In this document: one piece after another, positions 1 to 39,062 of the stretch | Layout: every line of letters begins with the position of its first letter | Numbering within the stretch: the first letter of the stretch is position 1 | Assembly (NCBI GenBank): GCA_003697085.1 | Contig: RFFU01000027.1 | Location: 1 to 39,062, forward strand | Reading direction: 5' to 3' | DNA: 39,062 nt | Source: Candidatus Hydrogenedentota bacterium | Lineage (GTDB): Bacteria > UBA8481 > J006 | Program-made: the position numbers and the translations under genes | Notes under the pieces: model-generated | Seen by the model: only the letters and a program-made list of their open reading frames with translations | The model's database searches: none | What the model was told of the DNA's origin: nothing

Positions 1-14
1 CTTTGGGGGCCTCC

Positions 15-56
15 TTCCCCTTCCCCTTCCCCTTCCCCTTCCCCTTCCCCTTCCCT
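15..56. repeat. TTCCCC hexanucleotide tandem repeat
   Basis: Six perfect TTCCCC units (15-50) are followed by one imperfect unit (TTCCCT). This is a simple-sequence tract about 60 bp upstream of the antitoxin gene. Such tracts can change length by slippage. It lies upstream of the -35 box of the antitoxin promoter, so an effect on expression is possible but unproven. Confidence 0.9.
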
Positions 57-80
57 CTCCACTTGCTCTCCGGTGAACTC

Positions 81-110
81 TTGACTTTTCTCTTTAGTTT
101 ACTGTATAGC
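81..110 (+). promoter_or_regulatory. Predicted sigma-70-type promoter of the antitoxin gene
   Basis: The -35 box is TTGACT (81-86), the spacer is 18 bp, and the -10 box is TATAGC (105-110). Only 8 nt separate the -10 box from the ATG at 119, so transcription would begin within a base or two of the start codon. No Shine-Dalgarno sequence is present. The mRNA would therefore be leaderless or nearly so. Confidence 0.5.
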
Positions 111-118
111 AAAGAAGT

Positions 119-379
119 ATGAAGGTCACTGCCCTGAAACTCCGCCAACACCTCGGGGAAATCCTTGCTCGGCTCGAAAAGACAAATGACCCGATTCTAA
201 TCGAGAAACGCGGGAAGCCCCGGGGTGTTCTCATCTCGTTCCAATCCTTCCAAGAACGCTTTATTGATCAGCAGGATATCGAACGGCGCCAAGCGTTGAT
301 AAACCTCTTCCGCCATCGCCCTCCCCGACCGAAACACCGTTCTCTTGCGGCGCTTCGGGCGCTTCGGTACGGCGAGTAA
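119..379 (+). CDS. Phd/YefM-type antitoxin of a type II toxin-antitoxin pair
   Basis: An 86-residue protein. The N-terminal half has the Phd/YefM pattern: M-K-V-T-A-L-K-L-R-Q-H at the start, then L-x-R-L-E-K and I-x-K-R-G-K-P-R-G-V-L-I-S at residues 18-41. In this family that half forms the DNA-binding, autorepressing fold. The C-terminal half is basic, rich in R, H and P, and would normally wrap the toxin. The gene lies directly upstream of a broken PIN-domain toxin (376-580), so it appears to be an orphan left by a dead module. The start ATG has no Shine-Dalgarno but sits 8 nt after a -10 box. The family assignment is firm. Whether the protein still does anything is unknown. Confidence 0.8.
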   Translation: MKVTALKLRQHLGEILARLEKTNDPILIEKRGKPRGVLISFQSFQERFIDQQDIERRQALINLFRHRPPRPKHRSLAALRALRYGE

Positions 380-580
380 TCGAGGTTGTTGACGCTTCCG
401 TCGGAATCAAATGGCTGATCGATGAACCAGGTCATTCAACGGCACTTTCGATCTTGGAACACGTTCTTGCCACTCCACGGAGATTTGCCGTATTCGTGAG
501 CATTCGAGCCTCTCTTTAAACTCCTGGCATTGCTCTTAGCGGCCGATTCGCCTTCCTTGGATAAAGTGCGGCGTTCCCTC
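376..580 (+). pseudogene. Remnant of a PIN-domain (VapC-type) toxin
   Basis: Reading from 376 gives V-I-E-V-V-D-A-S-V-G-I-K-W-L-I-D-E-P, the typical first strand of a PIN ribonuclease with its first catalytic Asp. It continues to about R-R-F-A-V-F and hits TAA at 517-519. The frame starting near 506 then gives E-P-L-F-K-L-L-A-L-L-L and later L-D-K-V-R-R-S-L, which looks like the continuation after a frameshift. The expected start codon is GTA (376-378). A GTG there would have made the usual GTGA overlap with the antitoxin stop, so one substitution could have removed the start. The remaining conserved acidic residues of a PIN domain are missing. I infer a non-functional toxin. Confidence 0.65.
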
Positions 581-687
581 CCCCGTCCGGTTTCCCATCT
601 TCCTTTTTTCTTCCTTTTCGTGACGTGTTTTCGTATATTTTTCCCTGGAGTTCAGGCGGAAGTCGCCGGAGACCCGGAGGAAAAGCG

Positions 688-1089
688 ATGGATTTCGAGA
701 AATTCGAATTCGAGAAGGGAACGGCCTTTATTCTCTCGGGCTCGATGGAAGTGGGACGTTTCGACCGGTTCCTGCATGAAGCGCGGGCGGCCCTTTCCCC
801 GGAGTCGCCGTTCCTTCTCTGCGATCTCGAAAACGTCGATTTCCTCGATTCCAGCGGCATTAGCGCGCTGATCGAACTCTTCAAGATCACGAAACTGTCC
901 GGCGGGGAACTGGTCCTTGCCGGTGTTCGCGACTATCCCCTGCAGATACTCAAAACCGTCCGTCTCGATCAGTACATCAAGTTCTTCGAAACACGACAGG
1001 AAGGTGTCAAGTATCTTCTCTCCTCGAACGGTTCTTCTCCACCGACGAATCCGCAAACGACGGAAGAATCCTCGGCGCAGACTTCCTGA
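688..1089 (+). CDS. STAS-domain protein, anti-sigma-factor-antagonist type
   Basis: A 133-residue protein that is essentially one STAS domain (about residues 1-112) plus a Ser/Thr/Pro-rich tail. The core has D-L-E-N-V-D-F-L-D-S-S-G-I-S-A-L (46-61), with the D-S-S-G loop in which a serine is phosphorylated by an HPK-type anti-sigma kinase in SpoIIAA/RsbV relatives. The later V-R-L-D-Q-Y-I motif is also typical. I chose the ATG at 688 because GGAGG (676-680) lies 7 nt upstream and the translation begins at the domain edge. The stop overlaps the ATG of the next gene (TGATG), so the two are translationally coupled. No partner kinase or sigma factor is in the window. The role is inferred to be partner-switching regulation, possibly of the ATPase encoded next. 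Confidence 0.8.
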   Translation: MDFEKFEFEKGTAFILSGSMEVGRFDRFLHEARAALSPESPFLLCDLENVDFLDSSGISALIELFKITKLSGGELVLAGVRDYPLQILKTVRLDQYIKFFETRQEGVKYLLSSNGSSPPTNPQTTEESSAQTS

Positions 1090-2600
1090 TGAACCTGGCT
1101 GAACGGCTTAGCCGACTCTCCAGCCCACCGAAAGAAGATCTCGAAAAACAATCCGCCTCCCGCCGAAAGCCGTCGAGTGACAAGACCGTTCCCGCGACGC
1201 CGCCGGATGACCTCGAGGCGCTCTTCTCCGAACTCGACCGCATCAAGCAACAGGTCTCTCTCCGCCGCTACGAACGCCCGAAGACCGACGTCTATTTGGA
1301 GGAACGGGAACACCGTTCGATCGTCCACCAAAAGGCGCTGCAACAACTGATTCGGGTCCTGGCCACCTCGACGGAAATCTCCGACCTCGTGGGAGAACCG
1401 ATTCCACGGGAACAAAAATACGCGCGTCTCAAGGCGATCGCCCGGGAGGAGATCCCCTCGATCCTGGCCCGACTCCACGCACGGATGACGGAGCGGGAAA
1501 AGAAGGAACTGTTGCAAGACTTCGCCGATGAGGTCCTTGGTCTTGGACCGATCGAGCAGTTGATGCGGGACAAAACGATCAGCGAGGTGATGATCAACGG
1601 TCCGGATTTCGTCTTCGCCGAGCGAAACGGCCGAATCGAACTCACACCGCTGCGTTTCTTTGACGAGGAGCACCTGCGGAACACGATCGCGAAGATCTTG
1701 GCGCCCACGGGCCGTCGCGTGGACGAACTCTCCCCCTACGTCGATGCGCGCCTCCCCGACGGCAGCCGCGTCAACGTGGCTGTTCCCCCGATCGCCGTGG
1801 ATGGTTCTCTCGTCACGATTCGAAAATTTCCGGACGTGCTTCTTTCGATGGAGGACCTCCTTGACAAGAATTCGCTCGTCGAGAAGATGGCCGTCTTCCT
1901 CGAATGCGCCGTCCAAGGCCGCCTCAACATCTTCGTCTCCGGTGGAACCGGAAGCGGTAAGACGACCCTGCTCAACGTTCTGGCCTCCTTCATTCCGGAA
2001 CACGAACGGATCGTGGTCATCGAGGATTCCGCCGAGCTTCAGATTCACAAGACCCACGTGAACGTGGCGCGGCTGGAGGCGCGACCACCCAACATCGAGG
2101 GACGAGGCGAGATCACCATCCGCGACCTCGTGCGGAATTCGCTTCGGATGCGTCCTGATCGGATCGTCGTGGGAGAAGTCCGCGGAGCCGAGGCGTTGGA
2201 GATGCTTCAAGCGATGAACACCGGACACGACGGCTCGCTTTCGACCGGACACGGGAACTCTCCCGAGGATATGGTCAATCGTCTCGAGGCGATGTGTTTG
2301 ACCTCCGGGCTCGATCTCACCGAGACGGTCATTCGGAAGATGATCGCGGGAGGCCTCGACCTCATCGTCCAGCAATCCCGCCTCAAGGACGGCACGCGGA
2401 AGATCGTCCAGATCGCCGAAGTGGCTGATTACGTGGACGGTGTCATACGACTCCATCCGATCTGGGAGTACCATCCGAAAGGCGTCGATTCGATGGGCCG
2501 GATCTTCGGACGTTTCCTCTGGACGGGAACGATACCGCGTTGCGCGAAGAAACTGGTGGACGAGGGCGTTCCCCTTCCGTCGGAGATCTTTTCCAACTGA
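1089..2600 (+). CDS. cpaF: CpaF/TadA-type secretion ATPase
   Basis: A 503-residue ATPase of the type II/IV secretion superfamily, closest to CpaF, which powers Tad/Flp pilus assembly at the inner membrane. The N-terminal 65 residues are charged and low complexity. The N-terminal ATPase domain spans about 80-260 ([10 protein letters not shown] near 147-156). Walker A is G-G-T-G-S-G-K-T-T at 285-293, the Asp box is I-E-D-S-A-E-L near 311, and the Walker B/His-box region reads [14 protein letters not shown] followed by T-G-H-D-G-S and S-T-G-H. All catalytic motifs look intact. The usual companions (cpaE, tadB, tadC, Flp pilin) do not follow; the next gene is an unrelated AT-rich one. The system is therefore encoded elsewhere, or this copy is an orphan under STAS control. 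The start overlaps the STAS stop by one base. Confidence 0.9.
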
Positions 2601-2740
2601 ACGTCTCCGTAAACGTTAATTGTTTGCGGTTCTGAATTTTCTTGCGGCCAATCTTCTCTTAGTGGATATTTGCAGGTATCTGAATTATATCTTCTCAAGA
2701 TTTAACATTCCAAAGAGCCTACATTTTTGCGGAGAGCGCG

Positions 2741-4678
2741 GTGAATAGTACGATTTACAATTATTTGGATATTATATTGGAGTCTTCCCGGGTCCCCCCC
2801 GAACCTTTCGACCGACTGGTCGTAGTTACCCACCCCTATGACCTGAAAACATACTGGAAGCAAAGGAGGCTTTGCTCGAAGGATCTTGTTGTTTCCACTT
2901 TTTTTGGGCTTCCCGACTTGTTGGCAGACGCATCTATTCGATCCTTTGAATTGGGGAGTCTCACGGAACCCGATGACATCATTCCGACATATTTGAAAGG
3001 GAAAGTTGCTGTGGGGAAAATATCAAAATTATTTGATGAGAAGATAGCACGCCCCGCGCTGCAGCAGAGCGGTTGGCCTCCCTTTGACTTATTTTCGTCT
3101 ATCTTTTCTTTTAACGGAAGTTGGTATTATTTAAACTTGAGCCTTTTTGTTTCAGCATTGGACCGTCTATTCGATTATCATCGGCCGAAAGAAGTTGCGT
3201 TTTATTCTTCTCAGTGCGATGTATCTGCTCCTTTCAGTAAACTCGGTTTTCTAATGCTAACCCGTGCCGTCGCCGCCAGGCGGAGAGTTTCGTTTCGTTT
3301 TTTTTCCTCTTTACCACCAAAGAGTGTTGCGCTTCCATTCCGAATGTTTTCCTTAATGAAGTCGTTTTTCGGCGATCCGAAATTTGCCCTTCAAAAAGTC
3401 TTATTTCACCTTTCCCTCCAACGATCACCTTCCGGAAATAAAGCCGCTCTTCTCCTCCTCGGAAGTCCCCATCTTCTTGGCGACGCTATACTGTCTCCTT
3501 CTCACTGGGACCTTCTCTTAATCGACTCTTCCACGGGAAGAGGCATCAATTTTAAACCGAAACAAAAAGTTAGTGTAGACCGGCTTTTAAGGAGTTTCAA
3601 AAACACGATGAGTTCTTTTCATTTCTCGCCCCAATATTTGCACGCGCCCGAAATGGTTTCCGATGTGATAGCTGATACTTTTTACCGGTATTTTCGCTGT
3701 TCTCTCACCGCACTTCTTTCGACACTGGATTATTCACGGATATACGGTGAAGAGTCAAATCCCAGCGGGATCATTTGGGAATTTCCGCCTGTTTGTCATC
3801 CGCACGGGGCTGTATTTCTCGCCGGACTTCGTGCTCTTTGGCCCGAGATACCCGTGTGGGGATGCCAAGGGGGTGGAATTGATGGACTTCAAGACCAAAA
3901 GGGAAGATTAGAGGAGGTACAATTCAGATATTGCAATCGCTTTTTCTCCTTCGGACATAATCTCGAAGATTTGATAGAACTCGGCTATGATCCCGCTTCT
4001 CTCCCTACAATTATTCCTTCTGGCTGGCCAAAAATCTCACCCTCTCTCAAGCGAATCAAGCGAAACCGCCGTCCGGTGGACCTGCTGTTCCCCCTGACGA
4101 ATATTCCCCACTACGCGATCGTCAATCACCCTTCGGTAACGTTTATTAATCAAATAAAAATATTGTCCCTCCTGGAAAATTTCGTGGATAAAACCATCGT
4201 CGCCAAACCTTATCCCTTTGCCAAAGATCACACGGCCTGCTCTGTCATAAACCTGCTTCGAAAATTGAAGCACGTTCGTACGTGTTGGGATATGAGCCTT
4301 TGCCAGTGGTTGCGACAATATCACCCGCAAGCCATCGTTCTGGAAATTTCTTCGACCCCTCTTCTTGAAGTTCTCAGCGAAGATGCCGAGATTCTCCTCC
4401 TACACGATCCGGTCATTCCCTATACAAAACATGCTCTTTCGCTGTTGACCCGTCGCGTCCACTACTGCTACACACTTGAGGAACTTCTCGACACACTGCA
4501 CAAATGGCGCGCGGGCGAACTTCCCCGAAAGCGCGATGACAGTTTCTTCAAAAAATATGTTTTCCGCCCCGATTCCAAGGAAATCATTCAACAAGACATT
4601 GCCTCGCACCTCCTGAAAACGCACGTTCGCTCTACTCCTCCACGGAAAAATGGACATCTCAGACGAAAAAACGGTTAG
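2741..4678 (+). CDS. Large protein of unknown function, possibly glycosyltransferase-like
   Basis: A 645-residue soluble protein that I do not recognise firmly. The most structured-looking segment (about residues 345-420) has C-H-P-H-G-A-V-F-L-A-G-L, then W-G-C-Q-G-G-G-I-D-G and R-F-F-S-F-G-H. This resembles the H-G-G-x and S-F-G signatures of GT-B-like transferases of the LIC12162 (surface-carbohydrate) type; the match is by eye and weak. The C-terminal part alternates short strands and helices like a nucleotide-sugar-binding domain and ends in a basic tail. There is no signal peptide or clear membrane span. The gene starts with GTG, with GGAGAG (2731-2736) 4 nt upstream. It is visibly richer in A/T and in TTT, AAA and ATA codons than the flanking genes, and it sits beside a decayed insertion sequence, so it was probably acquired by transfer. 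Confidence 0.55.
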   Translation: MNSTIYNYLDIILESSRVPPEPFDRLVVVTHPYDLKTYWKQRRLCSKDLVVSTFFGLPDLLADASIRSFELGSLTEPDDIIPTYLKGKVAVGKISKLFDEKIARPALQQSGWPPFDLFSSIFSFNGSWYYLNLSLFVSALDRLFDYHRPKEVAFYSSQCDVSAPFSKLGFLMLTRAVAARRRVSFRFFSSLPPKSVALPFRMFSLMKSFFGDPKFALQKVLFHLSLQRSPSGNKAALLLLGSPHLLGDAILSPSHWDLLLIDSSTGRGINFKPKQKVSVDRLLRSFKNTMSSFHFSPQYLHAPEMVSDVIADTFYRYFRCSLTALLSTLDYSRIYGEESNPSGIIWEFPPVCHPHGAVFLAGLRALWPEIPVWGCQGGGIDGLQDQKGRLEEVQFRYCNRFFSFGHNLEDLIELGYDPASLPTIIPSGWPKISPSLKRIKRNRRPVDLLFPLTNIPHYAIVNHPSVTFINQIKILSLLENFVDKTIVAKPYPFAKDHTACSVINLLRKLKHVRTCWDMSLCQWLRQYHPQAIVLEISSTPLLEVLSEDAEILLLHDPVIPYTKHALSLLTRRVHYCYTLEELLDTLHKWRAGELPRKRDDSFFKKYVFRPDSKEIIQQDIASHLLKTHVRSTPPRKNGHLRRKNG

Positions 4679-4769
4679 CAGTTAAGGCAAGAACACGCCA
4701 TAATTTAACCGTTTATCTCTCCACGTTCTTCACACCGCCCATGTGAAACAAAAAAACGCGGGAACGTTT

Positions 4770-4788
4770 TAGCCCGAGTTCAACACTT
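4770..4788 (+). repeat. Left terminal inverted repeat of the IS
   Basis: TAGCCCGAGTTCAACACTT. The reverse complement of the right end (6812-6830) is TAACCCAAGTTCAACACTT, so the ends differ at only two positions. This is the outer boundary of the element. Confidence 0.75.
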
Positions 4789-4803
4789 AGGAAGCAATTA
4801 TAG

Positions 4804-4822
4804 CTCTAATCTGCGATTAGAG
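4804..4822. repeat. Perfect 8-bp inverted repeat inside the left IS end
   Basis: CTCTAATC (4804-4811), loop TGC, GATTAGAG (4815-4822). It lies between the left IS end and the transposase stop codon. No T-tract follows on either strand, so it is not a classical terminator. It may block read-through into the element or be a transposase-binding dyad. Confidence 0.55.
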
Positions 4823-4838
4823 GGCGAGTAGGAAAAAA

Positions 4839-4852
4839 GTCTGTACTACATT
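4839..4852 (+). repeat. 14-bp direct repeat inside the IS (partner 6711-6724)
   Basis: GTCTGTACTACATT occurs here and again, identical and in the same orientation, at 6711-6724. The left copy contains the transposase stop codon and the right copy lies 63 bp upstream of the transposase start. Both are preceded by GTAGG at slightly different distances. Direct rather than inverted orientation at the two ends of a transposase gene is unusual. The copies may mark an older element edge or a nested insertion. Confidence 0.7.
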
Positions 4853-6648
4853 TTGGCTTCGGAAAGTGCGTTTTCGGCCGACTTCGGCGGCGCAAGACGC
4901 TTCGGCGGCTGCAGGCCTAAACGCTGCAGGAGAACTTGAAGAGACCTTTCGGGCAGGCTGACGCAGCTGATTCGGATAGTGCGTCCCGTAGAGGTGGGCA
5001 GGATGACATCTGTTGCCTTGAGCCGGCGAACTTCACCAAGCAGGGTTTTCACACTTGAGCCGAGGCCGGCCCGTTCGCTCCATTTTTGAATCGTCTTCCA
5101 CACCGCATAGCCGAGAAACGCGATGAGAATATGCGCCTCGACTCGGCTCTGCTTCTGATGCCAGATTGGGCGTAGATTCAGTGATGACTTAATCGTCCGA
5201 AATGAATCCTCGACGTCAGTCAGATGCATATACTTTCGCCAGATCTCGGACGCGCTCATTCCAGTTGATTCGTTCTCAAAAGATATGCCCCTTCGGACAG
5301 CGCGGCCCATTCCCGATGTTTTTTGAGTCTTTTCCATGTCACCTTCAGACCGTTTGGACGACCGGCGGCCTTGGTTACGTCTATTTGAAAGAATCGAGCC
5401 GACCGGGAGTTTCTCTGGAAAAGTCTCCCTATCTGCCGATTTACCTTGTCTGAGTTCACTTTCTTTTTCGCTCGTCTCAACCTTCGCTGCAGTTTTCAAA
5501 GCCCCGCTTCGATTCGTTTCTCAAATCGCTCATGCATTGCTTTCTCTTTCGCCCTGCGGTCACGGCTTCGGCATAGCACGAACAATTCTTCCTCACTCGG
5601 ACCGGCGCAGACCTTAACTTCCAGCCCATCAGAAACCTATTCCCCGTCCTTTGAAACAAATTCCTCTTCGTATTGACGAAGCATCGACTTCGGCGTCCCG
5701 ACGATATAACCGGCCTCACGCTCCTGAAGAAATTCGATGTTCTCTTCGCTTACCATTCCACGGTCCATCACCCATATTCTTTTTGCCTTCCCGTGGCGCT
5801 CTTCCATCGTTTCCACAATCTCTTCCACCGTCGTCGAATCATTTCGGTTCCCCCCGGAAAGCCTCGTAACCGAACGGCAGGCCGCCCGTGGTTGTCATCA
5901 GCGCTATGCATACTTGTTTGCAATCGAAACGTCGATCCCGGGAATAGCCACGCTGCGCCAGTTCATTACTTTGCGCCTCTCCTTCAAAATAGGTTGATGT
6001 AATGTCGTACAAAACCAGTTCATATTCCGCATTCAACAGTTCGCCGAAGCGTTTCTTCAGGTGCTGCTCAATCCTGACCTTCCGCGGAAACACCGTGTCA
6101 AGGGCACGGTACAGTCTCTGCGCATAAACTTGTTCGGAATCGAGATTCAGCAGATCCCCAAGCGATGTCTGCGGATACCAATCCTGCGCTGTATGTCGTT
6201 CACTTCCCGGGGAACAAACGCGTCCAATAACCATTATCCCTACAATATACGCCCAGGAGATTTCCTCTTTCCCTTCCGGAATCAGGTTCAGAAAGAGTTT
6301 CTCCAGACCCAGCGCGCGCCACGCGGAAAGCGCGAGCCATACGTCCCCAAAATCCCTTGTTTTCTCAACGCGAACACCGTTGATTCTCACATGGACAAGT
6401 TTGGGAACTTCTTCCGTATCCTTATCGTTTTCGCACTCAAAAAGACTCGCCTGGTGGAGCGCTTTCAGCACCGGATCATCCGGCTGTTGCTCTAGGTGCG
6501 CCCACCCTTTGCGCTCAGAAGGAGTCGATTCGCCCAAATACGCGACCGTTCGATGACGCGGACCTTTGGACGTACGCACCGTCTCTGTCAACGCCCAATA
6601 CGAATGAGTCTTTCCGTCTTTTCGCCGTTGATGCCGCTTCAAAAACAT
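4846..6648 (-). pseudogene. IS1634-type transposase, broken by frameshifts and a stop
   Basis: Pieces of one DDE transposase lie in order in different frames. The N-terminal 269 residues (5839-6648) include V-L-Y-D-I-T-S-T-Y-F-E-G with the first catalytic Asp. The next piece (about 5637-5850) has W-V-M-D-R-G with the second Asp. A third frame covers about 5485-5640, and after an in-frame TGA the same frame continues to 5256. The C-terminal part (from about 5265 down to 4846) contains V-E-D-S-F-R-T-I-K-S-S-L, the E-containing YREK-like region. The first shift falls in a run of six C (G on the coding strand) at about 5851-5856. At least three frameshifts plus one stop separate the pieces, so it cannot make an active protein. 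Flanking genes are intact, so sequencing error is unlikely. Confidence 0.85.
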
Positions 6649-6811
6649 CTTTCGTATCGTTTCCTTGGTGTCAATATGAAGGAATCGACGTCTTCAATTC
6701 AAGGGGGTAGGTCTGTACTACATTGCTATCCGATTTCTATTCTGCCTTCCTCGCCCTCTGAATCGCTGTTCAGCGTTTTCCACAGCCCAAAAAAAGTCGT
6801 TTTTTCGGCAC

Positions 6812-6830
6812 AAGTGTTGAACTTGGGTTA
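6812..6830 (-). repeat. Right terminal inverted repeat of the IS
   Basis: AAGTGTTGAACTTGGGTTA on the plus strand, the partner of 4770-4788 (17 of 19 complementary). Just outside, at about 6840-6870, are phrases such as TTTGCGTTTTTCGG and CTCTGCGTCTCT, which resemble the degenerate intergenic repeats at 17076-17440. Confidence 0.75.
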
Positions 6831-6911
6831 GCCTTCCTTCTTTTGCGTTTTTCGGCACCTCTGCGTCTCTAAAATTGATTCAGCGATCAAGTTCGCACGC
6901 GACCGCCACAA

Positions 6912-7841
6912 TCATCGTCTCTCCCGCGATGGTTCGCTTTGCCTCCCCTTGCAAAATTCTCTTGCTCGCTCGATATCATACTCGATCGCCTTCCTTAACT
7001 CTTCGACGGAGGGGAAGTCTCGAACCGGCCGCAGATATTTCAAGAAGGTCACCTCCCACATTCCCCAACCCGGATCGTCAAGTCCGTCCAGCAGATGAAT
7101 CTCGAAACGCCGCTCCTTTGAATCGAAAACCGGTCGATCACCGAGATGACAAACGGCAAAACCCCGAGGTGTTCCGACCACGTAGATACCATCCGGAACC
7201 GCTTCCGGTGGAGGAACAAGATTGATCGTCGGAACAAGATCCTTCTTCCCGATCCCATCCCCACCCACCTTTTCCGCCGAAACCGAATAGGAACGTCCCA
7301 GGAGCCGCTCCACTTTCTCGAAATCACGTTCCAGCAAGGCCGCGCGGACTCCCGAGGCGCTGACAATCTCACCGTTCTCTCTTACGACTCCGACCGTCTC
7401 GACACGGCGTTGCGGAGGATCAGCCAGATGCCGCGGCTCTCCCCGCCGCTCCTTTCCGAACCGGAAATTTTCTCCGACCACGACGACCCGAACGCGAGTC
7501 AGAATATCGAAGAGCCTCTCAGTAAAATCCTCCGGCTCGAGGGAAAGAAGCCCTCGGGTCGTCTCAAGTTCCACAATCCAAGTCAGTCCCCATGCCTCCA
7601 ATAAACGCTCGCGACGGGTCTCCTCCAGCAGCCGCACCGGTGACTCTCCGGCTAAAAGCACCTTCGGATGCTCGCTGAACGTTACAAGCCCCTTTTCACC
7701 CGTCTCGCATAACGAGCCGAGCCGCTCGACAAGCGCCCGATGACCCCGGTGGAGACCGTCAAAGACACCGATCGTAATCCCTTCGATTGGCAACGTGAGC
7801 CCCCGCGGCACATTCAGAAGATCGATACGGATTTTCCTCAT
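6912..7841 (-). CDS. ribF: Bifunctional riboflavin kinase/FAD synthetase
   Basis: About 309 residues from the ATG at 7841. RibF phosphorylates riboflavin to FMN and adenylates FMN to FAD. The N-terminal adenylyltransferase half shows G-V-F-D-G-L-H-R-G-H, the nucleotidyltransferase HxGH signature, then G-E-N-F-R-F-G-K and I-V-S-A-S-G-V-R. The C-terminal flavokinase half has V-P-T-I-N-L in place of the usual G-F-P-T-A-N, followed by P-D-G-I-Y-V-V and a C-terminal helix I-E-Y-D-I-E-R-A-R. I chose the ATG at 7841 because translation there enters the fold directly (M-R-K-I-R-I-D-L); a start at 7910 would add an unmatched 23 residues. It is the last gene of the nusA operon, after a 180-bp gap behind truB. 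No Shine-Dalgarno is visible, so the exact start is less certain than the identity. Confidence 0.9.
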   Translation of the reverse strand: MRKIRIDLLNVPRGLTLPIEGITIGVFDGLHRGHRALVERLGSLCETGEKGLVTFSEHPKVLLAGESPVRLLEETRRERLLEAWGLTWIVELETTRGLLSLEPEDFTERLFDILTRVRVVVVGENFRFGKERRGEPRHLADPPQRRVETVGVVRENGEIVSASGVRAALLERDFEKVERLLGRSYSVSAEKVGGDGIGKKDLVPTINLVPPPEAVPDGIYVVGTPRGFAVCHLGDRPVFDSKERRFEIHLLDGLDDPGWGMWEVTFLKYLRPVRDFPSVEELRKAIEYDIERAREFCKGRQSEPSRERR

Positions 7842-8021
7842 TTCAATGATACACGATGCATCGCGGGAGAAAATGTTTCCCTTGAACACGACTTTGTGCG
7901 CGCCGATCACCGACAGTCGTTAAAACGGGGAATTCCAAAACGACACCCTCGCGTAGTCGGGCCAAACCCTCTCCCGCGGAAAAGCCCATTCCAGGCCGCG
8001 GAAGGCAATCCCGATGACCAA

Positions 8022-8948
8022 TCACAACGGAAGAAGAATGCGGCGTTCCAACAACGCTCCGCCGTACCCGATCACCGCAACTGCAATCAATTTTCCGGTT
8101 TCATCGAGAACTCCCGTTCTCAGTCCCACCGGCTCCCGCGGACGTTCCAGAAAATCATCCGCACGAATTGGAAGCCCACGCCGAAGGCTGAGTGCCCCCC
8201 GGCTCTTCAAACGGAAAACCGGTTGGTCCCGAAAGATAATCGAGCCGTCCCGAATCTGCTCCCTCCAGTTCTCCGGCGTCAAATCTCTTGTGGAGATGGT
8301 CGGCTCGAGCGATCCGATGCCGAGTCGCCGCAGTTCCGCCGTGCACGCTCCCACTCCAAGGCGCTGTCCGATATCGTGAGCCAGACCTCGCAAATACATT
8401 CCCTTCCCGCAGACGACGAAAAAGCGTGCTTCCGGCGGCGAGAACGAGATCAGGTCCAATTTGTACACCATGGTTTCCCGAGGCTGGAGCGGCGGCTCTT
8501 CGCCACGCCGGGCCAACTCATAAGCCCGGCGGCCCTTGACCTTCACCGCGCTGTATCGCGGCGGCGTCTGAAGGATTCTCCCGGTAAACTCCGGCAAAAC
8601 CGCCCGAATTTGCTGTTCCGTCAATCCCCCGACGTCCCTCTCGCGCACAACCGTTCCCGTCGTATCGTACGTATCCGTCTCGACGCCGAAACGGAAAACA
8701 GCATCGTAACGTTTCGGAAGATCCATAATGACATTCGAAAGTTTGGTCGCGCCGCCGATCATCAGAACGAGCAGCCCCGTAGCATCGGGATCGAGTGTTC
8801 CCGCGTGACCGATGCGCGTCTTCCGCGGAAGCATTCGCGAGACCTTCCGCACGATATCGGCGGAGGTCGGTCCACGCTCCTTATCCAGAAGAAGCAACCC
8901 GTCCGGCGCCGGCTCCCGCCTCACGATCTCCCGCCGCTCGTCCGTCAC
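8022..8948 (-). CDS. truB: tRNA pseudouridine-55 synthase
   Basis: 308 residues. TruB converts U55 of the T-arm in most tRNAs to pseudouridine. The catalytic motif G-H-A-G-T-L-D-P-D-A-T-G lies at 47-58, with the nucleophilic Asp at about 53. It is preceded by G-L-L-L-L-D-K-E-R-G-P-T-S, and R-Y-D-A-V-F-R-F-G-V-E-T-D-T-Y-D-T-T-G-T follows. The C-terminal PUA-like segment is present. The start is GTG (8946-8948) and overlaps the upstream nrnA stop as GTGA, so the two are translationally coupled. Confidence 0.95.
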   Translation of the reverse strand: MTDERREIVRREPAPDGLLLLDKERGPTSADIVRKVSRMLPRKTRIGHAGTLDPDATGLLVLMIGGATKLSNVIMDLPKRYDAVFRFGVETDTYDTTGTVVRERDVGGLTEQQIRAVLPEFTGRILQTPPRYSAVKVKGRRAYELARRGEEPPLQPRETMVYKLDLISFSPPEARFFVVCGKGMYLRGLAHDIGQRLGVGACTAELRRLGIGSLEPTISTRDLTPENWREQIRDGSIIFRDQPVFRLKSRGALSLRRGLPIRADDFLERPREPVGLRTGVLDETGKLIAVAVIGYGGALLERRILLPL

Positions 8949-9922
8949 TTTCGTACTCCCAAACGAGCCAAAATTCTCTTCCTTGCCTCCTCAATATCGC
9001 ATTCCAATGTGCACCCGGCGGCGGCTTTGTGCCCTCCCCCTCCAAACTCCGCCGCCACAGCGGCGACATCCGTGTCATCCTTCGAACGAAATGTCACCTT
9101 CACCTTTCCGTCAACCGTTTCCCTTAATAAAACCGCGACACGAATCCCGGCCACCCCACGCAATGTTCGAATGATCCCCTCCGTATCCGACTCCCTCGCG
9201 CCCAATTCCTCGAAATCCCTCCGGTACAGTTCCGAAAAGCAGACTTCGTGGCGAAGTTTGCTCCGCTCCATCGCACGTCCGCAGAGCCTTACCGCCGCGT
9301 GCCGCTGATTCTCGAAAAGATTCATCGTCACCTCAAATGGAGAAACCCCCTCTTCGAGAAGCCGCGCCGCCCGCCGATGACACCGCGCATCGGAATTGGC
9401 CTGCTGGAAGGACATCGTGTCGGTCACAAGGCCCGTGTAAAGCGCATAGGCTATGTCCCGGTCCAATGGCTCCTTCATATATTCCAGAAGTTCGCCGACC
9501 ATAACAGTTACGGAAGCGGCGGACGGATCGAGCCAACGGGCGATCGTCGCCGCCGAACCGATCCCTTCGTGATGATCCACGACGATCCGTGGGAGCCCTC
9601 TGACCAGGTTCCAGGCCGCCCCGACACGTTCCGGGGCGGAGCAATCGAGGATCACCCCGAGGTCGAAGGAGGCGAATTCCGGCGGTCGCGAAAGAAGCGC
9701 GAATCCGGGAAGAAAAGAAAGTGTTTCCGGAACGGCATCCTCATTGACATAACGAACGATTCTTCCGGTTCGCTCGCCCCAGTGGACCAAGGCAAGAGCG
9801 GCCCCAACGGAATCTCCATCGGGCCCCTTGTGGGAAGTCAGAAGGATCCGCCGGGAAGACGTCAGCGCCCGGGCGACGGAGGCGAGCCCCTCGGCGATCT
9901 CCTTCCTCTCCCCCTCACTCAC
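8945..9922 (-). CDS. nrnA: DHH-family nanoRNase/pAp phosphatase
   Basis: About 325 residues. NrnA-type enzymes degrade 2-5 nt RNAs and often dephosphorylate 3'-phosphoadenosine 5'-phosphate. Motif I appears as T-S-H-K-G-P-D-G-D-S-V-G-A (29-41; the usual form is T-H-x-x-P-D-G-D-A-x-G), the signature D-H-H-E-G lies near 114, and the DHHA1 glycine motif G-G-G-G-H-K-A-A-A-G is near the C-terminus. All metal ligands look present. I prefer the GTG at 9922 over an ATG at 9961: GGGAGGAG lies about 7 nt upstream, and the overlap with rbfA is then only 8 bp. The place between rbfA and truB is common for this gene in many phyla. Confidence 0.9.
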   Translation of the reverse strand: MSEGERKEIAEGLASVARALTSSRRILLTSHKGPDGDSVGAALALVHWGERTGRIVRYVNEDAVPETLSFLPGFALLSRPPEFASFDLGVILDCSAPERVGAAWNLVRGLPRIVVDHHEGIGSAATIARWLDPSAASVTVMVGELLEYMKEPLDRDIAYALYTGLVTDTMSFQQANSDARCHRRAARLLEEGVSPFEVTMNLFENQRHAAVRLCGRAMERSKLRHEVCFSELYRRDFEELGARESDTEGIIRTLRGVAGIRVAVLLRETVDGKVKVTFRSKDDTDVAAVAAEFGGGGHKAAAGCTLECDIEEARKRILARLGVRK

Positions 9923-10277
9923 CCGCCGGCTCCTCCCGCACCCCCTCCGCAAGCAACTCACTCACACGCTCCAATCGATCGAAGGTATCGTCCAACTCAA
10001 AATGAATCTCCGGAATAAAACGAAGACGCAGGTGCGGTTTGATGAGATTGCGCAAGTAGCCTTCCGCGGAGCGAAGCGCCGCCAGGGAAGCCTCTCTTTG
10101 GTCGAGATTTCCCATAACGCTGACACGTACGACCGTCTGCGAAAGGTCCGGGCGCGTCTTCGCGCCGAGCACGGTGACGAAGCCGAGTCGGGGGTCGCTG
10201 AGATCCTTTTGAATCGCCTTCGCGATTTCTTCTCGTATCAGTTGATCGACGCGTTTGAGGCGTCGCGAACCGCTCAT
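9915..10277 (-). CDS. rbfA: 30S ribosome-binding factor A
   Basis: 120 residues. RbfA binds the immature 30S subunit and helps process the 5' end of 16S rRNA. The family pattern is clear: R-V-D-Q-L-I-R-E-E-I-A-K at the start, D-P-R-L-G-F-V-T-V in the middle, then L-R-S-A-E-G-Y-L-R-N-L-I and L-R-F-I-P-E-I-H-F-E-L-D-D-T. The ATG at 10277 follows the ylxP stop by one base and starts at the conserved region (M-S-G-S-R-R); an upstream in-frame codon at 10298 would run into ylxP. A short Glu/Pro tail follows the domain. Confidence 0.92.
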   Translation of the reverse strand: MSGSRRLKRVDQLIREEIAKAIQKDLSDPRLGFVTVLGAKTRPDLSQTVVRVSVMGNLDQREASLAALRSAEGYLRNLIKPHLRLRFIPEIHFELDDTFDRLERVSELLAEGVREEPAGE

Positions 10278-10278
10278 C

Positions 10279-10563
10279 CTACCATACCTCCGTCTCAATT
10301 GTTTCGATCACGACATCGTATTGTTCCATCGCGCGGGAGAGCGCTTGAAGAAGACCGTCGATCACCTTCCGGGAGGATCCGACCACGGCGCAGGACACGA
10401 TCGCTCCGTCCCGCCTGTTTTGCCGGCCCGTCTCGGCCACACTGACGCGAAACCGCGCGCGAACTCCATCGAGAAGTGGACGCAGACGCGACCGCTTCTC
10501 CTTCAAGGAACGGCAGCCCGGAAGGGACAGACCGACTGTTAGGACTCCTACCCGCGCACTCAC
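10279..10563 (-). CDS. ylxP: DUF503 (YlxP-like) protein
   Basis: 94 residues of the DUF503/YlxP family, a small protein found between infB and rbfA in many bacteria and linked genetically to 30S assembly; its biochemical role is not established. Recognisable features are G-V-L-T-V-G-L-S-L-P-G near the N-terminus, S-L-K-E-K-R at about 20-25, and R-V-S-V-A-E-T. The gene is 10 bp after the infB stop and 1 bp before rbfA, so it is part of the same transcript. Confidence 0.85.
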   Translation of the reverse strand: MSARVGVLTVGLSLPGCRSLKEKRSRLRPLLDGVRARFRVSVAETGRQNRRDGAIVSCAVVGSSRKVIDGLLQALSRAMEQYDVVIETIETEVW

Positions 10564-10573
10564 GCTTCTGCGA

Positions 10574-12688
10574 TCACCCGTCGAGTTTCTGGGCTTCTTC
10601 CCTTACCGCAAAGGCTTCCAGGATATCCCCTACGTGAAGATCATTGAAGTTCTCGATTCCGATCCCGCATTCAAAATTCGTCCCAACCTCGCGCACATCC
10701 TCCTTGAAACGTTTCAGACTTGCAATCCGACTTGTGTAAACAACCACTCCATCCCGGAGAATCCGAACGTTCGCGCCGCGGCGTATCTTTCCGTGAACAA
10801 CATAACTCCCCGCGATTGTACCGACCTTCGATATCTTGAAGACCTGGCGCACCTCCACGCGGCCCAGCAGTTCCTCCTTCATCTCCGGAGCCAGCAATCC
10901 CTCCAACGCCTCGCGAATGTCTTCCACCAACTTGTAAATGATCTCGTAATAGCGAAACTGAACGCCTTCCCGCTTCAATAATGCTTCCGCTCCGGACGTC
11001 GGCCGGACTCCGAATCCGATGATCAGCGCGTCCGAAGCAGCCGCCAAATTCACGTCGTTGTCCGTGACCGCTCCCACCGAACCGTGCAGAACCTTCAGCG
11101 AAACGCGTTTATCCTCGATCCGCTCGATCGCGTCTCGAATCGCCTCCACGGACCCCTGAGTATCGGCCTTCACGACAAGACGTAATTCGTGCACCTCCTC
11201 CCCTTTCATCTTGCGATGGAGATCTTCCAGCGTCATCCGCTGAGCCTTTCGTGCCGTGTCCTCCCGTCGCTCCCGTGCTCTCTCCTCCGCAATCCTCCTC
11301 GCTTCCTTGTCATCGGAAACTTCCTGCAATAAGTCGCCGCAAACCGGAACCCCGCTGAATCCCAACACCTCCGCGGGGGAACCAGGCTCGGCCTTCTCTA
11401 AACGCACTCCCTCCGCGTCCATCAAGGCCCGCACGCGACCGTGAACCGTGCCGCAAACGAACGGTTTTCCAACAGCCAATCTTCCGCGTCGAACAATCAC
11501 CGTTGCGACCGGACCGCGGTTCTTATCCAGTTTCGCCTCGATCACCACCGCTTCCGCCGGCCCTTCCACGGGAGCCTTCAGCTCGAGAATCTCCGCCTGA
11601 AGAAGGATCATTTCGAGAAGTTTATCGACGTTTTCACCTGTCTTCGCCGAAAGTTCGACACAAATAACATCTCCTCCCCAGTCCTCGGGAACAAGATTTC
11701 TTTCCGCCAGCTGTTGTTTCACCTTTTGAGGGGCCGCGGAAGGAAGATCACATTTGTTGATCGCAACGACAATCGGAACTCCGGCGGCTTGCGCGTGATG
11801 AATCGCCTCCTCGGTCTGCGGCATCACGCCGTCGTCCGCCGCAACCACCAAAACAACGATGTCCGTCACGCTTGCTCCCCGCGCTCGCATCGCCGTGAAA
11901 GCCTCGTGTCCCGGAGTGTCGATAAATGTGATCGTTCCTTCGGGAATCGTCACCTGGTATGCCCCCACGTGTTGCGTAATCCCTCCGGCCTCGCCCGCCA
12001 GAACATTCGAGCGCCGGATGAAATCGAGCAGGGCCGTCTTCCCGTGATCTACATGCCCCATCACCGTTACCACAGGACAGCGAGGGTGACTCGGATACTC
12101 CTTCCCCTCCGCCGCTGTCGCCAGTTCGGAGGCCTTGAAGAGTTCCTCGCGTTTCACCTCGAAACCGTAATCGTTCGCCACAACTTCCGCTACATCTAGA
12201 GCGATCCGCTGATTGATCGTCGCCATAACTCCCAATGCCATCATCTTCTTGATCAACTCCGGAACCGGCCTCTCGATCTTCTCGGCCAGTTCCTTCACCG
12301 TCAGCCCTTCACGGATCACGATGGAAGGTTTTTCCGGGGTAGGGGGTTCCTCCGGAACCTGTTCAGGCCGTTTCTTCTCCCGCGCTGGTTCAACCCTCTC
12401 CCCAGGCTTTCGCTCCTTCTCCTTCCCTTTACCTGAATCCGAAGTTTTGCCGGTCGTTTTCTTCGGGCGGGGCCCCTCTTTCGCCTTCGGCCGTTTCGGA
12501 ATCTCCGCCGCCACCTCCGACCGCGCAACCTCCAAAATTTCAGGGCGAAAGACCTCGATCACCCGCCGCGCATCCTCCGGAGAAAGAGACGAAGCGTGGC
12601 TCTTCGCAACAATGCCCAACTCCGGAAGTTTCTCCAAAATTTCTTTGTTCGTCACCTTTAGTTCCCGGGCTAGTTCATAGATTCTCAT
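10574..12688 (-). CDS. infB: Translation initiation factor IF-2
   Basis: 704 residues, on the short side for bacterial IF-2. It is the GTPase that places fMet-tRNA on the 30S subunit. The N-terminal IF2_N domain begins [10 protein letters not shown] and is followed by a K/E/P-rich linker (about 75-130) and a second IF2_N-like segment. The G domain has G-H-V-D-H-G-K-T (G1), G-G-I-T-Q-H (G2), D-T-P-G-H-E (G3), N-K-C-D (G4) and S-A-K-T-G (G5). Domains II to IV follow in the usual order and end in V-G-D-I-L-E-A. The ATG at 12688 fits the family start; one 39 nt upstream lies inside the nusA end. Only 19 bp separate it from nusA, so the ylxR and L7Ae-like genes often found here are absent. Confidence 0.95.
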
Positions 12689-12707
12689 TTCGTGCTCTCT
12701 CTCCTTC

Positions 12708-14330
12708 TCACCGGTAGCGCTCCACAAGCGTTCCGATTTCGCCCGGTGTGTATTCCATCTCCTGAAGCCACCTGTGCAAATCCTCGTTCTTCAACAGACG
12801 ATCAACTTCTTCGGCGGGCATTGCATCGAGGTGGGCGGTCAATTCCTCGATATTCCCCACACCCGTGCCATCCGGAAGAACAAAAGGCGGCACGACCTTT
12901 CGCGGTTTCTCCTCGATCGGAAAAGTAGGAGCGTATTCCCCTTCCATCTTCCTCATCTCCTCCTGAACCTCCTCCCATACCTTCCGCACGCGCTTCTGGA
13001 TATCTACACCGGCGTCACCGGCCAGTTCGATAAGAACCGCCGTTTCCGCGGTCGCCAGATTTTCGAGACTCCCCAATCCTGCCGCCGCGAAAGCCGGCGC
13101 CGTCTCCGCGCCGATTCCAAATCGCGACAACACTTCCTCCGGTGTCGAACCAAATGTGATCTCCAGAAGGGATTGAGCCGTCTCCCGCGCCATCTCACTC
13201 TTTCCGCGAATATTGATCGTCCATTCCGTCAATCGCGCGGCCAGACGCGCGTTCTGGCCCTCCCGCCCGATCGCCAATGACAATTGATCGTCCGCGACGA
13301 CCACGTCCGCGATCCGTTCGTCCTCCTTCAAAACTACTCGCTCGATCTCCGCCGGCAAAAGCGCGTTTCGAATGAAGACGGTGGGCTCCGGATCCCAGTA
13401 TACAATGTCGATCTTCTCTCCCCCCAATTCCTTCACGATCGTTTGAACACGGATCCCCTTCTGCCCGACACACGCTCCGACCGGATCCACCTGCGCATCC
13501 CGGGAAAAGACGGCCACCTTGGAACGAAAACCGGGCTCCCGCGCCAACGATTTGATCTCCACCGTCCCGTCGTAAACCTCCGTCACCTCCATCTCGAAGA
13601 GCCGACGCACAAAGTCCGGATGCGTCCGGGAAAGAATGATCTGCGCGCCGCGCGCCGTCAAACGGACATCGCGAATCACAGCCTTCACTCGATCCCCCTC
13701 ACGAAACCGTTCCCGCGGCATCAGATCCCTTGCCGGCAACAACGCCTCCGTCCTTCCGATGTCCACGATGATATTTCCGCGCCGAATGCGCTGAACCTTC
13801 CCGTGGACCATCTCCCCTTCCCGGCCCTTGTATTCCTCGTACGTCTTCCTCCGTTCCGCCTCCCGAATTCTCTGGCGTATGATCTGCTTCGCCTGCATCG
13901 CCGCCAGCCGCCCGAACTCCTCTCCCGAAAACCCTTTCTTCTTCTTCTTTCTCTTGCCGTCCAAAGCCGAGATTTCCTGCGTGATCTCCACAACCACCGT
14001 GTCTCCTAATCCGTATCCCTTCGCCGCCGGGTCTGAACTCGATATCTCCGTGAACGGATCCGCGACCTGATCGACGACGGTCTTCCCACCGAAAATGCGA
14101 AACGATCCGTCCGGTCGAATCTTCACCGTTACCGCCATCTCCGTATCAAACTGCTTCCGAAACGCCTCCGCCACCGCTTCCTCGATCGCCTCTTGGACGA
14201 CGCGGACTTCTAGCCCTTTTTCCTGCGTGAGTTCTTCCAAGGCGTCCTGAAGGGAAGGAGGGACGAACTTCTGCTTTACCGCCAAGATGCCCCCCGGGCC
14301 GTCGAAGGAAGCGCATATGCGTTTTCGCAC
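12708..14330 (-). CDS. nusA: Transcription termination/antitermination factor NusA
   Basis: 540 residues. NusA binds RNA polymerase and nascent RNA and controls pausing and termination. The order is an N-terminal RNAP-binding domain (about 20-145), an S1 domain (G-K-V-Q-R-I-R-R-G-N-I-I-V-D-I-G), then KH1 and KH2 with G-A-C-V-G-Q-K-G-I-R-V-Q and L-A-I-G-R-E-G-Q-N-A-R-L-A-A. A helical C-terminus suggests a helix-hairpin-helix repeat and an acidic tail. I keep the GTG at 14330 because GGAG (14339-14342) is 7-8 nt upstream. A TTG at 14285 is an alternative and would begin nearer the conserved part. It is the first gene of the operon; rimP, which usually precedes it, is missing. Confidence 0.93.
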   Translation of the reverse strand: MRKRICASFDGPGGILAVKQKFVPPSLQDALEELTQEKGLEVRVVQEAIEEAVAEAFRKQFDTEMAVTVKIRPDGSFRIFGGKTVVDQVADPFTEISSSDPAAKGYGLGDTVVVEITQEISALDGKRKKKKKGFSGEEFGRLAAMQAKQIIRQRIREAERRKTYEEYKGREGEMVHGKVQRIRRGNIIVDIGRTEALLPARDLMPRERFREGDRVKAVIRDVRLTARGAQIILSRTHPDFVRRLFEMEVTEVYDGTVEIKSLAREPGFRSKVAVFSRDAQVDPVGACVGQKGIRVQTIVKELGGEKIDIVYWDPEPTVFIRNALLPAEIERVVLKEDERIADVVVADDQLSLAIGREGQNARLAARLTEWTINIRGKSEMARETAQSLLEITFGSTPEEVLSRFGIGAETAPAFAAAGLGSLENLATAETAVLIELAGDAGVDIQKRVRKVWEEVQEEMRKMEGEYAPTFPIEEKPRKVVPPFVLPDGTGVGNIEELTAHLDAMPAEEVDRLLKNEDLHRWLQEMEYTPGEIGTLVERYR

Positions 14331-14505
14331 CGCAACGCTCCACCCTCGAATTTAAACTTTGTTTCAACCATCCTTTTTCTTCCCTCTCCCTTCTTCCATA
14401 CATAATTGAGCCCCCTTGCCCCCTCTCCTCCGCGGGCCCTCCCCTATTTTCCCCCTTTCAATCCGATCTCACCCCCCCGTCCGTCACGGAACGCAAGGGA
14501 TAGAG

Positions 14506-14532
14506 AAAAAGGGCGGGGGTTTTCCCCACCCT
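14506..14532 (-). terminator. Rho-independent terminator, minus strand
   Basis: Read on the minus strand: stem AGGGTGGGG, loop AAAAC, stem CCCCGCCCT, then TTTTT. The stem is 9 bp with one G-U pair and the U-tract is immediate, a textbook intrinsic terminator. Nothing annotated upstream on the minus strand needs it. Confidence 0.65.
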
Positions 14533-14573
14533 CTCGATCGCGAATCTTGAGGTTTGAGGAAGATATTAGATGA

Positions 14574-14640
14574 CCATTTTCCACCGATTTCAAGAAAAAA
14601 AGCCCCCGCCGCGCAAGAAGTTTTCCGGGGCGGAAAATGG
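14574..14640 (-). terminator. Nested hairpin with T7 tract, minus strand
   Basis: The outer stem CCATTTTCC/GGAAAATGG (14574-14582 with 14632-14640) is perfect. Inside it GCCCC/GGGGC (14602-14606 with 14627-14631) can pair, followed on the minus strand by seven T (14601-14595). It could end a minus-strand transcript just before the terminator at 14506-14532. The inner loop is about 20 nt, so the terminator call is moderate. Confidence 0.45.
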
Positions 14641-14981
14641 GAGCGGGAGCCTTATTTTCCTTTGGAACCCCGATGTCCTCGTTTCCTTGCCGGGCAACGT
14701 GCGGGCGGTCGGCCGCTCGCCCTACGACACTTCCACGAACGGGAGGGGCCACACTCTGTATGCAAGAGAAATGGAACGCGGATTCTCTAACCATCAAGAG
14801 TACCGATGAAATCTCCCTCCAGGCGCGAACCTCTCTTGCCGCCGGTTTTGTTCCACGATACGATTCTCCGCGGTGAGATTCGAATGATTCACTTTTTTTT
14901 CAGATTTTCCTCTCTCGACGACCCGTCTTCGCCTCTGCCGAAATTTGCCTTCGTTCCTTGGTGGCGTCGGCGAGTCGTACC

Positions 14982-15395
14982 GTGAGTCACACGGTCCGAA
15001 ATCTTCCTCCCCCTTTCTCCTTGGATACCCCCATCCTCATTCTCGACCCTTCTCCCTTTCATTCCGAAGTTCTTCTGCGACTCCTTCAAAATGCAGGATT
15101 CTCCCGAACCCGAACACTCGCATCACCGGATGGATTCCCCGCCGAAACGGATCAGGATTCTCTTCTCTTCCTCGATGCCGATGCCTGGAGTGAAATGCCG
15201 GAAAAGACGTCTCGTTCCCGCGTCGTCGTGACCGGCTCGGAAAAGAAACCCGAGACTCTTGCGGAGGCGCTGCGAATCGGTGCCGGCTCCTTTTTGACAA
15301 GACCTTATACCGCGGGAAATCTCCAGACCGCTCTTCTCGATATCGCCCTTCTCCGCGAAGTCGAAGGGAGTGCGGAGCCAAGGAAATGCCGCTGA
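14982..15395 (+). CDS. Degenerate response-regulator receiver protein
   Basis: About 137 residues forming a stand-alone receiver-like domain. I-L-I-L-D-P-S-P-F matches the first strand, but the second acidic residue is Pro. L-L-F-L-D-A-D matches the phospho-acceptor strand, with Asp present. V-V-V-T-G-S-E corresponds to the Thr switch strand, and A-L-R-I-G-A-G-S-F-L-T-R-P-Y to the Lys strand, with Arg in place of the conserved Lys. With two active-site residues altered, phosphorylation is doubtful and a pseudo-receiver role is likely. The start is uncertain: GTG at 14982 is given, TTG at 14958 is possible, and neither has a good Shine-Dalgarno. The 3' end overlaps yicC by 10 bp, so the two are coupled. 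Confidence 0.65.
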   Translation: MSHTVRNLPPPFSLDTPILILDPSPFHSEVLLRLLQNAGFSRTRTLASPDGFPAETDQDSLLFLDADAWSEMPEKTSRSRVVVTGSEKKPETLAEALRIGAGSFLTRPYTAGNLQTALLDIALLREVEGSAEPRKCR

Positions 15396-16294
15396 AATCG
15401 ATGACCGGTTTCGGGCAAGCCTCGCGGACCGAGGAGACGTTCTCCGTCTTCTGCGAAATTCGTTCCTGGAATTACCGCGGCCTCGACCTCCAATTCCGTC
15501 TTCCCGAAACCTACAACGCGCTGGAACCGATCCTTCGATCCGAGTTCGCGCCGGTCGTTGAGCGTGGTAAAGTCATCGTCGGCGTCCGGCTCACCGGGGC
15601 CTCTGTCGAAAGCCGCATCGTAATCAACGAACCGTTGGCGCGCGCTCTCTCCGAAACAACACGCCGGATCGCGGAGGAAACCGGCGCAACTTTTACTCTC
15701 TCCCCCCGCGATCTCGTCTCTCTCCCCGAAATGCTTGATGTCATCGACTCCGCCAGCGACGCGGTCGCTGAACTCATCCGCCATACGGCCAGGAAGGCCC
15801 TCGAAGTCTGGGATCAATCGCGGATTTGCGAAGCGGCACGCTTGCTTCCCGATATGAATCGAAATCTCGAGATTTTGGGCGAGGTCATCGAGGTGATCCG
15901 AGGCCGGGCGCCGGACGCGCGGGAGGAACGTCGCGCGAAACTGATCCAAACATTGCGCGAAATCGCTCAGGATCACACCGTTTCCCTCGACGAGCAGCGT
16001 CTCGAGTTCGAGGCGGCGCAAATGGCGGAACGCGCCGACATCAATGAAGAACTCGTTCGACTCGATTCCCACTCCATCGCCGTCAAGAATTTGCTTGGCG
16101 CCGGTCCAACCAAAACCTCGGACACCTCCTCCTCTTCGGCACGCGGCCAAAAAATGCTTTTTCTTCTTCAGGAACTCTTGCGCGAGATGAACACGATCGG
16201 CTCCAAGGTCGGAGACCTCGAGATCGTTCAGGCAGTTGTTCGAGGAAAGACGGCCATCGACCGCTTGAAGGAAATGGCGGCGAACATTGTCTGA
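15386..16294 (+). CDS. yicC: YicC/YloC-family endoribonuclease
   Basis: 302 residues. The N-terminus K-S-M-T-G-F-G-Q-A is the hallmark of the family, followed by R-S-W-N-Y-R-G-L-D. The C-terminal domain (DUF1732 part) ends E-M-N-T-I-G-S-K-V-G-D and V-V-R-G-K-T-A-I-D-R-L-K-E. E. coli YicC has been linked to RNA turnover. The gene typically precedes gmk, as here; the stop overlaps the gmk start by 8 bp. The ATG at 15386 fits the family start exactly. Confidence 0.92.
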   Translation: MPLKSMTGFGQASRTEETFSVFCEIRSWNYRGLDLQFRLPETYNALEPILRSEFAPVVERGKVIVGVRLTGASVESRIVINEPLARALSETTRRIAEETGATFTLSPRDLVSLPEMLDVIDSASDAVAELIRHTARKALEVWDQSRICEAARLLPDMNRNLEILGEVIEVIRGRAPDAREERRAKLIQTLREIAQDHTVSLDEQRLEFEAAQMAERADINEELVRLDSHSIAVKNLLGAGPTKTSDTSSSSARGQKMLFLLQELLREMNTIGSKVGDLEIVQAVVRGKTAIDRLKEMAANIV

Positions 16295-16964
16295 GAACGC
16301 GACGGTCTCCGTGAACACCTCGGCCCCCCGGACCTTCCAAAGCCCCGCCGAAGACGCCGCCTTTGCCGAAAAAGAGGACGCGGGGACGAACGCGCGGCGG
16401 CAAGGACGCCTCTTCATCATCTCCGCGCCCAGCGGCGCGGGAAAATCCACCGTCGTCCAACGTTTGCTTGCTTCTGTCGACAATCTGCGTTTCTCCGTCT
16501 CGACCACGACCCGCCCGCGCCGTCCCGGAGAAATCGACGGCCGGGACTATCACTTCACGGATCGCCCGACCTTCGAAGCGCTTCGGGCCGAGGGAGAATT
16601 CATCGAATGGGCGGAGGTACACGGAAATCTCTACGGCACCCGCCGCTCCACCGTCGAAAAGACCCTCGAAAACGGCATCGACCTCCTGCTCGATATCGAC
16701 ACCCAAGGCTGCCGCCAGATTCTTGAAACGATGCCGACGGCCGTCTCCATCTTCATCATGCCCCCCTCCCTGGAAGTCCTCGAACAACGCCTGCGAAATC
16801 GCGGAACGGATGACCCCGAAGTGATTGCCACGCGCCTGAAGAACGCTCGCGCCGAAATTGAAGCCTCGTCGATCTATCGTTACATCGTCATCAACGATGA
16901 TCTGGACGCCACTGTCGGGAAGATCCAGGAGATAATCGAGATCGAACGACGGCGAAACTCCTAA
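16287..16964 (+). CDS. gmk: Guanylate kinase
   Basis: 225 residues. It catalyses ATP + GMP to ADP + GDP. The P-loop S-A-P-S-G-A-G-K-S-T lies at 46-55, the GMP-binding T-T-R-P-R-R-P-G-E and G-R-D-Y-H-F follow, then E-F-I-E-W-A-E-V-H-G-N-L-Y-G-T and L-L-D-I-D-T-Q-G. The family normally starts 3-8 residues before the G-x-L-F-I-I strand. Here about 40 extra residues, rich in A, E and T, precede it. The best start is TTG at 16287 inside the yicC stop; GTG at 16311 is an alternative. No ATG lies nearer the fold. rpoZ, a frequent follower, is absent. Confidence 0.92.
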   Translation: MSENATVSVNTSAPRTFQSPAEDAAFAEKEDAGTNARRQGRLFIISAPSGAGKSTVVQRLLASVDNLRFSVSTTTRPRRPGEIDGRDYHFTDRPTFEALRAEGEFIEWAEVHGNLYGTRRSTVEKTLENGIDLLLDIDTQGCRQILETMPTAVSIFIMPPSLEVLEQRLRNRGTDDPEVIATRLKNARAEIEASSIYRYIVINDDLDATVGKIQEIIEIERRRNS

Positions 16965-17030
16965 TTCCTCGATCGGAAACACATCTCTCCCCGACACCTT
17001 CTCCTCTCCGACATCACCGGTGACCGAGCA

Positions 17031-17440
17031 TTGCTCTCTCTTGTCTTCCTTTTGCCTTCTTTTTTCTGTGCCATTCCGCGTGTTTCGCTTGCTTCGTGGT
17101 TTCCTCACTTATCGTTTTTTGCTCATATTCCTTCGTTTTTCATTTTCCAAGGTCGAACGGCAAGTTCGCAACTGCAAACGACTAACGGTGAACAAACATT
17201 ACTTTCCTTTTGCCTTTTGACTTTTGCCTTTCTCCCTCTTCGGTGCCTTCCGTGGTCCCCTCTCCCCCCCTCCTCACCTTTTCCCTTTCTCTCTGTGTCT
17301 CTGCGCCTCTGTGGCAAATCCTTTTTCCGTGTGATTCCGCGTCTTCCGTGGTTCCCTCCTTTCCGCGCTATTTCGTGTGCTCCGTGGTTCCTTCGCTTCC
17401 GTGTCTTCCGGGGGTTTTCTTCCGGTTGTCATCCTCCGTG
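17031..17440. repeat. Degenerate pyrimidine-rich intergenic repeats
   Basis: The 499 bp between gmk and hisA hold no credible gene. They are a mosaic of short related phrases: CCGCGTGTTTCG...CTTCGTGGTT (17078-17106), CTTCCGTGGTCCCC (about 17247), CTCTGTGTCTCTGCGCCTCT (about 17294), ATTCCGCGTCTTCCGTGGTT (about 17333) and TTTCGTGTGCTCCGTGGTT (about 17370), plus CTTTTGCC runs near 17205-17230. Similar phrases occur between genes in many environmental genomes; their origin is unclear. Short open frames here have low-complexity products and are not genes. Confidence 0.6.
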
Positions 17441-17454
17441 ACCGGGAGTAGAAT
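17426..17454 (+). promoter_or_regulatory. Predicted sigma-70-type promoter of hisA
   Basis: TTGTCA (17426-17431), a 17-bp spacer, and TAGAAT (17449-17454). The hisA ATG follows 9 nt after the -10 box, so the transcript would start at or next to the ATG. The only G-rich stretch upstream (GGGAG, 17445-17449) overlaps the -10 box and is too far away to be a Shine-Dalgarno. Confidence 0.6.
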
Positions 17455-17463
17455 CCTGCGGCT

Positions 17464-18186
17464 ATGCTGGTCATTCCCGCCATAGATATCATGAACGGAA
17501 AGTGCGTCCGTCTTCGCCGCGGCGAAAAAGATAGCCGGAAAGAATACTCCGGAGATCCCGTCGAACAGGCGAAACGGTGGGAGGACGCGGGTGCGCAACG
17601 AATCCATGTCGTAGATCTCGATGGAGCCTTCGAGGGAACGCCGAAACACGGAGGGTTGATTCGAGAGATCGTCCGCGCGGTGAAGGTTCCGATCGAGGTC
17701 GGAGGCGGGATCCGATCGAAGGACCTCGTCCGCCGTCTGCTTGATCTCGGCGTGGCCTACGCCATCATCGGAACCTTGGCCGTGGAAAAGCCGGACGTTG
17801 CCGCGGAAATCGTGGAGGAAAATCCGGGGCAGATATACATCGGTATCGACACTCGAGCCGGCGCCGTCGCGACGCGGGGATGGGTCCAGACCTCGAACGA
17901 CACACTCGAGGAAACAGCGGAACGCGCCTGTGAATGGGGGGCGCGCGGAATCGTCTTCACGGCCATCGAACGCGACGGAGAACAGGTCGGACCGGATCTC
18001 GAGGCTGTCCGGGCCCTGACGAAACGTTTCAATATCCCCGTCATCGCTTCCGGAGGTGTAACTCATATCGACGATCTGTTATCCCTTGCAAAGATACCGA
18101 ACGTGGAGGGCGCTATCGTTGGAAAGGCTCTTTACGAACAACGCCTCGATCTTGTCGAGGCCATCAAATGTTTGGAGGAAGAATGA
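17464..18186 (+). CDS. hisA: Phosphoribosylformimino-AICAR ribotide isomerase
   Basis: 240 residues, a full-length HisA TIM barrel. It converts ProFAR to PRFAR in histidine synthesis. The general acid/base aspartates are visible: P-A-I-D-I-M (Asp8) and I-D-T-R-A-G (Asp129). Phosphate-binding motifs are V-G-G-G-I-R (79-84) and A-S-G-G-V near the C-terminus, and A-I-E-R-D-G is conserved. Other his genes are not in the window, so this copy stands alone. No Shine-Dalgarno precedes the ATG; the promoter lies 9 nt upstream. The stop overlaps a short coding candidate through ATGA. Confidence 0.93.
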   Translation: MLVIPAIDIMNGKCVRLRRGEKDSRKEYSGDPVEQAKRWEDAGAQRIHVVDLDGAFEGTPKHGGLIREIVRAVKVPIEVGGGIRSKDLVRRLLDLGVAYAIIGTLAVEKPDVAAEIVEENPGQIYIGIDTRAGAVATRGWVQTSNDTLEETAERACEWGARGIVFTAIERDGEQVGPDLEAVRALTKRFNIPVIASGGVTHIDDLLSLAKIPNVEGAIVGKALYEQRLDLVEAIKCLEEE

Positions 18187-18332
18187 ACGCGTCTCCAAAA
18201 CTGAAACTCGGAGCCGGTGCGGGCGAAAACAACCGCGGAATCTCGAGGGGGGCCGTCTTCTCAACTTGTAAGAGTCCGCCCGAGGAAACAGCGTACCGCT
18301 CGAGGATCTCACATCGAATACCATTCGGTTAA
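18183..18332 (+). CDS. Short uncharacterised coding candidate after hisA
   Basis: A 49-codon frame begins with ATG inside the hisA stop (ATGA, 18183-18186), has GGAGG (18174-18178) upstream, and ends 18 bp before the cdd ATG. It is rich in G, S and R, with no recognisable domain. The overlap junction and Shine-Dalgarno match the style of real genes in this genome, but the composition is unremarkable and it could be a leader region for cdd. Its existence as a protein is unproven. Confidence 0.3.
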   Translation: MNASPKLKLGAGAGENNRGISRGAVFSTCKSPPEETAYRSRISHRIPFG

Positions 18333-18350
18333 AACTGGAAGGAGGAAGAA

Positions 18351-18758
18351 ATGGAAAAGATCCGTGGTGAATACAGAATGCTTGTGGAAAGGGCGAAGGA
18401 GGCCCGAGAAAGGGCGTACGCCCCCTATTCAAGATTTCCGGTAGGAGCCGCATTGCTGTGCGAGGACGGAACGATCTACACCGGGTGCAACGTCGAGAAC
18501 GCTTCCTATGGTCTCACGTGCTGTGCGGAACGGACGGCGATCTTCAAGGCGGTCTCCGAAGGTCATACGAAATTTCGGGCGATCTCGGTCGTTCTCGATT
18601 CCACCGATCCTTCCGCCCCCTGCGGAGCATGCCGGCAGGTGATATTTGAATTCGGCCCGGACATCGATGTCGTGATGGCCAATGTCGGTTCGGAATCCGT
18701 AGACGTCGTCAAGATAACCGATTTGATCCCTCGCGCCTTCGGCCCGTCCAGCCTTTGA
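18351..18758 (+). CDS. cdd: Cytidine deaminase
   Basis: 135 residues, the usual size for the tetrameric form. It deaminates cytidine and deoxycytidine in pyrimidine salvage. The zinc site is C-A-E at 58-60 (Cys ligand and proton-shuttling Glu) with P-C-G-A-C at 90-94. The substrate-binding Y-A-P-Y-S-R-F-P-V-G-A-A lies at 23-34 and G-C-N-V-E-N-A-S-Y-G at 45-54. The Shine-Dalgarno GGAAGGAGG is just upstream of the ATG. Confidence 0.95.
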   Translation: MEKIRGEYRMLVERAKEARERAYAPYSRFPVGAALLCEDGTIYTGCNVENASYGLTCCAERTAIFKAVSEGHTKFRAISVVLDSTDPSAPCGACRQVIFEFGPDIDVVMANVGSESVDVVKITDLIPRAFGPSSL

Positions 18759-18810
18759 CGCTTCCGAGGGGAAAGGCGAGGAGAAAGAAAGCACAAAAGG
18801 AGAAAAACCG

Positions 18811-19914
18811 ATGAAGATTCAACTGGTAGACCTCTCTCGACAACACGAACCACTTCTCGACGAGATTTTGGCGGCCTGGCGCGACATCATTCACCGATCC
18901 GGTTTCATCCTTGGAAAGGAAGTGCGGGCCTTCGAGGACCATTTCGCCGAATTTTGTGAGGTAAAAAATGCGGTCGGTTGCGCCAGCGGAACCGACGCCC
19001 TGATGCTGGCTCTCAAAGCCCTCGGCATCGGACCGGGAGACGAGGTTATCACCGTCAGTTACACCTTCTCCGCAACCGTAACGGCTATCGAATTGACGGG
19101 AGCCACGCCGCGGCTCGTGGACATCCGCCCCGACTCCTATACGATCGATACACGACGGATCGAAAGCGCGATCACCGCCCGCACGCGGGCGATCATCCCC
19201 GTCCACCTCTACGGACAACCGGCGGATATGGATCCGATCCTCGCCATCGCAAAACGAAAGCATCTTTTCGTCGTCGAAGATTGCGCCCAGGCTCACGGCG
19301 CGCGTTACAAAGGGCGGCGCGTCGGAAGCCTCGGCACCGTCGGAGCCTTCTCCTTCTTTCCCTCCAAGAATCTCGGTTCCCTTGGGGATGCCGGCGCCTG
19401 TGTCACGAACGATACGGACATCGCAGAACGGATACGAAGGCTCCGTGTTCACGGTCGAAAGGATAAGCACATTTCGGTGGAAAAAGGAACCAACTCCCGG
19501 ATCGATACCCTCCAAGCCGCTGCGCTCGATATCAAACTTCGCTATCTCGACGAGTGGAATTCCGAGCGCGCTCGGGCCGCCGCTTGGTACGACGCCCGCC
19601 TCGGCGAAGTCGACGGCGTCACCACCCCGGCCCGTCTCCCCGATCGCGACCACGTCTATCACCTTTACGCTGTGCAGGTGGACGAACCGAAAACCGTTGC
19701 GGAACATCTTAAGGCCGCCGGCATCGGCTTCGGCTTTCACTATCCCGTTCCCGTCCATCTTATGCCCGCCTTCGAAAACCTCGGCTACGGCCTCAATTCC
19801 CTCCCCGTAACCGAACGCGTCAGCCGGCGGATCCTCTCCCTGCCGATCTATCCGGGAATGAGCCAAGACGAAGTCGATACGGTCTGTGAAGCCGTCATCG
19901 AGGCTCTACGGTGA
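18811..19914 (+). CDS. DegT/DnrJ/EryC1/StrS-family aminotransferase
   Basis: 367 residues of the sugar-aminotransferase family, PLP enzymes that usually put an amino group on a keto-sugar nucleotide for surface polysaccharides. The PLP lysine is in F-F-P-S-K-N-L-G-S-L-G-D-A-G (Lys186). V-E-D-C-A-Q-A-H-G (155-163) binds the cofactor ring, and G-C-A-S-G-T-D-A-L (57-65) binds its phosphate. The gene has its own Shine-Dalgarno (AAAGGAG). No sugar-nucleotide dehydratase or reductase flanks it, so the substrate cannot be named. Confidence 0.88.
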   Translation: MKIQLVDLSRQHEPLLDEILAAWRDIIHRSGFILGKEVRAFEDHFAEFCEVKNAVGCASGTDALMLALKALGIGPGDEVITVSYTFSATVTAIELTGATPRLVDIRPDSYTIDTRRIESAITARTRAIIPVHLYGQPADMDPILAIAKRKHLFVVEDCAQAHGARYKGRRVGSLGTVGAFSFFPSKNLGSLGDAGACVTNDTDIAERIRRLRVHGRKDKHISVEKGTNSRIDTLQAAALDIKLRYLDEWNSERARAAAWYDARLGEVDGVTTPARLPDRDHVYHLYAVQVDEPKTVAEHLKAAGIGFGFHYPVPVHLMPAFENLGYGLNSLPVTERVSRRILSLPIYPGMSQDEVDTVCEAVIEALR

Positions 19915-19964
19915 TCCGACATCCCCTTCGGCTTCATCTCCCGCGAAATTGACAAAATGGAAGA

Positions 19965-21722
19965 ATGACACCTTTTCTGATTTTCGTGGTGAGTTGTGGC
20001 GCCGCATATTCTTCCCTTGTTCCCCACGGCGGTACTCCCCGCCCGCCTCTCGATCTAAAACGCTACGCTTTGGCTTCCAGTTTCGGGGAATACCGGAGTC
20101 GCCATCTTCATGCCGGTCTCGATATCGCCACCTCCGGGAAAACAGGTTTTCCCGTCCATGCGTGGCGAAGTGGGAGGGTCGTGCGTATCCGTTCGAGCAG
20201 CAACGGATACGGAAACGCAATTTACCTCCAGCACAGCGATGGTTCCCAGACCGTTTATGCGCATCTTGAAGGATTTCCGAAGCGCTTCCAACACCTTTTG
20301 CCCCGGCCTCCGCATCCACTCGGCGGCGACAAGAATGGAAATCCGATGCAGGTCTATCCCAAGAATCCCCCGCACGTCCGAAAGGGGGAAGTCATCGGTT
20401 ACACCGGTGAATCGGGTGCCGGGTTGCCCCATCTTCACTTCGAACTCCGTAATGCGCTGGAACATCCCCTAAATCCCGTTTCCGCCGGGTTTCCCGTCGA
20501 GGATTCCGTTCCTCCTCGCCTTCTGGCAATCGGCTTCGAACCGGCAACGGCTTCCGCACGGGTTGCAAACGATATCGGAACCGTCTTTACGAACACGAGC
20601 GGGATTCGATTGGAAGCCGCAGGCCCCATTCGGATTCTTCTTCGTGCATATGACGAAGACGGAGCCGGCGGAGGCCGGTTGGGCCTGACCTCCATCGACC
20701 TTTTCGTTGATTCCCATCCGTGGAGTTCGATCCGGATGGAAGAATTTTCGTATGAGCGGATCGGCGAAGTCGGCCTCGTTTACGATCATTTCAGAAGCGG
20801 TTTCTCACCGACAATCTACACCTATGATCTCACGGCTCCCAATGACGCCGCGATGGTCGTCACCTCGCGCGGTCCGGTGCCCGCGGGAAGGAAGCCGTTG
20901 AAGATCGAGGTGCGAGCGCGGGACTTGGCGGGAAATCAGTCCCGTTTTTTTTCCACCCTTCTTCCCGTCCAACACCGCTCAACCCCCCCCACCTCCCAAC
21001 CGAATCTTTTGTGGGATACAATCTCGCTGACACCCGCCGGAATTCTGGTGCGTAATGACGACCGTTTCCTTCGAATTTCAAAAACAAGCCGCGGCGAATC
21101 CGGAACGTTCCGCTGGAAGATTCTTTCGGAGAAGAGGTCGAGAAGCGATCCAACGCTCCTTGAGCCCGACTCGTTCTTTCCGTTGACGCTGGTTGGAGAA
21201 TTCCGTGCGTTGCGTCTTCTTCTCTTCCAAGACTCCTCCTTCCCCCTCCCCCCCTATGCGGTCGCTCCCCCTTTTTTCCTCGGCCCCTACGGTCGGACGG
21301 CGCGGAGAAGTGGGAAAATCTGCGTGAAGCGAATCGGAAGGGAAAACGGATTGGCACTCCTGAAGAACGGCGAATGGAAATGGATTTCCGGCTCCCGAAG
21401 CGACTCCTTCGGTACGAGCGCTCCGCTCCCCTTTCTTGCCCCCGTCGTTCCCGTGCGTGACGAAACTCCGCCCGCCGTGAGATGGTTCTCCAAGCGGAAA
21501 CGAAGGATTGTCATCCGCGACGATTTCAGCGGAATCGATCCGGAAAGCATCTCCGTGAGAGAAAATAAACAGAGTGGAAGGGTTCTGGACGGGCGGTATG
21601 ATTCCGATCATCATTGGTTTATCATTGGAGATCGCACGATTCCACCGGGGGGAATTATGGTGACGGTCCGCGACCGCGCGGGGAACGAAACCCGAGCTCT
21701 CTTGGGAGGAAAGGCCCGTTGA
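19965..21722 (+). CDS. M23-family metallopeptidase, envelope-targeted
   Basis: 585 residues. A short hydrophobic start (F-L-I-F-V-V-S-C-G-A-A) is a probable signal peptide. The LytM/M23 domain spans about 35-185, with zinc and catalytic residues H-x-G-x-D (His49, Asp53), Y-A-H-L (His100) and H-L-H-F-E (His156, His158), all present. An unusual insert of about 30 residues, rich in P, H and K, separates Y-A-H-L from the G-E-V-I-G-Y-T-G strand. The C-terminal 400 residues look beta-rich and end with the Ig-like V-R-D-R-A-G-N-E-T repeat type. M23 enzymes cleave peptidoglycan cross-links or act as activators. It is the first of three envelope genes. The start has only a weak GGAAG 3 nt upstream. 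Confidence 0.85.
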   Translation: MTPFLIFVVSCGAAYSSLVPHGGTPRPPLDLKRYALASSFGEYRSRHLHAGLDIATSGKTGFPVHAWRSGRVVRIRSSSNGYGNAIYLQHSDGSQTVYAHLEGFPKRFQHLLPRPPHPLGGDKNGNPMQVYPKNPPHVRKGEVIGYTGESGAGLPHLHFELRNALEHPLNPVSAGFPVEDSVPPRLLAIGFEPATASARVANDIGTVFTNTSGIRLEAAGPIRILLRAYDEDGAGGGRLGLTSIDLFVDSHPWSSIRMEEFSYERIGEVGLVYDHFRSGFSPTIYTYDLTAPNDAAMVVTSRGPVPAGRKPLKIEVRARDLAGNQSRFFSTLLPVQHRSTPPTSQPNLLWDTISLTPAGILVRNDDRFLRISKTSRGESGTFRWKILSEKRSRSDPTLLEPDSFFPLTLVGEFRALRLLLFQDSSFPLPPYAVAPPFFLGPYGRTARRSGKICVKRIGRENGLALLKNGEWKWISGSRSDSFGTSAPLPFLAPVVPVRDETPPAVRWFSKRKRRIVIRDDFSGIDPESISVRENKQSGRVLDGRYDSDHHWFIIGDRTIPPGGIMVTVRDRAGNETRALLGGKAR

Positions 21723-23407
21723 ACGAATGCCTTCGTTTTGAGAAGCGACTTTGGATTCGAGTCTTCGCCGCCGCCCTTTTCCTCTTGATGTCGCTCTCCG
21801 AAATCCCCGGGGCCGCCCGAGCCGCTCAAGAGGCAACGGAATATCCACCGCCTTCTTCCTCCGAAGATTGGCGTGTTCTTCCGTCTCCTCGCGTGACCTT
21901 GCTCGAGGCCTTTCCCCGATTTCTCGTTATCGGAACGGAAAACGGGGCGGTGATAATGACATCCGAGGGTTTCTCGGAATTTCTCGCTTATCAACACACC
22001 GTCGTTGATGTCGATGTGATCGGCGACACGATCTATCTGGGAACCTTGAACGGCGTTGCGATTGTGCCGGACCGAGGGAGCGGAACCGAACGCTTCTTCG
22101 GCCTTCCGAAAAAGCAAAGGAACCGGCTCATCACCGGGCTCATCGCCACTCCCGGCTCGGAATCGGAACTCCTCCTCGTCGGAGATTTTGGAACGGTACG
22201 GTTCGATTCAAAAAAGGGATGGGCATTCGGTGAGAAACGCCTTTTGACCCCGATCATCGCCGCAACGGGGCCGGCCCCGGACATTCTCCTCGTTACCGAA
22301 CACAGCATTCTTCTTTATCGGCTGTTGCGAAATGATACACTCAAGATCGCTTCGGATGAAGAGTACCTCCAGGTACGCCGCTTTCGTGATAACGAATGGG
22401 CCGCTCTTCGCTCCGATGGCTTCGTATACGCCGGGCGCTTGGACGTTCCCGGCGTGATCCCTCTGCCACGTCCTCCGGGCGGCAATATCGTCACCACGAT
22501 CACGACTGATCCGCGCAACCATCCGGGAACGATCTGGGCGGGAACATTCCGCGGAGGGATCCTCGAATCTCATCCAAAAATCGATGAACCAGACGCTCCC
22601 GCGCACTCGCCCCTTCTCCCTGTCACTGATGTGACGGTCTCCGGTCTTCCCCTTACGGCCTTGGCGTTCTTCAATGGGCGTCTTTACGCGGGATCGGAAA
22701 GTGGCGGTGTGACGATTTTTGAGAAGAGCGGAACGTATTACCAGCCGATCGGGCGGCTCTTGGCCCGTTCGGCCCCGCTTCCGAAAAACAAAGTCATTCC
22801 GTCACCAAAGAAACTTTTCTCCCGGCATTCCCTCAAGAATGTTCTGGCATCGAGAGAAACCCTGTTCCGGAACGTCGGTTCCCTTCTCCGCACTCTTCCT
22901 CGCTCGTTCATTTGGACGGGGGGAGCCGGCCTTGCAATTCTGCTGCTTCTGTTCATTCTCCTCCGGGGGCTTCACCGCAAGTCCTCCGGAGGACCTGTAT
23001 TGATCGAGAAAAGAAGGCAGAGCCGGCGCCCGCCCGATCTGCCGTCCCGCGACCAACTCTCCCCGGAATTGGGAGCCTGGGCGCGGCGGCTCGAGGAAAT
23101 CACGGAGCAAATCAACGACCTCTCCCGCAGAAAAGCCCTCGGAGAAGCTCCCACTGAAATCCTCGCCTCTCTTGATCGACTGAAACAAAATTTTGACGAA
23201 ATCGATTCGAAAATGAGAGCGCGCTGGGAAGAATGCCGGAAACAGAAGAACGAGATCCGAAGTGAAATCGACGCACTCAAGCACCAAGTCGCTTCCGGAA
23301 AAGGCATGAATACGAAGGAAGCACGGGAGGTTTTGCGCCGGTTGGAAGAACGCATGCGGCTGCTCGAAACGGATGAACGTTATCTCCGTTATGTCTTTGA
23401 GGAATAG
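21719..23407 (+). CDS. Secreted propeller-like protein with TM anchor and coiled coil
   Basis: 562 residues. A signal sequence covers about residues 9-34 (V-F-A-A-A-L-F-L-L-M-S-L, A-A-R-A). Repeating short strands of the type V-I-G-D-T-I-Y-L-G-T-L-N-G-V and R-L-Y-A-G-S-E-S-G-G-V (about 50-350) look like the blades of a two-component-regulator-type beta-propeller. A transmembrane helix (about 396-420, A-I-L-L-L-L-F-I-L-L) is followed by a basic segment and a long charged coiled coil (about 450-562). There is no histidine kinase or cyclase domain. The TTG start at 21719 overlaps the M23 stop (TTGA), with GGAGGA 8 nt upstream. It may link envelope sensing to the cytoplasm, but I do not recognise a named family. 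Confidence 0.7.
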   Translation: MNECLRFEKRLWIRVFAAALFLLMSLSEIPGAARAAQEATEYPPPSSSEDWRVLPSPRVTLLEAFPRFLVIGTENGAVIMTSEGFSEFLAYQHTVVDVDVIGDTIYLGTLNGVAIVPDRGSGTERFFGLPKKQRNRLITGLIATPGSESELLLVGDFGTVRFDSKKGWAFGEKRLLTPIIAATGPAPDILLVTEHSILLYRLLRNDTLKIASDEEYLQVRRFRDNEWAALRSDGFVYAGRLDVPGVIPLPRPPGGNIVTTITTDPRNHPGTIWAGTFRGGILESHPKIDEPDAPAHSPLLPVTDVTVSGLPLTALAFFNGRLYAGSESGGVTIFEKSGTYYQPIGRLLARSAPLPKNKVIPSPKKLFSRHSLKNVLASRETLFRNVGSLLRTLPRSFIWTGGAGLAILLLLFILLRGLHRKSSGGPVLIEKRRQSRRPPDLPSRDQLSPELGAWARRLEEITEQINDLSRRKALGEAPTEILASLDRLKQNFDEIDSKMRARWEECRKQKNEIRSEIDALKHQVASGKGMNTKEAREVLRRLEERMRLLETDERYLRYVFEE

Positions 23408-23461
23408 ATTGGCCGCGCCGGGATATGAGGCGCATGGGCGAACAAAAAAGGTCAAGGTTTC

Positions 23462-24757
23462 GTGAAAAGGCAGGCTCTCTTCTTTCCCCTTGGGTTCCGA
23501 ATTCTTTTTTTTCTCGTGCTTTTCTTCGGTTTCGGCTCGATCTTCGGATGCGGAACGCCCTCGCCTCCGGGAATCCCCACTGTGGAAAATCGACGGGAGT
23601 GGGAGGGGGTCGGAATATGGGAGATACCGGGCGACACCGACCTTCTCGAAATCGTTCGGGGACCGACGATTGTTGCTTTGGATACCGTCGTCACTTTCGG
23701 AGGATTGCAGTGGCGTTTCGTGGATCTCGAACGACTCGAACGCGGATTCGCCGGCGCGTGGCCGGGGATCGAGGACTACTGGGTCGCGGTGCGGATCGTC
23801 GTCTCCCAGGATACTCGTATTCCGAACAGAAATCCTCTTCTGATACATCCAGCCGCCACTATATGCTTGCGGGATTCGAATAACGAAATTCATTCTCCCG
23901 TCAAGGTCCATCAACGCCTCGTTCCGCGCATCGACCTTCCCCTTTTCATCGATTCGCACCCCCGGAATCTTCCGATCATCTTCTCGCTTCGGAAGAATGC
24001 CTATCCCGTCGCGTTGGAGATTCTCCTTCCCCCGCGGCACTTCACTGTATCCTGGGATACGAAATCATTGGCGCCGCTCTGGAGAGTATGGAAAAAGAAA
24101 CTGGAACCGTTCCCCGGTTCCGGTTCGCGAACCTGGGAACTCCGCCTTGAACGAACTCGTTTTCGCCATCCGCTATCGGATTCCTCGATCTTTGATGTCG
24201 AACTCAATATCCGCAACATCTCCAACCGCCCTCATACTCTCTCGGCTCTCGCTTCCTCCCGGATCTACGCCGGATCCGGGCGCACGTTCTTCCCCGTTTC
24301 CTTCTCTTCGGATTTCCCACTTCAGCCGGGACGCGACACCACGGTTCGAATCACATTTTCCGATATTCCCACGGCGGAAGCGCTGGAAATGATCGTTCCC
24401 TTCTCGAAAAATCCGGCGCGGTTTTCTGTTCGACCCGGACTCAACTTTCCACGTTTGACGCCGGTTAAACAGCCCTTCGTGTACGGAACGTTACAGGTAG
24501 CCCTCTATGCCATCAAGGAGAACGGTCGCAAGGTTCATCTTGGTTTTTCCATTCTCTCCTCCTCGCCCGCCACCATCGGCCGTGTTCGCATCACCGGACA
24601 GTCTCTTTCTGGGGGAAACATCGCGGGTCGGCTCGATCATCCGATCCCCTTCCTCTTCCCTCAATCCGAAGAGCGTCGTTGGGTGACGTTTTCGGCTCCG
24701 GTCTCGTCCTTGTTGGTCAATATTCCCAACCGGCCGAAAATACGGATTACATGGTAG
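23462..24757 (+). CDS. Predicted lipoprotein of unknown function
   Basis: 431 residues. A basic start, a strongly hydrophobic stretch (F-F-L-V-L-F-F-G-F-G) and S-I-F-G-C form a lipoprotein signal with the acylated Cys at about residue 30. The mature part is beta-rich, with alternating hydrophobic strands and several L-x-V-x-L/R-x-T-x patterns, but no domain I can name. It follows the propeller protein after 54 bp on the same strand and probably belongs to the same transcript. The start is GTG at 23462 behind a weak AAGG. Confidence 0.65.
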   Translation: MKRQALFFPLGFRILFFLVLFFGFGSIFGCGTPSPPGIPTVENRREWEGVGIWEIPGDTDLLEIVRGPTIVALDTVVTFGGLQWRFVDLERLERGFAGAWPGIEDYWVAVRIVVSQDTRIPNRNPLLIHPAATICLRDSNNEIHSPVKVHQRLVPRIDLPLFIDSHPRNLPIIFSLRKNAYPVALEILLPPRHFTVSWDTKSLAPLWRVWKKKLEPFPGSGSRTWELRLERTRFRHPLSDSSIFDVELNIRNISNRPHTLSALASSRIYAGSGRTFFPVSFSSDFPLQPGRDTTVRITFSDIPTAEALEMIVPFSKNPARFSVRPGLNFPRLTPVKQPFVYGTLQVALYAIKENGRKVHLGFSILSSSPATIGRVRITGQSLSGGNIAGRLDHPIPFLFPQSEERRWVTFSAPVSSLLVNIPNRPKIRITW

Positions 24758-24882
24758 AGGTCGTGATTCCCTTCTCGCTCTCCAAATCCCGAGCCCACTA
24801 AACGTTTCCCCTCTAAATCCGAACCGCATGCCGGCGGGCACGACGGCCGAAAAGGATCCTGCGGCTCTGATCTCGGCGTTGT

Positions 24883-25287
24883 TTAACCTTCACCCACGAG
24901 AGATTCCAACGTCGTGCTTTCCAGCATTCTGATGTGCCTGTCCCGAACGTCTGTCCACTGATCGTGCATCTTACACGGATGAAGCGGATCGCATTCGTTT
25001 GCTGAATCAAAGATGCAGTTCTTAAAGGATCGCAAATCCTCGATCGGATCGAGAATATCCATGAGGGTGACCGTTCCCGGATCCCCTTTCAGCCGGAAAC
25101 CTCCTCCCAATCCCTTTCGACTTTCCAACACGCCCGCCTGAGCCAAACGGCTCATAATCTTCCCGAGATAATTGGCCGGAAGGTCTAATTCCCGAGCCAG
25201 TTCCCCCGCGCCAACATATTTCCTTTCTCGCATTTCCGCCAAACGAATCATCGCTCGAACCGCGTAGTCCCCCGTCCTCGTCAGCAT
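24883..25287 (-). CDS. Rrf2-family transcriptional regulator
   Basis: 134 residues. The N-terminal winged helix is typical: M-L-T-R-T-G-D-Y-A-V-R-A-M, E-L-A-R-E-L-D-L-P-A-N-Y-L-G-K-I-M and G-V-L-E-S-R-K-G-L-G-G-G-F. Three cysteines (Cys91, Cys99, Cys105; spacing C-x7-C-x5-C) sit where IscR, NsrR and RsrR hold an iron-sulfur cluster. It may therefore sense iron-sulfur status, NO or redox. The Shine-Dalgarno GGGAGG is about 8 nt from the ATG. No isc, suf or NO-detoxification gene is nearby, so the regulon is unknown. Confidence 0.9.
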   Translation of the reverse strand: MLTRTGDYAVRAMIRLAEMRERKYVGAGELARELDLPANYLGKIMSRLAQAGVLESRKGLGGGFRLKGDPGTVTLMDILDPIEDLRSFKNCIFDSANECDPLHPCKMHDQWTDVRDRHIRMLESTTLESLVGEG

Positions 25288-25645
25288 CGCTTAATCCTCC
25301 CATATGCTTTTCATTATTTTGACAACCTTCCGCCTCCCTAGATTCGAATTTCCTCCGAAAAGCGGCCATCCGTTTGTCTTTTTCACACAATCACACATTC
25401 CAACTTTTTTCCAATCCCATTTTGAAAGTCTTATTTCTACCACAACCAGGATAACTTTCCAAGAGAAAAGGTAGGCGGCGCAAAGCGTCTTCAGAGAGAA
25501 TAAACCTTCTCTTCGACAAAAGTTCTTTTGTCTGAAGAGCCTTGTACGCTGTCGCGTTAAGAAAAGAAATGTACAAATTTGTTTAAAGCCGGTCGTTCCC
25601 GTTACCGATACTCAAAAAAGGAACAAAAGGGAAGGGAGGAAGCAG
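25288..25645. other. Intergenic region with a long hairpin (25509-25539)
   Basis: This 358-bp divergent region separates the Rrf2 gene (minus) and the small gene at 25646 (plus). The outstanding element is a 14-bp stem: CTCTTCGACAAAAG (25509-25522), loop TT, then CTTTTGTC-T-GAAGAG (25525-25539) with one bulged T. A CTTCAG just upstream (about 25489) could pair alternatively with CTGAAG in the hairpin, giving two exclusive folds. No T-tract follows. It could be a regulator-binding dyad or a leader hairpin of the small gene. I see no gene in this stretch. Confidence 0.55.
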
Positions 25646-25870
25646 ATGGCCGACGATACGGTATCGGTGGTTTTGATCGACGAGGAACGGGCGAAGGGTG
25701 CGATAACACTCGAGGACGGAAAACGATACCCGTGGACGGCGGTAAGAAATAAAAGAGGGGGCTGGATCATCGTGCTCCACAACTCATTTCCAAAACGCGG
25801 AACCACTCTTCCTCGACTCATAAAAAAGAAGATTCTCCGTCGTCTCTGCGGCGCGCGCCTCGCCGCATAA
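25646..25870 (+). CDS. Small protein of unknown function
   Basis: 74 residues with a strong Shine-Dalgarno (GGGAGGAAGC) and clean start. The first 50 residues look like a small beta-barrel: V-S-V-V-L-I-D, G-A-I-T-L-E-D-G-K-R-Y-P-W-T-A-V-R, then G-G-W-I-I-V-L-H-N. The last 20 are very basic (K-K-K-I-L-R-R-L). Nucleic-acid binding is conceivable from the charge, but this is inference. It ends 50 bp before the convergent cNMP-binding gene. Confidence 0.65.
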   Translation: MADDTVSVVLIDEERAKGAITLEDGKRYPWTAVRNKRGGWIIVLHNSFPKRGTTLPRLIKKKILRRLCGARLAA

Positions 25871-25919
25871 TTCCCATTCCGTCGCCCCGAATCGCTGGAG
25901 GCTGATTTCAGATCGACCT

Positions 25920-26393
25920 CTACCTTTCGATCCTTCGGTTCGCGCTCCGAAGCCGCCGCGATAACGTGCGGGCCATATTGGTCAATAACACCACCTGCAA
26001 GGCGGTATCTTGAGCAAAGAGATCATAAAGGGCATCACGGTCAATCCGGAAAAGCAGCACATTTGTAACCGCCGTGACATTGGCGGAGCGGGGTTCGTGA
26101 TCGAGAATGGCCATCTCTCCGAAGAAGTCGCCCTCGTACTGACTTTGTAACGTATCATCCGCCGAAAGATGCGCCAACGGCCTGCGTCCTCCGTCCACGC
26201 AAACCTTACCATTAAGAATCAAATACAGTGCGTCTCCGGGTGTCCCTTCGGTAAGAATTCTTTCTCCCGCCGAATAAAATTCCGGTTCCCCGATCTCACC
26301 GATCTTTCTGAGCTGTTCCGGCGTCAAAGCCAAAAGAAGAATGCTCTCCGCAAGTCGTTGTTTAACCAGCCTATTCTCACACCCCGCCATCAT
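25920..26393 (-). CDS. Cyclic-nucleotide-binding-domain protein
   Basis: 157 residues, one cNMP-binding (CAP-like) domain and nothing else. The phosphate-binding cassette reads F-F-G-E-M-A-I-L-D-H-E-P-R-S-A-N-V-T-A, close to canonical G-E-x-A-L-x(3)-P-R-x-A. A C-terminal helix follows, with no helix-turn-helix, so this is not a DNA-binding Crp-type factor. It may be a regulatory subunit or bind its ligand for another protein. The ATG at 26393 overlaps the rsfS stop as ATGA; a longer frame upstream overlaps rsfS and is not supported. Confidence 0.8.
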   Translation of the reverse strand: MMAGCENRLVKQRLAESILLLALTPEQLRKIGEIGEPEFYSAGERILTEGTPGDALYLILNGKVCVDGGRRPLAHLSADDTLQSQYEGDFFGEMAILDHEPRSANVTAVTNVLLFRIDRDALYDLFAQDTALQVVLLTNMARTLSRRLRSANRRIER

Positions 26394-26890
26394 CCCTGTT
26401 CCTTTCCACCCCGCCCGCTCCTCCCTTCCTCCCTCCGCGCTTCGCCTTCCTCTTTCTCTCCCGCCTCCTCTTTTCCATTCCCATTCGCGGCTTCTGAAAG
26501 GATCGAGCAATACCGTTCCGTCACCTCACAATCCCTCCAGAACGCATCGAGGCGATAATACCGGCGAATCTCGGCCGTGAAAAGATGCAAAACGATATTT
26601 CCAAGATCGAAGAGGATCCATCCCGTTTCTCCACTTCCGTGCCTCTTGCGCCGCTCGCTCGAACGGGCCCAGTCCCGCACCTCAGCGGCGAGAGCCTCGA
26701 GATGCCTCCCGGACGTTCCGGTCGCCACGACGAAAAAATCGGCGATCGGCAAGCGCTTCGCAACGTCATAAACTTGGATCTCTTCCGCCTTGCGGTCTCG
26801 AAGAAGTATCAATAGCCCCCCGAGGCTGTCGTCTTCCAAGGAAAGCCCCGTACCCTTCCCCTGTTCTCTTACGCCTCTTCCTTTTTTCAT
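26390..26890 (-). CDS. rsfS: Ribosome silencing factor RsfS
   Basis: 166 residues. RsfS binds L14 on the 50S subunit and blocks subunit joining when nutrients are scarce. Family motifs: I-A-D-F-F-V-V-A-T-G-T-S-G-R-H-L, then G-W-I-L-F-D-L-G-N-I-V-L-H-L-F and R-R-Y-Y-R-L-D-A-F-W. The C-terminal 40 residues are an unusual E/G/K-rich low-complexity tail. The ATG at 26890 immediately follows the LytR_C stop; a start 24 nt further upstream is less likely. Its place behind nadD matches many genomes, with one gene inserted between. Confidence 0.92.
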   Translation of the reverse strand: MKKGRGVREQGKGTGLSLEDDSLGGLLILLRDRKAEEIQVYDVAKRLPIADFFVVATGTSGRHLEALAAEVRDWARSSERRKRHGSGETGWILFDLGNIVLHLFTAEIRRYYRLDAFWRDCEVTERYCSILSEAANGNGKEEAGEKEEGEARREEGRSGRGGKEQG

Positions 26891-26891
26891 C

Positions 26892-27932
26892 TCAACGCCA
26901 ACGCCCGCGGGCATCGTGTCCCAAGATCACGGTTGCATCGGACCCGGGAGGCGACGCCACGTTCTGCAGGAGTCCCACGCCCAGAAGCGCCCGTATCTCT
27001 CGCGCCGCACGCTCGTCTCTTGAACGAATCACCGTTCGCTCGTAACGGAAATTGTCCGCATTCGTGGTATCCGTAATACGAAAGCGCGGCGGCAAAAGTT
27101 GGGCGGCGGCCCGCTTTGCAAGACCAGGCGTTCCGTCCCCGTTGAGAATCAACACGCGTACGGTTCTTCGCCGGACCCCAGCCTCCTCTTTCCTTTTTTT
27201 CGGCATTTCACGTGAAGTCTCCTCTGCGGTAGGCTCGGAAACCTTCACGATCACATCCGCCGGACCGGTCGCCGCCAACACTTCCAGGAGACGGGACAGT
27301 GTCTTAACAACGAGGGCCCGATCCTTCCTTATTCGCCGTGGCAGCGCTGCGTTGATCAGTTCCTCGCGAACGGCAGAATCCGCCGCCGTCTCCTTCATCC
27401 GCCGTCCCAGCCCCAGGAGAAGGAGGCGGAGAGAAACGGCGCGAGCGGTACGAGGATTTTCGAGAAGCACTCGAGAACGAGCTCCATCCAACAGACGCTG
27501 CCCCGGCTCGATCCTGTACGTCAATCCGTCCTTCGGATTCACATACTGCACCAGCCGCTCGACGGTTACGGTGATTCCTCCGAGCGCATCGACGAGACGA
27601 ATGCATTCGTCCGCCGTAAGAAAAAGACGTACCTCGTCGGTTGGCGCGGGCGACGTCTCCCGCAGCGTGAAGCCCGCCCCGTCCGCTTCCGCACAGTACG
27701 AACGGCCGTCGACTGTCACGAGAATCCGTTCCGCCCCCTGAATGTCGCTTTCCCCGAGAGCCGAATTCGAACGAAGAAGCCGCACGACGGTAAAGAGAAG
27801 AACCGAGACGCTGATCGAGATAACCGCCACCGAAAAGACGATCCTCTTGGTGCGGGCCGAGACACCGGAACGCGAGCGGCGCGCCGGACGTCGCGGCGCG
27901 GGATGCTGTTCTCGAAGAATCCGCTTTACCAT
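26892..27932 (-). CDS. Membrane protein with LytR_C domain and reduced LCP-like region
   Basis: About 346 residues. A basic cytoplasmic start is followed by one transmembrane helix (about 31-52). The middle region has L-V-D-A-L-G-G-I-T-V-T-V and I-E-P-G-Q-R-L-L-D-G-A, which recall the second half of a LytR-CpsA-Psr domain, but the first half and the arginine-rich catalytic signature are not apparent. The C-terminal part (V-R-V-L-I-L-N-G-D-G-T-P-G-L-A onward) is a clear LytR_C domain. LCP proteins attach polymers to peptidoglycan; this one may have lost that chemistry. The ATG at 27932 overlaps the nadD stop by 7 bp, and a longer version would start inside nadD. Confidence 0.75.
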   Translation of the reverse strand: MVKRILREQHPAPRRPARRSRSGVSARTKRIVFSVAVISISVSVLLFTVVRLLRSNSALGESDIQGAERILVTVDGRSYCAEADGAGFTLRETSPAPTDEVRLFLTADECIRLVDALGGITVTVERLVQYVNPKDGLTYRIEPGQRLLDGARSRVLLENPRTARAVSLRLLLLGLGRRMKETAADSAVREELINAALPRRIRKDRALVVKTLSRLLEVLAATGPADVIVKVSEPTAEETSREMPKKRKEEAGVRRRTVRVLILNGDGTPGLAKRAAAQLLPPRFRITDTTNADNFRYERTVIRSRDERAAREIRALLGVGLLQNVASPPGSDATVILGHDARGRWR

Positions 27933-29131
27933 CCCGCCGCGATCCCGGAAATGATATCCTCTTTTACTCCCCATTCCCGCGCGCCCTCGAGCAACCGCGG
28001 GTGAGGACGAAGGTTTCGTTCGCGCAGTATCGCTATCTTTCTCTCGAAAACCGCTCGAACCGCCGTTCCCCGATCCTCCGGAACGGCCTCCACATCGGGC
28101 CAATCCTTTCCGACCCGATCCGCAACGAAGAGAATCGTTTCCAATACCGACATTCCCGAACGCCCGGTCGTATGATAACGCACGGCTTCGGCCACGCGAT
28201 CGTCACGGGGGCCGAGACGGTTTGCTTCGATCCGCGATGCCGCAAGCCTCCCATGCAGGAGAATCGGAGCGTTCCGCTCGACCTCGTCCACCACCTCGCC
28301 GCGAGATTCAAGCAGAGAAAGAACGATCCGCGAATCCAGCGCGCGATAGGCGTCGTGCAGCCAACCCGCGCGCGCGGCCAGGGCGGCGGAGGCTCCCCAA
28401 CGTTGAGCCAGAGCCGCCGCCGCCGCCGCAACCTCGGTGCGATGGCGCCGCAATCCCTCCGGCTCCTCTTCGGTCGCGTAGAACCCGTAATATTCGATCA
28501 GCGAAAGGACACCGTCCGGAACCCATCCCCGCACAGAGTCACATTGCCGCAGGTACTGTCGGATGCGAGAAGAGGAGATCTCGATAAGCGGCCCCTTCAG
28601 TTTATGAACGCCCCTTTGCTCCCTCCCCTCCCTCCGGCTCCTCTCGTCCGTCTCACCGCAATCCCTCCGGGCGAAGCCCCCGATGCCGTTCGCGTCGTCC
28701 TGCTCCGTGCCGGGACGGTTCATCACGAGAAAGGAAACCCGGCGGCGCAACTCATCGCCGTCCTTCCACTGGTCGAGAGACGCAAACGCATCCTGCCCCA
28801 CGATCAAAAAGAAGTCGGCATCCGGATTTTCCCGCTCCAACTCCCGAATCGTATCGATCGTGTAGGAGGGGGCTCCCCGCCGTATTTCTCCATCCCAGAC
28901 AGCGAACCGACGGTCGAAGGCGGCCGCCCGCCGTACCATCTCCAACCGGTACTCGCCGGACACCTCCGGAGGCCGGCGGGACTTCAAAGGTGATTGCGCC
29001 GCGGGAACAAGGAGAACCGTGTCGAGCGAAAAGGACTCGATCGCCCGCCGTCCGAGAATGAGGTGGCCGTTGTGGAGCGGGTCGAAGGTTCCGCCGAGAA
29101 TACCGATCCGCCGACGCCGTTTCTTCCTCAA
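27926..29131 (-). CDS. nadD: NadD-YqeK fusion: NaMN adenylyltransferase plus HD hydrolase
   Basis: 401 residues. Residues 1-220 are NadD, which makes nicotinate adenine dinucleotide: G-I-L-G-G-T-F-D-P-L-H-N-G-H (10-23), P-S-Y-T-I-D-T-I and I-S-S-S-R-I-R are its signatures. A charged insert of about 25 residues (R-R-D-C-G-E-T-D-E-R) precedes the last motif. Residues 225-401 are an HD domain of the YqeK type, whose members hydrolyse Ap4A: G-W-L-H-D-A-Y-R, I-L-L-H-G-R-L-A-A and Y-H-T-T-G-R-S-G-M-S followed by V-A-D-R. In many Firmicutes nadD and yqeK are adjacent separate genes. Here one frame covers both. The TTG start at 29131 overlaps proA as TTGA. Confidence 0.88.
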   Translation of the reverse strand: MRKKRRRRIGILGGTFDPLHNGHLILGRRAIESFSLDTVLLVPAAQSPLKSRRPPEVSGEYRLEMVRRAAAFDRRFAVWDGEIRRGAPSYTIDTIRELERENPDADFFLIVGQDAFASLDQWKDGDELRRRVSFLVMNRPGTEQDDANGIGGFARRDCGETDERSRREGREQRGVHKLKGPLIEISSSRIRQYLRQCDSVRGWVPDGVLSLIEYYGFYATEEEPEGLRRHRTEVAAAAAALAQRWGASAALAARAGWLHDAYRALDSRIVLSLLESRGEVVDEVERNAPILLHGRLAASRIEANRLGPRDDRVAEAVRYHTTGRSGMSVLETILFVADRVGKDWPDVEAVPEDRGTAVRAVFERKIAILRERNLRPHPRLLEGAREWGVKEDIISGIAAGW

Positions 29132-30411
29132 TCGCGAACCTGACCGTCCCCCCGAACGACGTATTTCGTCGTCGTCAATTCACGCGGCCCCATCGGCCCT
29201 CGGGCGTGGAGTTTCTGGGTTGAAATTCCGATCTCGGCTCCCAAGCCGAACTCCCCCCCGTCCGTGAAACGCGTCGAAGCGTTCACGTAGACCGCAGCGG
29301 AATCGACCGAGCGTGTGAAACGTTCCGCGGCCGAAATCGACTCCGTCACGATTGCGTCCGCAAGGTGCGAGCCGTAACGCTCAATATGGTCCACCGCCTC
29401 CTCCACCGACTCCACGACCCGAACGGCAAGAATCTTCGAGAGGTATTCCGCCGCCCAATCTTCTTCCGTCGCAGGCTTCGCCGACGAGAGAAACGCGCGA
29501 CTCCGTTCGCACCCACGCAGTTCCACCCCTTCCAAGACCTTCTCGAGGCGAGGAAGGAACTTCTCCGCAATCGCTCGATGAACCAACAGCGTCTCCATCG
29601 CGTTACAGACACCGGGCCGCGAACACTTCGCGTTCACGACGATCCGCTCCGCCTTCTCCAAATCGGCATCCGCGTCGATGTATGTGTGACAGATCCCCGC
29701 ACCGTGATAGATGACAGGCACCCGCGAACGCTCCACAACTCGACGAATCAAACCTTCTCCGCCGCGCGGAATCACCACATCCAGTTCCCCCTCCAACGAG
29801 AGCAGATCGTCTACGAAGGAACGATCTGTGGTCCGAACGAATGAGACGGCCGCGGCGGGAAGCCCCCGGCCGTCAAGCGCCTCGGCGATCACATCCGCGA
29901 TGGCGGCGTTCGAAGAGAAAGCCTCCTTCCCTCCGCGAAGAATGATCGCATTTCCGGACTTCAATGTCAGCGCCGCCGCGTCGGCCGTTACGTTCGGCCT
30001 CGATTCGTAAATCACCGCCACGACTCCGATCGGGACCCGCACCTGCTCGATCCGCAGCCCGTTCGGCAGAGTCCATCCCGAGACGATCTCGCCCACCGGA
30101 TCGGTCAAACCCGCAACGGTACGCACTCCCGCCGCCATCTTCTTCACACGTTCCGGAGTCAGCGTCAGGCGGTCCCGAAAGGCCTCCGTGATGCCTGTCG
30201 CTCGCTCGAGGTCCCTGCGGTTGGCGGCCAGGATCTCCTTCTCCCGAGCCTCGAGCGCGTCCGCGATCGCGGAAAGGGCCTCCTTCCTCTGTGAACCCGT
30301 CGTCTCCAAAAGGATCCGCGCCGCGGCGCGGGCTTCCCGTACCAACTCCCCCGCCGACGGTATCTCCGATCCTTCTTCCTTCTCTCCTCTCGTCGAAACC
30401 ACGTCCATCAT
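29128..30411 (-). CDS. proA: Gamma-glutamyl phosphate reductase
   Basis: 427 residues, normal family length. It reduces gamma-glutamyl phosphate to glutamate semialdehyde with NADPH in proline synthesis. The catalytic cysteine is in R-P-G-V-C-N-A-M-E-T (Cys269). V-P-I-G-V-V-A-V-I-Y-E-S-R-P-N (127-141) and K-S-G-N-A-I-I-L-R-G-G-K-E-A are cofactor-site motifs. Two ATGs are in tandem, with TAGGAG directly before the first; the second (30408) would have the better spacing. It is first in the run proA, nadD-yqeK, LytR_C, rsfS, cNMP. proB is not in the window. Confidence 0.95.
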   Translation of the reverse strand: MMDVVSTRGEKEEGSEIPSAGELVREARAAARILLETTGSQRKEALSAIADALEAREKEILAANRRDLERATGITEAFRDRLTLTPERVKKMAAGVRTVAGLTDPVGEIVSGWTLPNGLRIEQVRVPIGVVAVIYESRPNVTADAAALTLKSGNAIILRGGKEAFSSNAAIADVIAEALDGRGLPAAAVSFVRTTDRSFVDDLLSLEGELDVVIPRGGEGLIRRVVERSRVPVIYHGAGICHTYIDADADLEKAERIVVNAKCSRPGVCNAMETLLVHRAIAEKFLPRLEKVLEGVELRGCERSRAFLSSAKPATEEDWAAEYLSKILAVRVVESVEEAVDHIERYGSHLADAIVTESISAAERFTRSVDSAAVYVNASTRFTDGGEFGLGAEIGISTQKLHARGPMGPRELTTTKYVVRGDGQVRD

Positions 30412-30718
30412 CTCCTACTTTCATTCCGCGTTTTTTCTCCCGCGCGGATCTTAAACGAAAAAACGCTACACCAAAAACGAAAAACGATAAACGAGAAACA
30501 ACGGGCACAGGCAGTTCCTTGTTTTTTTCCACGTTTTTGTCTTATGGAAAAATGAGGAACAAGGACCGAAAAAGGAAGGCCTTTTGTACTTCTCCTTTTA
30601 CTTTCCGATTCTTCCCTTTCCTTTTTTGCGGAAAAGGAGGATCGTGCCGCCGGTACTGAAGGTGCTTGGGCGAAAAAAGACTTGTTTTCCGGTGAGGAAT
30701 CCATCATAATCCGACTTT
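30412..30718. other. Divergent intergenic region with a long hairpin (30516-30565)
   Basis: No gene. About 30455-30500 is a run of AAACGAAAAACGATAAACG-type phrases, a low-complexity repeat. A hairpin follows: TCCTTGTT (30516-30523) pairs with AACAAGGA (30558-30565), and directly inside it TTTTTCCA (30524-30531) pairs with TGGAAAAA (30545-30552), giving two 8-bp helices with a 5-nt bulge. Since proA and bolA diverge from here, a terminator role is unexpected. The bolA promoter lies at the right end. Confidence 0.6.
30682..30710 (+). promoter_or_regulatory. Predicted sigma-70-type promoter of bolA
   Basis: TTGTTT (30682-30687), a 17-bp spacer, and CATAAT (30705-30710). The bolA ATG is 8 nt after the -10 box and there is no Shine-Dalgarno, so the mRNA would begin at or next to the start codon. 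Confidence 0.5.
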
Positions 30719-30979
30719 ATGAATCCGATTTTGATCAAGGATCGCGTGGAGGCGGCTCTTCCCGGAAGCCGTTGCTTCGTCCAAGATTTCACCGGTGAAG
30801 GAAACCACTTCGAGATACGCATCGTCTCCGCTTCTTTCTCCGGAAAGAGCCTCGTTCAACGCCATCAAGAGATTTACGCTCTCTTCCAAAAGGAATTGGC
30901 ATCGAACGAGATTCACGCCTTGAGCCTTCTGACCGTAACGCCCGAAGAGATCGGCGAAGAAAATTCCAAATCAGAATGA
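30719..30979 (+). CDS. bolA: BolA-family protein
   Basis: 86 residues. The family signature D-F-T-G-E-G-N-H-F-E-I-R-I-V-S is followed by F-S-G-K-S-L-V-Q-R-H-Q-E-I-Y with the invariant His. BolA proteins pair with CGFS glutaredoxins to hold a [2Fe-2S] cluster and work in iron or iron-sulfur handling. Here such a glutaredoxin is the next gene, 57 bp away, which supports the pairing. It lacks a Shine-Dalgarno and sits 8 nt after a -10 box. Confidence 0.92.
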   Translation: MNPILIKDRVEAALPGSRCFVQDFTGEGNHFEIRIVSASFSGKSLVQRHQEIYALFQKELASNEIHALSLLTVTPEEIGEENSKSE

Positions 30980-31036
30980 GATGTGAGATCGGAATCGCGT
31001 AACGAGGAAAATGTGGAGAAAAAGGAGGTTGAAGGA

Positions 31037-31366
31037 ATGAAGGAAATACTCGAGAAGATCGAACAAAAGGTGAAGGAGCATCCCGTCGTTCTTTTTATGA
31101 AAGGAACTCCCGAGGAGCCGCTCTGCGGGTTTTCCGCGGAAACGGCGCGGATTCTGCGCACGCTCGATGTCGAGTTTCATGCGGTCGATGTCATCGGAGA
31201 GCCGGAATATCGCGAGGCCGTCAAGGCCTATTCGAACTGGCCGACGATCCCGCAGTTGTTCATCGCCGGAGAATTCATCGGCGGTTGTGACATCACACGG
31301 CAACTTTACCAGAGCGGTGAACTTCAAAGGAAACTCTCTTCTCTCTCCACGAAGGAGAAGGAATAG
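31037..31366 (+). CDS. grxD: CGFS-type monothiol glutaredoxin
   Basis: 109 residues. The active site C-G-F-S lies at 30-33 within M-K-G-T-P-E-E-P-L-C-G-F-S. W-P-T-I-P-Q-L-F-I and G-G-C-D-I-T complete the glutathione site. Such proteins carry and transfer [2Fe-2S] clusters, usually with BolA. The start at 31037 has AAAGGAGG 8 nt upstream; an upstream in-frame ATG at 30983 would only add a charged tail. It is the second gene of the bolA pair. Confidence 0.93.
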   Translation: MKEILEKIEQKVKEHPVVLFMKGTPEEPLCGFSAETARILRTLDVEFHAVDVIGEPEYREAVKAYSNWPTIPQLFIAGEFIGGCDITRQLYQSGELQRKLSSLSTKEKE

Positions 31367-31380
31367 AACATCTCCGTGGT

Positions 31381-31399
31381 GGCGGATGAAGAATCCGCC
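31381..31399 (+). terminator. Hairpin after the glutaredoxin gene
   Basis: GGCGGAT (31381-31387), loop GAAGA, ATCCGCC (31393-31399), 15 bp after the stop codon. The following TCCTTACACGTTTC is only moderately T-rich, so it is a weak intrinsic terminator or a stabilising 3' hairpin. Confidence 0.45.
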
Positions 31400-31474
31400 T
31401 CCTTACACGTTTCTCGACAGAGCGAGAGGCGCCACTCATTGAAAAGGGCGCGTCACTCTTCTTTTCCCCCTCTT

Positions 31475-31498
31475 CCGGGCGGGGACTCTCCCGCCCGG
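31475..31498. terminator. GC-rich hairpin between convergent glutaredoxin and flagellin genes
   Basis: CCGGGCGGG (31475-31483), loop GACTCT, CCCGCCCGG (31490-31498), a perfect 9-bp stem 17 bp from the flagellin stop. It has no U-tract on the minus strand. Its position between convergent genes suggests a shared 3'-end or stability element. Confidence 0.5.
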
Positions 31499-31514
31499 TG
31501 AAGGGGACCCGTGA

Positions 31515-32357
31515 TCAGCGGTTCGAAGGCAGAATCACCGCCAGGACGTTCTGCGGATAGAGATTCGCCTGCGACAACGCGGAACTCGAAGTCTGTTGGA
31601 GGACTTGCGCACGAGCGAGATTGATCGTTTCCTGTGCCACATCCGCGTCGATGAGCCCGCTGATCGCTTGAGTGTGAGCATCGGCCTGGCTGTTGAGAAA
31701 CGTGTCGTTGTTTTGAAGCCGCGTATCGGTCGCTCCAACGTTGGCCGATTCGTTCGTCACGATATTGATGGCGCTGTCCACGAGTGCCAATGCGGCGGTG
31801 GCGCCGGTTTGCGTCGTGAGATCAAGGTTATCGACTCCGAGTGCGGCCGCGGTCATCGTTGCGATATTGAGTGTGATGAAATTGTTGGCGTCCGCACCCA
31901 CCTGAAATTTGAGTGTGGCCGTTCCCGCCGCGTAATCGCCGCTCAGAAGACTCTTTGCGTTGAAGATGGTGTTGTTGGCGATCGAGGTAATGTCTTTTTG
32001 AAGCGAACTGTACTGCGTCTGGTTCGCGTTCCGGTCCGCCGTTGTGGCGGAACTGCTGGCGGAACTCAACGCCAGCGTCCGAATCGTCTGCAGATCGCTC
32101 AGGATATTCTCCAGCCCGCCTTCCGCCGTCTGAACGAGCGAAAGCGAAACCTGGTTGTCGTTTTCGAGGCGCTGTAAGGAACTCAACCGCGCCTTCAGTC
32201 GCTCCGACATCGCGAACGATCCGGGATCGTCACCCGGCGAATTGACCCGTAAACCGGTCGCCAGGTTCCGAGTAGAAGTCGTAAACAGGTCCGTCGCGAA
32301 CTCGAGTCCGCGAAAGGCGGCCAATGCCGCCAGATTCGTTTGAGTCAAGACTGCCAT
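31515..32357 (-). CDS. fliC: Flagellin
   Basis: 280 residues, a short flagellin. It polymerises into the flagellar filament after export. The N-terminal D0/D1 region carries T-N-L-A-A-L, S-T-R-N-L-A-T-G-L-R-V-N-S-P-G-D-D and a long helical part. The central variable part is small (about 140-220). The C-terminal D1/D0 has the usual S-A-L-S-Q-A-N-x-x-P-Q-N-V-L pattern but ends with an unusual A-V-I-L-P-S-N-R. The ATG at 32357 has GGGAGGGG upstream, in the sequence CCAGGGAGGGG that recurs before neighbouring small genes. No other flagellar gene is in the window. The nearest minus-strand promoter is at 33120-33147, upstream of the small gene at 32471-32770. Confidence 0.92.
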   Translation of the reverse strand: MAVLTQTNLAALAAFRGLEFATDLFTTSTRNLATGLRVNSPGDDPGSFAMSERLKARLSSLQRLENDNQVSLSLVQTAEGGLENILSDLQTIRTLALSSASSSATTADRNANQTQYSSLQKDITSIANNTIFNAKSLLSGDYAAGTATLKFQVGADANNFITLNIATMTAAALGVDNLDLTTQTGATAALALVDSAINIVTNESANVGATDTRLQNNDTFLNSQADAHTQAISGLIDADVAQETINLARAQVLQQTSSSALSQANLYPQNVLAVILPSNR

Positions 32358-32424
32358 GGGTACCCCTCCCTGGTTTTTCTCCGGTCGCGACCGTTCTCTT
32401 TTGCCGCGATACCGGGATAGTCTC

Positions 32425-32445
32425 ACCGGCCGTTCCGTGGCCGGT
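32425..32445 (-). repeat. Hairpin between the small gene and flagellin
   Basis: ACCGGCC (32425-32431), 7-nt loop, GGCCGGT (32439-32445), perfect. It lies between the stop of the small gene at 32471 and the flagellin start. There is no T-tract, so it may adjust the ratio of the two products through partial read-through or processing. Confidence 0.55.
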
Positions 32446-32470
32446 ACTCCGTTAGGTTGTCGTTCTTGAT

Positions 32471-32770
32471 TTATCCGAGAATATCGACCTCCTCTCCCTT
32501 TCCGGCCTCCACCGCGCGTTCCGTGCCCGCCTCGGCCGCTTCCTCACCGCGCCCACCGGCCAACACATTTCCACCGGCGACGACATTTCCCAGCGTCCGG
32601 CCGGCTCTCGCCAATACGCCGGAATCAAGGTTCCTGGTCGATTGTAGGGCTGTTTGGTTCGCCTCGATGACCGCCGTTTCCGTACCCGTCTTTCCGCGGG
32701 GATCCGCGGTCACCGGATTCGCGCCGAAAGCGCTCGCCAATACCGAATCTAAACGCAGATTGCCTGCCAT
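32471..32770 (-). CDS. Small protein upstream of flagellin, unknown function
   Basis: 99 residues, no signal peptide, no membrane span. Residues 14-24 read A-F-G-A-N-P-V-T-A-D-P, and about 52-60 read V-L-A-R-A-G-R-T-L. These recall the N-x-P-V-T-N-P and T-R-x-G-R-R motifs of the small proteins at 33564 and 34159. Residues 41-50 (A-L-Q-S-T-R-N-L-D-S-G) also resemble the flagellin motif S-T-R-N-L-A-T-G. The C-terminus is Gly/Glu/Ala-rich and acidic. The leader GAAAACCAGGGAGGG nearly matches the flagellin leader. Same strand as flagellin and 113 bp upstream, so co-transcription is likely. The overlapping plus-strand frame has no ribosome-binding site and is rejected. Confidence 0.6.
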   Translation of the reverse strand: MAGNLRLDSVLASAFGANPVTADPRGKTGTETAVIEANQTALQSTRNLDSGVLARAGRTLGNVVAGGNVLAGGRGEEAAEAGTERAVEAGKGEEVDILG

Positions 32771-32930
32771 CTTTACTCCCTCCCTGGTTTTCTATCGCAT
32801 CCCGGCCGTCTTTTTCTTCAGCCACGACACGATCCCATCCTAAAACCGTCCGTGTTCGACCTTCCCCGCGCCCGGAATCGCCTCCGCTTCTTCTACCCCT
32901 CCGAGAAAAATTTCTCTTCGCGCCGGAAAT

Positions 32931-33068
32931 TCAAGGAACCTTTATTTTCTCCGGTTGGTAAATTGAGACCGGAGACGTTCCGCAATCCAACGCACGGAAT
33001 ATCCACGAAGGAGGAATGAATTTAACGGAACGGAATTCGATTCGGACGCTCAATCCGTTGAGCCTCAC
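32931..33068 (-). CDS. Possible 45-residue leader protein
   Basis: A GTG frame placed directly behind CAGGGAGGGGAG, the same ribosome-binding element used by the flagellin and small genes. The product has no recognised domain (it starts M-R-L-N-G-L-S-V-R-I-E-F). The spacing from the best GGAGG to the GTG is short. The long hairpin at 32948-32975 lies in its 3' part. It could be a leader peptide, or the ribosome-binding element may be coincidental. Confidence 0.22.
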   Translation of the reverse strand: MRLNGLSVRIEFRSVKFIPPSWIFRALDCGTSPVSIYQPEKIKVP

Positions 33069-33119
33069 CTCCCCTCCCTGAGTGGTGGAGTTATTATGTT
33101 TTTCTCTTTGTTGAAGCTT

Positions 33120-33147
33120 ATTATATTCGCGTCTCCCGAAAAGTCAA
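33120..33147 (-). promoter_or_regulatory. Predicted sigma-70-type promoter for the small gene/flagellin unit
   Basis: On the minus strand: TTGACT (33147-33142), a 16-bp spacer, and TATAAT (33125-33120), an exact -10 box. Transcription would start near 33113. I looked for sigma-28 or sigma-54 motifs typical of flagellin promoters between here and the flagellin start and found none convincing. Confidence 0.6.
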
Positions 33148-33320
33148 GCCTTTTTCCCTCAAAAAATCACCCGCGCCGCGAAAAACCGTGGAATACGCGC
33201 AAGATGAAAAAAAAATGAAGAAAGGAGAAGAAAAAACCACCGGGCGCGCGGCTTCTCGTCCAGGCCGTTCGCTTTGGATTTCAAGTTTCCAGCATCAGGT
33301 TCGTTTGGTGCCTTTTTATC

Positions 33321-33394
33321 TGGGCGGTAGTGGACTCGAACCACTGACCCCTTGCATGTCAAGCAAGTACTCTAACCAGCTGAGCTAACCGCCC
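33321..33394 (-). tRNA. tRNA-Val (anticodon GAC)
   Basis: 74 nt on the minus strand. The acceptor stem GGGCGGT/ACCGCCC with discriminator A, a D-arm with TAGCTCAGCTGGTTAGAG, the anticodon arm CTTGC-TTGACAT-GCAAG giving anticodon GAC, and a T-arm with GGTTCGAGTCC are all intact. The 3' CCA is not encoded. A promoter lies just upstream (33415-33443). Confidence 0.97.
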
Positions 33395-33414
33395 GGTGTA
33401 ATAATCACGATTGG

Positions 33415-33443
33415 ATTCTCGAATCCATTTGGCCTACTGTCAA
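33415..33443 (-). promoter_or_regulatory. Predicted promoter of tRNA-Val
   Basis: On the minus strand: TTGACA (33443-33438), a 17-bp spacer, and GAGAAT (33420-33415). It lies 20 bp from the tRNA 5' end. The inverted repeats GGATTC-TC-GAATCC (33413-33426) and TTTGGCC/GGCCAAA (33428-33434 with 33444-33450) overlap it and could be operators. Confidence 0.55.
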
Positions 33444-33457
33444 GGCCAAAAGACATC

Positions 33458-33486
33458 TTGACATCGTCGTGAGGAAAACGTACACT
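33458..33486 (+). promoter_or_regulatory. Predicted sigma-70-type promoter of the small gene at 33564
   Basis: TTGACA (33458-33463, consensus), a 17-bp spacer, and TACACT (33481-33486). It is back-to-back with the tRNA promoter; the two -35 boxes are 14 bp apart. The leader of about 70 nt holds a CGCGCGA/TCGCGCG stem (33507-33513 with 33530-33536). Confidence 0.65.
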
Positions 33487-33563
33487 TAATTTTTGAAAGG
33501 ATTGTTCGCGCGAGGTTAAGAAAGAGAAATCGCGCGGTTGTTCGGAAAACAAGGAGGGGTCTT

Positions 33564-33779
33564 ATGGCCAGAGAAGATCGCTTTGCGGCCTTCGCGATTC
33601 TCAAGGGGTTCGATAACCTTCCCTTGACGAATCCAACCGTTACAATACGGAAATTCCGCCAGACAACCGCCGCCGCCGTCGCGAAGGGGTTCGTCAACCA
33701 GAACATCGTGCCGAAAGTCGAGCCGGGAAGTACGAGTTTCTTCACTCGTATCGGGCGGCGCTTCGACAGGAAAGCCTGA
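33564..33779 (+). CDS. Small protein, member of a local paralogous pair
   Basis: 71 residues, basic. The Shine-Dalgarno AAGGAGG is 6 nt from the ATG and a consensus-like promoter lies upstream, so expression is likely. It aligns with the protein at 34159: F-A-x-x-x-I-L-K-G-F-D-N-L-P-L-T-N-P here against F-A-S-K-I-V-L-G-G-A-D-N-V-P-V-T-N-P there, and F-F-T-R-I-G-R-R-F-D against A-I-T-R-V-G-R-R-V-D at the C-terminal end. The length is nearly equal. I know of no family with this pattern and see no signal peptide or metal site. Proximity to flagellin suggests a role in motility or the cell surface, but nothing in the sequence proves it. Confidence 0.7.
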   Translation: MAREDRFAAFAILKGFDNLPLTNPTVTIRKFRQTTAAAVAKGFVNQNIVPKVEPGSTSFFTRIGRRFDRKA

Positions 33780-33859
33780 AGAAAATGCTTTCCCTCCCTT
33801 TCAATCTTCTGCCGTCTTATGAAAAATTCCTTCCCTTCCTGAAAAGACCCTTTCTCCCC

Positions 33860-33889
33860 TTGAAATCTTTACGACGGTTCTGTTATATT
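33860..33889 (+). promoter_or_regulatory. Predicted promoter of the small-gene pair at 33980/34159
   Basis: TTGAAA (33860-33865), an 18-bp spacer, and TATATT (33884-33889). The leader (about 33896-33979) contains GGAAG/CTTCC and CCTTC/GAAGG segments that could form two exclusive hairpins just before the ribosome-binding site CAGGGAGGG. Confidence 0.55.
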
Positions 33890-33979
33890 TTGGTTGCAGG
33901 ATGGTTGCCGGAAGCACGAAAAAGGCCGGCGAAAGAAAGGAAGGTGCCTTCCAGACGAAGGGCTTCCAGGGAGGGAAGA

Positions 33980-34168
33980 ATGGATTCTTTCAGGATGACG
34001 AATGCGTTCGATGGCACCGCAACGGCCGAAGAGGGTGCCTTTTTCGCATTCCCGCTGGATTCCTCCATCGCGGACCGGGGACTTCGTTTCGGTCCCGACG
34101 GAAATTCGCTCCTCCGCCCCGCGTCCCAAATCCGATCTCTCGAAAGCGGGGGGTCCCGATGGCTGTAA
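33980..34168 (+). CDS. Small protein of unknown function, translationally coupled
   Basis: 62 residues starting M-D-S-F-R-M-T-N-A-F-D-G-T. The start is preceded by TTCCAGGGAGGGAAGA, close to the leaders of flagellin and of the gene at 32471. The 3' end overlaps the next gene by 10 bp (ATGGCTGTAA). Composition is mixed, with F, G, S and L, and no domain is recognised. It could be a protein whose translation opens the site of the following gene. Confidence 0.45.
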   Translation: MDSFRMTNAFDGTATAEEGAFFAFPLDSSIADRGLRFGPDGNSLLRPASQIRSLESGGSRWL

Positions 34169-34371
34169 TCGACGGATTTGCAAGCAAAATCGTCCTCGGA
34201 GGAGCAGATAACGTTCCGGTGACAAACCCGGACAACATCGCCCGCCTTCGCCGCCGCGACCTCGCCCGCTCGATCCAGGGGACCCAAGCGGAGCGGATAA
34301 CGAACTTCGCCCAGAACGTCCAACTGGCGGCGATCACGCGCGTCGGCCGGCGCGTTGACATCATCGGCTGA
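34159..34371 (+). CDS. Small protein, paralogue of the one at 33564
   Basis: 70 residues. The motif D-N-V-P-V-T-N-P lies at about 17-24 and I-T-R-V-G-R-R-V-D near the C-terminus, both shared with the protein at 33564. The middle (R-L-R-R-R-D-L-A-R-S-I-Q-G-T-Q) is basic and likely helical. GGGGGG lies 5 nt upstream of the ATG at 34159 and the gene overlaps its predecessor by 10 bp. No known family is recognised. The conservation of both end motifs, with a divergent middle, argues that both copies are real and under selection. Confidence 0.65.
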   Translation: MAVIDGFASKIVLGGADNVPVTNPDNIARLRRRDLARSIQGTQAERITNFAQNVQLAAITRVGRRVDIIG

Positions 34372-34469
34372 ACGAGAGACTCATTCTCCTATTGGTTCAA
34401 CAGTAAATTTTGTGGGCGAGAGATCGCTGTTTTTCTTCGGCAAGGAATGAGGAATTAATTTACGGGAGA

Positions 34470-34555
34470 AATCGAAGCACGTACTCCTTTCGAATTTCGA
34501 TGTTCGTACCTCGAATTTCTTTCGGATTTCGATATTCGGGTTTCGATTTTTGCCA
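34470..34555. repeat. Degenerate ATTTCG-type intergenic repeat
   Basis: Related phrases follow one another: TTTCGAATTTCGATGTTCG, CTCGAATTTC, TTTCGGATTTCGATATTCGG, GTTTCGATTTTT. Similar A/T/CG phrases occur in intergenic DNA of many environmental genomes. Nothing codes here. Confidence 0.6.
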
Positions 34556-34601
34556 CTCTATCACCTGCGAATTCCGCCGAAAAACCTTTATTGTTATGTC
34601 C

Positions 34602-35453
34602 CTATGCCTCTTCAGGTAAGGCGATTCGAATTCTTCCCAACGCTCCTTCCTGCATCACGGTCACTTCCCCTTCCTTGATCATCTCCAGGAGTGCAAGAAA
34701 CATCCCGATGATCAAGGGCTTCGAGCGGCTTGAGCGGAAAAGTTCCTCAAAGACCACCGAACGCTTCTCCCGCAAGAGACCGCGGATTCGTATCATACAA
34801 TCCTCGATGCGCACAACCTCTCTGGCCAGTTCCTGAATCTTCTCCTCGGACGCGCGCGCCAAGACAGTCTGAAAGGCGGAAAGGAGCCGGGTGAGATCGA
34901 CCTTCAATTCTTCCTCGGGCTCCACGGAAACCAACGGCCTGTTCCGCAGAAAGATTCGTTCGCGCGATTTCTTTCTTTCTTCGAGCCGGCGCGCGGCGTT
35001 CTTGAAGCGTTCATATTCCTGGAGCAAGCGAATCAGTTCCTCGCGTGTCATTCCTTCCTCTTCTTCGTCCGCCTCCTCGTCCCGCGGCAACAACTCCCGA
35101 AGTTTGATCTGGACGAGCGTGGCGGCCATAACGAGGAAATCGCCGATGGTGTCGAGGACACTCGGCTCTTCGAACGCCTTTTCCTCGAGATGCGCGACGT
35201 AGGAGACGAACTGGTCCGCGACCTCCGCCACATTGATCTCCTCGATCTCGATCTTCTTCTCGCGGACGAGGTGCAGGAGAAGATCGAGCGGACCGGCAAA
35301 CCGATCGAGTTCGACGTGGCACCCGGCCCAGCGCGTTCCATCGGGAAGTTTGATTCCTTCGGGAAGCCGGATTGCGGGAGCCGATTCGCTCTTCTCCCCC
35401 TCTCGCCTCCGCGCGTTCGAGATGATCTCGGATCCGATCGGGGTTCCCTTCAT
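34602..35453 (-). CDS. scpA: Segregation and condensation protein A
   Basis: 283 residues. ScpA is the kleisin that bridges the SMC heads with ScpB in chromosome condensation. Family motifs: F-A-G-P-L-D-L-L-L-H-L-V-R-E-K-K-I-E-I near the N-terminus, D-F-L-V-M-A-A-T-L-V-Q-I-K-L-R-E-L-L-P, and a C-terminal winged helix F-L-A-L-L-E-M-I-K-E-G-E-V. A 35-residue extension precedes the kleisin N-domain. The start (35453) overlaps the trpS stop as ATGA. scpB does not follow in the window. Confidence 0.93.
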   Translation of the reverse strand: MKGTPIGSEIISNARRREGEKSESAPAIRLPEGIKLPDGTRWAGCHVELDRFAGPLDLLLHLVREKKIEIEEINVAEVADQFVSYVAHLEEKAFEEPSVLDTIGDFLVMAATLVQIKLRELLPRDEEADEEEEGMTREELIRLLQEYERFKNAARRLEERKKSRERIFLRNRPLVSVEPEEELKVDLTRLLSAFQTVLARASEEKIQELAREVVRIEDCMIRIRGLLREKRSVVFEELFRSSRSKPLIIGMFLALLEMIKEGEVTVMQEGALGRIRIALPEEA

Positions 35454-36430
35454 TTCATCAGCCCCACTGCGTCTCGAACCCGCGCCATCGTTTCCGCCGC
35501 GGCCGCCCGCGCGCGACGAGCCCCCTCTTTCAACACCGCCTCGACTTCTTCATCCGTGATTCGCACTCGGCGTTGCCGGTACGGCTCCAACGCACGAGCG
35601 TAATTCTCCAGAAATATCTTTTTGCAATCCACGCAACCGATGCCCGCCGTGGTACAAAGTTGCTTGATTTCCTCACACCGATCCTTCGAATAGATTTCGT
35701 GATAAGGAAAGAGATTGCAGTTTTCGGGATTTCCAGCGTCCGTGCGTCTCTTTCGAGCCTCGTCGGTCTTCATCTTCCTCACCCGGGCCTCGACCTCCGA
35801 CCATTCGGCCGAGAGTTCCAGCGTGTTTCCGTAAGATTTGGACATCTTCCGCCCATCCGTTCCCATCAACCTCTGCGCCTTTGTCAATAGCGGCTTCGGT
35901 TCGACCAGATCGGACCCACGGTAGGTGGCATTGAAACGCCGTACGATCTCACGGGCCAACTCGAGGTGCGCCACCTGGTCCAGTCCCACCGGGATCTTGT
36001 CCGCGCCGTAAAGGGCGACGTCCGCCGCCATCAAAACGGGATAGGCCAGAAGGCCAAGGCGCTCCGACGCTTTCCCCAGTTCCGCTATTCTGTCCTTATA
36101 CGTCGGACACCGCTCCGCCCAGCTTACGGGAGTCACCATCCCCAACAGCACGGCCAGTTCCGCGTGCTGGGGAACGTGAGACTGGATAAAGAGGGTCGTC
36201 TTTTCGGGATCGATCCCGAGGGCAAGCCAATCCCGAACCATTTCCCGGCTCCATTCCCTCAACTCCCCGGGATCAGTCCGGTCCGTCAGGGCGTGAAGGT
36301 CGGCCACAAAAAAATAACAGGGGTATTTCTCCTGCAGGCACAACCAGTTCCGGATGACACCCTCGAGATGCCCGAGGTGAAGCCTTCCGGTCGGGCGCAT
36401 TCCGGAGACGACGACGCTCTCACCGCTCAT
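35450..36430 (-). CDS. trpS: Tryptophanyl-tRNA synthetase
   Basis: 326 residues, a class I synthetase that charges tRNA-Trp. The HIGH motif is H-L-G-H (18-21) after R-P-T-G-R-L. The KMSKS motif K-M-S-K-S-Y-G-N is at about 195. D-Q-V-A-H-L-E-L-A-R-E-I is the conserved core helix. The C-terminal region carries C-T-T-A-G-I-G-C-V-D-C-K-K, a cysteine-rich stretch found in one branch of bacterial TrpS. It is coupled to scpA by a 4-bp overlap, an association seen in several phyla. Confidence 0.95.
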   Translation of the reverse strand: MSGESVVVSGMRPTGRLHLGHLEGVIRNWLCLQEKYPCYFFVADLHALTDRTDPGELREWSREMVRDWLALGIDPEKTTLFIQSHVPQHAELAVLLGMVTPVSWAERCPTYKDRIAELGKASERLGLLAYPVLMAADVALYGADKIPVGLDQVAHLELAREIVRRFNATYRGSDLVEPKPLLTKAQRLMGTDGRKMSKSYGNTLELSAEWSEVEARVRKMKTDEARKRRTDAGNPENCNLFPYHEIYSKDRCEEIKQLCTTAGIGCVDCKKIFLENYARALEPYRQRRVRITDEEVEAVLKEGARRARAAAAETMARVRDAVGLMK

Positions 36431-36498
36431 TTCGCTTTACTCCCTTTCCTTTCTCTCGATCATCTTTCAAAACGTTTGAAGCGTTTTTCTTCTCTGTT

Positions 36499-38304
36499 CT
36501 ATTCCGCGGTTCGGTCCCCTGATTCAGCGTCCTCAAGGTAGGCGATCGGAGCGCCGGCATCGACAGCGCAGGCGTTCTCTATCGCAAATTCCTTGAGCCT
36601 TCCGTTCTGTCCCGCCTTCACTTCATGAAACAATTTCATTGCCTCGACAAGCCCGATGACCGTGTCCGCCGTCACCTCCTGCCCCGGTTCGGCAAACGGC
36701 GGCTCGGTCGGTGAAGGCGCGCGATAGAAGGTTCCGCCCAAGGGAGCCGGGATCGGTGTTCCCCTCGGTTCCGGCGGCCGCAAGGAGGCTTCGTCCCGCG
36801 TCGATTCCTCGTCGACCGGAACCGAAACCGAAGCCGGTCTCCGCGCGGCCGATCCGCTCTTGACCAATTTGATGCGGAAGTCCTCCTCGCCGATCTCAAG
36901 CCGCGTAAGACGTTTCTTCCGCATAAACTCGGTCAAGAGTCTCAAGCGCGGTTCGAGCGTTCGCCCGCGCGGGGGACGGTTCCGGGGATCCTTCCGGTAA
37001 CGAAAGAAAGACTGGGCTACCGGTCCGTACATCGCAAAGGTCAAAAGATCCTCTTCCTTCTCGAAAAGCCCCTCCGTCTCGAGAATGCGGCGGGCTTGGT
37101 CCGCCTGAGGGGGGAGGAGGAGTGAGGTGCGGCCCGCAAGAGGAGTAATACCCGAAAGGAGGTCCGGGTTGATCTCACCCGGTGGGCGGCCGTAGAGGCC
37201 GCGGAGATAATCGCGAACCTCCCTCGAAATGAGCGAATACCGACTTCCCGAAAGAACATTATGAACAGCCTGAGCGGCGACCATCTGGGAGATCGGCGTA
37301 ATCAACGGCGGCCATCCGAAATCCTCTCGGACCCGCGTCACCTCCGCCAATACCTCGTTCAACCGGCGGGCGGCGTTGAGTTCCTTCAATTCAGTGATCA
37401 ACCCGCTCATCATTCCGAACGGAATCTTGTGAACCGTCACGGAAGCCTGATCATTCCCCAACCCATCCGAATCGATGTCCCTCTGAATCGCGATCGCCTC
37501 GGTCTTCTTCGTGTACGCCTTGAGTGCCTCAGGGTCGATCGTCGTTTCATATTCGTCGTCGTCAAGGGATTCGAGTATTGCTTGAACGGACGGAAGCGAC
37601 GCAGCCAACGACATCGGAGCGACGGTACAGTCGAGTCCCGAGGCGCCGGCGACGATCGCCGCGCCATACGCGACAGGGGCCATCCCTCCCGCCGAACGTA
37701 TGTGCAGCGCCACCGGTATCTCCTTCGCCACCCGCGATACGATCTCCCGTACGGTTCCCGGAGTCAGGATTCCGGTGATGTCAATGAGGCAGACGGCGTC
37801 ACACCCGAGTTTCTTGAGACGGAGGGCGTCCTCGACAAACCGATCGTTCGAGTGGACCGGACTTTGGGTATAGATCAGCGCGCCTTCGACGCGGATATCC
37901 TCCGCCTTCAGCGCCCCCACCACCACCTCGAGATTATCGACGTCGTTGAGCGAATCGTAAACGCGCGCCAATGTGATGCCGTGCGCGGCGACGGCTCGCG
38001 AGAAGATCTCGATGATATCGCGCGGCATCGGATGATATCCCAAAAGATTCTGTCCGCGCAGCAGGATCCGCAGAGGCGTCCTCTGGAAGGTCCGGCTCAG
38101 GGCGGCGAGTCGTTCCCAGGGGTCCTCGAAATTGATCCGAAGACAGGAATCGAAGGTCGCTCCTCCCCAGATCTCCGCCGCCGAAAACCCGACGGAATCC
38201 ATCGCGGAAGCCAACGCGATCTGGTCGCCCGTCTTCATCGGAGCCTTCTTCAAAGCGTGGGCCGAGTCCCGCAGCGTTGTATCGTAAATCTCGATCCGCT
38301 TCAT
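36499..38304 (-). CDS. Carboxyltransferase-like domain fused to a biotinyl (AccB-like) domain
   Basis: 601 residues. Residues 1-450 resemble the carboxyltransferase of oxaloacetate decarboxylase alpha, pyruvate carboxylase B and transcarboxylase 5S: D-T-T-L-R-D (8-13), W-G-G-A-T-F-D-S-C (46-54), L-L-R-G-Q-N-L-L-G-Y and R-V-Y-D-S-L-N-D. About 455-601 is an AccB-like biotinyl part with V-E-A-M-K-L-F-H-E-V and the biotin lysine at 557. Two of four metal ligands differ. The lysine that is carbamylated in the family (C-I-K-D-M-A-G) is Ile174 here (C-L-I-D-I-T-G), and the second His of L-H-x-H is Arg203 (L-H-I-R). A-H-Q-S after the first Asp is also changed, to S-A-H-A. Normal decarboxylase chemistry is thus doubtful. 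No partner biotin carboxylase is in the window. Confidence 0.8.
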   Translation of the reverse strand: MKRIEIYDTTLRDSAHALKKAPMKTGDQIALASAMDSVGFSAAEIWGGATFDSCLRINFEDPWERLAALSRTFQRTPLRILLRGQNLLGYHPMPRDIIEIFSRAVAAHGITLARVYDSLNDVDNLEVVVGALKAEDIRVEGALIYTQSPVHSNDRFVEDALRLKKLGCDAVCLIDITGILTPGTVREIVSRVAKEIPVALHIRSAGGMAPVAYGAAIVAGASGLDCTVAPMSLAASLPSVQAILESLDDDEYETTIDPEALKAYTKKTEAIAIQRDIDSDGLGNDQASVTVHKIPFGMMSGLITELKELNAARRLNEVLAEVTRVREDFGWPPLITPISQMVAAQAVHNVLSGSRYSLISREVRDYLRGLYGRPPGEINPDLLSGITPLAGRTSLLLPPQADQARRILETEGLFEKEEDLLTFAMYGPVAQSFFRYRKDPRNRPPRGRTLEPRLRLLTEFMRKKRLTRLEIGEEDFRIKLVKSGSAARRPASVSVPVDEESTRDEASLRPPEPRGTPIPAPLGGTFYRAPSPTEPPFAEPGQEVTADTVIGLVEAMKLFHEVKAGQNGRLKEFAIENACAVDAGAPIAYLEDAESGDRTAE

Positions 38305-38416
38305 TGTGACGGAATCCTACCCGAGAGCCCCGGGAAAAGCAAACGATGGACGGAACCGGCGGCGGAGGGAAGAAGCACACGGGCGCGCGGAAAAAGGAAC
38401 GGGCAAACGCGGGGCT

Positions 38417-39062
38417 TCAGTTCGCCGTTGCGGTTTCCGAAACCCGTGCGAAACGGGCCAGCACCTGTCGCAGATGCGCCAAACCGCGACCGGTCCGCGC
38501 CGAGACGGGAATCCAATCTCCGGCGGGCAGACGCTTTCTCAACTCCAAAACCCTCCTCACGGCATCGACTTTGTTCAAAACCCGCACGATCGTTCCCGCC
38601 CTGGCCCCTAACTCCTCCAGAATCCTCTCGACCGTCTCCACTTGTTCCGCGATCCGGGGATGCGACGCATCCGCGATATGCACGAGGAAATCCGCCTCGA
38701 TCGCTTCCTCCAACGTCGAGCGGAAAGAGGCGGCCAGTTCCGGAGGAAATTTCCGGATGAAACCGACGGTATCGGTCAGGAGAATGAAACGGCCGGGACG
38801 AAGTTCAACTCGTCGTGTCATCGCATCGAGCGTGGCGAAGAGTTTGTCGCCCGTCACCAGATTCGATCCGGCCAAACGATTGATCAAGGTGCTCTTTCCC
38901 ACGTTGGTGTATCCCACAACGGCACCGACGGGGAAGCCGAGCCTTCCGCTGCGTTGAAGGCTGCGGCGGCGTTGAATCCGAGCAAGCCGTTTTCGAAGAA
39001 GCGCGATTCGGTCCGAGATCTTTCGGCGGTCCACCTCGATCTGTCGCTCCCCCGGCCCACCC
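38417..39062 (-). CDS. hflX: GTPase HflX (5' end beyond the window)
   Basis: About 215 C-terminal residues; the N-terminal domain is cut off at the window edge. The edge sequence reads G-P-G-E-R-Q-I-E-V-D-R-R-K-I-S-D-R-I, which matches the family linker G-x-G-E-T-Q-L-E-x-D-R-R, so an internal GTG at 39034 is not the real start. The G domain has G-Y-T-N-V-G-K-S-T (G1), D-T-V-G-F-I (G3), N-K-V-D (G4) and S-A-R-T-G (G5). HflX splits stalled or stressed 70S ribosomes. It is 112 bp upstream of the carboxyltransferase fusion on the same strand. Confidence 0.93.
   Translation of the reverse strand, partial: GGPGERQIEVDRRKISDRIALLRKRLARIQRRRSLQRSGRLGFPVGAVVGYTNVGKSTLINRLAGSNLVTGDKLFATLDAMTRRVELRPGRFILLTDTVGFIRKFPPELAASFRSTLEEAIEADFLVHIADASHPRIAEQVETVERILEELGARAGTIVRVLNKVDAVRRVLELRKRLPAGDWIPVSARTGRGLAHLRQVLARFARVSETATAN

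Follow-up and report, generated by a model that had tools for sequence, protein, structure and literature searches.

A tandem pair of small paralogous genes in a Candidatus Hydrogenedentota bacterium with putative CsrA-type leader boxes like those of flagellin

In the window, by which we mean the whole stretch of 39,062 nucleotides that was analysed, we identified two tandem genes, A and B, that encode small paralogous proteins under protein-level selection and whose messages appear to carry the same kind of CsrA-type site as flagellin messages. We give about even chances to the reading that they form a lineage-restricted pair, convergent with scpA, under CsrA/FliW translational control like flagellin. 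Judged from their leaders, A and B are probably expressed at the same time as the flagellar filament. The genes are as follows, in window coordinates.

33564..33779, + strand: gene A, 71 aa, first of the paralogous pair (ORF, homology, selection)
34159..34371, + strand: gene B, 70 aa, second of the paralogous pair (ORF, homology, selection)

The ORF listing contains A, B and a 99-aa ORF exactly where a preliminary description of this DNA had placed them, and the motifs that it had noticed in both A (DNLPLTNP...TRIGRRFD) and B (DNVPVTNP...TRVGRRVD) are present. Its proposal that the two are paralogues was borne out by an alignment score of 89 as compared to 22.9 +/- 4.5 for shuffled B (z = 14.8), and by tblastn of the 3.2-Mb genome to which the window belongs (G000), which gave E = 6.6e-5 between A and B and only two copies genome-wide. 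A profile of four members located the family in one further genome, that of Ca. Hydrogenedentes bacterium CG07_land_8_20_14_0_80_42_17 (G001), which belongs to the same order and is placed under Hydrogenedentota at NCBI. The preliminary description had made its case depend on homologues in related genomes, and here they are again a tandem pair.

L007:5396-5650: G1, family member in G001 (profile match)
L007:5691-5915: G2, family member in G001 (profile match)

All six pairings of A, B, G1 and G2 gave z values of at least 9.5, with 9.5-11.9 for the G001 relatives against A and B, and the residues M1, L13, G15, D17, T22, N23, P24, R32 and G64 (A numbering) are invariant across the four members. 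Orthology of A with G1 and of B with G2 was considered and set aside, as the quartet gave no settled branching order. Protein-level selection, a test that had been named in advance, is evident: pN/pS between the family members of G000 and G001 was 0.51-0.72, whereas codon-shuffle nulls gave 0.86-0.90 and only 0 to 5 out of 500 shuffles were as low as observed. At codon positions 1 and 2, nucleotide identity between the genomes was 0.37-0.62, as compared to 0.15-0.23 at the far more diverged position 3. The GC content at third positions is 0.70-0.76 in G000 and 0.32 in G001.

Searches of A and B against Pfam, NCBIfam, PHROGs, PADLOC and PDB sequences gave no significant match, in agreement with the earlier impression that they belong to no known family, and a literature search on the family or on this metagenome-assembled genome found nothing. 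Low-confidence structure models (mean pLDDT 56) predict a first helix (residues 2-13), a loop that spans the conserved GxDNxPxTNP and then a long helix. We take A and B to represent an undescribed paralogous family of small, mostly helical proteins. An amphipathic second helix was looked for and is absent, and alignments of A and B to flagellin were no better than shuffles. The phylum was sampled by two genomes, G000 and G001; no relatives outside the phylum were found in two genome samples, one of 386 that contained both of these and one of 383, nor were there any among viral contigs, phages and plasmids. A pattern scan of bacterial genome contigs returned only G001 plus one chance match in a gammaproteobacterial bin, where it runs antisense to hypF. 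So far, the family is known from just two bacteria, which are related and sparsely sampled.

The preliminary description had grouped these genes into a cluster around flagellin. The neighbourhood contains the following features.

31515..32357, - strand: solo flagellin gene, 280 aa, with Flagellin_N and Flagellin_C (domain matches)
33321..33394, - strand: tRNA-Val (GAC), between the flagellin unit and the A/B pair (RNA search)
34602..35453, - strand: scpA, convergent with the A/B pair (neighbour in both genomes)
L029:2771-3607 (contig C93 of G001): orthologue of the window flagellin, 56% identical

The physical linkage to flagellin did not hold up in the second genome, where the orthologous flagellin lies between dnaK and coaD-pta on C93 with no family member near, and G1 and G2 are on a separate contig, C21. 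The conserved neighbour of the pair, as read from the sequence, is instead the convergent scpA. In the window the pair is followed by convergent scpA-trpS-pycB; in G001, C21 stops right past G2, its end has 23 bases in exact agreement with the scpA stop region of C49 and reads LAEIRISLIK in the scpA frame, and C49 runs on as scpA-trpS-pycB. A and B are thus not part of a flagellin gene cluster. On C49 (L045:1-1170) a DUF4143/AAA_14 ATPase gene stands beside scpA, where C21 has G1 and G2, and the overlap of the two contigs in the 3' end of scpA looks like strain variation at the pair's spot, which would explain the contig break. The recO gene adjoins the pair in G001, an arrangement that G000 does not share, and the tRNA was the only known RNA element found in the region.

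The third small ORF of the supposed cluster was not a family member.

32471..32770, - strand: 99-aa ORF, just upstream of flagellin (ORF; alignments)

This ORF is transcribed toward flagellin, as had been described, and the strings NPVTADP and ARAGRT that had suggested a resemblance to A and B are present. However, it does not combine the family's LxGxDNxPxTNP core with a significant alignment: its scores against A, B, G1 and G2 were at chance (z 0.2-0.5; p about 0.29-0.39 by shuffles). No homologue was found in G001.

Each unit was said to have a consensus-like promoter, and a scan agreed: four sigma-70-like matches were predicted in the region as compared to 1.2 +/- 1.0 in shuffles, and three of these lie upstream of A, of the B unit and of the 99-aa/flagellin unit.

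33458..33486, + strand: predicted sigma-70-like promoter of A, TTGACA-17-TACACT (promoter scan)
33860..33889, + strand: predicted sigma-70-like promoter of the D62-B unit, TTGAAA-18-TATATT, the second hexamer being preceded by TG (promoter scan)
33120..33147, - strand: predicted sigma-70-like promoter of the 99-aa/flagellin unit, TTGACT-16-TATAAT (promoter scan)

Upstream of G1 there is TTGACA-18-TAAACT at a distance similar to that of A's promoter. The orthologous flagellin of G001 also has a sigma-70-like promoter (L029:2500-2770, C93), and its leader holds an 18-codon ORF (MEECRIQRRDKSRTIVIT) with a Shine-Dalgarno sequence at the place that the 99-aa ORF takes in the window.

What A and B have in common with flagellin lies in the leaders.

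33549..33557, + strand: ACAAGGAGG box over the Shine-Dalgarno sequence of A, putatively CsrA-type (leader comparison)
32364..32373, - strand: CCAGGGAGGG box in the flagellin leader (the G001 orthologue has the identical box)
32778..32787, - strand: CCAGGGAGGG box in the leader of the 99-aa ORF, as in that of flagellin (leader comparison)

The Shine-Dalgarno boxes of A, G1 and G2 are ACANGGAGG. The 99-aa ORF and D62, a 62-aa ORF before B, have the CCAGGGAGGG box of flagellin; in G001 this box stands before an ATG only at the orthologous flagellin. The pattern CCAGGGAGGN{3,9}ATG occurs at eight distinct sites in G000, three of which precede flagellin, the 99-aa ORF and D62 within 1.7 kb, and at one site in G001, the orthologous flagellin. 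SELEX gave the CsrA consensus RUACARGGAUGU with an invariant ACANGGA part, and CsrA loops are ANGGAN (PMC7652899); CsrA represses hag (PMC7652899), and CANGGANG hexaloops and the flaA leader are described in PMC4894983. The leaders of D62, the 99-aa ORF and flagellin all contain CCAGGGAGG as a CsrA-type box, the G1 leader fully matches RUACARGGA, and the B leader has no box of its own.

Against a background of 593 mechanically called genes, with chosen starts, from parts of both genomes, CANGGA was found in the Shine-Dalgarno region of 10 out of 11 flagellins and of 23 out of the 593 other genes; among the background genes with a strong Shine-Dalgarno sequence it was found in 13 out of 243 (p 4.7e-11 for the flagellin enrichment). 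ACANGGA was present in three of the four family leaders (A, G1, G2) and in 4 of these 243 genes (p 5.6e-5), a value that is optimistic, as the box was noticed by inspecting these same leaders and the homologous A, G1 and G2 are not independent counts. The flagellin enrichment is therefore the firmer of the two. Stems of 4 to 7 pairs close an ANGGAG hexaloop in the D62 leader and in the flagellin leaders L030, L031, L035 and L036a, whereas the boxes of A, G1, G2 and the 99-aa ORF have closing stems of 1-2 pairs. The 5' leaders were not unusually stable (z -1.4 and -1.6, not significant).

The regulators are present. G000 encodes csrA (PF02599, E 1.4e-24) and fliW (PF02623, E 2.2e-38), and the two genes adjoin in both genomes (L036 on C2 of G000, L089 on C17 of G001), in G000 together with flagellin, flaG and flgL. 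A FliD-like gene on C143 of G000 (L032:6138) has a ACATGGAGG box before its start. Because the CsrA-type boxes are shared with the flagellin genes, we suggest a functional tie of A and B to flagellin; of the motility- or surface-related role suggested earlier, the functional part thus survives through these boxes and the gene linkage falls away.

For B, such control would have to act through D62, which the preliminary description had missed.

33980..34168, + strand: 62-aa ORF D62, its TAA overlapping the ATG of B (ATGGCTGTAA; ORF frame, leader)
33963..33978, + strand: hairpin CUUCC[AGGGAG]GGAAG covering the D62 Shine-Dalgarno sequence, with a CsrA-type ANGGAN hexaloop (folding)
33897..33903, + strand: possible second CsrA site (motif from PMC7652899)

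The hairpin has 5 pairs, and stems of at least 5 pairs were found in only 4 of the 593 background leaders. In E. coli, CsrA represses the short upstream ORF idlP, which is coupled to its target iraD (PMC7652899). We propose CsrA control of B via D62 because D62 overlaps B, B is without its own box and the layout is that of idlP-iraD; by this analogy D62 is probably an upstream ORF, with translation of B coupled to its own. The codon GC of D62 is weakly coding-like. No homologue of it was found, its alignment to A and B was no better than shuffles, and it may not be a real gene. A 26-codon ORF (MKVLQSAEKNMKPMYREAEDGFSGKD; L007:5338-5418) with its own Shine-Dalgarno sequence overlaps the start of G1 and is possibly also a coupled upstream ORF.

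We infer a scheme, from CsrA binding through D62-B coupling to the timing and function of A and B, in which the CANGGAGG box at the ribosome-binding site of the A/B and flagellin mRNAs, a putative CsrA site of the published form, would let CsrA block translation of A directly and that of B indirectly, via the overlapping D62. While the filament is built, export of flagellin would free FliW, FliW would remove CsrA, and A and B would then be made along with flagellin; their most likely roles would be in the filament, at the cell surface or in the flagellin-homeostasis loop. It counts against this scheme that B is boxed only through D62 and that the boxes of A, G1 and G2 are hardly, if at all, closed by a stem. 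A narrower version, with A and B as a dedicated pair of the CsrA-FliW loop that is made only during filament export, B being gated by the CsrA-hairpin D62, and that acts on either the filament or the CsrA-FliW switch, we regard as unlikely.

A flagellar role does not follow from CsrA control, as many non-flagellar genes are under the control of CsrA (PMC7652899). A and B could be a cytosolic, lineage-specific family without a role in motility, in a broader CsrA regulon of carbon storage, stress and surface functions, with flagellin nearby by accident. We consider this a real possibility, if clearly a lesser one than the shared control with flagellin: scpA is the conserved neighbour, the orthologous flagellin is unlinked and the promoters are sigma-70-like rather than of the flagellar sigma-28 type, but CANGGA is concentrated on the flagellins and rare elsewhere, and FliD is among the background matches. 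It is rather improbable that the boxes are merely strong Shine-Dalgarno sequences with no link to CsrA. All of them contain GGAGG and the motif was noticed post hoc; however, the CAN before GGAGG adds no pairing to 16S rRNA, for which the perfect extension is AAA, as in the flaG and glutaredoxin leaders, and CANGGAGG was found in 7 out of 243 strong-Shine-Dalgarno genes as compared to 8 out of 11 flagellins and 5 out of 6 small ORFs.

The remaining alternatives concern the proteins themselves, and we give each of them very little weight. Tandem small, mostly basic proteins in which a conserved hydrophobic stretch has G15 as its last residue could be precursors of a two-peptide bacteriocin or another modified peptide, with a leader ending in Gly before the core. 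Yet DNxPxTNP, which follows the Gly, shows the highest conservation and not the variability of a core, position -2 is K, G, K or S and so makes no double glycine, and no modification, immunity or C39-transporter genes were recognised among the ORFs around either locus. Slightly more remote is a helical-hairpin pair working like the secreted WXG100/ESAT-6 pairs, as the tandem small paralogues and the helix, loop and helix modelled at low confidence in both would have it; A, B, G1 and G2 have no WXG motif and no W at all, they are about 70 aa and not 100, no family match was obtained and a secretion ATPase was not recognised among nearby ORFs. Least probable of all is that the ORFs are spurious. 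They are short, lie in GC-rich DNA and match no database family, but for A and B this idea is refuted by the orthologous tandem pair in a genome of different base composition together with protein selection, Shine-Dalgarno sequences and promoters, whereas the 99-aa ORF and D62 may be spurious.

Under the shared control that we favour, the arrangement resembles the FliW-CsrA-flagellin homeostasis of hag in Bacillus subtilis and flaA in Campylobacter jejuni, with csrA and fliW likewise beside flagellin and ANGGA boxes over the Shine-Dalgarno sequences of flagellin leaders, several in hairpin loops; here, however, the same putative box also precedes unrelated small genes. As in idlP-iraD of Escherichia coli, the start of the next gene is overlapped by a short ORF whose Shine-Dalgarno sequence is covered by a CsrA-type box, whereas D62 has 62 codons and a hexaloop hairpin and the proteins are unrelated. 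The genes for FlaG, FliD and other filament accessory proteins, too, are small or accessory flagellar genes that share their regulation with flagellin, but A and B have no sequence similarity to these proteins, and a typical FlaG is present separately in both genomes. If true, our reading would mean that, in a phylum from which few genomes are available, the CsrA-FliW filament checkpoint also governs small proteins other than flagellin, and the A/B family would gain a testable role; leader control sites can reveal the regulon membership of orphan small genes where the gene neighbourhood misleads. Elsewhere in the window, a transposase-like ORF of 269 aa (5839-6648, - strand) probably forms a broken insertion element with 4846-5499.
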